From contig JARKIF010000133.1 in NCBI GenBank assembly GCA_029378245.1, positions 27,137 to 91,136 on the forward strand: a stretch of DNA of 64,000 nucleotides. The letters are read 5' to 3'. Position numbers and translations under genes: made by a program. Of the stretch, positions 1 to 64,000 are shown piece after piece. Within the stretch, counting starts at the first letter, position 1. The number at the start of each line of letters is the position of its first letter. The DNA is from Roridomyces roridus. Its lineage: Eukaryota; Basidiomycota; Agaricomycetes; Agaricales; Mycenaceae. The notes under the pieces were generated by a model. That model had not been told where the DNA came from and ran no database searches. It saw only the letters and a list, made by a program, of their open reading frames with translations.

Positions 1-1608
1 TCAGTCCACGTAGGTGACTGGCAAATGCCGCTCTGGCAAGTTGTTGACATGGGGAAGCTACCCGGCCGGAGCACTCGGCCTCGGGAACTCCGATCTCACA
101 CCCGGTACCCCGGTACCCCGGGCGCCTTTGCCACCGAGCGTCAACGTTTAGGATGCAGTGGGGCGTAGATGGATTTGCCCTCAACTGCCCAACACCGCTA
201 GTCCAATCCGATCACGCGCGGAAGACGCCAAAAGACCGCTTTTACTTCCGCCTGTGCATTTGGTTGGCAAACATGTGTGTGCATGAGGACCCCCGAGCCT
301 GTGTAATAAATTGAACTGCCGCAGGAGCGGACTTGATCATGAGCTCGGCCTCCGTTCTTTCCATGTTGTGGCGCGCAATCTAATCCCATTTGTAGCCTGA
401 CGCTGAGGAATCTGAGGAGGATAATTTGAAGAGGTGAAGCACGAGTCTACATCGAATCCATCGCGGTCTACCGATCCAAACCCCGCATTGCCAGTGGGCG
501 GTGGCGTATTCCGCGTAGGATTTGCCGCCACTGGGGACGTGGTATGTGATCCATGTCTCTTGGGTGTAGAGTTGTAAGCGAGCTGTTCCGTTCGGATAAC
601 GCCTTTTGTAATCGAATACATTTCGTCTGTCCGATCTCAGTATTCCATGGGTCATTGAGAGAAAACCACGGTGTGCGACGGTGTCGAACGCGACGGGCTC
701 GGAGATCGAATATGTTGTTCTGCTTCAGGTAACTGGAAGACCTGCCAAATCAGAGTAGATTTCGTGCCCTTCTTCGAGTACACATGCGAGAGCATGCGAG
801 GGGTGCAAGCGATGTTACGTAGACAACTTTGAGATACCGGTGAAAGGCACAACGAGCGGAAACCAGCCTTCCGAGGTCGGAGTAATGTTCGCCTGGCACA
901 AGGCTGGCATGCCTCGGAATAAGGCGTAAAGTCGCGGGAGTTGCCAGGAGTTGCTTGCCTCGCCCGCGATTAAGTTCCTGTGTTTGGATAGGATTCCCTG
1001 CCGATGTGTCTCTCCTTGCACTCGGAGTCGCCTAATGGCTGCTTACCGAAATTTAAATTACGAAGTCGCGTAGAGCTGTCCCGACTCTTTCATTTTCTCT
1101 TTTGCTTCCACGATCGTTTCGACATGACGCGCTTGGGGAGGCGTGGCGAGTGCTCCAGACTGCCACTGAGCCGCTGTACCGAAGACATGGCGCCTTGCTC
1201 CATCGTCGCTTCGGTGGATGAACGGCTCGCAAACGGCTCGTTGACGTGCCATTCAAGTTGAAGATGCACGAGGCCAGGGAAAGCCGACATTTGAGTGAGC
1301 TGCATGTTTCCGAGGGTCGTTCCGAGGTGAAACTGGGCCGACGAGACCCTGTTGCGCCAACACAGGGACACTGGACGGCAAGGAACCATCCGAGTCTGAT
1401 GGCATTACTTGGTCCTGGCGAGATGGTCTCAGGGGTAGTCTCGCAAAAGACTTGTTGAAGACAACCGTTAATCAGTCGAGTTCGGTGTTGTGCATGTGTA
1501 CTCGTGTGACTCGGACCCACTGGCACACCAGGTTGGTTCAAGTCCTATTCATGAGCCTGCTCCGCGACACATTATAATATACATCCAAAATACAGTAAAT
1601 TACAGTCC
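1..1608. other. Intergenic, no gene recognised
   Basis: I see no convincing coding region here. The open frames are short, lie on both strands without conserved motifs, and do not join through plausible introns. A short run near 100-120 repeats CCGGTACCCC twice. The stretch lies 3' of the leftward ELMO gene and probably holds its terminator and flanking DNA of a gene outside the window. Confidence 0.5.
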
Positions 1609-4412
1609 CTACATTAACTCGGAGAAGAAGAAATCCGTATTAGATGGTGGTGGCCCAGCAACTAGACCACTCGGAATCTCGACCATCTCACCAGAGAGAT
1701 CTGAAACCAAAGTTGAGCACCAAGAAACTCCAAACGAAAGTAAAGCATACCGAGCAGTTTGATCTTGAGCCCGATTTCCGTCAGTGCCTGCACGAACCCA
1801 GCTGTTTCTTTGGAGGACACATGCCCGCCGTCGCGTCGAAGCATGTTGAGTCCATCTGTCCAGTCTGCCCAGCGAGATGGATCCGGTGCTATCTGGTCTG
1901 CCAACGACCCTTCATGGGCGCTCAGCAGCGAGAAGGACAGGGGAGAAGGTATGAGAGGCGAAGTCGGCGGAAGGTCGCTCTGGTCTCGAAGAACGTGGGC
2001 TGGGGCAGCACAAGTGCCAGTCGCAATCTCACTGATGGCAGCGACTTCAATGCGTTCCGGAAGATCCTCCAGCCCACTGCGAACGGCAAACTTGAGGGTA
2101 CTGTCGACGTAGTGCAGGAATTTGAGCCCGGGGTCCTGGAAAAATTGAGTAAGGATACGACGGACAAGTATGCACAAACCAATCTCATGAACCTCCAAGG
2201 TCGATTCGGTCTTCGAGGCGTCACAGAATTTGGCGGAAGCGCATTCATGAACCATGCACCTTGTATCAAGCACTGTATCCGTTGTTGCCGGACGAATTCA
2301 AACGACTCCTTGTACAATTTGGCGCGCAGATTGCTGCGAGACCTCAGTGTCGCGCCAGAGACGGAAAAAACGAATATACACACCGTACGGGAATCTTGCT
2401 GAGTAAATCATCCTCGAGCTCGAGCTCCTTCATCTGTCTCTCCCGAACGCTTCGGTACTCGCATTCTTTGAATTCGTGCTCAACCTCATGCCACGGTCGG
2501 ACATTCTCGCTACGCAGAGCAACTTTGGCCCTAAAACGGATATGAGCGGGATGCGGACGACCGCGAGATCAACGTACTGGCTGCGAACGAGAGCCGCGAC
2601 TCGGGTAAAGTCGCCAGACGCGGCCCCACTTTCACCCCACATACGCATGAAAAAGTGGATGGCCAGAGAGTGGACTCTATAGAAATCCAAGAAGAATGGC
2701 TGGAAAGTAGTAGACGTTGAATCTGTAGGACCGTCAGCTGGAGCAAAAGACGAGCGACGGGTCACTGACATCCGGGGGCAAAGATTGCCCAGTGTTCTGA
2801 TAACATCTCGACCACCTCGTTCGAAGCTTTAGCAACAGGACATCTTCGAGTTGGAGGTCGACTACGTTGTTCGAGAATGATCTTTGAGAAATCGGGATCG
2901 GACTCCACAAGTTTTTTCTGGGAACAGAAGTTAGCAGATGAGGATGCCAGACGGAACAAACATACCAGACACTCAAGGCCCAAGACACCGGCATCATTGA
3001 ACTCGAATTCGAGGTTCTCAGAGTCAAATCCGAGCAATCGCCATTTCATGACCGATCCGCTCTCGTCCACGGACTCGGTCAATTTGCTGCCGCCCCATAT
3101 GACCCCTAGAGCGGCGCTATGAGATGGCTCGAGTTCATCAACCAGGGTAGTCTTCTTGCGATAAGTTACCCTGATGATATTGGCCTGAAAGTCTAAGATG
3201 GAAGACGTCAAGTCCTCGATGGTGTGAGAGGACATGAGTCGCTGGGTTCACATGAGATGGCGTAAAAAAAGGCTCGAAACCAACGAACCACGACAGCTTT
3301 CCGAACATTCAATCTCTCCAGCTCTGAAATAAACTCCTCCCATCGGTTGTCGCTGGCGTGCGATAGGAGAGAGTTTATGAGCATCATGCTGTTGGCAATG
3401 AATATAGGGAGGCAACGACCAGATGGAAACGTACCTGTATTGGGTCATAGCCGTGTCTGCGCTCCCAAGCCTGCTGATGACAGTCTCCAAGAACCCACGT
3501 CCCTTTCGCATCTGCTCAAAGACGACAGAGAAGCCGTATCGGTAGACGGATCCCGGAGGCGGAATAATTGGTCCCCTGCTGGAACCAGGCTGAATGCCGG
3601 GCGCGCTTGATGGATCAGCCTCGACAAGTTTCTTGAGAATTGCCGTGGCAGGGCGGCACACATTGATCAGAGACTGGGGGGAGGACAAAATTTGGACGAC
3701 TTGGAAGATAAACGCGTCATCGAGCGTCGCCCAGCCATAATCTAATTCCATCAAGTTTTGCATAGCAGTCAACGCGTACTATTCAGCGTAAGCAACGAGA
3801 GACGAGGAAAGAAAAGATACAGACGGCAAGTGTGTTCCCATGCGCCGTGAATATCACTTGGATAAGCTCTGAAAGTCCCGCGCGGTTGATAAACTCTTGA
3901 GCAAATTCTTCCTCCTGTGTTCTTCTCAGTTCCGTGGCTCGAAGGATGAATTGCGAGCATACCCGGATGTATTTCTGGAGAGTGAACAGGGTCAATTTAA
4001 GGGTCGTGGCGTCGTCTTTCAGCCTTAATTTCTCGGCCGTCTCTCTGGCTTCGCGTGAAGGCGCGTTTACCAGTCTGAAGAGCGTCAGGCGCCGTCCATT
4101 CTCGCACAGCAACACCACGCACTTGAGATTGACCTTGGTCTTGATCTTTCGCCGCAGATTATCGTTGGTCACCAACTCGTCCGTCTCATCTCGAAGAGCA
4201 AAATTCGAAGGCGGCTCCTTTATCTTGAGATTTATACACAGTTGTTTCACGACATCGTCCACGGTGAGGACTGGGTCGATGCGCGTCCGGACAGTCAGAC
4301 CAGAGGCAGTTGTAACCGTGTTTGTTGGAACGAGAGGAACGGCCGAGCTCGCTGTTCCATTGACTGCAGGTGCTGCTGCAAAAGCGGTACGCGTATCTGC
4401 CCCCGTAGACAT
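1609..4412 (-). CDS. ELMO/CED-12 family protein
   Basis: Likely a scaffold that works with a DOCK-type guanine exchange factor to activate Rac-like GTPases at the membrane. The first exon (4412 to about 3790) encodes an N-terminal ubiquitin-like/Ras-binding region. It is followed by armadillo-like helices (ALTAMQNLMELDYGW, RPATAILKKLVEADP). A central ELMO domain lies around 2760-3240 (KWRLLGFDSENLEFEF, then AGVLGLECL). A C-terminal PH domain lies around 1700-2300 and ends with DWTDGLNMLRRDGG and TAGFVQALTEIGLKIKLL. A last intron (about 1700-1750) joins that segment to a tail ending FFFSELM before a TAG at 1609. The start ATG at 4412 opens a Thr/Ala-rich leader, 129 bp from the start of the divergent gene on the other strand. 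Domain order matches the family. Several internal introns are inferred from frame changes, so the family call is firm and exact exon edges are not. Confidence 0.85.
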
Positions 4413-4541
4413 GCACCGTGCTAGGAGTCATGAGTCCGATGTATGTTTGTGGCGAGGCGCGCTGCTCACCGTGGTAGGTAGCAGCTGAATTTTGCTTTGA
4501 TTGCACCGCCGCCGTCAGCACAGTCTCTTTCCACCACCACC

Positions 4542-6278
4542 ATGCCCCTGCTATCCTCCGATACGTCTTCTTCCTTGGATCTCACTCCTTACATCCTAGA
4601 AGATTCCCTACTCTGCGAATCCATTACACTCTCTTCCCTGTCCTCGTCCACATCCTCTACACCGCCTATTCCAGCAGGTTGCATGGTCCCGCTCTCCACC
4701 ATTGTCGGACATCACGATGGCCCTCTCATGTCTCGCCCCGCCTCCAAAGCGACCCTCACTACCCCGACGCCTCCGCGGCTGCGAACGATGTTGAGAGAGA
4801 AGTTGCTCGTGGAGACGTGGCTGGTGAGCTTCTTCTGCGCGTCGTTTTCGCGTCCTGACAGCATACAGACCGGCCTTGGCAGCAGTTGCGCTGGCCATAC
4901 GCCGTGGGGTGACCTCGACACCTCTGAAGCGACACCCTGGAAATCCGAAGGCTCCCTTCACACTCCGGACGCATTCAAGAACCAATTGACCCTTGCACGA
5001 CGCAACCGCAAGAAGGACCCAACACCCTCTATATCGGTCACAGATACCTCGCAGCGAACGTCCAACAGAAACGCCTTGGTCTTTGAGCGCGAAATCATCC
5101 TCGACTCGGGCAGCAACAAGTCCAGTCGTTTGTCGCTCCAGGCTTCGGTCAACATGATGGATCCAGGGGTAGCAGAGATGATATCCGAGCTCCAGCATTT
5201 GAACTCTTTTTTCAAAGAGGAAGGAACGAATGTGTTCTCTCCAGCCACGCCCCAGCCGCCATCGCTTATCGTTTCCAATTCTCACTTTTCTCTCCCGCTA
5301 TCGCTGGAATCGTGTGGGAATCTGACACCCAGTGCTCCTCTCGCCCTCGCCGCTCGCAGAGGCAAGAAAATGCTACCTCCACTCTCTTTTCCCCAAGCAT
5401 CGGACATGGATGCCTACCCCAGCATACCCACTGCGTTCCTTGGGTCCCCTTCCACCTATTCCCCCAAGTTCGAGTTTGCGTCTCGACCCAACCGGCGCTC
5501 GATGGATCTCCAGCAGATGGTTTCGAGCCTCAGGTCGCAATGCGCCCCGATCGAACCTGTCGAAGAAGACGAGTGGGCGTTTGCAGACGGATTGCTTGAC
5601 TCTTACAATTCGAGGCAATTTGAGGCCCAATTCGTCAAGAAGCCCCTTCTACCAGACATGATCAACTATGCCGAAGAGTCCCTTTCCCCAAACGATGCTG
5701 ACGGGAACGTCTGTGCTCCTCCGTCAACTCCGCTTCCCCCCTGTCCGGAATCCAAGCCCGAGCGTGCAGTTAGAAGCATTCTGAAGAGCTCCAAGAGTGT
5801 GCGCTTCGCTTCTCTACCTGACGAGCGTCCCGCGTCTGTCGCATCTCCCCCGAAGTTGGCCCCGCGTCGGTCGCTTGGCTCGTTGAGCCCTCCAAGCAAG
5901 CGATCACCTCTGATGCGGCCCAGATCATACACTGTGCGCCCAACAACACCCACCCCTCTTGCACCTTTTCGGCCTCCGGGTCCGAGTCCAGTCCGACCCT
6001 CAGCCCAAAGGCGAGCCACGACCACTGCGGTACCTTTATCGCCCGTTCGCCCTGGCGACTCGACCACGAGTGGCTCTCCGAGAAAAGCACCCGTTGTGGG
6101 GCGTCACTCTCTCGGGCGTGTGTTTTATGGGAAGGAAAACAAGGATGATGGGCCACCCACGCTGACTCGGTGGACGATGAACGAGAACGCGCTGAGACGT
6201 GCCTCGGTTTCGGGACCTGCGCCTCAGAAAAGCCGCATGCCCGTTCCTCTGCGCAATATTTTGACGAGATTCAAGTAG
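4542..6278 (+). CDS. Ser/Pro-rich protein with PP1-docking motifs
   Basis: A single uninterrupted frame of 578 codons from the first ATG (the frame also extends 15 codons upstream without an ATG). The protein is rich in Ser, Pro, Thr and Arg, with no catalytic domain, signal peptide or membrane segment that I can see, so it is probably largely disordered. Around residues 408-420 it carries RSILKSSKSVRFA. This holds a SILK motif directly followed by an RVxF-type motif (KSVRF), the two classical docking motifs for protein phosphatase 1. The C-terminal third has many SP/TP sites. The role is inferred as a PP1 regulator or substrate, perhaps cell-cycle regulated; the actual partner is unknown. 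It is transcribed divergently from ELMO. Confidence 0.65.
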   Translation: MPLLSSDTSSSLDLTPYILEDSLLCESITLSSLSSSTSSTPPIPAGCMVPLSTIVGHHDGPLMSRPASKATLTTPTPPRLRTMLREKLLVETWLVSFFCASFSRPDSIQTGLGSSCAGHTPWGDLDTSEATPWKSEGSLHTPDAFKNQLTLARRNRKKDPTPSISVTDTSQRTSNRNALVFEREIILDSGSNKSSRLSLQASVNMMDPGVAEMISELQHLNSFFKEEGTNVFSPATPQPPSLIVSNSHFSLPLSLESCGNLTPSAPLALAARRGKKMLPPLSFPQASDMDAYPSIPTAFLGSPSTYSPKFEFASRPNRRSMDLQQMVSSLRSQCAPIEPVEEDEWAFADGLLDSYNSRQFEAQFVKKPLLPDMINYAEESLSPNDADGNVCAPPSTPLPPCPESKPERAVRSILKSSKSVRFASLPDERPASVASPPKLAPRRSLGSLSPPSKRSPLMRPRSYTVRPTTPTPLAPFRPPGPSPVRPSAQRRATTTAVPLSPVRPGDSTTSGSPRKAPVVGRHSLGRVFYGKENKDDGPPTLTRWTMNENALRRASVSGPAPQKSRMPVPLRNILTRFK

Positions 6279-6455
6279 TTCTGTACTTTTGCACATCACT
6301 AGAACACAAGATCAATTAGTCGATCGAACCATACATAAACAGGCAATTTCAAATAAATTTCCACTTTAAACCGTGTCCTTGCTGCGAAAGCGTGGCGTTA
6401 ATCCCTCCTTCTCTTACGACTTTACGACCCGCTTGCTTGTCGCTCTCTCCCAGCC

Positions 6456-8621
6456 ATGAAAATCACCCAAAAAATACGCCAATCCGACAAGGAGAACAAA
6501 ATATGGTGGTCCTTCGAGTACTTTCCGCCGCGTACCGCCCAGGTTCGCGTGTGGTCATAAAACTCCGGAACTTGTGCTCACTTGAAGGTCTTGTGCAGGG
6601 TCTGCAAAATCTTTTGGATCGTATCGAACGTATGCGGGCGTTGGGACCCGAGTTTATCGACATTACATGGTGCGTGCGCTGGATGTATGATGTCGATTGC
6701 AATTCACGCGACCGCATAGGAACGCTGGTGGTCGCACCTCAGACTTGACGGCGGAGATGGTCAAGACGTGTCAAGGCTTAATCGGTATCGAGACGTGCAT
6801 GCACCTCACATGCACTAATATGCCCCAGGCCAAGGTCGACATTGCCCTGCGAGTATGCGAGTCTGAATCGTCATGTGCGTTCTCTCTGATTTTTTTCATC
6901 TAGGAAGCCAAGAAGTCCGGATGCCGGAATGTTCTCGCGTTGCGGGGAGACCCGCCGGCAGGCAAGGAGGAATGGGAGGCCGTGGAGGGAGGTTTTGTGC
7001 ACGGAATTGACCTCGTGCGGCACATTCGCCGCGAGTATGGCGGCTACTTTGACATCGCGGTCGCAGGCTTCCCGCAGCACCAATTACTCCCGGCCGACGA
7101 GCGCGACGCGGAGATGCAGTACCTCAAAGCCAAGGTCGATGCTGGTGTGGACTTTATATTCACACAGATGTTCTACGACGTCGACGTGTTCATTGACTGG
7201 GTGAAAAACGTACGTGCCGCGGGCATTACCATTCCCATCGTTCCTGGCATCGCGCCGATTCAGACCTGGAACGGTTTCATGCGCGCCACCAGCCTCGCCA
7301 AGACGATTATTCCCCGATCCTTCCTCGACGTGCTCGAACCGCATCAGAATGACGACGAAAAGGTTCGCGAACTCGGCACCAGGCTCGTAGCCGAGATGTG
7401 CCGTCGCATTCTTGCCGAGGACATTGGTATCCGCGGCCTGCACTTTTACACGATGAATCTCGAGAAGGGTACCAAGATGCTGCTGGAGGAGCTCAACCTC
7501 GTCCCGCGCGTCGAGACCATCAAGCCACTTCCCTGGCGACAGGTTCGTCCGTTCTTGAGAGAAACAATGAAATGCAAATTAACGGCTGTAACAGTCCCTC
7601 ACGCCCAACAGACGGACCGAAACCATACGCCCCATCTTCTGGGCCAACCGAACCAAATCGTACATATCCCGAACCGAAAACTGGGACGAGTACCCCAACG
7701 GACGGTTCGGAGATTCCCGCAGTCCCGCGTACGGCGAACTCGATGGGTATGGCGTCTGGATTAAACAGACGGTGAGTCTCTCCAGCTTTCTGTAATTGGC
7801 AACTAAAGAGTCTCCAGAAAGAGGACGCCTTCAAGTTATGGGGCGAGCCCCAGACGTTTTCCGAGGTGGCTTCTCTCTTTTCCCGGTTCTGTACGAAGGA
7901 CCTTCGGGCGTTGCCATGGTCGGACCAAGCACCAGCAGGGGAGACCTCCATCATAGCCTCCCAACTGGCCCGGATGAATCAGTATGGTTTCCTCACCATA
8001 AACTCGCAGCCCGCTGTCAACGGTGCGAAGAGCGAGGACAAGCTGTTCGGCTGGGGTCCGCGGAATGGATACGTCTATCAAAAGGCATGCATGACTGATT
8101 CACCTGGCTGCACGAATTGACCTGGCTTCTCAAGGCGTATTTGGAGTTCTTCGTCAACCCAACCCTGCTATCCCTCCTTTTGGCACACATTGAGCGCGAC
8201 AGCAATATCACCTACTACGTGATCAACAAGCGTGGTGACCTCCGTACAAACACCCACTCTGATGGTCCCAACGCTGTGACATGGGGCGTCTTTCCTGGCA
8301 AAGAGATCATCCAGCCAACTATCGTCGAAGCTGTCAGCTTCATGGCATGGAAGGTCCGTACTCCTATCTTGCCATCTGTGCCTCGATTCAATTAACGTCG
8401 GACAGGATGAGGCATACGAACTCGGACAGCAATGGGCGAAGCTGTACGACGCCAACTCACCGTCGCGCAAGCTGATCTCGGAGCTGATGGACACGAGCTT
8501 CCTTGTCAACGTCGTGCACAACGACTTCCACGACTCCGAGGCCATCTTCGAGCCCTTCTTCAAGGCTGGCGCTGAATACGCTGCCCTGGAGAACAAACAA
8601 CCTCAAACGAACGGTCACTAG
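6456..8621 (+). CDS. Methylenetetrahydrofolate reductase
   Basis: Reduces 5,10-methylene-THF to 5-methyl-THF for methionine synthesis. The start ATG gives [14 protein letters not shown] followed by [13 protein letters not shown], the conserved start of the catalytic barrel. Later catalytic motifs are [53 protein letters not shown] and [10 protein letters not shown]. From about 7590 on comes the eukaryotic regulatory domain ([69 protein letters not shown]). Both domains are present and in order, so length is normal for the MET12/MET13 family. At least five short introns interrupt the frame, for example around 6665-6730, 6855-6903 and 7770-7818. Which of the two fungal paralogues this is cannot be decided by eye. 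Confidence 0.95.
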
Positions 8622-9756
8622 ACGTCGTTTGGACTTAGATTCGTTTTTCTTGCACCACCACGCACTGTATCATTCGCATCTGCATGCGGGTTCAACCCCC
8701 GTTGTTTTTTTACTGCTGATTGTACTGCATATTCGTTCCACACTTACTGCACTCACCACAATCTCTGCATCAACTGCATATCCGTAGTTTTTGGAAATCT
8801 GATATCCGTGACCAAACATGACCACTGATGCAACGCCCATAACCCAATGCGGTAATTCCTTTTTGGCAGCTTCAAGTGACGGGTGCCTGAAGACTCGGAG
8901 CGGGTGCCTGAACGCTGACGGCACCCGGGAGGGGTTTCCATTTTTCCTGCCTGCTTCATTTGCCCTGTCACCTGTTCATATATCTGCTATTTTTCGGCTA
9001 GATAAAATCCAGGAATGGAATCTTGAACTAGTATGCCGGCGCTTCTAAGTTCTCTCTCGGGTCTCTGTCTCGCCGCGCCCAACTCCCCTCTCGCCACTGG
9101 CGCATGTTCCCGAGCGCCACTCGCATGGATAAGTCAAGGACAACTTGAGCCCCGCACAGGTCCGCGTGTCCACTTTCTCCTATCCTGTCTCGCCGCGCCA
9201 AACTCCCCCCTCGCCACTGGCCCTTGTCCGAGCGCCACTCGCGTGGACAAATTGACTTGGAACGGGCCCCGGCCAGGTCCGGGTGTCCACTTTCTCCTGT
9301 CCCCAAGCGGGCATCTCGACCCACGAGTCGGGGCCGTCAGTCACTCCCAAATGGTCTTTCAGCGCGCACAAATGATGTCTGCGGGTCCTTACGACCAAGT
9401 CACTGTACCAATGATTTTCTCAACAGGCACAATCTGGGATCGGCCACTGACATATTGGGCGTTGAGCCCGCTGCGATCTCGGAGTGTAAAAGTTACCGCT
9501 CGCATCCAGGCCTCTATCTCTAAGCACCTCGCGCGTTTGATACTTGTCTGTCGCAAATTCACCACCTCGCGTCTGCAAGTCCGGCAGAAAATTTTGGCTG
9601 CCAGCCCAATGCAGCACCAAGTCTACATACTAGTTTTCGATGGAGCTCTTTCAATCTCACCGGCGTAGGTAGAATCCGCGCAGCCCAATCCGTCTAGTAA
9701 TGTGTAGAGTAAAGTACATCCGAATGAAATAAATAATACCCGTGTATGTATGCGAG
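8622..9756. other. Intergenic between MTHFR and a DUF676 gene
   Basis: Convergent 3' region of 1.1 kb. No gene recognised. Its only visible structure is the two-unit tandem repeat at 9065-9301. Confidence 0.5.
9065..9301. repeat. Diverged tandem duplication, period 120 bp
   Basis: Two head-to-tail units, 9065-9184 and 9185-9301. Both begin CTGTCTCGCCGCGCC and end near TGTCCACTTTCTCCT. They differ by scattered substitutions and small indels (for example CGCATGTTCCCGAGCG against CCCTTGTCCGAGCG), so the duplication is not recent. No coding sense. Confidence 0.85.
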
Positions 9757-11224
9757 TTAAATAATAAACGAATCCGCCAAATGTCGGAGGACGGGCTCTC
9801 CAGCGCGGAGTGCCGGGAAGTTGATAACATCGCGGCACACGATAACAGCATGACTGTTGCGCACGTCTTCAAAATACGCCAACTCCTTCTTGAGCGGGAG
9901 ACGATTCAGCCAGGCAGCAATCTGCCGCTGCGTCGGTGTTAAAATCGGCTGCTCCGGAGACGGTTTCTTGTGTTTCGTTATCGCGCCAGGCTGTCCCTCG
10001 GCGTCGTCGTCAATGAGGTCTGCAATTGCGCCTTCCATCTGGACTTCTAGCTGCTCAAGAATGTATGCTAACTTTTCCTGGCTAGATGCATCCTTCTCGA
10101 GAAGCTTGATGCGTGCGCGAGATGAACGCGACGCAAGAGACAGTCTGATGACTGCAAGGGATAGGAAGACGGGTATTAAGACGGGCAGGGCGGCATAAAG
10201 CACCTGCGAGAGTTCAGTCGCAAGAAGTAGGATTATAATCAACGAAACGCACAAGGTTGAAGGGGAAGCGATATTGCAGAGGGGGTGGTAGCCAGGAACG
10301 TCTGGGCTTGCGGCTTCTGAACCAAGAAGGCGACAGTACCAGGGGTTTGGGCGTCGGGGCCGGCGGGATGTCGGGGATGTCGTACGACTTGATTAAGCAG
10401 GGGTAATCTTCGTAAAACTCTCTGGAATTCACGATGAACAAGAAGAAAAGGCAAAGACTTGACAGGATGCATACATTTCAAGGCCATTCTTCTCTCTGGC
10501 CGCGAAAACGTCGTGCACCTCGATTGAAGAAGTGACATAGGGAACCGTGATATCATTCACGGCGTTGGCGTATATTCGGATGGATTCAAACGCAGCCAGG
10601 GCTTGATAGAATATGCGCTCTGGGTCTGCCATGACCTGGAGCAGAGGACGTCCCTTGACGGACCATTTGTCAGCGCAGTAAAACTGCTCGCCAGTGCGGG
10701 ACAGCAATCTGGGTCCGAGAGTCGATTTAACGGAGGAGAAGAAGCTATCGTATCGTGGTAGGCCAATATGAGGCGAGGCGACGGAGAAGTAGTTGACGGG
10801 AGTCACGTTCTCGAAGAAGCCCCTTTGGCGCAGGACGCTAGGATGGGTTAGGTTGGGCGAATCATAGTCACGAGCGGAACATACCCTATTGCGTATCTGG
10901 AGAGCAGACCGCCGAGACTGTAGCCGGCAATAGAGAACCTGGTGACCTTCTGGCCTTTCTCCTCCAGCTGCCGAACTTCATCGAGTACCTCCTGTGCGAC
11001 GCGTTCGCCACCCCAGTCAATCCCATCGTAGGTAGACTCCTCTGTATTCCATGTTTGAGATTCTAGACGCTTGAAGCAGATTCGCCCTTGCCTTGGTTGG
11101 TTGCCGCACGAAGAATGTGGAGTTCGGAATGTTTCTCCTGTACGATGCGTTCCAGTTCTCTAACATGGCTCGTGTTTCCCCACATGCCGTGGACGATGAC
11201 TAGGAAATGGATCTCGGAGGTCAT
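9757..11224 (-). CDS. DUF676 lipase-like serine esterase (paralogue A)
   Basis: Alpha/beta hydrolase of the DUF676/ROG1 type, expected to act on lipids at a membrane. The start ATG at 11224 gives MTSEIHFLVIVHGMWGNTSH, containing the family oxyanion HGMWGN motif. After an intron comes FSIAGYSLGGLLSRYA, whose GYSLGG holds the nucleophile Ser, then VASPHIGLP. IRIYANAVNDITVPY supplies the probable catalytic Asp region. Near the C terminus VRNSHAVIVCRDVINFP supplies the probable catalytic His. A hydrophobic segment around 10140-10250 (LIIILLLATELSQVLYAALP) is a likely membrane anchor. The gene ends LADSFII at 9757. It is head-to-head with a clear paralogue at 11399, leaving a 174-bp shared upstream region. 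Confidence 0.85.
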
Positions 11225-11398
11225 CGCAGCAGAACTTGAGGGTTTGGGTGTAGAAGAATTGCCGGCTCATGCGGCCGTTTGACTTTATACGTCCGTGTGG
11301 CAGTACATGCACGCGTCCTCGATGCCGCCGGCCCGAACACCTGGCAAATTTGCGTAATCTCGGCGCGGTCACGCGGCAACTGCAAATCATGCACCTCC

Positions 11399-12741
11399 AT
11401 GTCCTCATTCATGGTTTGTGGGGAAACCCCAGCCATCTCTCAGAAGCTGAACGCATATTCCGCGCCTGCCACCCAGACTCGGATGCCGTCCATCTCTTCA
11501 TCCCAGCTTCGTTCTCCGACAGTTTGACCATCGACGGCATAGACTACAGTGCTCATCGCGTGCTCCTCGAGGTAATACCTCCTCATCATGTCAACAGGCA
11601 CTCATTGTGCTCCTTCAGTTGGACGACATCATTGCGACTCTCCAACGAGATCCAGCAGTGCGTATAACTAAACTCTCCATCACTGGGTACAGTCTAGGTG
11701 GTCTTGTTGCTCGATATCTCATTGGGTGTGCTCACTTGCTTTCGCTTCGAGCTTTCATGTGACTTTTCAGTATTCTATACTCTCGGAAATTCTTCGACAA
11801 TGTGCAAGCGGTCAATCTGACGACCTTTACAACTCCTCATGTCGGGGTGCCCCGAAAACTCACGTGGCTGGGCCTCATCTTGCTTGGTCGTTCCGGGAAG
11901 CAGCTCTACCTACTCGACAGCTGGTCCAATACTGGTTTGCCCCTTCTGCAAGTCTTGGCTCACCCCCAGTCTGTGTTTTACCGCGGTCTCTCTCAGTTTC
12001 AAAATATTAACATCTATGCTAACGCGTACGTGCATTGTACGTGCAACTATTGAAACGTCCCGACGTACATCACATTCTTTCCAGAATAAACGACGTCACG
12101 GTCCCTTATTGCAGCGGCGCGTTCGAAGCCGAGGACCCATTCCATGCTGTCGCGGAGAGAGACATTGTTCCGTGAGTATATCCAACACGCGTGGATTACT
12201 GCTCACTTTGGTATAGCAACTATCTGCCCGAGTACGAACCTCTCATAGAAGGATTTTCTTTAATCAAGTCCTCTCCGTCTTTCACTGATCGCCTGAGATC
12301 TCTCCGGCCCCTGACCTTCAATGGTCCTCTACTTGAATGGATCTTTCCTTGGAATATCGTGTGTGCTTTTGAACATCTGTCTGACAATCGACCGATGTCA
12401 TTCAGGTTCTTTATCTCCTCCTACCCATATTCGCCCTCGTTGCACTCGTCTATCTACCAATCAGCGCCATCCTCTCCTCGCATGCCTCCCGAGCACGCAT
12501 ACGTGCCCTCCGTGACACGATCGCACCACTTCCCTTCCATCCGCTGGATTCGCCTCCTGCCATGAGCGCCCAGCAAATTATCCTATCGCTCAATGCCCTG
12601 GATAATGTCCGCAAATTTACCGCCTTCCGCCCTGGCGTTCGAAATTCTCATGCAATGCTTATATGTCTCGATGCGCGTTTTGCCGACCATCGTGTTGGAC
12701 GTGGTGTACTCAGGCATTGGGCGGACCATTTTCAAGACTGA
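11399..12741 (+). CDS. DUF676 lipase-like serine esterase (paralogue B)
   Basis: Paralogue of the divergent neighbour. The first exon reads MHLHVLIHGLWGNPSHL. After an intron comes ITKLSITGYSLGGLVARY with the GxSxG nucleophile, then TTPHVGVPR, then INIYANA and, after another intron, INDVTVPYCSGAF. A C-terminal hydrophobic segment (LYLLLPIFALVALVYLPISA) is a likely membrane anchor. The catalytic His motif RNSHAMLICLDARFADH lies just before the end HWADHFQD. The same order of motifs and the same C-terminal membrane segment as paralogue A show a local duplication followed by divergence. Short introns lie around 11570-11620, 11725-11770, 12030-12085, 12172-12217 and 12358-12408. Confidence 0.88.
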
Positions 12742-13121
12742 AGATACACTCATTGGGTGTAGAAGCGATTCTGGGAGTGGGGCGCACTCAGAGGACCCAT
12801 CGGAACAGTTGGAGGTTCTATGGCCGAGAGACTGATCCCGGGCAGAAGAATCGCGTGTGGTGTATGGAAACGGGGTGGCATAGGAGGTCGTGGACCCGAA
12901 AGAAAATTTGGTCGGTGAGCGCGAGTCGCGCGGGCCATACTGATAGTTGGGCCCGCCAGGTGAGAGCGGGAGTTGGTCGTCGTGGTCGTCCACGGTGGAG
13001 TCGGATAAGACCGAGTCGGGGACGGGATGGTGGCGGAGCAGGCTGCGAGGAACGGATGGATCGTGAGCGGGGGCGTCGGGGAATATCCTGCAAAGGTGCA
13101 TAGAGTATGAATGCTGATCAT
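12583..13121 (-). CDS. Possible small Ser/Pro-rich protein
   Basis: An open frame on the minus strand encodes a Ser/Pro/Thr-rich stretch (for example LPLSPGGPNYQYGPRDSRSP and SFGSTTSYATPFPYTTRD). A plausible 3' splice site (TTTGCAG) sits near 13093, upstream of which is an ATG at 13121. No domain is recognisable. Its 3' part runs antisense over the last exon of the DUF676 paralogue B, which counts against the full length being real. It could be a small unknown gene that ends sooner, or a shadow frame. Confidence 0.25.
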
Positions 13122-13223
13122 GAAGAAAGCGCGATTTTAAGGGTCAACTGAGTGGGAATAGCGAGATCTCATCATTGCTTGTTTTACAGATGCAGGGGTA
13201 CTTTACAATAGTCGTCAATTAAA

Positions 13224-14078
13224 TCAAACTCCTTGGGAGAGGCGGCGCTTTGCCGAAGTGCGGGGCACGACGGGGGATGCGGCTTGGTTAGTCGTGATGG
13301 ACGCCGAAACGATGCGGCGAGGGGCCAATCCAGTCCTGGCTCCGGTCTGGAGAGACTGGTAGCGCGGCCGTGTGCGGGATGCTGCTGTGAAACTAGCGGT
13401 GGTCTCGACTGGGACCCGTTCACGGACCTCGGCTGCTGACACTGCAGAGTCGTAGAACCAGCCCTCGCCAATGGGCGCGTCTGGAGCGAGGACGCTGCTG
13501 AGAGTTTTGCGTCGGCCGATGCAACGCTTCTTGATAGCATGCAGAGTGCCCCGAGACTGGGTGCGTTGCACGATGGGGGACTTGTTGAAGTGCACACGGC
13601 CGTCTGCGGCTGCAGCGGGACCATCGGTGCGTTTGAGGATGGGTTGCTCGGCCAATGGCTTGTATTCGATCTGCGAGCGCTGGAGCACGTCGCGGACCTT
13701 TTGTGCCCACTCGTCGACCTGGTAGAGCTTGTGTATCATCATCTTGAACGTGAACGCGTATGTTTTCCCGAGGGGGAACTTGGCGAGGGATTTTTCTTCC
13801 TCGTCCATGTCAGAGTCTGTGTCCGACGCGTCGTCCGCGTAGGTGGCGGTGCGACCGAGGGCAGCTACCGTGTTTCGGCGAGGACGAACGGAGCGTGGGG
13901 GGACAACGGTGGCAAGGCTGTGGAAGACGGGCTCGAGGTCGGCAGGGATGGGGATGCCACAGGTATCGTCTACGATGGACTGGGTCACCGTGACCTGTGA
14001 ACGACGCGTCGCGAGCATCTCGAAGAGATCGAAGAGTTTGGCGAATTCAGCGCGTTTTTCATCAGAGGAGCTGGGCAT
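13224..14078 (-). CDS. Hypothetical protein, 284 aa
   Basis: A single-exon frame beginning MPSSSDEKRAEFAKLFDLFE at 14078. The frame is open further upstream but this is the first ATG with a sensible leader. Middle features are an acidic stretch SDTDSDMDEEEKSL followed by a hydrophobic/helical segment AFTFKMMIHKLYQVDEWAQKV and then a basic, Ser/Arg-rich tail. I do not recognise the family. The acidic run next to a putative helical interaction segment and the basic tail suggest a nuclear or regulatory protein, but that is only inference from composition. Confidence 0.6.
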   Translation of the reverse strand: MPSSSDEKRAEFAKLFDLFEMLATRRSQVTVTQSIVDDTCGIPIPADLEPVFHSLATVVPPRSVRPRRNTVAALGRTATYADDASDTDSDMDEEEKSLAKFPLGKTYAFTFKMMIHKLYQVDEWAQKVRDVLQRSQIEYKPLAEQPILKRTDGPAAAADGRVHFNKSPIVQRTQSRGTLHAIKKRCIGRRKTLSSVLAPDAPIGEGWFYDSAVSAAEVRERVPVETTASFTAASRTRPRYQSLQTGARTGLAPRRIVSASITTNQAASPVVPRTSAKRRLSQGV

Positions 14079-14221
14079 TTTGCACCGAGTTGGAACCAAG
14101 TGCGAGATCTTATATACCCAAGTGTTTTCGCGGGCCATTGTGCGACGAAGGACGCATTGTCGCGTAAAGTTCAGAGAACAAAGAAAAACATCGATTGCCA
14201 TAACGGGTTATCTCGCTTACA

Positions 14222-15295
14222 TCACCACGGACTTTTTCTAACCCTGATCCTGCCGCCCTCGCGTAGAATATACACCACCGTACTCAGCTCGTCTGGCGAA
14301 GAACGATCAAAGAAAGAACTGAATCCAACATCACGCAACGCTTTGAGGCGTTGCGCAAATTCCAAAGCTGCAGTCAATTCGTCTAGTTCCACCGCATTGG
14401 CAGCTTTATCGCACAGAATGCATTCATCTGGTCCGAATGCTGCCCCGCCCTCTCTTCGCCCATGTACAACGTGATTGAGTGTCAGCATTTCGTTGGAGAG
14501 AAAGATGCCGAGATGGAGGTGCGTTAGGTGGATTAGTGGCTGAAGGATTCTCGCAAAAATTATCTAGAGAATGAATGAGTTTTCGAATGACATGACGAGT
14601 CGGATGCATACAGCCATGGACTTTGGATCGGAAAACATGTCTGGAATGGGGGAATGAAGGTAAGCTCTAGGCTGTCTTGGTAACAATCCCAGCAATGGAG
14701 ATCGAGGCGCTCGGAAGAGCTGAGATGCAATTCGACTAGGTGAGGAAAGGATTCGACAATCATGCGAAGGAGAGGGATATCAATGCGAGGAAGAGAAGTG
14801 AGAACGAGGACGGTGAGCTGACAGGAGGAGTGAATATGTTTGCAAAGCAGCTTCAGGAACGGTTGCTGGGTAACGAATCCTTCAGCTTCCAATCGACAGA
14901 CAATTCCTCGAGACGAGTCAACAGGGCAATACTTGTCGCGGCACCGGGGTTGTTGACGGCCGGAATGAGCGTCTGTGAGCTGGCTCGTAGAGACCTGACG
15001 CACGGTTTGGAGACGGCTGTGGACTGAAAGCATGACACACAAACCTGACCCAAGTAAAGGACTCATGGGAGTGCAAGAGCGAACAGAATCTATTCCAGTG
15101 ATTCTTTTCGTTTGGAAGGATGACATGTCGAAAATAGTGTTGAGCAGCAAAGGAGCGAAATTGTGCGCAGCTGCACGCGATTCGCGTGAAAAGTTCGAAA
15201 CTGGGGTCTGCAGTGAGAGCAATCTCGATGATTCGGTTCCATATCTCGGGTGGAAGGATGAGCGGGGTCTTTGGTGGATTTTGGCTGTGCGCCAT
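14222..15295 (-). CDS. F-box-like domain protein
   Basis: Probable substrate adaptor of an SCF ubiquitin ligase, one of the large F-box-like families of mushroom genomes. The start at 15295 gives MAHSQNPPKTPLILPPEIWN, followed by IIEIALTADPSFELFTRIA, which is the F-box-like helix pattern with LPPEIW. Later exons carry leucine-rich stretches such as LLTRLEELSVDWKL and MIVESFPHLVELHLSSSERLDL. The last exon ends GRIRVRKSPW at 14222. At least three introns are needed to join these frames. The start codon lies only 60 bp from the start of the divergent rhomboid gene. The substrate is unknown. Confidence 0.7.
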
Positions 15296-15355
15296 CGTTG
15301 TCCCGACGCGCTTCCTCCGTGAGTAAAGGGCTGATGACAAGGACGGGTTGATCTG

Positions 15356-16855
15356 ATGTTACGCTCACGCCTCTTCTCCTCATCTCTTCGGCCACAATGT
15401 AGACTCCTCTTCAGCACACCAGTCGGTCTATCAAGGCACCATGCACGCCCGAAAACGAAAATTGCACCCCCTCCGAAAGTTGTACCCCCTCCGAAAGTCG
15501 AGGCCGAAACACCAGACTTGTTGAACACCGACTCTGCCTTTGAGCCTCCTCCTGGCGAAGCCGTCTTTTCCTCACGGAACCAAATCATTGTAAGTTTTCG
15601 TTGGAAACCATCGACAATGTCCCACCTCTGTCAGTTTGTTGGCCTGGTCAGTTCTGGCGTTTATCTGTGGGCCGCTGCACGAACGAACGCCGACACCGAG
15701 GCATGGGCTGCAAGAGTTGCTCCTTACAATCCTCTGGCTCGGGTGAATACCCGCGCTATTATGGAAGCAAGGCTCGAGAGGCTTGTCAAGGTTGGCAGTC
15801 TTTGGTTAATTGACGCACCCTCTTATCATCGTACAGACGCTGAGGAACTGGGGGATGGTCGTCGTTGAAGCAACTCAAAGTCTATCGGACATTCCTCGAA
15901 CGACGATTCGTCAAGCATATGGCAAGGTCGCCTCGAGATTTGCCAACGCTTCAGACGCTCAGAGGACGTGCTATTACATCTGCGCTTTGAACGGAGCAGT
16001 CTTCCTTGCATGGAGGGTTCCTGGACTAGGCAGATTCATGCACAATAACTTTGTCCATCACCCGTTGTCTGGGCGTTCCACCACTCTCTTAACCTCAGTA
16101 TTCAGGTTCGTGGGTGTGGGTACCTCATTCTGGATCTAACCATTCCCAGTCACTCGACGTTTTTCCACCTGCTCTTCAACTCGATGGCACTGACTTCATT
16201 CGGTTCGTTCCAAGAAGTATTACCCAACCGTTTTGTCAAACCACTTTCAGGTTATTCCGCGGGAAAATTCTTGGAAAGGCGGCAGGCCGACGGGTCTTCC
16301 GCCCGTCTTGAATCCAACGTTGCCTACCACTTTTTTGCGTTCTTCGTGGCTGGTACATTTCCCGCCCGGTGTTTGGTTTTCACTGACCCGTCTCAGCTGG
16401 CTTATGTGCATCCCTGGCATCCCACGTCGTAAGAGTGGGAACACAAAGACTACTCTTCCCCACCCTCTCCAAAGCGGCTCAGGACGCCGCACGTATCCGC
16501 GGGGGTTCACTCGGAGCCTCCGGGGCAATTTATGCGACGGTTACACTCACAGCCATGGCCAACCCCGACACATATGTCACCCCCATCTTTCTGAACTGGC
16601 CGATTCCCATTCAATACGGAGTTGGCGGAATGATGATGCTGGATTTGGTCGGTCTTTTGCGGGGATGGAGGTGAGTGTGATCCTTCTTTTTATCATCACC
16701 TTGAATGAGGAGTACGCAGGATGTTCGACCATGTTGCGCATCTTGGAGGCGCGGTGTTTGGGATCATGTATTACTATGTCGGTCCTCGAATCTGGGATTC
16801 TTGCAGGGATGTCGCGGCGTATTTCAATGGGAAAAATCCGCCGCAAAAGTATTAA
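15356..16855 (+). CDS. Rhomboid-family intramembrane serine protease 1
   Basis: Mitochondrial PARL/Pcp1-like rhomboid. The N terminus MLRSRLFSSSLRPQCRLLFS is Arg/Ser-rich like a mitochondrial presequence. Membrane segments follow. FVHHPLSGRSTTLLTSVF and, after an intron, HSTFFHLLFNSMAL carry the conserved TM2 His and Asn. GGSLGASGAIYATV holds the catalytic Ser in the GASGA motif. DHVAHLGGAVFGIMYYY holds the catalytic His. The stop follows NPPQKY at 16855. Introns of about 50 nt are visible (for example 15594-15645 with GTAAGT and TCAG). In yeast the homologue processes the dynamin Mgm1 and cytochrome c peroxidase. A divergent paralogue that lacks the catalytic Ser lies at 37718-39226. Confidence 0.88.
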
Positions 16856-16988
16856 GTATTAATCGAGGAAATATACCCTCGATGTTATCTGTGGGAGAGG
16901 GACTTGTGCGAGTAGACACCGAACAGCGGAGAATCCTGGGTCATTCATATCTCATCAATTTGATCGCGCATCTCTCTTTTGAACCCCC

Positions 16989-19457
16989 ATGTCGAATCAA
17001 GCAGACCCCGCGACTTGTGTTTCCCCGGCGGCTAGCTCCATCCCAGATTTGAGAGTCAATCAGCAGCTGGCCAGATCTCAAAGTCAGCTAGCTCTGCTAA
17101 GTTTTGTCGTCGATTCGACTTACAGCTTTAGTCCGGGCTTTTCTGGCTGCTTCTGAAGAGGTAGATATTGAACCCGAAACTGTTCAAGAACTACTCCAGG
17201 CCCTTCTTGCCGAAAACGCATCCGAGGATGTTGCCGAGCCTGAATTCGACCTGGAAGTGTCAGATCTCGACATTTCGGCACTGTATTTCGCTCCGGGGGA
17301 GGGCTCTGAAGGTAATGGAACTACGCGGTCTCAAGTGTTATAACACGAATTGCGCAGATAATGATAATCCAGCTTGGTCTTCACAACAAATTCGCGGTAT
17401 GAAAGTTTGACCCATGGGTGGAGGCCACAAGAAATAACGTCGACTTAATTACAGGCATGCTACACCATTTGAAAGAGCACGGTTCGTACTGCGGAGCCTA
17501 CACTCCAATCTGAACATGGTCTCAGGCATGGCGTCTTGGATGAACGAATATGTTCTGAACCGGAACATTCCCATACCTAAACTTCTTCTCGCTTTTGGAG
17601 TCAACTTGGTATGCGTGTCTCTGGGATCATTCTTCTCTAACAGTTTCACACAGAGTCCCTCCCTGCATAATATGTCGCCGGCGACATTAGTGTATTTCCT
17701 CCGAGTCGCAATGAGCCGAGAGCAAGTCTTGAAACGGTTGAAAGAGTGGTCTCTGAGACTGGCCTGACAGACTTCAATTGCGGGATAAACTTGAAAACTT
17801 TAATACCGTCGAAGACGCTATCCGACTTATCCAGAATTCTCGGCGCATTCTCATCCTCACTGGCGCCGGAATAAGTATTGCTTTTCGGCTGAATTATCTT
17901 GTCGCGTGCTCAAATACCTTAGGTGTATCCTGTGGAATCCCTGACTTTCGCTCCCGTGACGGTTTATACGCAAGTCTCAAACAAAGAGGCGAATACGATT
18001 TGGACGATCCGCAGCAAATGTGCTCTCATGCATCATCTCCACATCAAGGCCATTCTCATGCCTTTCCAGGTTCGATATGAATTATTTTCGAGAAAACCCG
18101 GCTGGTATGTCGACCCGTGTACCCGAGACCACTGCCTCATTGTATTTCCCCTAGTATTCTAGTGTGTACCTCCGAACGCAATCCTCAGCAAGCTCTGATT
18201 TCCGGCTTGTTAGCTCTTTCGCAAGGTTCTTTCTATCGCCCTGCTTTTGGTTTGTCGCTGACGGCCACGAAGTCAAATATACCCGTCAAATTTTATACCT
18301 TCGCCTTGCCATCGTTTCATCAAATTGGTCGAGAATAAGGAAAAGGTCGGACCGAGTCTGTGATCTCTTGAGCCCGAACGTTCAAACCACCTGCACAGCT
18401 GCTACGAGTATGTTGAGCACCGACCCTCTTGAATCCTTTTCATGCCGATCTACAGAATTACACCCAAAATATCGATGGACTCCAGATGGTGGCTGGGGTA
18501 CAGCGGGTATTGGAGTGCCATGGCTCATTCGCAACGGCGAGCTGTATTCTGTGCAACCGCAAGGTCCCTGGCTCGGAAATCGAAGCCGATATCATGGCGC
18601 AAAGAGTGCCCCTATGCCCCGTATGCAACCCGCCAGCCACTGCGAAGCCGAAATCCAAGAAAAAGAAGAAAGCAAAGGGTGGATGGGACAGCGACGAGGA
18701 AGACGAAAGCGATGGCCCGACTTTTCCGCCGGGGATCATGAAACCGGATATAACTTTTTTCCACCAGAAACTCGACGATGATTTTGACCATACCCTCGCT
18801 GCAGACAGGGGCGAGGTGGATTTACTGCTTATCATTGGGACGTCATTAAAGGTCAGCCCCGTGGCGGACATCCCATGTACGTTCGGTCCGGTTATTGAGC
18901 AACCCTTGCTGACTGTTGTCACAGGCTATATCCCTCATTCCGTGCCTCAGGTCGGCTTTTCTCTTACAAGTCGCGTTTTTGCCTTCATGAACGAGTTCAG
19001 ATACTCATCAACAAGACACCAGTTCAACACATCAATGCAGACGTGAGGAGCTTCATTCGCTCTTATCCTGACGGACCTGAAAAGACGCCACTTAGATTGT
19101 CCTCCTAGGCAACGCAGACGACATAATACTACATCTTTGTTCGAAGCTGGGGTGGCAACTCCCGCCTCCGAACGGCCAGGCGGCTTCTGGCGCGCCTCCA
19201 CCTCTCCAGTCAGAAAGGAAACGCTCGGCAGCGGAGTTGCATGCAGTGGAGGAACCGCGGCGTGTTGGCGAAAGGTTTGTCGTCAAGTGGAATCTACTTG
19301 GCGGCAACTTACTCTGTTTTGCAGCCACATCTGGCTATTTGAAGGCGCCGAGGGCGGTGACTGGTTGCAGAGGATTGAAGAGCAGATCCACCGCGCCGAT
19401 GAGGCGCCTTCTCCCTCGAATACTGAACAGACTCCCAAAAAGCAAAGGGTAGAGTAG
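16989..19457 (+). CDS. Sirtuin (NAD-dependent protein deacetylase, SIR2/HST class)
   Basis: NAD-dependent lysine deacetylase, probably nuclear and acting on histones. An acidic N-terminal region (VSDLDISALYF) precedes the catalytic core. The core includes ILILTGAGIS, CGIPDFRSRDGLYASL, NYTQNIDGLQM, VLECHGSFATASC, Zn-binding CILC and CPVC pairs, MKPDITFF, LLLIIGTSLKVSPVADIP and, after an intron, ILINKTPVQHIN. Between the CPVC pair and the IMKPDITFF segment lies a Lys/Asp/Glu-rich insertion (KSKKKKKAKGGWDSDEEDE). The C-terminal exon ends TPKKQRVE at 19457. Many short introns are required. The first exon and start at 16989 are the least certain part. The gene ends 96 bp before the left arm of the inverted duplication. 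Confidence 0.88.
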
Positions 19458-19599
19458 CTTGTTTCGGGTACAGTGTGGTATGGATGTGAGGACATCGGTA
19501 CATATCATATATGTTTCTGCAGGCCGAGTGAAATCGAATAGTTGGCGCACTCTTTCACGTGCTCCTTCGATTACTTGCGCACGGACCAACTCCGCGCAG

Positions 19600-19607
19600 T
19601 ATAAAAG
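19600..19607 (+). promoter_or_regulatory. TATA box of left U2 snRNA gene
   Basis: TATAAAAG lies about 27 bp upstream of the expected U2 5' end, the right place for a Pol II TATA element. In the right arm its first base is changed, giving CATAAAAG. Confidence 0.7.
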
Positions 19608-19626
19608 CAAGCGTCCTCCGTCTGGA

Positions 19627-19815
19627 ATCCTTACCACTCTGGCCTTTTGGCTTAGATCAAGTGTAGTATCTGTTCTTAATAGTTTAACAACTATTATGGA
19701 GTCACCGACTCCATATAACTTGTTATCTAATTTTTGCCGCCCTTGTCCTTGTGCTCTGCTTGCACCACTCGGACGCGATGACCTTGCTGCTGCACTACTG
19801 GCTTGCGTCGTCACG
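19627..19815 (+). ncRNA. U2 spliceosomal snRNA (left copy)
   Basis: U2 pairs with the intron branch point during splicing. The 5' domain is nearly invariant: GGCCTTTTGGCTTAGATCAA followed by GTGTAGTATCTGTTCTTA. This includes the branch-point recognition sequence GTAGTA at 19663-19668. Stem-loop II is followed by a short hairpin GGAGTCACCGACTCC. The Sm site is TAATTTTTG at 19728-19736. Two 3' hairpins follow: one with GTCC pairing GGAC around 19744-19774, and one with GATGAC pairing GTCGTC around 19777-19812. The 5' end is placed by analogy with other U2 RNAs and the 3' end by the last hairpin, so both may shift a few bases. Confidence 0.93.
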
Positions 19816-19902
19816 GGACTCCCTTCCTTCTCTTTGCTGTTTTTCTTTGGGCGCTCGGTGTTCGAGTAGCTTACAGATGCAGCAAATGGATTGATTGGTT
19901 TC

Positions 19903-20902
19903 ATGTTCTTCTACATCTCCTTCCTTCGGCCGCCTCCGCTGACTGCTTCAACTGGCACGGTTCTGATCACGCCGCAGATTGCCAACGACCTGAGGACGGA
20001 GCTGTTCGAGGGGGAGCAGGACATTTTCTACTTGTGGGTTTCGGTGACGACGGGGGAGGCGACCAAGGGGACGAAACTGACGACGTGGCGAGGGCAGTCG
20101 AGCGCGTACAAGGAGATTCCGGTGCCACTGCCACGGTCGGCGAGGCAGGGGAGCGTTTGGCGGTTGGTACTGGGGAACGAGCGTATAAGACTGCCGGAGG
20201 ACATGGACGGAGCACCATTCGGGGTGATGTCGATGCCAATCGTGGTGGGCCGTGGGGCGGGAACAGCCAAGTCTGACCAGATCGAGCGGGTGTACATGTT
20301 TGGTGAAGACAAGAGGGTGCGGATAACGGAGCAGACTTCGTTTGACCTCGACAAGAAAATCTGGGACAGCGGGATAGGACTGAGTGCGTGGCTGGTGGAG
20401 AACGTGCCGACGTCGAAGGAGCCGCTTGAAGTTTTGGAGCTAGGAACCGGGACAGGTATGGTGAGCCTGGTTTGGGGTGCCTTGCGACCTGAGGACCGAA
20501 TTCTCGCGACAGACGTTGGTGAGTGGGACTATAATTATGGATGCTTTCAATGCTGAGGACGCAGAATCGGCGATGCCACTATTGGAGCGCAATATTGCAG
20601 CAAACGCGTCGCACGTCGAGGCTGCGGTGCTGAATTGGAATGAAAAACTGCCCGACACGGTCGTTGGACGCGTCTTTGACGTGCTGGTCATGGCAGACGT
20701 GAGCTACAACACGGCGTCGTTCCCGGCGCTGGTGAAAACAATACAAGGCTTGAAGTGGAAGCAAGTGATGGTGGGATACAAAGAGCGGGACGAGGGAGAA
20801 CGGGAGCTGTGGCAGATGCTGGAGACGATTGGAATAAAACTCAAGCTCATCGGACGTCGGACAGGAAGAGGAGGAATGCCAGTTGAAATATGGATACACT
20901 AG
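19903..20902 (+). CDS. Class I SAM methyltransferase, Methyltransf_16/METTL21-type (left copy)
   Basis: Probable protein-lysine methyltransferase. The first ATG in frame is 19903 (MFFYISFLRPPPLTAS). Features are the post-I region EDKRVRITEQTSFDLDKKIW, WDSGIGLSAWLVENV, and the SAM-binding motif I VLELGTGTGMVSLVWGAL. After an intron of about 50 nt (from 20519) come ATDVD, AESAMPLLERNIAAN, then VLNWNE and VFDVLVMADVSYNTASFPAL, whose DVSYN is a variant of the family (D/E)XX(Y/F) motif. It ends GGMPVEIWIH. An identical copy lies in the right arm. A related but diverged gene of the same family lies at 39264. The substrate cannot be read from sequence. Confidence 0.85.
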
Positions 20903-20938
20903 AGTACAGATGAGGGGAATAATAATACGACAAGAAAT

Positions 20939-21453
20939 CTACGAGCGCTCGCCGCGCAACCGCCGCGCCAAAGCGAGATCCTTAGGTTGGATGGTGACAC
21001 GCTTGGCGTGGATGGCAGCAAGATTGGTGTCCTCGAAGAGCGAGACGAGGTAAGCCTCGGCGGCTTCTTGGAGAGCCATGACGGCGGAGGACTGGAAACG
21101 AAGATCCGTCTGAAGAGGGTGTGAGGAAAGAAGAGAAGGGAGAAGCAGATAACACACCTTGAAGTCCTGGGCGATTTCACGAACGAGACGTTGGAAGGGC
21201 AGCTTGCGGATGAGCAGCTCGGTCGACTTTTGATAACGTCTGATTTCACGGAGGGCGACGGTTCCCGGGCGGAAACGATGAGGCTTCTTGACACCACCAG
21301 CAGCGGCCTTGAAGGAAATGTGAGATGAAAACAAAAGACGCGTAAAAGACAACGCACGGCAGTCTTGCGAGCGGCGGAGGACTTGTTGGCGAGCTGCTTA
21401 CGCGGGGCCTTGCCACCGGTAGATTTGCGAGCAGTCTGTTTGGTACGGGCCAT
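20939..21453 (-). CDS. Histone H3 (left copy)
   Basis: Core nucleosome histone. Three exons: [20 protein letters not shown] to ARKTA, then [20 protein letters not shown] to REIAQDFK, then [20 protein letters not shown] to ARRLRGERS. All canonical tail lysines (K4, K9, K14, K18, K23, K27, K36) are present. Length is the usual 135-136 residues. It is divergent from H4 with a 251-bp shared promoter, the normal fungal arrangement. The right-arm copy encodes an identical protein as far as I can see. Confidence 0.97.
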
Positions 21454-22114
<661 letters not shown>

Positions 22115-22309
22115 ACTCTCTCCCTCGCATTATATCATTATCTGTCTGTACACTTTGTAATTTAACATCTCACTTTGGCTGCTCTCATCTCGTGAAAGTC
22201 ATTCAGAACCGACAGAACGGAACAAACTCTCTCTCGTCAAAACCAAAATCCGACCGCGATTAGTCCGCCTCGACCCATTAAATACATTCATGAGAACTGG
22301 CAACCCACC

Positions 22310-23454
22310 ATGTCCCTGCCCAACGAGACCCTCGTCGCCGTCCTCGACGGTCTGCCCGCTTCAGTGCTCGCAGACGTTGCTCGCGTCTCCCGTCGTCTCA
22401 ACGCCGTCGCTGAACGCCTTCTTTATTCTGCTATTTCTATCACAGATCTCCTCTCCGGCTCCTCCCCGGTCCCGGCCAGAACTCTGCAATGCTGTCGCTC
22501 CATTTTGTCGAGACCCCACCTCGTCGACACAATCAAGAGACTTCACATCAGGTGGCACGGTGATTTCAGGTCCCTCTCACCTCACGCCCTTGCAGCCGCG
22601 TGCACAAACGTCGGCATCGCTCTCCAGACCCTCGTGGCTCTCGAGGGTCTCGATATATTCCTCGGCCCGGCAAACCTCGCCAATGTTCCTCACAATCCAG
22701 TCCATGCCATTGAGCGCATCCTCGGCAGCTGCGCCTTGCCCTCACTGCGCTTCTGCTCCCTCGGCGCAGAGTGGTCCAAGGACGTCCGTCCCTACACGGA
22801 CATTCTCCCAGCCTTTTTGTCCACAGCTTGCAGGTTGACCCACCTCAAGCTCTCCGACCACCATCAGCCCATCCTCGCCCTCAGTCACGGCGCCTTGCCC
22901 GCCCTCTTTTATTTTCGCGGCTCCCCCTACACGGCTGCCAGTCTGCTTCCCGGCCGCCCAGTCCAGTATCTCGCTCTCATCGGCCAAGACTCGGACGTCT
23001 CCCCGGAAAATCTCCGTCAGATCGCTCTCACGTCCGCCCCCTTGCGGTCCCTCGACCTGTCAGCCATGCAGGTCCGACCCATTCTTCTCCGGCATATATC
23101 CATCCATCTTGCCGCCCCTTTGGAGATCCTCAAAGTCCGGCTTGCCCTCCGGCACACTCTTCACTACGCCTTGTCCGGCATTGCAAGTCTCTTTTGCCTT
23201 TTCCCTTTTTCTTCTTCTTTGGCCTGACTGAGCCCCAGGCCCTCCTCGCCGGCCTCTCCTCCGTCCTCGCAAACTTTCCCCACCTCCTCTGCTTTGATCT
23301 CTCCCCGACAGAGATCGACGGCGGAAGGCAGGCCAATCTCACAGAGGAAGCCTCCCTCTGCGCAGACTGGAGTCGCGCGTGCCCTTCTCTCACCCGCATC
23401 GTCTTCCCTTCAGGTAACCAGTGGCGCCTCGCGGGAGATGGCTCGTGGGTATAA
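22310..23454 (+). CDS. F-box/LRR-like protein (left copy)
   Basis: Probable SCF adaptor. The N terminus MSLPNETLVAVLDGLPASVL with VARVSRRLNAVAERLLYSAI is a degenerate F-box. Leucine-rich segments follow (LVALEGLDIFLGPANL, CRLTHLKLSDHHQPIL, LRSLDLSAMQVRPIL, FPHLLCFDLSPTEID), ending RIVFPSGNQWRLAGDGSWV. Exon 1 (22310-23182) joins in frame to exon 2 (23239-23454) through an intron beginning GCAAGT and ending CCCCAG, that is a GC-AG intron. The T-run that differs between the arms lies inside this intron and is therefore silent. The gene is convergent with the RhoGAP gene. Confidence 0.75.
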
Positions 23455-23563
23455 ATTTAAATATGCATGGGTACATACAGGTTGTGTGGTATTAGCTACA
23501 AGGCGACATTACATAGACCTTAATTATTCAAAGCGTCCATCCAGGCGCAGGTATCGAAAACCA

Positions 23564-25558
23564 TTATTCCGATTCGTCCACAAAAATGTCCGTGTAGTGC
23601 ATCAGGATTGTTTCAATGGCCTGGTTCTGATGGTTGGCGTCCGCCATTCCTCCACCGTCGGAACCGTTTGCTTGGGTTGCCTTCTTTTGACCGAAGAGGG
23701 TCGGTCCAAACACAATAGCGAGATTTTGAACGGACATGGAGTTTTCCGCAGCGTGTTGATTTATTCTTCCGGGGTTTTAGTTCACCAAAGGTTTCCTGGA
23801 GTAAAAAATTACCGATGCAAATGGCCGAGGAAGTACTTGAGAGTCGCGTAATTGGCATCTGGTAGATCGTTGACTCGCTCATGTAAACGGATGTGTCGCA
23901 GTCGATCATTGTCGATTTCTTGTGGGCGATTTAGCTTCTGGTACTCAAAAGGCTGGCTGTACTCACTGGCTGCATCTATGAATCCCTGCTGGAGGTCGAA
24001 CGTGAGGAGAGGATCGGGCAATTCTCTCAACCACATCTTCATGACACTCGCGACATTGTTGATGTCGGACGACCATTCTGAAGCATCAAGATCCACCGAC
24101 TCGAGATCTGGAACCAAGCATTCAAACACAGGAAAACAGTCTGAGAGTAAGCATTACCCTTGTCCAGTCGTTGCCGGAGATTAGCGACCTTGGTCACCGT
24201 CCCACTGAGCCTGTATATGCCCTGAGACTCAATCCCGTACTTCTCGATTGCTTGGCAACACTTCTCCATGATGGGAGGCACCTCGACGTTGTCCCTGGCC
24301 ATTTGCTCAGCAAGGTCCATCCCAAATGTTGGACGGCCTCGGTCAACAGGAACACTCGCGCCGTTTGGAACGGGTGCCGAACTGACTTTTTCGGCCAGAT
24401 GCGTGGGCAATGGTGGGAGCTTTGTACTTTGGTCAGTGTTTTGCAGGAACCGAGCTATAAATGCACGCACGAAACCCTCATCGGGTGGACCCTCTCTACG
24501 TGGGCCACGGGGTGTAGTGGGACCACGTGCATACGCGTAGTTCTGCATGTACGACCTAAAGTCGCCGCGATTGTCAATCATCTCTAGCGTGGCTTTAAGA
24601 CCCGGGCCCAGAGAAGAGCCTGTACAAGTGTAAAACGTGCAATATTGAAGACGGAGAAGCCGGTCAACGCACCTTCTTCACTTGGGGGTACCAGAGTCGA
24701 GCCATCACTGAGAACAGTACTCTCGAACAGGAATGCATATCGTGTGAGATGATATTGGGTCCCCAGATCCATTTCGTCTGTGCATTCTTTCAGCGCCTGA
24801 CTTGACCATGAGTTCGGGTCCCTCCCAGAGATTCGGTTCCACGTACTCGGAGAATTCGAGGTAATTGGAAGTTGAAATATTCTTGCCTCATGGACTGAGT
24901 GTCGGTGACAGCCTTGCGGTAGGCATCTGAAGCGGCAGACATGCGGGAACGGATATCGTCTTCTTGTCGTTGTATCTTTGGGCGGCATTCAGGAGGGTTG
25001 ACTGGAGAACTCGGAGGTGGTAACGCACATTTCCGGGGTTCTTCCCCTTGAGAAGTAGGCCGCCTTTGGCCACTGCCTTGCCGATCGCCCGCTTTCCTCC
25101 CGCCCCTCCTTGACGCGTCTGGACCGTGTTATCTTTGAGAGACTCGCCCTCTTTTTGTAGGAGTACACGTTCCAATTCCTCGGATGTTATATCCAAGCGG
25201 TTCTTGCATTTCTCGGTAATTGCCTCGGACTCTTGTAGCGCTCGTTCGTACCGAGTGGCAAGTTCCTTGGTCTGCAGAAGGACATGAAAACAAGGGGAGC
25301 GCTCAGAAACCGGCGTCTTTACCTGTTTCCGATTCTTATCTACTTCCTTGGCAAGAGTTGCAAGTTCTTCGCTCATCTCGTTCAGTCTCTGAGCGAAACG
25401 CATCCGACTGTCTCCCATGGATTCGTGAATTTTCATTGATGACTGCCACGAGTTGACGAAGGTGCTGGTGACGACGATGAGCTTAAAACGATCGTGAGGG
25501 TAAAGCAAGTACCCGGCCTTGCCATCGTGCATGCCATATGTGTCGGCCGTCATTCGAG
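23564..25558 (-). pseudogene. 5'-truncated F-BAR/RhoGAP gene (left copy)
   Basis: Exact copy of the right-arm RhoGAP gene but cut at 25558, the edge of the duplication. It keeps most of the F-BAR helices (from TADTYGMHDG on) and the whole RhoGAP domain (VPPIMEKCCQAIEKYGIESQ, IYRLSGT, LRELPDPLLTF, LAIVFGPTLFGQ), ending DIFVDESE at 23564. It lacks the promoter and the first exons, about the first 165 codons of the intact gene. The first in-frame ATG is at 25553, five bases inside the break. Its new upstream sequence is an unrelated truncated gene. Expression would need a new promoter, so it is probably a pseudogene, though a short GAP could still be made. Confidence 0.85.
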
Positions 25559-25918
25559 GGTGCTCAGCAGCTCAAGCTTTTGAACGAGAAGCCCATATGG
25601 GTTCTTCATCGGAAACTTCCCGGCTGGCGTGTCGGTCACGCGAGGGTTGTCGGCCAGCTGCAGGTCGAATATAATGTATTGTCGTGTGCAATCGAGTTGG
25701 CCACCCTCTTTCGCCGTCGGCCTCATTCAAGTTGCGTCTATACCCGGCTCAGGTACGCCCTGCAGCGAGTGAGTTGCGGCGGCGGACTTAGGACCTGGTT
25801 TCTGGGGTGTGCCAAATAAACTATTTTTTCCCGTATTCGGGCGACGGTCAGCCATAGCAGAAAAAAACCCGATTTGAGACGTTTGTATCGTCGGATTCGC
25901 CGCGTCTGTTGTGCCCAT
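25559..25918 (-). pseudogene. Unrecognised gene truncated at the duplication breakpoint
   Basis: Two coding-like segments read toward the left arm. The first starts MGTTDAANPTIQTSQ at 25918 (or MADRRPNTGKNSLFGTPQKP at 25854). After a probable intron around 25700-25770 the second reads IIFDLQLADNPRVTDTP and MKNPYGLLVQKLELLST, ending at 25559 where the left arm begins. The fused frame meets TGA two codons into the arm. I do not recognise the family. The gene is divergent from NUP85 and has lost its 3' part here. If the spacer was inverted, its original continuation should start at 37688. Confidence 0.5.
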
Positions 25919-26064
25919 CGTTGAATAAATTTGAATTACACGTTGATTACGCGAAATAAACATGTGTACACTTGGCGACACAGCCACGGACGCGACTTTG
26001 TTCCAAGTCCCGACTTGCTATCCCAACACTTGGCAATTCTGCCTGGCCCAAGCCAACGCACAAT

Positions 26065-28689
26065 ATGTCGGGAGAACTCTTCAACTTAACGCCACCCCTC
26101 GTTCCTGCAGGAAAGCCCGAAGATCTTCTGTTGGCTGGACAGTCTCTAGCTGCAACTCTTTCACCCTTGGACAATTCCTTGGCTGTATTCGTGACGAATG
26201 CTGTAGTTTCGTTTGTTCTTTTGAAGCCCTCGGTTTTGACCGCGTCTCTAGCCCACGTCCCAACTTCAAAATCGGCCACCTGGAGAAGAACAACCCGTAT
26301 ACTTTTCGAGCATTGATGCTGTCCCTTCCTCAGAGAGGCGGTTGGTGTGTCTAACAACTCACACGAGAAATTTCTGGGCCTCTCATTACCGCAGTTTATC
26401 ACAGACACCCTGGTCATTTTCGCTGCGTTCCAGAACCTCATTAAAACATCTCGCACCAAAGAGCCCGAGTGGTGTGTCTACTCTCCGTCTTCTTTCCTTC
26501 TGTCCATGACGTCTGTAGGCTCCAAAATGAACACAATCTGGCCGTCATGCGAAAGCTGGCCATCGACTATGTGAATTTCATCAAGGAATGCTGGATTCAC
26601 GCTTCAGTGAGTTTCTCAAGGGATGACGCGTTTGTGTGCGCTCACTCCCGTAAGCAACCTGCTCCCCGACCAGAAGGGCCTTTACAATTCAGTGGGGATC
26701 ACTACCGGAGCCTCTACACGTCCTTTTCGCTCTTCGTCGTCCTCTATCTCCCGGAACCAGGATACGAGGAGGCGCCGGTGGGGGAGGAACTGATGGAATG
26801 GCTCAACATTCATTTCATCGAGCCGTCTACCGAAGAAGGCGATCACTTGAGCTCATTACAGTCTCCGTGGGAGGATGAATCGTTCTGGCCCTACCTCACA
26901 AGGTTTGCACGAGTCCGTAGTTTGGCGCCTGAAATCTGATGCTTCGCCAGGGCTACGTTGCGCGGACTTTCAAAAGCTTCCGTCTTCTTTCTGAAAACAC
27001 TCTCTGGTCATCCCTCCGAAGATCTCCAGCAACTAGCGGAGACTATGGTGTCGCTCGTTGAAACACAACCTCGACTGCAGAATTTCGCCGCCGAAAGAGA
27101 TTTTGCGTATGCATCACGTCGATGGAAAGACAAAGTCAAAGCGGTGCGGGTCGAGATGGATCAAGTTCCGGAAGACGATAGATTCGATGACTTTGATAAC
27201 TGGTGGGACCGTCTGAGCGACATGGTCGGTGTATTGGAAGGCAGGGGTGAAATAGTGCAGCGTGTTTGCGAGGAGCTCGGGGCGGATTGGAAGGAAGTTT
27301 GTGCAGCGTGGGGCATATTTGTGGACCCCAGGCTTCGAAGAGAAGATCTACCGTAAGTCGCAAAGTCGGTCCAGTGCTCCTTCAAACTCACCGTTAATCT
27401 CAGGGATGTTGTTCGTCGCGTACTTGACGATATGCCACCTGACCCCACGAATCTTGAAGACATGATTCACACGTCGCTGTTGAGCGGTAAACCAGGGGAC
27501 GCATTGCTCCATGCTTCCCAGCTCGACCGGTGGTTATCAGCTCACCTTGCCGACATTATGGATCCGCTCTCGCTTCTTGATAGTCCCACTCAGGACGAGT
27601 ACGTCCTCTGTTCTCCAGCCCCTCAGCCCTTCTAAGCTTGCCACAGCATCTCCATTCGCGATCAGCACATTCTCGCATATGCAGAGTACCTTCATTCTGA
27701 CCCTGCCTTATGGCGTATAACTGTGGACTATATGTATTCTTGTGGCGATGTGGGTAAAGAGCGTGGCGACCAAGTTCTAATTCGAGTGCCTCTGCGACTG
27801 AACGACAGGGGTCCAGACTCGCAAGGCGGCGACGAAGACAAAATCCGGGCCGGGAACATTGTGGGGGTTCTGAAGGATGTAAATCAGACCTGCTTTGATT
27901 ATCGAAGGGAGGCAGCCAGGCGTACCGTTTGCAAGGTATTCAACCGTGTCATTCCGCGACGGCCGATATGCAGGAAGGCTAACATTGGACAGATAGCTGC
28001 GCAGGCCCTTGTTCGCAAGAAGGACTACGGTTTGGCTGTGTCGTATTGTTCGTCTGCGGAAGATTGGCAAGGACTCGGACGCGTCGTTGATCGAGTTCTC
28101 GACGAATACATAGTCAGCGGTGCGTGTTGACCCCCAGAAGTCGAGATCAGGCGCTTACTAGCCCCAGGACCCGCCAACTTCGCAAAATATGCGTCCGACA
28201 TCGCTCCGTCTTTGCAAAACCTTAATATCCGACATTCAGGCTCTCAGGGCGTATTCATTCATCGCCTTATGTTTGCGGTCCGGTATTCAAATTTCCAGCA
28301 ACTTCGCGTCAAGCGGGAATTGCAAAATGCCGCCTCGGACTTGGTGGCTATGTTCCAAGACGATGTCGCTCCAAAGTCGTGGTGGGCCGTAATGTTGTGT
28401 GACGCAGTGGAGCTTCTGCAGAATCGTAAGCGCCGGATTCAATCCATGTCCTGTTTCTAATACTAGAATAGGCTCCTCCCTGTTGTTTTCAGCCTCTGGA
28501 GTGAACGACTTGCTCACGAAACTTGAAGAAATTGTCACAAGATCGTGCCAAGGCTGCGGGGCTGATTACTTGGACATTCTAGCGAGAACAATTCCGGGAG
28601 GAGGCCACAAAGAAGCCCTGGATCGTCTCAAGACCGTTCGTCTCGCTCTGGCGAGGTACTTTGCTAGATCTGTAGTCTTGACTAATTGA
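26065..28689 (+). CDS. NUP85: Nucleoporin Nup85
   Basis: Structural subunit of the Y-shaped (Nup84/Nup107-160) complex that coats the nuclear pore. The start ATG gives MSGELFNLTPPLVPAGKPED. The rest is an all-helical ACE1-type fold. Segments typical of the family are LSLPQFITDTLVIFAAF, HNLAVMRKLAIDYVNF, FVVLYLPEPGYEE, LRGLSKASVFFLKTLSGHP, RRWKDKVKAVRVEMDQVP, DRLSDMVGVLEG, SLLSGKPGDALLHASQLDRW, AYAEYLHSDPALWRIT and IHRLMFAVRYSNF. The end is LARYFARSVVLTN. About ten short introns interrupt it. This is the only intact large gene in the spacer between the inverted arms. The family call rests on overall pattern and characteristic segments rather than catalytic residues. Confidence 0.85.
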
Positions 28690-28974
28690 ATTGGAACTAT
28701 AAGGGGAATGCTTTCATCTCCATCCCCGTTTTTAGGCATTTTCAATGTTCACCCTTCTTCTGCTCAGACATGCTTTTTGGCACCCTCTCCTCGGGAGTAC
28801 CGACGACTTCTCTTCCCTGAGACGCTGATTTTAGGGGGTAAACATATGCTTGGACATTGGTGATTCTCCGGACACGCTTCACGAACGCCTTTCATAAGCG
28901 CCCAACGCTTGCCCCCCGTTTCTCGGATAATTTATATCAAGATACTGATTGCGTCGTTCGAGTACTTATATGCC

Positions 28975-29378
28975 ATGGAGAACTGTGGAAGGCATCCAAG
29001 GGCAATGTGTTACGAAACCCAGTACATGCGAGAGTACTCATGTGGACACTCGGTGAGTATGCGAACGCATTTCATCGAAAGCTCTAATGGCGTCATGACA
29101 GTGGGGAAGAAACCGCCAAGTGGTTTGTATATTCCCAGGTAATATCCTATTTGAGCCAACCCACACTACAGATTGACTGCCTGCGAACGGCCTGCGCCTT
29201 GAGCTCGCGACATGACCCAGCTCCCCATAATTGCCAGCAAAAATGCGCTCAACAGTCAGTATTTTTCCCTCTCCGCTTCACCGATGATTTAATGGCGAGC
29301 GACAGAATGGCCGCGCCTGTCAGGGTGGTCCAGGAAAGATTCGACAAACACTGCGACCGATGCATTCTTGGGGGTTGA
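28975..29378 (+). CDS. Small cysteine-rich protein (copy 1)
   Basis: Start MENCGRHPRAMCYETQYMRE, then YSCGHS. An intron starting GTGAGT follows, then a short exon (WGRNRQV) and a second intron. The last exon carries DCLRTACALSSRH, HNCQQKCAQQ and HCDRCILGG before the stop. The pattern CGH, DC, C, H, NCxxxC, CDRC resembles a zinc-binding fold seen in many short proteins of unknown function in mushrooms. About 100 residues. Function unknown; a metal-binding role is inference. Exon joins are tentative. Confidence 0.5.
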
Positions 29379-29549
29379 GGCGGCTGCGCGTGGTTTGCTG
29401 TTGGCGTGAATTGGGATCTTGATTTTGTCGTCATTTTAGGGGGTAAACATATGCTTGGACATTGGTGATTCTCCGGACACGCTTCACGAACGCCTTTCAT
29501 AAGCGCCCAACGCTTGCCCCCCGTTTCTCGGATAATTTATATCAAGATA

Positions 29550-29699
29550 CTGTACTATTTCAACCGTAAGTTCATCAAAATTATGTAATTTTTCGACCGA
29601 GAAGGCCGAAAAAAATTCTTTTGAATTATGGCGATTTTTGCACACATCAAAAAAGGTTGGCTGTGACGTGTGACTGAACTTACGGTTGAAATAGTACAG
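29550..29699. mobile_element. 150-bp MITE with TA target duplication
   Basis: A 25-bp terminal inverted repeat begins CTGTACTATTTCAACCG at 29550; its reverse complement ends at 29699. TA is present on both sides (29548-29549 and 29700-29701). The unoccupied site in unit 1 has a single TA at 28943-28944 in otherwise identical sequence, which proves insertion and fixes the ends. TA duplication points to the Tc1/mariner superfamily. There is no coding capacity, so it was moved in trans. Confidence 0.95.
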
Positions 29700-29731
29700 T
29701 ACTGATTGCGTCGTTCGAGTACTTATATGCC

Positions 29732-30135
29732 ATGGAGAACTGTGGAAGGCATCCAAGGGCAATGTGTTACGAAGCCCAGTACATGCGAGAGTACTCATGT
29801 GGACACTCGGTGAGTATGCGAACGCATTTCATCGAAAGCTCTAATGGCGTCATGACAGTGGGGAAGAAACCGCCAAGTGGTTTGTATATTCCCAGGTAAT
29901 ATCCTATTTGAGCCAACCCACACTACAGATTGACTGCCTGCGAACGGCCTGCGCCTTGAGCTCGCGACATGACCCAGCTCCCCATAATTGCCAGCAAAAA
30001 TGCGCTCAACAGTCAGTATTTTTCCCTCTCCGCTTCACCGATGATTTAATGGCGAGCGACAGAATGGCCGCGCCTGTCAGGGTGGTCCAGGAAAGATTCG
30101 ACAAACACTGCGACCGATGCATTCTTGGGGGTTGA
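29732..30135 (+). CDS. Small cysteine-rich protein (copy 2)
   Basis: Second tandem copy of the gene at 28975, with the same exon pattern and cysteines. The single substitution G29774 changes a Thr codon (ACC) to Ala (GCC). The MITE ends 32 bp upstream of its ATG, so its promoter or 5' UTR differs from that of copy 1. Function unknown. Confidence 0.5.
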
Positions 30136-30189
30136 GGCGGCTGCGCGTGGTTTGCTGTTGGCGTGAATTGGGATCTTGATTTTGTCGTC

Positions 30190-31158
30190 AGTACACACAC
30201 GATGATGCAACCCTGCACGGAGATATCGCAGGCCTTCTTCATAAATCATCCTTCTTGACCCAACAGGAAAATTCCCTTTCTCGTCCTACTACCTCCATGT
30301 ACCTTTCTTCTGAATGAATCATTGAATGTCGGATTTTTGCGGTTTTCAACCGTCGGAATAAGACGGAATGAGGGCGCGGGGCATTAAGTATATCCATTCT
30401 TTGACTGACAGTGAGACGTTTAAACTGGTACAATACTGAATGCGAAAGTGGGAAATGAGCACGGTCTTCGCGGCTCTCTCTCTCTATTTCTGAGTCCAAA
30501 GATCCTGGCCAATGTCGCAGTCACCGATTTTCCAGGGTTGTCGATTCTTGACCTTTTGTGTAAGACGACCGGAACGCTTGAAGTTTCTAAAGTTCCAAAG
30601 CTTTTGATATTTATCGCCTCAGAGTACTTGTGGTATGGTATTTCATGTTCAAGCAGTGAATCATATCCACCGACAGCGCCACCGAACCCTTGCCGGGTAA
30701 CTGGCTATCGATATCAGAACTGAGTTCGCTGCTGGAGAAGAGGAGTCGAACGAGTGCTAAAACTTATGACTTGCCTCCCGGGCGTCCGACCTTTCCGTTC
30801 GGTGCATGCGCAAGGAGGACCATGGAATCATTTCAAAAAGTTTCCAAGAACGAGGTATGCACGATTTCGAGGCCAACCACGTTGAGCAGGCCATCGGTAA
30901 GCAGTCGGATTGTGTTGCACAAGAAACAAGGTTCGAGAAGCCGGATATGCATTCCATTCCGGTGAAGTCATTCGGTGGATCATCCTTCGAGAACACCAGA
31001 AGGCTAAAGTTTAACAACCAAGCTGAGAAATAACACAAGAGTCTGCAACCCGAGCTACCCGGCGAGAAGGCGAGAAACTTGGATGAGGGAGCAAGCTGAG
31101 CGAGTGACTTATGTAATCACACCTGGCTGGACCACTCACAGTCCCAGACGCGTCGTAC
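30190..31158. other. Intergenic between tandem duplication and RhoGAP gene
   Basis: No gene recognised in about 1 kb. Open frames are short, overlap on both strands and show no motif. It probably includes the promoter of the RhoGAP gene and possibly the 3' end of cysteine-rich copy 2. Confidence 0.5.
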
Positions 31159-33677
31159 ATGGCAGACGACACATACACGAGCTCAACGTGGGACTCGACA
31201 GAGAACTCTGACTTTCAATCAGGGCCCAGCTCATACCATCCTCCTGGTCGACTCGTCGATTCGCAGGACCCTTCCGCACCGAATGCGCCTCCATCTCAGC
31301 CGCGCTCCAGCTCCGACTCTGTGGGCCGCTCCTGGCGAGACACGGCGACCGTGGGTAGCGATCCTCGCGACACCGTTACAACGAACGATGCCACTCTCGT
31401 CGAGACTAGTTTCGATGAAAATGTGCTCAGATCACTCTGTGAACTAGATGTGCGTTCGCAATCCGGATCGAGTTCTACGTCGTCCTCATTCCATCGTCGC
31501 AGTGCGGGGTCCCCCTACTTTTAGATCGCATAAAGCAGAGCATGATATCCTGCAGGGTACGGAGATATCGAACTACCGGTTCCACGTCGCGTCTGCTCAG
31601 CCCATTCACCAGGAAGCCTCTATGTTCCTCAAGAAGCGAGCGGCGATAGAAGATGAATATGGCAAGAATATGCATAAACTCGCTCGAATGACGGCCGACA
31701 CATATGGCATGCACGATGGCAAGGCCGGGTACTTGCTTTACCCTCACGATCGTTTTAAGCTCATCGTCGTCACCAGCACCTTCGTCAACTCGTGGCAGTC
31801 ATCAATGAAAATTCACGAATCCATGGGAGACAGTCGGATGCGTTTCGCTCAGAGACTGAACGAGATGAGCGAAGAACTTGCAACTCTTGCCAAGGAAGTA
31901 GATAAGAATCGGAAACAGGTAAAGACGCCGGTTTCTGAGCGCTCCCCTTGTTTTCATGTCCTTCTGCAGACCAAGGAACTTGCCACTCGGTACGAACGAG
32001 CGCTACAAGAGTCCGAGGCAATTACCGAGAAATGCAAGAACCGCTTGGATATAACATCCGAGGAATTGGAACGTGTACTCCTACAAAAAGAGGGCGAGTC
32101 TCTCAAAGATAACACGGTCCAGACGCGTCAAGGAGGGGCGGGAGGAAAGCGGGCGATCGGCAAGGCAGTGGCCAAAGGCGGCCTACTTCTCAAGGGGAAG
32201 AACCCCGGAAATGTGCGTTACCACCTCCGAGTTCTCCAGTCAACCCTCCTGAATGCCGCCCAAAGATACAACGACAAGAAGACGATATCCGTTCCCGCAT
32301 GTCTGCCGCTTCAGATGCCTACCGCAAGGCTGTCACCGACACTCAGTCCATGAGGCAAGAATATTTCAACTTCCAATTACCTCGAATTCTCCGAGTACGT
32401 GGAACCGAATCTCTGGGAGGGACCCGAACTCATGGTCAAGTCAGGCGCTGAAAGAATGCACAGACGAAATGGATCTGGGGACCCAATATCATCTCACACG
32501 ATATGCATTCCTGTTCGAGAGTACTGTTCTCAGTGATGGCTCGACTCTGGTACCCCCAAGTGAAGAAGGTGCGTTGACCGGCTTCTCCGTCTTCAATATT
32601 GCACGTTTTACACTTGTACAGGCTCTTCTCTGGGCCCGGGTCTTAAAGCCACGCTAGAGATGATTGACAATCGCGGCGACTTTAGGTCGTACATGCAGAA
32701 CTACGCGTATGCACGTGGTCCCACTACACCCCGTGGCCCACGTAGAGAGGGTCCACCCGATGAGGGTTTCGTGCGTGCATTTATAGCTCGGTTCCTGCAA
32801 AACACTGACCAAAGTACAAAGCTCCCACCATTGCCCACGCATCTGGCCGAAAAAGTCAGTTCGGCACCCGTTCCAAACGGCGCGAGTGTTCCTGTTGACC
32901 GAGGCCGTCCAACATTTGGGATGGACCTTGCTGAGCAAATGGCCAGGGACAACGTCGAGGTGCCTCCCATCATGGAGAAGTGTTGCCAAGCAATCGAGAA
33001 GTACGGGATTGAGTCTCAGGGCATATACAGGCTCAGTGGGACGGTGACCAAGGTCGCTAATCTCCGGCAACGACTGGACAAGGGTAATGCTTACTCTCAG
33101 ACTGTTTTCCTGTGTTTGAATGCTTGGTTCCAGATCTCGAGTCGGTGGATCTTGATGCTTCAGAATGGTCGTCCGACATCAACAATGTCGCGAGTGTCAT
33201 GAAGATGTGGTTGAGAGAATTGCCCGATCCTCTCCTCACGTTCGACCTCCAGCAGGGATTCATAGATGCAGCCAGTGAGTACAGCCAGCCTTTTGAGTAC
33301 CAGAAGCTAAATCGCCCACAAGAAATCGACAATGATCGACTGCGACACATCCGTTTACATGAGCGAGTCAACGATCTACCAGATGCCAATTACGCGACTC
33401 TCAAGTACTTCCTCGGCCATTTGCATCGGTAATTTTTTACTCCAGGAAACCTTTGGTGAACTAAAACCCCGGAAGAATAAATCAACACGCTGCGGAAAAC
33501 TCCATGTCCGTTCAAAATCTCGCTATTGTGTTTGGACCGACCCTCTTCGGTCAAAAGAAGGCAACCCAAGCAAACGGTTCCGACGGTGGAGGAATGGCGG
33601 ACGCCAACCATCAGAACCAGGCCATTGAAACAATCCTGATGCACTACACGGACATTTTTGTGGACGAATCGGAATAA
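31159..33677 (+). CDS. F-BAR and RhoGAP domain protein (intact copy)
   Basis: GTPase-activating protein for a Rho-family GTPase, recruited to curved membrane by its F-BAR domain (Rgd1/Rga8 type). A Ser/Pro-rich leader begins MADDTYTSSTWDSTENSDFQ. After an intron the F-BAR domain reads CGVPLLLDRIKQ, IHQEASMFLKKRAAIEDEYG, KNMHKLARMTADTYG, RMRFAQRLNEMSEELATLAK and RYERALQESEAITEKCKNRL. The RhoGAP domain near the C terminus reads FGMDLAEQMARDNVEVPPIM, ESQGIYRLSGTVTKVANLRQ with the catalytic Arg in YRLSG, LRELPDPLLTF and AIVFGPTLFGQ. It ends IFVDESE. The 5' exons (31159-31682) lie in the single-copy spacer; the rest is in the right arm. It is the ancestral-looking copy because only it has a promoter and complete F-BAR. 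Confidence 0.88.
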
Positions 33678-33786
33678 TGGTTTTCGATACCTGCGCCTGG
33701 ATGGACGCTTTGAATAATTAAGGTCTATGTAATGTCGCCTTGTAGCTAATACCACACAACCTGTATGTACCCATGCATATTTAAAT

Positions 33787-34930
33787 TTATACCCACGAGC
33801 CATCTCCCGCGAGGCGCCACTGGTTACCTGAAGGGAAGACGATGCGGGTGAGAGAAGGGCACGCGCGACTCCAGTCTGCGCAGAGGGAGGCTTCCTCTGT
33901 GAGATTGGCCTGCCTTCCGCCGTCGATCTCTGTCGGGGAGAGATCAAAGCAGAGGAGGTGGGGAAAGTTTGCGAGGACGGAGGAGAGGCCGGCGAGGAGG
34001 GCCTGGGGCTCAGTCAGGCCAAAGAAGAAGAAAAGGGAAAAGGCAAAAGAGACTTGCAATGCCGGACAAGGCGTAGTGAAGAGTGTGCCGGAGGGCAAGC
34101 CGGACTTTGAGGATCTCCAAAGGGGCGGCAAGATGGATGGATATATGCCGGAGAAGAATGGGTCGGACCTGCATGGCTGACAGGTCGAGGGACCGCAAGG
34201 GGGCGGACGTGAGAGCGATCTGACGGAGATTTTCCGGGGAGACGTCCGAGTCTTGGCCGATGAGAGCGAGATACTGGACTGGGCGGCCGGGAAGCAGACT
34301 GGCAGCCGTGTAGGGGGAGCCGCGAAAATAAAAGAGGGCGGGCAAGGCGCCGTGACTGAGGGCGAGGATGGGCTGATGGTGGTCGGAGAGCTTGAGGTGG
34401 GTCAACCTGCAAGCTGTGGACAAAAAGGCTGGGAGAATGTCCGTGTAGGGACGGACGTCCTTGGACCACTCTGCGCCGAGGGAGCAGAAGCGCAGTGAGG
34501 GCAAGGCGCAGCTGCCGAGGATGCGCTCAATGGCATGGACTGGATTGTGAGGAACATTGGCGAGGTTTGCCGGGCCGAGGAATATATCGAGACCCTCGAG
34601 AGCCACGAGGGTCTGGAGAGCGATGCCGACGTTTGTGCACGCGGCTGCAAGGGCGTGAGGTGAGAGGGACCTGAAATCACCGTGCCACCTGATGTGAAGT
34701 CTCTTGATTGTGTCGACGAGGTGGGGTCTCGACAAAATGGAGCGACAGCATTGCAGAGTTCTGGCCGGGACCGGGGAGGAGCCGGAGAGGAGATCTGTGA
34801 TAGAAATAGCAGAATAAAGAAGGCGTTCAGCGACGGCGTTGAGACGACGGGAGACGCGAGCAACGTCTGCGAGCACTGAAGCGGGCAGACCGTCGAGGAC
34901 GGCGACGAGGGTCTCGTTGGGCAGGGACAT
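33787..34930 (-). CDS. F-box/LRR-like protein (right copy)
   Basis: Copy of the gene at 22310-23454, same start MSLPNETLVAVLDGL and same end. The exons are 34058-34930 and 33787-34002, separated by a 55-nt GC-AG intron, one base shorter than in the left copy. The encoded protein is therefore the same. Without removing this intron the two copies would read into different frames, which independently supports it being an intron. Confidence 0.75.
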
Positions 34931-35125
34931 GGTGGGTTGCCAGTTCTCATGAATGTATTTAATGGGTCGAGGCGGACTAATCGCGGTCGGATTTTGGTTT
35001 TGACGAGAGAGAGTTTGTTCCGTTCTGTCGGTTCTGAATGACTTTCACGAGATGAGAGCAGCCAAAGTGAGATGTTAAATTACAAAGTGTACAGACAGAT
35101 AATGATATAATGCGAGGGAGAGAGT

Positions 35126-35786
<661 letters not shown>

Positions 35787-36301
35787 ATGGCCCGTACCAA
35801 ACAGACTGCTCGCAAATCTACCGGTGGCAAGGCCCCGCGTAAGCAGCTCGCCAACAAGTCCTCCGCCGCTCGCAAGACTGCCGTGCGTTGTCTTTTACGC
35901 GTCTTTTGTTTTCATCTCACATTTCCTTCAAGGCCGCTGCTGGTGGTGTCAAGAAGCCTCATCGTTTCCGCCCGGGAACCGTCGCCCTCCGTGAAATCAG
36001 ACGTTATCAAAAGTCGACCGAGCTGCTCATCCGCAAGCTGCCCTTCCAACGTCTCGTTCGTGAAATCGCCCAGGACTTCAAGGTGTGTTATCTGCTTCTC
36101 CCTTCTCTTCTTTCCTCACACCCTCTTCAGACGGATCTTCGTTTCCAGTCCTCCGCCGTCATGGCTCTCCAAGAAGCCGCCGAGGCTTACCTCGTCTCGC
36201 TCTTCGAGGACACCAATCTTGCTGCCATCCACGCCAAGCGTGTCACCATCCAACCTAAGGATCTCGCTTTGGCGCGGCGGTTGCGCGGCGAGCGCTCGTA
36301 G
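35787..36301 (+). CDS. Histone H3 (right copy)
   Basis: Copy of the gene at 20939-21453 with identical exon structure and protein ([20 protein letters not shown] to RRLRGERS). Start, stop and splice sites are intact. A diverged H3 variant lies 4 kb further right at 40388. Confidence 0.97.
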
Positions 36302-36337
36302 ATTTCTTGTCGTATTATTATTCCCCTCATCTGTACT

Positions 36338-37337
36338 CTAGTGTATCCATATTTCAACTGGCATTCCTCCTCTTCCTGTCCGACGTCCGATGAGCTTGAG
36401 TTTTATTCCAATCGTCTCCAGCATCTGCCACAGCTCCCGTTCTCCCTCGTCCCGCTCTTTGTATCCCACCATCACTTGCTTCCACTTCAAGCCTTGTATT
36501 GTTTTCACCAGCGCCGGGAACGACGCCGTGTTGTAGCTCACGTCTGCCATGACCAGCACGTCAAAGACGCGTCCAACGACCGTGTCGGGCAGTTTTTCAT
36601 TCCAATTCAGCACCGCAGCCTCGACGTGCGACGCGTTTGCTGCAATATTGCGCTCCAATAGTGGCATCGCCGATTCTGCGTCCTCAGCATTGAAAGCATC
36701 CATAATTATAGTCCCACTCACCAACGTCTGTCGCGAGAATTCGGTCCTCAGGTCGCAAGGCACCCCAAACCAGGCTCACCATACCTGTCCCGGTTCCTAG
36801 CTCCAAAACTTCAAGCGGCTCCTTCGACGTCGGCACGTTCTCCACCAGCCACGCACTCAGTCCTATCCCGCTGTCCCAGATTTTCTTGTCGAGGTCAAAC
36901 GAAGTCTGCTCCGTTATCCGCACCCTCTTGTCTTCACCAAACATGTACACCCGCTCGATCTGGTCAGACTTGGCTGTTCCCGCCCCACGGCCCACCACGA
37001 TTGGCATCGACATCACCCCGAATGGTGCTCCGTCCATGTCCTCCGGCAGTCTTATACGCTCGTTCCCCAGTACCAACCGCCAAACGCTCCCCTGCCTCGC
37101 CGACCGTGGCAGTGGCACCGGAATCTCCTTGTACGCGCTCGACTGCCCTCGCCACGTCGTCAGTTTCGTCCCCTTGGTCGCCTCCCCCGTCGTCACCGAA
37201 ACCCACAAGTAGAAAATGTCCTGCTCCCCCTCGAACAGCTCCGTCCTCAGGTCGTTGGCAATCTGCGGCGTGATCAGAACCGTGCCAGTTGAAGCAGTCA
37301 GCGGAGGCGGCCGAAGGAAGGAGATGTAGAAGAACAT
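36338..37337 (-). CDS. Methyltransf_16/METTL21-type methyltransferase (right copy)
   Basis: Copy of the gene at 19903-20902. The SAM-binding motif ELGTGTG, the intron and the C-terminal PVEIWIH are unchanged. Both copies look functional. Confidence 0.85.
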
Positions 37338-37424
37338 GAAACCAATCAATCCATTTGCTGCATCTGTAAGCTACTCGAACACCGAGCGCCCAAAGAAAAA
37401 CAGCAAAGAGAAGGAAGGGAGTCC

Positions 37425-37613
37425 CGTGACGACGCAAGCCAGTAGTGCAGCAGCAAGGTCATCGCGTCCGAGTGGTGCAAGCAGAGCACAAGGACAAGGG
37501 CGGCAAAAATTAGATAACAAGTTATATGGAGTCGGTGACTCCATAATAGTTGTTAAACTATTAAGAACAGATACTACACTTGATCTAAGCCAAAAGGCCA
37601 GAGTGGTAAGGAT
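37425..37613 (-). ncRNA. U2 spliceosomal snRNA (right copy)
   Basis: Copy of 19627-19815 with an unchanged RNA region: branch-point recognition GTAGTA, Sm site TAATTTTTG and 3' hairpins are all present. Its upstream region differs in two ways. The TATA box reads CATAAAAG (G at 37640 on the plus strand), and the copied promoter ends about 75 bp upstream of the RNA start at the arm edge, so any distal element is lost. It may be poorly transcribed. Confidence 0.9.
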
Positions 37614-37717
37614 TCCAGACGGAGGACGCTTGCTTTTATGCTGCGCGGAGTTGGTCCGTGCGCAAGTAATCGAAGGAGCACGTGAAACAGTCCGACGCCG
37701 AAAGCAGTCATTCCTCA

Positions 37718-39226
37718 TTATTTTACATCGACTGGACTAGGATCTGCTATTACAGTCCTCAACCAACTCCAGAATCTAGGGCCATAGACATAATATACAG
37801 CTCCGAACGCTGTCCCTCCCATGTGAGCAATGTGGTCGAAGAACCTGGTAGTGAATCAGTATGTTGTCTCTCTAAACCCCCTTGCACTTACTTCCAGCCC
37901 CGGGAGATACCAACGATATCGAGAAGCACCAAGCTGCCCACCGCCCACTGGATAGGCACGGAATAATCTGGAGGGTAGAATAGAGCGATCTCGGCATTGG
38001 GGAAGCCCAGCGCCGTCAGAGTCATCAGCGCATACAGAGCACCTGTCCCTCCAGTTCGCGATGTGAGTCGGAGCTTTGGCTGCCCGGATGGGAACCAGGA
38101 ACGGAAAAAGGCGCGTGTGCCTGAGATGGGTGCAGGTGTGCGTATTGCCGAGGCCCACGTATCGGGTTTTGGTTGAGGGAGATTGGAGGGCAGGGATAGA
38201 CGAGCGATGAGGCGTGGATACAATACTTTCAGGTGCGTAATATGTGAAACCAAAGCAGCGAAGAGGCCCGCTGAGATGAAAAATGCAAGGAAATGATATC
38301 GGGAAGTGGCTTCTAGTTGACCTTCTGGTAGTCGATCTTGTCGCTGGAGGAGATGAAACGACGCAGAAGAGCCTTTGCAATGTTTAGAGTAACTCGGTAA
38401 GAGAGATAAAAGGAAATACCGAATCCATCCAGGAAGAACACGTTCAGCGCCAGGACGACAGCCATACGCGAACTAGAGAAAACAATCAGACCCTCGAACC
38501 CTTCGAACACAAACCTCATCTCACCCAAACATGCTGGTCAGCATGGTAATAGAACGTCCACATAATGGATCGTGCACGAAATTGCGCAACATGTATGGGT
38601 AGAACCGCCTAGATTTCCACGCGAGATATACGCCGACATTCAGCAGGCAAATCTTCCAGCATAGGCGTTTGCCCTCGGTCACATTCAGGTATGATTGAGC
38701 GACGTTCGCCCAAATGTACATGATGCGGTTTCGCGTGGCCATGCCCAGACCTGACGTCCAAACACCCACGTTTTTGAGGCCCTCTCGTAGTTCCTGCGAA
38801 GCATAACTAACGCGTCAAAAGACGAGTCGAGTGCACGGACCTGTGCTAGGGCAAGGTCCGCCGCATTTTTCATGTCAAGGGACGTGATCGTGTGTGGCCA
38901 CGTCCGGGGAGCGCGTCCGCGCGTCAGTTTTTCCAGCCACTCGTCGGTTTCAATGTTGGTCCAAGCGGCGGCATATGCAAACACGGCACATGATCCAAAG
39001 AGTGCAAACTAGAGCGTAGATTGGCTGCAAGAGGTTGGCCGACAGGTTTTGAACTTACGAGCACTTGATTCCGGACAGAAGGACGGCCGATCGTTTGAGC
39101 CAGAGTCCGTTCTGTCTGAAGGACCGCAGATGGGGCGACCAGAGGAGTCGCTGTGAAGAGACGAGGCGAATAAATAAAGGAACGGCTGCGGGGAAGAGAA
39201 GATCGTCGAAGAGCAGACCAGAGCAT
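37718..39226 (-). CDS. Rhomboid-family protein 2, probable pseudoprotease
   Basis: Paralogue of the gene at 15356. It has a presequence-like start MLWSALRRSSLPRSRSFIYS, then YPYMLRNFVHDPLCGRSITM (compare NFVHHPLSGRS), RMAVVLALNVFFLDGFG, SRYHFLAFFISAGLFAALVS, TGGTGALYALMTLTALGFPN, VPIQWAVGSLVLLDIVGISR and FFDHIAHMGGTAFGAVYYVY, ending PSPVDVK. At the position of the catalytic Ser (GASGA in paralogue 1) it has Thr (GGTGA, codon ACA). The TM2 His of HLLFN is also missing, while the second catalytic His (HIAHMGG) is kept. It is therefore probably inactive as a Ser protease. Its start is 37 bp from that of the divergent methyltransferase gene. Confidence 0.82.
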
Positions 39227-39263
39227 TTGGTTTACGCCAGCTTGCCGAATCAAAGCGGCAGTG

Positions 39264-40302
39264 ATGGACTCTTCCTCTCCCATACCACAACCAGGACTAA
39301 TCCGCTTGCCTCCAGGCTCGGAGCGGGTTCACGACGCAGAGGAAGAACTTTTTGTCCTTTACTCCAAATCTACCCCGTCGTCTGACAAACTCCGTGGCCT
39401 GGGCTATCTCGACTCGCACTCGGACACACTAACTCTGACTTTCGAGCTCAAGGACACGCCCCTCCTGAGCTCTGTACCGACTAAATCAAAACGGAAGCCG
39501 CAAGACAAGACCGTCGAAATCGAGTTGGTGCAAGACAAAACTGCCCTGAGATCTCGAACGGGCGATACTGGGTCCGTAGTGTGGAAGGCTAGGTGCGTAT
39601 TCCGATTCTACCTTCATAGTGTCGTCTAATGGGACTCCTGAAGCATCGATTTTGCGCAGCTCGTGCTCGAGCAATATCACCGCAAGTCGCCAGATGCGCT
39701 ATTTGACTTTGAAAGACTGGCAGATGCTCATATACTGGAGCTCGGGTTCGCGACTTTGTCTCAACTTGTCGGCATCTTATGCGCCATTCAGATCGGGCAC
39801 CGGCCTCCTCAGCATTGCACTCTCGCCCTTGGTGCGGCAATACACAGCTACCGACATGGCCGAACTTGTCCCGCTCATTCGCAAAAACCTATGCCTCAAT
39901 TTCCCTGGATGGCCGCACGCTGATGCAAAGCATGGCGCCTCCCCTCGTGTCTCGAACGTATTTTTGCAGGAATTGAACTGGGAAACGCTCCATTCAATAC
40001 CCCCTGCTCGCCGAACACATATTTTCCCTTCGCTCTCTCCAGCAGTCGACTTGGTACTCCTAGTTGACTGCATATATCACCCGTCGCTTTTGTCTCCACT
40101 TCTTACCGCCATAGACCATGTTTCAACGGCCAGCTCCATCGTTTTGGTGATGATGGAGTTGCGCGCCGAAGATGTTACACGTGAATTCCTGGAGGGCTGG
40201 TTGGCGCTGGGGAACGGAGATTGGGAGATTTGGCACGTTGCGGATGGTCAATTGGGCCAGGAGCGGCCGTACGTAATGTGGGTTGGATGGAAGACTTCGT
40301 GA
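39264..40302 (+). CDS. VCPKMT/METTL21D-like protein-lysine methyltransferase
   Basis: Methyltransf_16 family. Start MDSSSPIPQPGLIRLPPGSE. Introns at about 39593-39643 and 39738-39786 join KA to SIDFAQLVLEQYHRKSPDAL and ADAHILELG to SGTGLLSIALSPLV (SAM-binding motif I). YTATDMAELVPLIRKNLCLN follows. The post-motif segment LVLLVDCIYHPSLLSPLLTA is a variant of the family (D/E)XX(Y/F) motif. The end is ERPYVMWVGWKTS. It belongs to the same superfamily as the two arm methyltransferases but is clearly diverged. A chaperone or VCP-like substrate is only suggested by family resemblance. Confidence 0.82.
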
Positions 40303-40387
40303 ATACAATTCCAATTCCATTTTTGGTCTTGAACATTCTCAATTCAAACATGGCGTATAAGAACCAGCAGGCAAGCCCCGTTCAACC

Positions 40388-41065
40388 ATGGCCCGCCAAA
40401 AGATCGCTGCACCCAAGACCACAGGCAGTAAGTTGCCTGTCCCTTTCCCACTCACACAGGATTGAACGAAAGAGCAGACTCCCTTGCGGGGAAACAAATC
40501 GCTAGAAAGACAGCTCATGCTCGAGTAGTACCTACTGGTACGCTTCTCGTTTCTCTCCAATCCAGCGTGAGCTCATACTTCCCAATCAGCGCACAAGACG
40601 ACATCCAAAAAACAAATCGCCCGCAAGACAGTCGTCCCTCCAGTATACCATCAGTACCCGCACATGGTTAAGAAAACCCATCGCTTCAGACCCGGCACGG
40701 TCGCCCTCCGCGAGATTCGTCGCTACCAGCGCTCGACGGAGACGTTGCTTCGCAAACTCCCTTTCCAGCGTCTCGTCCGGGAAATATCTCAGGATATCAA
40801 GGTTTGTTTACTCGTTTCCGCGTTTTCGCTGCATGAGGTGAATACTGGATAGGTTGGGCTTCGTTTTCAGTCTTCTGCACTCCAGGCATTGCAAGAGGCA
40901 GCAGAGTGTTATTTGATTCGGCTGTTTGAGGTGCATTTTCAACATCCGAACGTCGTCTATCTTGCTGAACTCTGGTAGGACACCCAAGCGTGCGCCGTGC
41001 ACGCCAAACGGGTCACTATCATGGCGCGCGACATGGCCCTGGCAAGAAGACTGCGAGGCGATTGA
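40388..41065 (+). CDS. Divergent histone H3 variant with duplicated tail exon
   Basis: The histone-fold part is clearly H3: [44 protein letters not shown], then [26 protein letters not shown] and [20 protein letters not shown], ending ARRLRGD. Loop 1 has the same length as canonical H3, which argues against it being CENP-A. The tail differs strongly. The first exon is [13 protein letters not shown]. Two following exons each encode KQIARKT (about 40480-40549 and 40602-40850) and look like a tandem exon duplication. Introns at about 40428-40479 and 40550-40601 have GT-AG ends. If both tail exons are spliced in, the tail is about twice normal length; if one is skipped it is near normal. Confidence 0.8.
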
Positions 41066-41377
41066 TAAAGACTTCGACCGGGCTGAATATCTAGGATGAG
41101 ACGTGTATAGAAAAAGAAGGAGAACATCAGAGGGATTCAGAATGGTGCATTTTGGTGAGGTGTATGGAACGAGGCTCATGGGAAGGGACCGAGCGAGATG
41201 ATGTTTCTTTTGGTGTGTGCGGGTCTATCTAGTCACTAAGCTTGCACCTCGCCTGGCATAGTTCGCAATTTTCTAGTTGGCAGCAAATATGATTATTACT
41301 TGAATATACATCTGCTATGCTACAGTGTCCTTGCATTAGTGTCCCTTCCATTTCGCCCAGTGTCATAAATCGTCAGT

Positions 41378-43048
41378 TCATAGGTTGCTGAGAACAGCCA
41401 ACACCGCAGCAGCTGCGAGGATGGTGCCAGGCATCCGCATCGGGGCGGCGTCGGACGTAGTACTGCCCTTGCGCCCACTGCTCCCTGCGGTCGCAGCAGC
41501 GGCCACAGACCCAATCGTCGCACTTGGAACTTCGAGATTGACATCACCGTTCATCGCCAGAGACGTGGCAGATAACTGCGCAAAGCCGACGGAAGGAGGA
41601 TTGAATCGGAAGACAGAGTACACGTTTTTCTGCAAAACAAATGAGCGAATGATAGATCGGTAAGAACGATAGCACTCACGAGGAAAGTGTCTCCGACAAT
41701 CCATGACGGCGCAGAGCCCCCGGTGGTCAATTCAAAGAAGGAGCCAACACACGTTGACTGGCTGACTTGCTGCAGCTGGAAGTCTGCCGAGCTGATGGCC
41801 CAGCTGCGTCCTCCAAAGGACATGGTGACGACAACATCCGTGTTGCAGGCTATATCAAGGGGTCAGTGCAACGGTTCCAAGATTGAATATGTTGAACGCA
41901 CGATACAAATAGTAGCCTTCGAAATTGCCCGTCCCCGCCCGAGAGTTGGGGATCTGGGCGTACACAGCAGCGATTTGGTCGGGCGGGCCACCGACCAAAG
42001 TAGTACCAGTGTCGATGGCGGCATACGAGTCTGAACCAGATGGCACCGTTACGGAGTTGCCTTGAACGGTGATGGCTAAGAAATCGTTGAGCGTCTGTCC
42101 GTGAAGATGAACATACAAAAAGCTGACCACTGATGGCCAAAATCCAATACGATGGAGTCGAAGTGGGCATATTAGTAAATTCGATATCCCCAGTGTACAG
42201 CGACGTGTTGGTGAATCCCATCGAGAAAGACCCGCCGACCTCCTGATCCTGAGTCTTGGACTGGTTCAGAAAACGCGTCATCTGGAAGGCCATCACAGGA
42301 GAGTCCCAGGAACCTCCTTGCGCCAGCGTCTGCCATAACGGGGTAGCGCCTGACGAGGCAATGGACTGCCACGCGAGACCGAGAAGACCAGACACAGGAG
42401 CAGTAAGCAGTCCGCTGGAGACAGCGTTACAGACGGCGAAACCTTGGTTAGCCACACTGAAGCCAGCCATTTGAACGGTCTCGGTCGCCAGAGCCCCCAA
42501 TGCCTCTCCGCTGCCGTAGGTGATTTCAAACGGAGTGCTCTTGTTGCTGAAACTTGACGAGGCAGAAGGGTTGAACGTCGCTACGCCATCGCAGCCGAAA
42601 CTGCAGTCGTCACCAGCGAGCCAGAGGTCACTGGAACCAGTGTCCAAGATGACGTCGAAAGCTACCGGGGGTGACCCGATCGCAATAGAACCGTAGTAGC
42701 TCGAGTCTGACAATGGCTATGAGACGGTTGTAGAGCCCAGGGGAGTAGCACACACCGGCTTGTTGATTGGTAAGGCTGAAGTGAAGAGAGAGGGTAAAGA
42801 GCCGGTCAAGGGAGAATGGAAATGACATACAGGTTTGTCCCAGTACTTCTCCGTCGAGAACTTCCCCCATACTTGGCCGTGAGGCCTTCGCGCTGCTTCT
42901 TTGCCCAAAGGCCGGCGTCGTCTATTGAGCGGGAACTGACTCTGCGCTGCAGTTGCATGGAAACGCCATTTGATTGCTGGGGTGTCGGCGTGGAGAAAAC
43001 ATGGGGAAGGAGGAGAGTAAGAAGTGCAAAGGGCAGAGGTGAAAGCAT
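41378..43048 (-). CDS. Secreted or GPI-anchored pepsin-like aspartic protease
   Basis: A1-family endopeptidase. The signal peptide MLSPLPFALLTLLLPHVFST is followed by a propeptide (LQRRVSSRSIDDAGLWAKKQ). The first active-site Asp is in AFDVILDTGSSDLWLAGDDC after YYGSIAIGSPP. The flap region is TPFEITYGSGEALG. The second active-site Asp is in AAIDTGTTLVGGPPDQIAAV (ORF segment near 41990-42030). The C terminus ends in a Ser/Gly-rich spacer followed by hydrophobic PGTILAAAAVLAVLSNL, which fits a GPI-attachment signal. Introns lie around 41825-41900, 42075-42130 and 42710-42830. Both catalytic motifs are intact. It is likely an extracellular or cell-wall protease (yapsin-like in topology). Confidence 0.88.
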
Positions 43049-43777
43049 GAAAAGATTAGAGAAAGACGAGTTGTCACAGACAAAACTCTTATAAGGAGAA
43101 AGGCAAGATGTGGAGCGTGCTCGATCAAATGATAAAACCGTAACCGAAGAGAGACCCTCTTGGCATCCTCTCCCAGTTCCATTTCTCAGTGCGCTACATT
43201 CTGCTACATTAATTTGCCACCAATGCTCGCCTCCTCGGTCCCTTTGAATCAACACGTCCAACGACGAGCAACCCGGATTCAGTCTGCTGTTCCGAACCAT
43301 CGCGTCTGCCAAGCCATCCGCAGCATACCATCTTCAAGGCACGGCGGCCTACTCTAGAGCCAAGCCGTCCAAGCAAGAAGTCTGTTCGATAAATCAACAG
43401 TCAACGGTGGTCCGTCTTCGCTCAGGCACACTGTGTGCAAACGCTGCAAGTTTTGGCCTCGAACTGCGGCGGTTACTGCTCCACAACCTATGACCCGTTA
43501 ATTTCAGAGAACACAGCCCACACTCCACGAGTCCCTAAGACCCTTGGCTCGGGCTTGCGAGTTCTCGGCGCTCGCTTGCACTGCCGGGTGTTTGTGATTA
43601 CGGTCTCCGTCGGGCACTCGGCGGCGGTTTACTTTACACGCTATTCAGATTACCAGACGTAGTACCGCTTGTTGGAAAGTCTGCATAAGTCATAGAACTC
43701 TGGAGAGCGCGTGGCCGAATCGACGCGTCGATGTGAACAAACAAATCCGCACGTGTTCTCAGGGCGGTGATGAGCAG
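43049..43777. promoter_or_regulatory. Divergent upstream region, protease and Dsc1/Tul1
   Basis: 729 bp between two divergent start codons with no supported gene. It must hold both promoters. I see no clear shared element. Confidence 0.4.
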
Positions 43778-46588
43778 ATGGACTCGAATACGGCCAGCAA
43801 TAATGAGCAGGCCGACGCCCCCACTGGCCCTCCAGAGCGCGCCCGCTTCTCTATCCCGCCCTTTCTGCTCATCAGTTTCATGCTCTTCCTCCTCACGAAC
43901 CATAATGGCGACGAATTCTTGGCCCGACACCAGTATCGGGACGCATTAGAATCCCTCCAGTACCAACTCTCCAACTATACGCTCTGGCTTACTGGCGGAG
44001 AGTCCAACTTTACCGTCGTGTGTTCTGCATTCTCGCTCCCTGAACGTGAAATTCACGTTCCACCTAGCCCGAACAAGATCCTTCAATACCTCCTCTAATT
44101 GAAGCATTCAGCCTCAACCCGACATCCTCTTCACATTCATTCTACTCGAATGCTGCCGGAAACTTCCACGGAGATACCACATTCTACAATATCACGCCTG
44201 CGTCACTCAACAATTCGGCACACGAGTGGTCGTCCTTTGCAAATACTTACATGGCCGACGCCAACATGACTCTCATTCTCGAACGAACTGGCTTGTGGAA
44301 CTTTTCGGCGTCGAACAAGATGGCCATCAGCCTCCTCGACAAGCGCTTGTCCCACCCAAATGCATCAGAGGACATCGTCTTGGTCCACGTTCGTGCGCAT
44401 ACACCCAGGAGAGCCTCGAATAATATTATCTAGGGAAAGATAGAATTGACAGACCAGAACACTGCTGAAGACCTGAAGCTTCAGTTTGTCGGTATCCATT
44501 TCGTTTCGAATGGAACCATGTACGCGCCGGTTTTACCTCTTGGGTGAGCGATTGCATTTTCCAGTGGTTTCCTTCATACAAGCCATCTTCAGGCAAAGCA
44601 TCGATATTCGCACCCTTCCGTCCATTGTCCCAGAGGCTTTGCGAAACCAGACGGCGCAGCTGGTCGAACCCGAGCTTTCATCTCAAATCGACAAGCTCAA
44701 GAAACTGATTGACGCGGGTGTCATCGAACAAGAGGCAGCGCTGGGTCCGTATAGTGAATTCGAGACACGTGGTGCCGTGTAACCAATCGTTTTAGATGAG
44801 ACCCTCAAGACAACTTGCCCGTTTGCGCTGTATGCGTCGCTGGACCCCGTCAATGTCCCCGAGGCGCTTCTCCGAGACCTGGAGGAGGAGACACAGCATC
44901 CAGAGGGCATATGGACCATCAGTCCCCCAACATTGTCTATCAGTGGCATGCTTATCAGCAAGGAATGCGGCATAATATACGAGTTCCACAAAGCGGAAGG
45001 CATTGGGTCCGTCTTTTGTCCTAATCAATGTCCCTGTATTCACAACTCCCTCAGGCTCCGTTCATTATTCCGCAAACTCACTACATGTACTCTTGTCTTG
45101 CGCTTTGATGGATGCGTCTGATACATCGTACAGATGCTGGGACGACCGCTGTGGCGTATCTTGCCATGCTCGTGTTATTGTCTCGCCAGATGCAACGTAG
45201 TCGAACCCCCTCTGGGATCACCCGCCTCTCCTTCTGGACGTTTCTCGTCCAGGCCGTTGTCGATGCCCTGTCCTTTGCGGGACACACCGTTTTTGCTCTA
45301 GTGGCTGATGGCAAGCCCTCGCTTTCGCTGATAGCTCCCGCCTTTTTGGCATGTGTTTTATTTGCCAATGAAGCGGTTCGTTTTCTGTGGATTTATTTTT
45401 ATGGTTCTGACTGTTTCACCAGCAATTCGCTACTTTGATCCAGCAATTTCAAGCGCCTGAAGATGCGCCGTCACGTCCACCGGCCCCTGCGCCGCCCAAT
45501 GACGGCCCTGATGTCCCGACAACAACCACTGTTTCGGAAACTCCAGGCGAATCCCCTGATGCAACACCACCTCCTGGTACTACGACTCCCATCCCACCTC
45601 AACCTTCCTTCTTGGCCTTTTTCATCCACCATGTTAGGACGGATCCTCAAATGAGAATGTGTATGTCGCCTTTTCTGTCCCTTGCCCAACTAATATGCAG
45701 CAGGGTTGATTTTATCTGTATTCCTTACATTGATGGTGCACACGATCTTGTCGGCGACTCTGTCCATAATGTTTGTGGTCGTTTCGTATTCCTTCCTCTG
45801 GTTGCCCCAGATCCATCGATCTGCGCGTCGTGGAAGGGGGAGCGGGTTGGCCATGGAGTACCTTGTGGGGACCACTGTGTGCCGCCTCTACGTTGCCTTG
45901 TGTAAGGTTACCCTAATTTTTGATCGTCTTGACTCATTCACCCGTCAGATTTCCTTCTCTGCCCAAAGAATGTTCTGGATGTTGAACCGCGAGGTGAGCT
46001 GCCCATGTTTAGTGGATCAACGATTGACACAATATCAGGATGGGCGCGGTACCTGAGCGCATTCGTTTGCGTCCAGATGGCCGTGGTTCTGCTTCAGGAC
46101 ACTGCTCTTGGTCCGACGTTCTTCCTTCCTCGGCGGGTATGCAATCTCTCAACATGTTGTCGTGTCATTGACCTTTCCTCGTCAGTATGCCGCCGTGAAG
46201 ATGTACGATTACCACCCCGTCATGCCTCTCCCCGCAAACGACCCTGAATCCCAAGACCAATCTCTGGGTGATTGCGCCATCTGTATGGACGCGATACACG
46301 TCGACCCGTCGCTGCATCGGCGGACGTCTCTTGATTACAAGAGCGAGACAAGTGCTGCAACCAGCAAGCAACGGAAGAGCAGGGCGCTTTTGAATGCGGT
46401 GCAGAGAAATGCAACTGGGAGGAAGAATTACAGTCTTGCACCTTGTCATCATCTCTTCGTGCGTTTGGCTTTCTTTGCGCCTGTGGATGCGACCGCTTAC
46501 TTGCCAGCAGCACACTGAATGTTTGGAAAGGTGGCTCGCAATAAAGAACATATGTCCTCAATGTCGCCGACCGTTACCCCCACTCTAG
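43778..46588 (+). CDS. Dsc1/Tul1-type transmembrane RING E3 ubiquitin ligase
   Basis: Golgi/endosomal membrane ubiquitin ligase of the Dsc complex. Start MDSNTASNNEQADAPTGPPE, then a signal-anchor (IPPFLLISFMLFLL). A long luminal domain with many N-glycosylation sites follows (FHGDTTFYNITPASLNNSAH, LILERTGLWNF, GIWTISPPTLSISGMLISKE). Several membrane segments come next (SLIAPAFLACVLFANEA, VFLTLMVHTILSATLSIMFV, ARYLSAFVCVQMAVVLLQDT), with a Pro/Thr-rich cytosolic loop between them. The C-terminal RING-H2 reads DCAICMDAIHVDP, LAPCHHLF, then after an intron HTECLERWLAIKNICPQCRR, ending PLPPL. More than ten introns. The stop is 29 bp from the left end of the transposon-like element. Confidence 0.9.
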
Positions 46589-46655
46589 CTTGCATTTGTA
46601 CCATACAACATCTGTATTAATATATTCGAAAATATGTTTTTACCTTTTGTAGCTA

Positions 46656-47223
46656 TTGATGCACCCCGGCCGGAGGGGTTGTTGATCCACCCCGCGGTTT
46701 CGATCGCCATTTCCTCTTGATCTGCCCCTGGTTTTCCCGTTTGCCTTGTTGATCCGCCTGCTATGAGATTATGAATGCCCTTGTCGGCTGGCACAGCACT
46801 TATTGATCTCCCTGTATCGAAAATCATATTTTTATATGGATCTTCCCCACATTTCAGACGGCTTGATGCAGCATCCAGCGGTCCCTGATCCGGCTCAGTG
46901 AAGGTTTGTGATCCAGCAACAGCGCCACAATTCGAGTTGTTGATCCGCCACACCTTCGACCACACCCTCGTATTGACCCACCCCACCTTTCGACGCACCG
47001 CCGGTATTGATATCCCTACGTGCTCATGCGCGCGTGTCATTGATCTGCCCTAGATTTCCGGGCCTTGGGACTCCTTGATCTACCTACACTTTCCTGGTGA
47101 GTTGGTTATTGAATTACCCCAATGCTCGGTGGAGCCGACCTATTGATCTGCCTACAGTTTACTATAGAATCAAGTTGTTGAAACACCCCACTTTTCGAGT
47201 GCCTGAAGCCCTTGATTCACCCT
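46656..47223. repeat. Left subterminal array, TTGATC(C/T)(A/G)CCC, period about 34 bp
   Basis: Motif starts at 46656, 46682, 46717, 46749, 46771 (weak), 46803, 46837, 46863, 46885, 46908, 46940, 46973, 47007, 47040, 47075, 47109, 47143, 47178 and 47212. From 46908 on, all intervals are 32-35 bp. The DNA between motifs is not conserved, so only the motif and its spacing are maintained. Confidence 0.9.
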
Positions 47224-47306
47224 CACATTTCAATGCGAATTGCGATCACCATGACTTATAATCGTCGACCTCCTCGTCAAGCCAAGGGTGCGCTCTTCCA
47301 CTCCCC

Positions 47307-48506
47307 ATGGCAGACGAACGCAAGCGCAAGAGACACTCCAAGCGTGATGAGCGCGAGGAAGCAGATTCGAACCGGAAACGAGACAAGTCTGTGAAGAAAC
47401 ACAAGTCGGAGAAACCCAACGACGACAAATAGGGGAGGTCAGAGTGAACGAAAAAGCATCGGAACTCGTTCGTAACTCGTTTCGGAACTGGATCAAGTTT
47501 CGACGGATAATCGACCATAATCGAAATTGATCTTTGACCGCCCTCGACGCGAATCGGAACTGTCAGAATCGATTCTGGTCGATTCTCGGCTATTAACCGA
47601 GTTACGATCCAGTTCCGACCGAGTTACGAATCGAGTTCCTCCTCGAGAGGAGGAACACCTCAAATTTTCGGAACTCGAGTTTCGATTCTCGTTCGGAACT
47701 CGACCAAAACTCGACCCAGAATCGAATCGAGTTCCGATCGAGTTCCGACCTCGTTTCGTCCACTCTGACCTCCCCTAATGCAACAAGTCAGCTGTCAAGA
47801 AAAAGAAGGGCAGCCGCAAGAAAGCGAATGACACCAGCGACGACGAGGAGCCCGAAAGCGATCCAGGAACCCTGCGTTCCTACTATGTCACGCAGGACAA
47901 GAAGGGCAATCTTTCCTGCACCTGTAGGCAGTTCCGAGCCACAGGCAAACCTTGCCCGGAGATTCTTGCCATCCAGCTTGAAATACAATTTGGGCCGTCC
48001 AAGAACTATGAACGTCTGTCATTGCATCCCTCCAATTTCCCAGTTTCTAACGCTGCTTTTAGAAGCCGCCCCATCCAAAGAATCGAGGAAAAAACGCACA
48101 AAGGGCAAGAAGAAGAAGAAGAAGGAGGGTACGGACACGGATAGCGGAGAGGACGAACCCGGGCCCGGCAAAAAACGACGGGAGCGGCCCATTCCAGACC
48201 ACCAGGTCAACGACGAGCTGGAGAGTTTTTTCGCGAGTCTGGCGAACGGGTGGAAGCCTTTTGACACCGACGACGAATCCGACGTGAGCTCTGAGGATGA
48301 GAGCAAGCCCAAGTCCAAGAAATCGAAGCCCAATCCATCCACACCGGAGACCAAAGGTGCGCGCGCCTTGCCTTTGCTTAATTTGTCTAATCCATCCCAC
48401 TCCAGTTTCCTCCGGCAGACCTGCCGCCTCCACTCCTCTTCATCCCAACAGAACTCCTGGCTCCCACATGTATACGAGCCGAAATGGAGGGTGGATCAAT
48501 TACTGA
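47307..48506 (+). pseudogene. SWIM zinc-finger coding remnant inside the element
   Basis: ATG 47307 starts a Lys/Arg/Glu-rich frame (MADERKRKRHSKRDEREEAD) that runs to NDDK and is then interrupted by the 346-bp MITE. Past the MITE the same frame resumes (KSAVKKKKGSRKKANDTSDD), then SYYVTQDKKGNLSCTCRQFR and ATGKPCPEILAI. This is a SWIM-like CxCx9C signature in which the usual final His of CxH is Glu. A probable intron ends at TTTTAG near 48060. After it comes another basic/acidic region (PIPDHQVNDELESFFASLAN, GWKPFDTDDESDVSS), and after a last intron the frame stops at 48506, inside the first unit of the right array. No transposase core (DDE) is present, so it is a non-autonomous or decayed element. 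Confidence 0.6.
47431..47776. mobile_element. 346-bp nested MITE, 23-bp TIR, 3-bp target duplication
   Basis: Terminal inverted repeats begin AGGGGAGGTCAGAGTG, 23 bp with one mismatch. AAT is present on both sides (47428-47430 and 47777-47779). Taking out the element and one AAT leaves the surrounding frame open with no stop, which supports AAT over the alternative TA reading. The interior is made almost entirely of short variants of GGAACTCG, GAGTTACGA and CGATTC in both orientations, so it could fold on itself. A 3-bp duplication would suit a PIF/Harbinger-like element, though AAT is not the usual target. Confidence 0.88.
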
Positions 48507-48993
48507 TGCCCGCGAGAAAGTGGGCTAGATCAATAGATCGAGGACCCTCAGAAAACGGGTTACTTCAAGAACCGTAGTGATTTCTGGAGGGGGCGAATCA
48601 ATAAGTAGTACCCGATGAAAAGGTAGGCTGGATCAATAAGGGGTGTCGGTCGGAGTTGTAAGGTTGGATCAACAACTGCTGTATCTAGCAGTGTGGTGGA
48701 TCAATATGGCTCGGTCCCTTGTGTTTGAGGCAGATCAATGAGCTCGAACTAAATTCGTGTGCTAGATCAATAGGTACGCTCAGGCTACATTTGGGGACTT
48801 CAATGAGAAAAAATGCCAGATCAACACAAAATGGCGGCCTGAAATACAGGGTGGATCAAGCCGTTGAAATGTACGGGGTGGTTCAGTTAGCCGCGATGCC
48901 GAATCAAGAACCAGTGGAAAGCTTGGTCAATTTGTCGAAAATGGGGGGTGGATCAATAACCGGCTGGTGCTGGATCAACTTGGGTGGGATCAA
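48494..48993. repeat. Right subterminal array, inverted copy of the left motif
   Basis: The motif (as GATCAA on the plus strand) starts at 48494, 48528, 48563, 48596, 48631, 48667, 48699, 48733, 48765, 48798, 48819, 48854, 48881, 48902, 48925, 48951, 48973 and 48988. The inner ten copies are spaced 32-36 bp; near the terminus spacing mostly falls to 15-27 bp, echoing the tighter spacing seen in part of the left array. Confidence 0.9.
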
Positions 48994-49040
48994 TAGCTAC
49001 AAAAGGCAAAAACATGTTTTGCTAATATATTACACTACTA

Positions 49041-50070
49041 TTACGATCGCTTCGACTTTCCAGCAGCCTTCGAGCGACAAGTTTCGCCGCAATATTTGAG
49101 TTTGCCAATTTGAGGCCGCCGCCGACATTGCTGTTGATACTCAGAAAGTAGCCAGGCGGAAGGGAGATAGTTACCGGGCAGACGGGAGGGATTCGCGAGA
49201 TATCTGCACGAAGGCATGCATTTCCACAGTACAGAGACTTGGCTAGCCGTGGCTTTTTGTGGCAATTCTGGGGGAAAGGTGAGACGGTAATGGCTTGATT
49301 GTCGAAGAATGTACCTGACACTGCAGGACCTTTCGTTCTGGAGCCTTGGCACCACCTAAATTCTCGCGAACTCGTTCGAGGATCTGACCGAGATGGTTGG
49401 ACCCCAGCAAGTCAGAGCCGACGCCCCAGAATGAATCTGTTGTCGAGTCCTAACCGATTAGCAGAAGAGTAGGTTTTGGGGAAGACGAGCAGTACTTGAT
49501 ACAGCTCAGCGTTCCCTGTGGCAAGCAGTTGTTGCTGTAAATGAGGATGCTGCGAGAACTTGAGGAACATGACTTCCTCCATCTGTCCAAGGGTCCAGAT
49601 TACTTGTCTCTGACAAACGCTGCCTGCCTACCTTGTCCACATTGATCGACCGCCAATCCGGCCGCGCGAACGCTTCGCTCCCATGAGCTATATCGAAAGC
49701 CAGCCCAGGCGTATCCGCGTGCCGAATCTTCTCTGCGATATCATCGTGATGACCAAGGAACTAATTTCTGCATCGGTCAACGTCTACCTCAGAGTTTGTA
49801 CTCTACCTTGAACGCCTGGAAGAGATGTTGCGAAGTAGGATAGATCGCGCCGTGGTATCCAACAGTATGCAGAGAATATTGATTCAAATCGGCGTAGGGA
49901 CCGGTGGGTCCAAAAAGAATCTTGACAACAGGAGCAGCAGGCGGAGGTACATGGAGCGGTTTTGCCTTTGGTGGTGGTGTTGGGGATCGCGGTCTAGATT
50001 TCGGTTGCGGGTTACTGGATTTCTTGGGTGCAGACCGGGCAAATGCTTGTGCTAGAGTCAACTGTGGCAT
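49041..50070 (-). CDS. NADAR-domain N-glycosidase-like protein with tandem Cys motifs
   Basis: NADAR (YbiA/COG3236) proteins cleave N-glycosidic bonds of riboflavin-pathway intermediates or ADP-ribosylated guanine. The start at 50070 gives MPQLTLAQAFARSAPKKSSN, followed by a Pro-rich linker, then KILFGPTGPYADLNQYSLHT and IYPTSQHLFQAFK. After introns come FLGHHDDIAEKIRHADTPGL, ARPDWRSINVDKMEEVMFLK, FSQHPHLQQQLLATGNAELY, DSFWGVGSDLLGSNHLGQIL. The C terminus has two short Cys motifs, CHKKPRLAKSLYCGNAC and CRRRPQIGKLKYCGETC, separated by an intron and ending RSKAAGKSKRS. These tandem knuckles resemble those on NADAR proteins of other mushrooms. The stop codon is 8 bp from the right end of the transposon-like element. 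Confidence 0.85.
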
Positions 50071-50174
50071 AAGACAAGGAGACGTTGATGGTGTGATCGC
50101 GTTCAATGATTCAAAAATGCGCCGTTACATATTCATTGTACACCGTAAAAACAACATTCCATAGCATAAATCTA

Positions 50175-52949
50175 TCATGAACCAGTCGAGCGCGACGTGG
50201 GTATCGTCCCCCGCTTCCCCGCACTGGCATTCGCAGCAGCAACAACCCGCAAAAAGTTGCCACTGCTGGGCCGTTTCGTCAGCGTCTTCCTTCCACTCAC
50301 CGTCCCCGCCCCGGAGCCAGCGGAGACTGCCGTACTGCCATCGGCCACACTGACACTCCGCTTGATAAACGGACTCGGGAGGTTCTCCTCGTCATTAAGG
50401 TCATATTCGGGCGCAGACCGGGGTATTGGGGTCGTATTCGAGCGTGCAGGTTGAGGGGGTATCGGCTGTTGCTGCGAAGAAGAAGTGGCCGCGAGGTGTG
50501 GGTGAGGTAACGGTTTGGGAACCCGATGTTTTGTCTGAGAAGCCGAGACTGTTGGAGACGCAGAGGACCCAGTAGCCTCTGCCAAAGCGGCTGGAAGTGT
50601 TGGTCGCCGCCCGGAAGTGCGGATGGACGGTCGGCGAAGACGAGTTGGAGGTACTGAGCCCGAGCCATCCAAACTGTCTCGCCGTCTCTCCCCCGTCTTT
50701 GCTCGTATCCTTGACCTCCGTCTTTCGCCCTCCTCTTCCACATCGCTATCCGAAGTAGAAGGACTCGCCGCCTCCTCGGCCTCCTCGAAATCAAACACTT
50801 GCGCGAAATTCAATCCAACCTTGGGCGACGCCCCGACTTCGTCCTCGAACCGTCGGCTCAGGTCAAACATACCCGCGAGCTCAGCAGGCGAAGGGGTGCA
50901 CAGCGTCTCTCCAGTGGCGGTGAGTACTACACCCTTCATCGCGGACGGCTGAGAGAACAGCTCCTTGAGCTTGTTCGATGTACGCGGGACCGGTGTCGAA
51001 AGACCCGCTATGGCTGGGAAAGGGCTGGGGCTCCGCGTAGACGTCCGACTCGTTTTGGCGGAGGGTTGTTGTGCCGCGCGCGACAGAATATTCTGCACCT
51101 CGTCGAGTGGCGAACGGTCTTTCTTGGCACCTTTGCCCCCATAATCAGAAAAATCCCAACTTGCATGAAAAACACCATACCTGCGGATTTTTCCATATTC
51201 CGGACCTTCTCCTCCAATAGCTCCTTTGTAGCCAGCATTCTCTCCTCCTCCTCCTTCACCGCACTCTCCCGGTGTAACAATTCCTCCTCCCTTTCTAGGA
51301 ATATATTCTCCCGAGCTACCAGCTCCCCATTCAGCACAACGCGGAACTCTTCCCGCAATTGTTCCTCGCGCTTTCCCCAGGCATCCAACACTTCCGCCTC
51401 CCGCCTTCTGACCGCTTCCATAATTTCATCCTCCCTTCTCTGCATCGACCTGCTGACCTCCTCCTCGCGCTTCAAAACAAGCACACGCAGCTCTTCCTCG
51501 CGGCGTTTCACTGCTGCATGGATATCGTCCATGCTTGGCTGGGATTGTATATGCACTTGTGCTTGATGCAGTTGAGACTGGCATTCGTGTAGTTGTGTTT
51601 GAAGGAGTTGGATTTGGGCATCTCTTTGTTGTATCGTCTCGTTAATGGCAGACTCGCGGGAATTGAGGTTGTGTTCTCTAGCCGTCAGCGTTTCTCTGTG
51701 GGCTTTGATTGTATCGAGTCTACGGAACGTTGAGAAAGTGAAAGAGGATGGTTGATTGATCATACAGCTTGCGCCCATCGGCGACTTTGATTGCCAAATC
51801 TACGCGTTCGTGTTGGAGAAGTTGTGCTGCTGACGGGCGCATCGCAGGCTGAAAAAAGTTAGTAATGAGTAACGTGGTCTGAATCAACGTACATTCAAGT
51901 TGAGCATCGTCTTGATCACGCCACTGAGTGCTTGGGAATAAGTTCGCGGTAATGGGGGGATGCGGGCATTCCTGCACGGTACATTAGCTCGAAGACTATG
52001 AAGATGCATCCGCTCCTACCGTATCAGCTGGCTCAGTTCATTGTGGGTTTTCGCCTCGTGAAATGGTGGCTTCAGAGCGCACAATTCGTAGATGAGGCAC
52101 CCAAGTGACCATATATCGGACTTGGAGTCGTAGGATCTCTCCTGCATCAGCTCCGGGGACATGTAGTATGGCGTCTATAATTCAGTCAGACGAGAGCAAG
52201 AGCCAAAGCACCGAACGCACCCCGACATAGGTGTTGGCAAACGTAGCTTGGGTGAGCGCCTTTGACAGGCCAAAGTCGCCGAGCTTGACCGAATTAGACC
52301 CGTCGAGGAAGACTGAACGCGTGTTAGTGAACGAAGACTGGTGGTACAAGGGGTGGTACCATTGTCTGGTTTTAGGTCCCGGTGGAGGATTTGGGATCGC
52401 CGCTCCTTGCCCTCGACCTCGCCTGCATTGCCTATGCTCGAAGCGCGACTATGACCGCTTGTGTTGTGGCAATGATTCAATGCCAGGAGGATTTGCATGA
52501 AATATTGCCAGATGGTGTCTTCTGGTATAGGGCGGTTGTGCTTGGCAGCTTGCTTGATGACGGCGGACAGGTCGCCGCCACCACAGTACTCCATGATGAT
52601 GTAGAGGATGCCAGCGTCGCGGTCGACGTGGCGGTCGTGGTAGCCAACGATGTGGTCGTGGTCCAGGTCTTTGAGAATGTTCCTAGAAGATTATTGAGGA
52701 AAACGAGGGAGAAAAGAGAACGGTCCACGCACACTTCTGCAACAATCTGCTTCCGATCCCTGTCGCTCATCCGCTCGAAATTCAATTCCTTGCGCGCGAA
52801 GATCTAGTGGGGGAGTGAGTGCGTTGCCACCCAAGAAATGGGCCACTGACGAGTCCATCCGACTTGCGGCGGACCTTTCTGATGATTCCGAATGCGCCGT
52901 TTCCGATAACGTCGAGCGCCTCGTACTGCTCGAGCAAGTTGGAGGTCAT
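50175..52949 (-). CDS. NIMA-family (NEK2/KIN3-like) protein kinase
   Basis: Mitotic Ser/Thr kinase. The start at 52949 gives [20 protein letters not shown] with the Gly-rich loop, then [20 protein letters not shown] (ATP Lys), [49 protein letters not shown] (catalytic loop), [32 protein letters not shown] and [20 protein letters not shown]. The kinase domain ends around 51800. A coiled coil follows ([20 protein letters not shown] to [20 protein letters not shown], 51200-51720) and would mediate dimerisation. Then comes a long Ser/Pro/Arg-rich tail ending [10 protein letters not shown]. The order kinase, coiled coil, tail is that of Aspergillus NIMA and NEK2. About eight introns. Confidence 0.93.
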
Positions 52950-53062
52950 GGTCGAAGGTCAACTCAAGGTCAAGTCATGTGACCGTTTGATTATTTGCAA
53001 ATTCTTCTCCTTTTCGATAATTCCACAAATAATGAATAAAAAAGGGAAGAGGGGTACCTGTA

Positions 53063-54665
53063 ATGGGTCTGTCCCTCAGCACTGTCGCGAACAGCGTTCT
53101 GAGCTATTTGGGCGGTGAGCAAGTTCAAGGTACACGGGAAGCCGGCCCGGGAGATGCTATGACGCACTGACAATCCTCCTCAGCAACAACCTCCACCCAA
53201 CCTCCAACCACCAACATGCTCGAAAAACAGCTTGAGCATCTCACTTCCAAGGTGAACAATCTCGATCTCAGCCACGAGCTTGCGGCAGGTGGTCTCAAAG
53301 CTCTCGTCCACCACTCCGGGGAGCATGCGGATGTGAGCCAAAGTATTCATGCATCGAGCCACACCATCCACGGTGCCCCCTGGCTCCACAATCTCCTTCC
53401 TGGAATCGAAAAGTGCGCGCACATCTTCAAAGCTATCGCTCCGATTTCTTACGCCTTGCAAGATTTGCTTCACAATATCACGTTGGTAACTTTGTCGTCG
53501 TGCGTGGCTCCAAGGAGCAGATCTTTGAAGCCATGCCCATCTACGCGAGGTCAGTTGTCTTTCGAGTCGGTGCAGCCATGGTTCATGGTCAATAGACTGG
53601 GCATGCACCTCTTGTTCTATGGGCACGAACAAGTCAAGCTCCTCCACTCGGAGCGCGTCGAGCACCTCCTCAAGGAACAGTCCATCAAAGCAAGTCTCCT
53701 TTTTCCTGAGGAACGCTGTATCACGTCTGCTTCAGGAGGGCAAACTCTACGACGACCCCGAATCCGTCAAATCGATTCCGTCCTTCGTCGAGACCTACTC
53801 ACTTTCCACCGAAGAACTGCTTGAGCCAGACATTACAAAGTACAAGACGTTCAACGAGTTCTTCTCCAGGAAGCTCAAGCCTGATGCCCGGCCAGTTGAC
53901 CATGCCGATGACCCTCTTGCGATTTGCAGTGCCGCCGATTGTCGTCTTACTGTTTATCAAACTGTATGGTCATCCTATCGCCGTTTTTATCCGGTGTTTA
54001 CATGCATCCAACAGGTAGATCTAGCCAAGGAATTCTGGATCAAAGGACGTGAATTCACGATCCCAAACCTCTTGGGCATTCCCCCAACCCACGAGAAAGC
54101 ACAACTCTTCGACGGCTCGAGTTTGGCCATCTTCAGACTGGCACCCTCGGACTATCACCGTTTCCACTCGCCTATTGACGCTGAAATCGGGGAGATTGTC
54201 GACATTCCGGGCCAGTACTACACTGTCAACCCCCAGGCGGTGAACGAGCCCGGCTTTGATGTCTTCACGGCCAACAAGCGGTCTGTTCTATTCATGACGC
54301 ATACCGCCACCAATCTCCCTGTCGCATTTGTCGCCATCGGGGCGCTCCTTGTCGCCAGTATCGGCTGGACGAACGGCGGAGAGAAGGGCAAAACTGTCAA
54401 GAAGGGGGAAGAGTTGGGGTGCGTATTTTCATCCTCTTCTGACACGGCGCTGACTGGTCCACAAGATATTTCGCCTACGGCGGAAGCACTGTGGTTGCTA
54501 TGTTCCCCAGGGGAGTTATCGAGTTCGACGCAGACTTGGTAGGAAACTCTGTGGTACCCGTTGAGACGTTGATGAAGGTACGTCGCTGTCTCAATGCCGC
54601 GAGATGTTCCGTACGAATATTTGCAGGTTGGAAACTCCCTTGGAAGAACCCCGACCAAAGTGTAA
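53063..54665 (+). CDS. Phosphatidylserine decarboxylase (type II-like)
   Basis: Makes phosphatidylethanolamine from phosphatidylserine. The likely start is MGLSLSTVANSVLSYLG with an intron at 53113-53184, then NMLEKQLEHLTSKVNNLDLS; the ATG at 53216 is an alternative. Core: LLPGIEK joins across an intron to FASQYHVGNFVVVRGSKEQI, FEAMPIYAR, then GMHLLFYGHEQVKLLHSERV, LLKEQSIKQ, KYKTFNEFFSRKLKPDARPV, AADCRLTVY, DLAKEFWIKGREFTIPNLLG, SDYHRFHSPIDAEIGEI and AVNEPGFDVFTANKRSVLFM. The self-cleavage site is in YFAYGGSTVVAMFPRG (GST motif giving the pyruvoyl group). It ends SLGRTPTKV at 54665. No C2 domain is seen. Confidence 0.92.
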
Positions 54666-54741
54666 TTCCTGATAATTATTTTCATTGGACAGTTCTGTAG
54701 AATAGTAACCTGTTGTCTATGTACCCTTGTGTCTATATTTC

Positions 54742-55610
54742 TTACGGACGACTTCTCCTCCACTCTGCGAGCATCTCCACGCTGATCATCTTCAGCCCCC
54801 ACCGGTCTGCGAACGCTCTGCAGTCGTCCCGTCGAGCCATAGTCCCCTCTGCGTCGTCGTTTACCAACTCGCAGAGTAAACCCGCGAGGGGCTGGTTAGT
54901 GAGCCGACAAAGGTCCACGCCGCTTTCGGTGTGGCCTTTGCGCACGAGAACACCACCGTCAACGGCGCGCAGTGGGACGAGATGACCAGGGCGAGTAAAG
55001 TCGTCTGCAACTGATGTCGGCGAAGCAAGCGCGCGGGCCGTGCGACTCCGATCACCGGCGGAAATACCGGTGGTGACGCCTGCAGGATGAGAATCAGCTT
55101 GAGTTTCTGGAGGCGGGGACGCGTACCATGCTTGTAGTCGACGGTAACAGTGTAGGCTGTCCGATGGCGTTCCTGGTTTTGGGGAACCATCATTGGCAGG
55201 TCGAGCTGCTCGAGTCTGTCCCCAGGAAGCGCGATGCAGATGTAGCCGCTGTTCGCGGGGTGAGTGGGAATAAAGAGAGGGCCAAGGAATGCACGGACCT
55301 CGTGTGCTTGACCATCCAAGCCATCTTCTCTGTCGTACAGAGTGCAGCGGAGATGATGAGGTCTCCCTCATTCTCCCTGCTCTCGTCATCCATTACTACC
55401 AGGAATTCGCCTGCGGAAGAACCGAAAGATTAGCTGCCGTCGTGGACCATCGTTCTCTCGCTCGCCTGCAGAGAAGGCCGCCAGTGCATCTTCCATCGAG
55501 TCAAACTCGAAACTGGCTCGCGGTGCGACATTGTGCACTTCTGTAGGTCGCCAGACGGCCCCCTTTGCTGAAGGGGCAGAGACACCGTTCGGAGTTGAGG
55601 GAATGGGCAT
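54742..55610 (-). CDS. RIB3: 3,4-dihydroxy-2-butanone 4-phosphate synthase
   Basis: Converts ribulose 5-phosphate to the 4-carbon unit of riboflavin. The start gives [17 protein letters not shown], then [13 protein letters not shown]. After an intron comes [20 protein letters not shown] with the acidic metal-binding loop, [80 protein letters not shown] and [20 protein letters not shown], ending [12 protein letters not shown]. All catalytic residues of RibB/RIB3 (D/E loop, RPGH, HTE) are present. Stand-alone enzyme, not fused to GTP cyclohydrolase II. Interesting neighbour: a NADAR protein 5 kb away that may act on the same pathway. Confidence 0.93.
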
Positions 55611-56354
55611 TGTGAGGACGCAAAGGATGCTGCCTCTGTGATTTTTATTTGACTCCGGAGTCGGAGCCCCTGGGTGAGTGAGACGAGATCGTAGTCAGCA
55701 ATCTGGTGCTTACTTGCGTTATCCAGTCATGCCGCCCGGGGCAGCTTACTCCTCGTTACTTTGCTCGGCGGTGGGTCCACAAAGCATCCAGTTTAAAGGT
55801 TGTTGGACTCGTTGACGCAACTGTGGATCAAATTCAACTCGCCAATCTCTGTACTAGATTATCTGTGCGGCGTGCCCATCTGTCTGCTGCTGCTCGTTAT
55901 TCAAATTGTTCACGATTCCTCATTCAATCTGCTCAACTTCGCCTTCAGGCCGCCTTGACGAAAAATTCGGCCATGCGTCCTGGACGGACGTAGGCCTACT
56001 CTAATCTACTTGTTACTTCACAGGAACACAAAGTATCGAGTCTAAATCATCTAAAGGTTGTTAGACTCCAAACCGTGGATCCTCTCGTACTCTGATTGTC
56101 GCTGGTCTATCCAAAATCGTTGAAAAAACACGGCCGCCAGCATGTCCATGGACCACTTGTTCAATGGACGTCGTTTTTTTTGCCAATAATCAAGTCCGTT
56201 ACGACACGTGTTTCCGCCAGGGAACTTGCCTTGCCAATCTCACCTAAGAAGCGTTACCACGACCCAAAGTATGATTGAGAGGGCTAGTATCAACAGTTGA
56301 AAAGCGGGGCCTGGGACATTTTTTTTCTCCTCACCTCACTTGCAGTTTCGCTTC
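55611..56354. other. Intergenic with a short direct repeat
   Basis: No gene supported. TAAAGGTTGTTGGACTC at 55794-55810 and TAAAGGTTGTTAGACTC at 56052-56068 are a near-identical pair 258 bp apart, each followed within about 15 bp by GTGGATC. Purpose unknown. Confidence 0.5.
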
Positions 56355-58023
56355 ATGCATTCTTTTTTCCGCGACAGTCCCGAATTTGAGCAGAGGAAGA
56401 GGAGACCCTACTCTCCTCCCAAGGTCGGTCTTGAACCAACGCCGCAATACCGTTCTCAAAACCGTCGCAGGTCACCCTGGCCCAAGTCCGCTCGGCGATT
56501 CCCAAACATCTGTTCGAAAAGAATACCGCCAAGGGTTGTTTCTACGTCGCCAGAGACATAGTCTGTGCGGTCGTCGTCTACAAGCTGGGTTGGGCGATCG
56601 ACCCATTTGCCTCCACCTTCGGGATTGTCAGCGTCGCCGTTAAATGGTTCCTCTGGGTTGTCTACTGGTATGCGCAGGGTATCATCCTCACAGGTTGGTG
56701 GTGTATGGCGCACGAAGTAGGCCGTCTCCTTCTTTTCCTTCAAGCTTGACTCATACTGGGATAGGCCGGCCACGGTACTCTATCCAACCAGAACTGGATC
56801 AACCATGTCGTCGGGTTTCTTATGCACACTTTCCTTCTCACCCCATTCTACGCCTGGAGGGTATCTCATCACGTTCACCACAAAGCGACCATGTCCGTTG
56901 AGCGTGATGAAAACTACGTTCGTGAGTGGGTTTTTATTCCGAACTCACGCGCGTCATTCATATTTACAGCTCGCACCCGCAAAGACTGCGGTCTTCCCGA
57001 TGAACTTGCAGCCAAACTATCCGACTACCACGAGATATTCGAAGACGCGCCAATCTACACTCTCCTTCGGATCGTCGTTATGCAGGTTTTCGGATGGCCG
57101 ATGTATCTCTTCACGAATGCCATGGGATCTCCACGGCACCCGCCGTATACGAACGTAGGTCCACCCGCCCGGCCATAAGAACTCACCCTCATCCACTTGA
57201 GTAGCATTTCTTACCGTGGTCGTCGATCTTCAAACCGCAGCATTGCAACTACATCCTGGTCTCCGACGCCGCCATCGGAACCATGGGATACGTTCTTTAT
57301 CTGTGGACTTGCCGAGTGGGCTTTGCCTATTTCGTCAAATTGTACTTGATCCCATTCTTGGTATGGGTGCACCTCTATACTTTGTACTCGTGTCTAACAC
57401 CCGCGGGTAGTGTGTGAATCACTAGATCGTCATGCTGACCTACCTCCACCACTGCGATCCGACTGTTCCGTATTTCAGGAAGAAACAGTGGTCGTTCCTT
57501 CGGGGCGCGAGTTCCACTGTCGATCGTCCCTTCTTGGGTGCGCTTGATTCCACGCTTTCTGTCCACTACACGTACTTATAAGGGCAATTAGGCTGGGCGG
57601 GCAGATTCTTCCTGCACAATGTCTCGCATGACCATATCTCCCACCACTTGTTTTCCTCGATCCCATTTTGTCAGTGGAGCAGCTGAATATCGACGCAATG
57701 TTCATTGGGCACAGATAACCAACCTCTTGTTACGGAGCATATCAAAAAAGTCTTGAAGGAAAACTACAACTACGATTCCACTGTGCGTCCAGCAGTCACT
57801 ACTAAACTCTAACTGAGTTTTGTCCAGAACTCCTTCCGCGCACTCTATCGCACCTTTACCGAATGCTGTTTCATTGAAGACGATGGTGACATTGTCTTTT
57901 ACAAGAACAAGAACGGGAAAACAGCCCGTGTACTGGCAGACGACGCTCTCGACGCTCCAGTGGGTATCTGCTATCTGCTCGCCGGTACATGCTCTCTGAT
58001 CCATCGTACAGTCGCTTCACTAG
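56355..58023 (+). CDS. Delta-12 fatty acid desaturase
   Basis: Microsomal acyl-lipid desaturase converting oleate to linoleate. Start MHSFFRDSPEFEQRKRRPYS (tentative, another upstream exon is possible). A 47-nt intron at about 56423-56469 follows, then VTLAQVRSAIPKHLFEKNTA, KGCFYVARDIVCAVVVYKLG. The three His boxes are HE joined across an intron to AGHGTLSNQNW, then RVSHHVHHKATM, and HNVSHDHISHHLFSSIP. Membrane helices lie between (VAVKWFLWVVYWYAQGIILT, YVLYLWTCRVGFAYFVKLYL). The C-terminal region reads FIEDDGDIVFYKNKNGKTAR. The last exon is uncertain: either a short end SLH at 58023 after an intron, or readthrough to about 58121. Both overlap the antisense last exon of the next gene. Confidence 0.9.
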
Positions 58024-59357
58024 CGTTCAACAACGGATTCAGCTTCGTCAACTCCCACGATTTAACGACAGCACCCTCGACGGTTGGAGGATACATCGTT
58101 AGAGCTGCAATGGAAAGATAGGTGTGGTATGGATCTAGTTAGGGGCTTTTGTTCAGTATCCGAATCAACGAGTAAAATTTGACTCTGACCTGGGTCTTCG
58201 TCGGGAGCTTTAGCAATTCCACCGTATTTGTACTGACAACTGGCCAGGAATGTTGCATGCAATTCGGCGTCTACCAACTCCGAGGCACCCAAAATCTCAA
58301 GATGGCAAAATGTCAGGGTCCTCCTCAAACTCGGTGGCGGTTATGAGGACTAACCTGGAGAGCGGCGCCACACCAGAAGCTATAACAAGCATCTGCTGTC
58401 TTACCCGTCCGTCCGCAAAAGCCGCCGGTCTCGTTCTGATTGTGGATAAGCCACTGAATGGAATTATTCCGCTCCGTGGTCGTCAAAGGCGGGGCACCGT
58501 CTGGGGATGGTGCGAGATGCAGAGAAGCGAGGGCAATATATGTAGGCCCGCCAGAGGCTTCGCAGAAGGGGGCCTGGCCATAGCCGCCTTCGTATGTGCG
58601 ACAAGACCTGATGAACTGCAATGCTCGTGCTACGTCGACTCCGGACCAGTCCCCAAGCATGTCACAGATGGAAAAGGCACAATATAACGTGCGAAGGTCT
58701 ATATCTCCCTGTCCAGGAACGATGGAAAAACTGGAACACGGTCAATGCGTGGGTTTTTTTAGAGAGAGGGGCAACTCACCTTCCGTTCTCTCGTTGACAA
58801 GCACGAATAAATTTGACGAGGCCGGCACGATTCAGCTGCGAAAAGTCGTCTTGAAGTATTGCGAGTGTTAACAAGGCGGTGTAAGTCATGACAAGATGCG
58901 GTCCATTGTAGTTGGTGTACGGTTCCTGCTAGCAATTAGGATTGTATAATAATGCGTCGATGGATGATATAATGACAGGCTCTTTGGAGTTGGGCGTTGC
59001 AAAAGGGCTAGGTCTGAATCCCGTTCCATCGGGGCCGTCTAGAGATGCTCTTGAGACTCAGGAGGCAAAAGAGTGGTGGAATGTTAACGACGTGTCTGTT
59101 GCTCCCAGATCCATTCTCGCCACGACGCACGGTCCACTTCGGATGTTTTGGATTGCAGTAGGCCGAGGAGGTCGAGTGCGCCGATGCAGTAGAACCCGAT
59201 GGCGAGTCTGAAGCGTCCAGATGAGAAGGTATATACTTGGAGCAGTATGAAAGGGGGCGTGCCGGGAGGAATCGAGCTCGACTTGCGAGGCAGGGAGCCC
59301 GGAGAGGCACCTGTTTACGTGCCCAGCATGGCCTGTGCTTGCAAACTTTGGAATCAT
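57971..59357 (-). CDS. CDC43: Geranylgeranyltransferase type I beta subunit
   Basis: Catalytic subunit that prenylates Rho-type GTPases ending in CaaL. Probable start MIPKFASTGHAGHVNR, then CLSGLPASQVE. After an intron come RFRLAIGFYCIGALDLLGLL and ASWREWIWEQQT. Then SCRTYEGGYGQAPFCEASGG, PTYIALASLHLAP, LIHNQNETGGFCGRTGKTAD, ACYSFWCGAALQ and CQYKYGGIAKAPDEDP. The last exon is DPYHTYLSIAALTMYPPTVE to WIREHVPASR, stopping at 57971. Zn ligands are the Asp and Cys of TADAC and the His of YHTY. GGPTY rather than the farnesyltransferase GGHGHYAPTY favours type I. It works with the Rho pathway that the RhoGAP and ELMO genes also touch. Confidence 0.85.
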
Positions 59358-60763
59358 GAAATAGTGATGGTATCAGATAAGGAAGAGATCATGTTGATGT
59401 ACAAAAGTCAGGTCAAGAATATTCAATTTCCTGGGTCCAACAACGCCACCATCCCTGCCGTCTGCTCGTTGCCTGGGAGTCCATGGCGTACGATTTCGAC
59501 GCACATCTTGGCCTCCGAGCACCCCATATCTCCGCAATTGAACAGCCATCTGCAATTTTCTCAAGCCCGACGGATGTGTGGCGTCGGTCTGCCGTAGGTG
59601 TGGGATGACGCGACGCGGCGGTTGCGGGCTTCCCTTCGGTAAACTTAATAGACTCTTGGCGTCGCCAACGAACTAGAATTTACTCTAAAGGAATCAATCT
59701 TCGCACCGCCCGCCAGTGAGAAAAATTTCAGAAGAGTTGGTCGTCGGACTGGCGGATGGCATCCTTTCCGAGGCTATGTCTTGAGGAGATATCTCGAACG
59801 CTCGAGATACTTGCTCAGACAGTCGGCGTGAGTACCGTGTGGTCGCGATATTTATCTCGGTGGGTCTCGAGGTGGGATCCGTAACACGGTCGGACCATGG
59901 AGCGGAGAATGAAGATGCCGTCCTAGAGCAGGCAGGGTCATCAGATTCACAGTTTAAGCGCTCAACGTTCGGCCAGGTTCGGCCTCAAAGACAAAAGAAT
60001 AAGGCGGCGGCCGAGACGCGATGCTCCTCTTTTGGACCAAAGCTGTGGATGGTAGTTGCGGCCACTCACGGACACGACACGCCACGATTTTTTTTTCTTT
60101 CTTGGTGAAACAATTGAGAAATGAGCTGATAATTTGTTTGGTAACAGTGACGTCGAGCGCCGTGCTCGATGCACGAGATAGTTCAAAGGGGAACGCAGGC
60201 GTTTAATGCCCAGATGGCGGGTATATGTCACCGCTAGCATTGGCAGACGGAATGAGGCTGGTTTTACACGTGCGAGCGCGCAGGCACGAGGACAAGAACA
60301 AAGACAAATTGCGGTGAACTTGAAGACAAAAGAGCTTTTTCATTCTTTGTGGAGTCCTTGACGTACTAGTCCCCCGTGGTTGCCATCGAGCAGTAGCACC
60401 ACTAGGTGCCGACTTTGTGGGTGCCTCGGGGTGTTGCTAAGAAGGCAGCCCGAACCGAAGACCCCTTGAAACGAGAAGAATGGCGGGCTCGAAAAGGCAG
60501 CAGGTAAATTAAGAGCGTGAGAGAGTGCCGGCAGATCCGAGTTGAAACGCGTACATAAGGCAAACACGCTTTCTTTCTTCACGCCTCTTCCCGCAATATG
60601 TTCGACAAACCAGTACAGCGCTTTCTTCACGTCTGGCCTATTGTCGCCGCCCACGTCTCCCCCGGCCTCCCTTCGCTCCTCCCAGTCTAGCTGGATCCTC
60701 GGTCCTCGCAGAGGGTCTCTACCCACCGACTCTCCGTCTTTGTCCACGACTGACGATGCATCC
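59358..60763. other. Intergenic, no gene recognised
   Basis: 1.4 kb with only short open frames on both strands and no family motif. An open frame preceding 60764 could be an upstream exon of the next gene. Confidence 0.4.
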
Positions 60764-61564
60764 ATGTTCTATTTCACTCTCCAACCCAAACGCGATAAGG
60801 ACGAGTTTCGTTCGTTTCTCTCCCTCGATCTCGCAGAGTCGCAATCTCTGCGGTCTCGCAGCGTCAGACGGGCACCCTCTTCCGCAGTAGATCTGTATGT
60901 TCCTCCTGTTTCTTTGTCTTTCAAAGCTCATGCAAACCGTAGCAGCCCGGTTCCCGACTCTCCCTCTGTTATCCCACAGTCTCCGTTGGTTCCCGCTACT
61001 CACCATCGACCTCGTCGCGGCCACTCCCCTCCGCCAAACCAGTTCCTGCGTCGCCTCTGCCCAGCGTGCCGGGCTTCTTCACGCCCCCATTGACGCCTGC
61101 TGCCGAATTGCCTCCCTCGCAGGCTCGGCCGACACGGAAACCGTCGATTGCGTCGCAAGCCACGCGTGCATCGGCAACGACGTCGACCGTCTCCACGCGC
61201 TATCGACGCAAGCGCAGGAGCAAGGCACTGGGCCTGTCTCGAGGGCCGTCGGCCCGCGGTTCCGACTGGCAACTTCATGAGTCTCAGCGAAGACGAGGAG
61301 GAGGAAGAGGACCGTACCCGAGTCTCCCCGTCGACCCGTGTCGGCGGATGATCTGAGTGACGATCAGCTCATCATGCTCATCGCCCGTATCGAGGACGGT
61401 GATATTGATTCCGCGCCTCAGCTTCCACCCGCTCGTCGTGGGCCAGCAGCACGCGGTCTTCGGAGCGTCGCCGTCGGGGCAAGAAGCCATCGGGTGTGCT
61501 CAAAGTTTCATGGACTTCCACAACGATGAGGACACCTCGCGATTACCCTGGCGCAGCTTCATAG
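60764..61564 (+). CDS. Hypothetical Ser/Arg-rich protein
   Basis: First ATG in a good frame gives MFYFTLQPKRDKDEFRSFLS, then LDLAESQSLRSRSVRRAPSS. A GTATGT/TAG intron at about 60896-60946 is likely. Downstream segments that look coded are PSVPGFFTPPLTPAAELPPS, TRKPSIASQATRASATTSTV, then NFMSLSEDEEEEEDRTR and ADDLSDDQLIMLIARIEDGD, and a basic end KKPSGVLKVSW. They lie in more than one frame, so further introns exist. No domain is recognised; acidic and Ser-rich composition suggests a nuclear regulatory protein. Exon structure is uncertain. Confidence 0.4.
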
Positions 61565-62318
61565 TAATCGCCACCTAGATTTCCACTCTCGCGTCTCTGC
61601 CACCTACTACACCGACACTTGCCTCGATCCAGCTCGAATTGCGTGCCCGACGTGTGCTACACTGCAGCACGGCTATCCCCACGCGTGGCCAGCCCAAAAG
61701 GACGTCTTGTTGTAACATTATAATGCTCCATATACGTTCCATTTTAGTGCGTTGACCCTCCCCGTTACCTAGTATCACGATGCTCGACGTCTCGACGACC
61801 TACGATGCTCAATCCACCCATTCATCATTCACTGCAATTCACCACCCGTGTATTTTTTACCCTTCTTTTTTTGGGCTTCGGTTGCTGTACATTTTTGGCT
61901 ATACTTTCTACCCTGTGATACAACCATAATACGCCCCTCCTCCTTAGTAGAGTAGACACCACACATACAGTCCGTAAATGCGAAATAAAAATGCCATGCT
62001 CCTTTGAACGATTGCGGGAGCCAAACAAATGTGCCTGTGCATACAATCTCTTTGCGCGACAACCGCGATCTGCAGCTCACACCCACACGCCGCAGGGCCA
62101 TGAATCGTAGCCGTCTGCGCCGCATCGCATGCACACTCGGATTGGGTTAGATGCATGTCCGGGAGGGTCGGACCTCAAAGTTACGGCGTGCTGATGTGGC
62201 AGTGTCTGACTTTGGCTGTCTTTGGCTCTGTTGCTCAAGACGCGTCGCGTCCGTGGGAGAGTCGCAGTAACAGCTGACCGTGCTGGTCGTCCGACCGCTT
62301 TACTTCCTGCACTTGATC
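61565..62318. other. Intergenic, no gene recognised
   Basis: About 750 bp between two plus-strand genes. AT-rich stretches around 61850-61930 may be the terminator of the upstream gene. No coding or repeat structure is convincing. Confidence 0.4.
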
Positions 62319-63821
62319 ATGTACACAGACACATCTTCGCCGCCATCCTCGCCCACAGCGTACAATGACTCCTCGCCTCCGTCCTCCCCAGGTCCAGATC
62401 TCAACGATTCGGATGTTCAGCCTGAGGAAGGGTCTTCTACGACGCAGCAGCCATCTCACGCGTCTCCTCCCCTCCACCTTCTAGCAGCATCCGCCAAGAG
62501 CTACGAATGGAAGCCCCCAGACTATGAAAAGGGCGGGAAGAAGAAGAATCGGCGTAACCAGTCGCCGTCTTCGCCGACTAGGACGCGTATGAGAAGCGGA
62601 GGATTGAACCAGGGTCATCGATGGAGACTGTCGTCGCGTCACCGATTTCATTCAAGGAGCCGGATAGGGAGACACGTATAGGGGATCAAGCCAGTAATGA
62701 GATGGTCGACAATGCAAATGGGAATATTTGCCTCGAGCAAGTCGCGTCACTTTTTTGTCTGGTTTTCAAACTAACGCCAAGTACAAGTGATCGAGGGCTT
62801 TCGAGGATACCCAAAGAATTTGCGACCGAGTTGAGCCGGCTGTGTGTGCTGGATGTCCGTCTGACCCTCGGAACGTCGATGCGTTTCCACGTCGCCCGTC
62901 TCAGCGCCAGTTAGTCGCGTCGAGCCACCGCTCCTGCGATCCTGGGTTCAGGGTGGGGTGTCTCCCGGCAAGAACTCCTGCTCTACCTTGGATGTAATCA
63001 GATCTCCAAGATACCGCATGAATTGCTGGTGTCGAGAAGCTGACCGTCCTCAGTTTCGTGCGTTAAAGCACCCTATATCTTTCCCCTTATTCATTTCCCC
63101 CAGGCTCGAATAAACTCGAAATACTTCCTCCCCTCCATTCAATATCTCAAGAACCTCCGAGACCTGAATGTCTCTGGAAACCGCATAAGTACTTGCCTGC
63201 AGAGATCCTCCAACTCAAGCGCTTGGAAAACGTCATGGATTTTTCCCAACCCGTTCCTGAGCCCGCGCAGATTCAGTGCTAGCCAATGGTCGCATGGTTT
63301 CACAACCCTCGGCCGAGTCATGTGTACCGAGACTCATCGAGCTTGGGTATCGGATATTGTTTTCTGGTGGTCCCGGCGCGCCGAACGCCCACAACCTCGC
63401 GCGCCGCCAGTTGGCGGTACACTACGAGTTGCCATTGGATCCGGGCATCCCCTCTCCGCTAGCACGCGTTTTCAGCGCTGTTCACCCCGGGAGCATGCCG
63501 AGCGATCCTTTCTCCAGCTCGACTTGGAGCGCCGACAACGACGAGCCAAGCTGGGGACTTGCCCTTCTCCTCATCACTCGTCCCTCGCCCCTTCGACTTT
63601 CGTCTCTCCCATGGAAGAGCGGTATACATGGGAAAAGGCGATTGGGACCGTCGTTGCCGGGGGTACGTTCCGATGAAGTGGCGGGGGTGTTTACGGGGAT
63701 GTTTGGATTTCTTGGTCGAGGAATTGGCGCCCCGAGCTCGGAGGCCATGGATGTAGATGTGGTTCAGGCTATTCAGTTGGACGAGGGAGGGTTTGGTGAG
63801 GCTGATTTCGAGGAGGAGTAG
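62319..63821 (+). CDS. Leucine-rich-repeat protein (SHOC2-like region)
   Basis: Start MYTDTSSPPSSPTAYNDSSP, a Ser/Pro-rich leader with a basic patch (KGGKKKNRRNQ). Through several short introns come LRR-type segments with the xxLxxLxLxxNxIxxLP pattern: PHELLVSRKLTVLS, QYLKNLRDLNVSGNRI and LPAEILQLKRLENVMDFS. Then VPRLIELGYRILF and a C-terminal part with MEERYTWEK and the frame ending VQAIQLDEGGFGEADFEEE at 63821. Homologous-looking fungal proteins share an N-terminal disordered region, a few LRRs and a Cys/Trp-rich tail. Function unknown; a signalling scaffold is inferred from LRR type. Exon joins in the middle are unresolved. Confidence 0.6.
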
Positions 63822-64000
63822 TGGCCCGCAATTGTACTATCTATCCATTCGCAAAACAATGTTATTTCTCTGGCAAAGACCATGGCCATTCATTGTATTG
63901 GCTTTTTAGGCTCGAGCCAAGGACCGCAAGTTGCCGTGCAAATCCATTGTTCATTGTCCGAAAGCGGATACCATTACATTGTTTTACGCGCTCTTTTGTC

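Follow-up and report, generated by a model that had tools for sequence, protein, structure and literature searches.

What kind of mobile element carries two long, opposed arrays of a short TTGATC motif, and what are these arrays for? The question is raised by an insert in the window, the stretch of 64,000 nucleotides from Roridomyces roridus analysed here. The insert is a Mutator-like element (MULE) with defined ends, target site duplications (TSDs), an internal deletion, the two-gene layout of its family and paired motif arrays. The arrays would most likely serve as multi-site docking platforms for a protein encoded by the element itself. The reading as a whole, an internally deleted, non-autonomous two-gene MULE with docking arrays, is given a probability of about 0.6.

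Borders and internal structure

46618..46626, no strand: left TSD copy, 9 bp, TAATATATT, a perfect match to the right copy
46627..49022, + strand: non-autonomous Mutator-like element, 2396 bp (the 2047-bp type of copy L019 plus a nested element)
46627..46660, + strand: left terminal inverted repeat, its inner end being the start of the first array motif
46656..47221, + strand: left array, 18 motifs (TTGATCYRCC); 10 of them form the regular 32-36 bp part at 46908-47221, with the irregular part outside it
47307..48464, + strand: 5' portion of the second gene (SWIM-like; related to P0056), split by the nested element and truncated by the deletion
47430..47777, no strand: nested inverted-repeat element of 344 bp (47432-47775) between two TA
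48464..48465, no strand: internal-deletion join; lacks 5,088 bp present in the long copies, comprising the end of the second gene plus the transposase
48490..48993, - strand: right array, 17 motifs; regular part (10 motifs) at 48490-48803, irregular part outside it
48989..49022, - strand: right terminal inverted repeat
49023..49031, no strand: right TSD copy, 9 bp, TAATATATT

The original prediction of a transposon with subterminal motif arrays is borne out by the terminal inverted repeat (TIR), the TSDs and further genomic copies, and its coordinates (46618..49032) were correct to within one base, the TSDs ending at 49031. The TIR comprises 39 nt with 87% complementarity, the longest terminal arms of the element, and the termini read CGAAAATA / GCAAAACA. 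Beyond these 39 nt, the two ends share mainly the array motif. The element had been placed in a gap between two convergent genes, and the flanking genes are indeed convergent: one is a RING-finger gene on the + strand (zf-RING_2 above the Pfam cut-off), the other is NADAR-like on the - strand (26.6 bits for the piece scanned, under the 35.1 cut-off). The window copy derives from a long element by internal deletion and is interrupted by a small TA-flanked element.

Copies in the genome

The family search covered the R. roridus genome (90.8 Mb, 501 contigs). At least six copies with the same arrays, as the original prediction had expected of a family, were found with the left array, and the right array returned the same six. 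Their lengths are 2396 (window), 2047, 2280, 2872, 7129 and 7139 bp, and each of the six has a perfect 9-bp TSD of different sequence. A terminal-repeat search with up to three mismatches gave 14 ends, namely the 12 of the six copies and two solitary left ends (control 0). In the aligned pieces, the other three short copies match the window copy at 99.0-100% identity. They have the same deletion join, which corresponds to positions 2179/7268 in long copy L017 and 6313/1224 in long copy L018. For the long copies, identity with the window copy is 95-98%, and the two of them are 99.7% identical.

The different target sites of near-identical copies suggest recent movement. Since four short copies share one join, lack the transposase and occupy four target sites, their mobilisation in trans appears to be the best explanation. 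The family is judged to be real, Mutator-like and probably recently moved.

The 344-bp nested element is absent from L019, L020 and L021 and accounts for the main difference between the window copy and the 2047-bp type. Its own family has at least 86 matching stretches in the genome (40 of 58 candidates scored). It contains internal TCGAGTTCCGA-type repeats, and its relatives on contig C112 lie at steps of about 15.3 kb (110366, 125683, 140997). Other insertions are found in L020 (C222; about 825 bp) and inside the right array of L021 (C223; about 230 bp). The solitary left ends, L022 (C373:4426-4490) and L023 (C268:112039-112103), are 65 bp long, 98-100% identical to the family, and lie directly upstream of an ORF resembling, by eye, a BRCA2/Brh2-type protein (no Pfam match in the scanned piece). 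The two loci are 96% identical over 4.6 kb and therefore represent a duplication or two haplotypes.

Transposase and superfamily

Full-length relatives with a transposase, which had been proposed as a check, exist in the two long copies (7129 and 7139 bp); the gene reads inward from the right end. The MULE domain PF10551 was recognised by Pfam in 41 of 46 relatives of this protein, and the modelled fold of one relative is closest to the IS256-type ISCth4. Two of the transposase matches of L017 contain stops (TAA, TGA).

The element is Mutator-like, as judged from the combination of 9-bp TSDs with a predicted MULE/IS256-type transposase. The DDE transposase is of the MULE/IS256 type, and the TSD of 9 bp, seen in 6/6 copies, falls in the MULE range of 8-10 bp. 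The original prediction had instead named CACTA, hAT and Zisupton elements for comparison, in which subterminal repeats are known. Zisupton/KDZ and hAT elements generate 8-bp TSDs, and CACTA elements have CACTA termini and TSDs of 2-3 bp. None of these matches a 9-bp TSD in 6/6 copies, the termini given above or a MULE/IS256-like transposase; these families are ruled out as relatives, and membership of KDZ/Zisupton, hAT or CACTA is virtually inconceivable. A Foldback element was also rejected, as long, internally repetitive, pairing TIRs are absent: the arms measure 39 nt, and the inner spacers show no identity above the off-register level. MULE TIRs are typically, though not universally, longer than 100 bp. 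The short TIR of this element is not disqualifying, because 2 of 14 MULE families of Aedes likewise have TIRs under 60 bp in the available text of that survey (PMC5225508).

No DNA-binding domain was recognised in the N-terminal region of the transposase by Pfam and PDB profile searches, with a profile built from pieces of 9 of the 46 aligned relatives. A WRKY-type finger reading a W-box-like motif was considered and is unsupported: WRKY appeared neither in the PDB and Pfam profile searches of the N-terminal region nor by Pfam in the 46 whole relatives, and a Foldseek row for the WRKY domain 2ayd had an E value of only 1.7.

A related locus, C494:59337-65641 (L071/L072), is an apparent inversion with a 29-bp junction at both ends and encloses a degraded MULE transposase. 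The 29-bp perfect inverted repeat around this transposase was rejected as a second TIR family, since in L076 and L077 it is continuous with both flanking sequences. A probable inversion junction in another repeat is the best reading; the comparison took in L076 and L077, and L078 (one mismatch) was left out.

Second gene and layout

The second gene runs on the + strand from 681 bp inside the left end and encodes a lysine-rich protein with a CxC SWIM-like motif. P0056, named SWIM-type in public data, is 93% identical to the second-gene query; it has no Pfam family at E ≤ 1, and its predicted fold has a mean pLDDT of 35.5. Besides P0056, two relatives of the second protein were found, P0057 and P0058, both from Mycena vitilis. 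A C48/Ulp1-like domain scores 16.6 bits in P0057 and P0058, below the cut-off of 20.7, and none is seen in P0056. The second-gene matches of both long copies contain TGA/TAG stops, at which introns are possible.

Partial second-gene matches lie near related transposases on C494 (E 1e-21), C35 (3e-7) and C79 (1e-6). Those on C35 and C79 cover residues 300-349 only and are located downstream of the transposase on the same strand; that on C494 is about 6 kb from the transposase, which sits in the apparently inverted stretch. A Ceratobasidium relative, P0051, combines MULE and SWIM domains in one protein. In view of these partial matches and this fusion, a SWIM-type partner recurs, and in the R. 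roridus family it faces the transposase.

The long copies contain two convergent genes. Their start codons are located 681 bp (left) and 694 bp (right) inside the element ends; that of the transposase was selected by its resemblance to the N-termini of P0001 from Mycena venus and P0002 from M. latifolia, two of the closest proteins. The second-gene ATG is found at 681 bp in 6/6 copies. With the convergent genes starting at these distances, each array is placed between one end of the element and a start codon; in L017 the arrays stop 85 and 159 bp before the start codons. The deletion in the short copies removes the transposase, leaving 25 bp between the join and the inner edge of the right array and over 1.2 kb between the join and the left array. 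As weak evidence, this single deletion event sparing both arrays hints that both are needed.

Motif content of the arrays

Two arrays of opposite orientation with 18-19 copies each had been predicted; the orientation held, and the count is corrected to 17-18 by a cross-trained matrix. With up to two mismatches to TTGATCYRCC, 18 sites are present on the left and 15 on the right, and none on the opposite strand, compared with means of 2.1 and 1.5 and maxima of 7 and 5 in 300 dinucleotide shuffles. As a cross-control, a matrix was trained on one array and the other array was scanned. This gave 18 sites on the left and 17 on the right at a false-positive rate of 0.001 (0.63 and 0.55 expected), and 15 on each side at 0.0003. 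The arrays span 504-566 bp and have a core of 10 bp.

Elsewhere in the window, the motif is at the background level, with 1.2 sites per kb and strand when up to two mismatches are allowed. The 90.8-Mb genome holds 24 strict motif pairs, and 24/24 lie inside the six copies (control 0). With a three-part, looser TTGAT pattern the genome gives 67 matches, of which 35 belong to the six copies and 32 do not (control 2). TTGAT runs at 36-bp steps also occur outside the six copies at C46:943857-944002 and C111:34142-34287, possibly, at a guess, as a coding minisatellite. In the stretches covered around the related MULE loci on C494, C35 and C79, which need not include the element ends, no 6-mer has 8 copies in 600 bp; the long copies do contain such a 6-mer.

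These distributions bear on the idea that the arrays are sites for a host transcription or chromatin protein, borrowed as promoter elements. Transcription-factor sites typically combine a short, fixed core with free spacers, and the core of the array motif resembles the plant W-box, TTGAC. Such a borrowing is rather improbable, however, given that strict motif pairs occur nowhere else in the genome and the rest of the window is at background; furthermore, 17-18 sites per end would seem far beyond the needs of a promoter.

Spacing and helical phase

Within each array, neighbouring motifs among the inner ten are separated by 32-36 bp, 33.8 bp on average. Gaps of 32-36 bp make up 19 of 31 in the mismatch site set, above the maximum of 14 (mean 7.5) reached by the best 5-bp bin in 20,000 random placements, and the predicted periodicity thus exceeds its null. 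In the matrix site set the figure is 22 of 33. On either side, every one of the nine innermost gaps measures 32-36 bp; the P of 1e-5 for this regularity is post hoc, the regular inner parts having been seen beforehand. The outer parts are mostly irregular, with gaps of 15-27, 49 and 54 bp plus some of 32-35 bp. The tighter gaps of 15-27 bp, earlier located in the right array and part of the left, do exist, but in the outer parts of both arrays.

A spacing near three helical turns had been taken to place all motifs on one face of the DNA. At 10.5 bp per turn this fails, as 33.8 bp corresponds to 3.2 turns and rotates adjacent motifs by about 78 degrees, and no coherence is found at 10.5 bp (spectral power 0.5-1.1). 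Coherence is present at 11.3 bp and 17 bp, a third and a half of the 33.9-bp pitch, and helical-face phasing was rejected. A single face would require DNA wound at 11.3 bp per turn; unless this is so, any protein path along the array would be helical rather than one-faced.

The inner motif offsets are 0, 32, 65, 99, 132, 167, 201, 235, 270 and 304 on the left, and 0, 33, 65, 99, 131, 167, 202, 235, 270 and 304 on the right. The two arrays thus agree in register within 1 bp throughout, with a post hoc P of 0.003 (permuted gaps) to 0.009 (resampled gaps). Such a match despite diverged spacers is unusual, albeit noted post hoc, and reflects either selected spacing or an old inverted repeat with saturated spacers. 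As ten sites per end agree within 1 bp over 304 bp and the spacers lack in-register similarity, the inner arrays might be matched molecular rulers, on which a periodic protein lattice zips the ends together or measures length before cleavage. This version is unlikely; if it were true, the ends would be recognised by spacing as much as by sequence.

Spacer sequence and constraint

The DNA between the motifs had been described as not conserved, which is nearly right, except for weak extended preferences: T, T and A at -3 to -1 in 13, 14 and 13 of the 20 inner units, and T at +15 to +17 in 10, 12 and 12. Column homogeneity of the inner units exceeds that of all 2000 permutations. Core positions +1, +2, +3 and +9 are T, G, A and C in 20/20 inner units, which is partly circular, as sites were picked by the motif. 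Spacer identity between the ends is 0.304 in register and 0.321 off register, against a composition expectation of 0.254. This excess, on and off register, is taken to reflect the weak extended motif. Adjacent units compared with all unit pairs give identities of 0.338 vs 0.321 on the left and 0.304 vs 0.311 on the right. Across copies, 3 of 350 motif columns vary vs 15 of 753 spacer columns (p 0.21; L021 excluded on the right), the copies being too young and the changes too few for a test of motif constraint.

These values allow the arrays to be weighed as functionless remains of an ancestral 34-bp minisatellite at both ends, whose core survived by chance. Slippage would be expected to leave such a pitch and unit-like organisation, and the spacer identity is somewhat above the composition expectation. 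In the available texts, the internal repeats of VANDAL21 expand and contract (PMC5735166), and repeat numbers vary in Tm1 and FB elements (PMC3169594, PMC7642927). However, in-register similarity does not exceed off-register similarity, adjacent units are hardly more alike than all pairs, and neutral decay would hit core and spacer alike, in contrast to the four core positions at 20/20, even allowing for their partial circularity. Functionless decay is therefore quite improbable.

Possible role of the arrays

The docking model, the preferred reading, proposes that the array motif is the recognition site of an element-encoded protein, either the transposase or the second protein. Numerous weak sites, regularly set about 34 bp apart, could favour its cooperative loading, and a loaded array would single out the ends of the element, for synapsis and excision, from the many single TTGATC words across the genome. 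The arrays probably also control the two promoters.

A related possibility, doubtful though the strongest of the rivals, assigns the arrays a promoter role alone. As in VANDAL21, they would be targets of an anti-silencing or transcription-activating second protein, which keeps the promoters active, and would play no part in end recognition. The arrays do lie upstream of both start codons, the second gene recurs near related transposases on C494, C35 and C79 (as partial matches), and the available text (PMC5735166) describes binding of VANC21 to a 9-bp motif whose copies share one orientation in noncoding DNA of VANDAL21. On the other hand, P0056 lacks a Pfam family at E ≤ 1, only two further relatives are found, and the arrays begin within the terminal repeat, which points to end recognition.

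In the near-contiguous tandem subterminal repeats of MULEs, as far as the available texts describe them, function is hard to separate from slippage history. In R. roridus, core and pitch are kept while the spacers have largely diverged, and the natural sequence separates what may be selected from what is not. The family therefore offers a ready test of multi-site end recognition in Mutator elements, and of whether the array is read by the SWIM-like convergent partner or by the transposase.

Comparison with known systems

The original prediction knew of no description of such arrays. This is right for the exact form: paired arrays of 17-18 motifs at a 34-bp pitch, or a basidiomycete family of this kind, were not found in the literature searched, which was mostly without subscription papers. 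Published accounts do exist, by contrast, of subterminal repeats in Mutator/Foldback elements and of motif arrays in VANDAL21.

MuDR of maize has a second gene or ORF antisense to the transposase. The same applies to Mutyl of ascomycetes in the text available (PMC6446971). The R. roridus family resembles both in its antisense second gene, a likeness of gene layout. To our knowledge, no arrays of the R. roridus kind have been noted in MuDR or Mutyl.

Muta1 of Aedes aegypti has 9 copies of a 12-bp subterminal motif with 3-4-bp linkers inside a 145-bp TIR in the accessible account (PMC5225508). An assay of Muta1 excision in laboratory yeast has been reported. The R. roridus family shares with the Aedes MULEs an 8-9-bp TSD, a repeated subterminal motif and many nonautonomous derivatives (PMC5225508). 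Unlike the nearly head-to-tail motifs of Muta1, its 10-bp core recurs every ~34 bp over 504-566 bp, in 17-18 copies with little-conserved spacers. Tm1, a Mutator/Foldback element, likewise has a 9-bp TSD and internally repetitive ends, and Drosophila FB elements contain blocks of five 27-31-bp repeats in opposite directions, as given in the excerpts available (PMC3169594, PMC7642927). The TIR of Tm1 consists of whole 13-15-bp tandem units, whereas in R. roridus the two ends have mainly the core in common and pairing of their arms is limited to 39 nt.

VANDAL elements are tabulated as a MULE group (PMC6446971). VANDAL21 is similarly Mutator-type, with a short, family-specific motif arrayed in one orientation in noncoding DNA (PMC5735166). 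Its VANC motifs differ in lying in introns and upstream regions within dynamic tandem repeats, and the accessible portion of that paper mentions no 34-bp pitch. The R. roridus second protein is not recognisably VANC, P0056 having no Pfam family at E ≤ 1. In Galileo, several binding sites of a THAP-domain transposase lie inside long repetitive TIRs and were tested by EMSA (PMC3688188). Unlike the R. roridus element, Galileo belongs to the P superfamily and has three sites in the Galileo-G TIR, with no phased arrays described in the available text (PMC3688188); by analogy, it may serve as a precedent for multi-site end recognition. As far as these sources go, the R. roridus arrays are an unusual version of a known feature, with comparable repeats in Muta1, Tm1, Foldback and VANDAL21.
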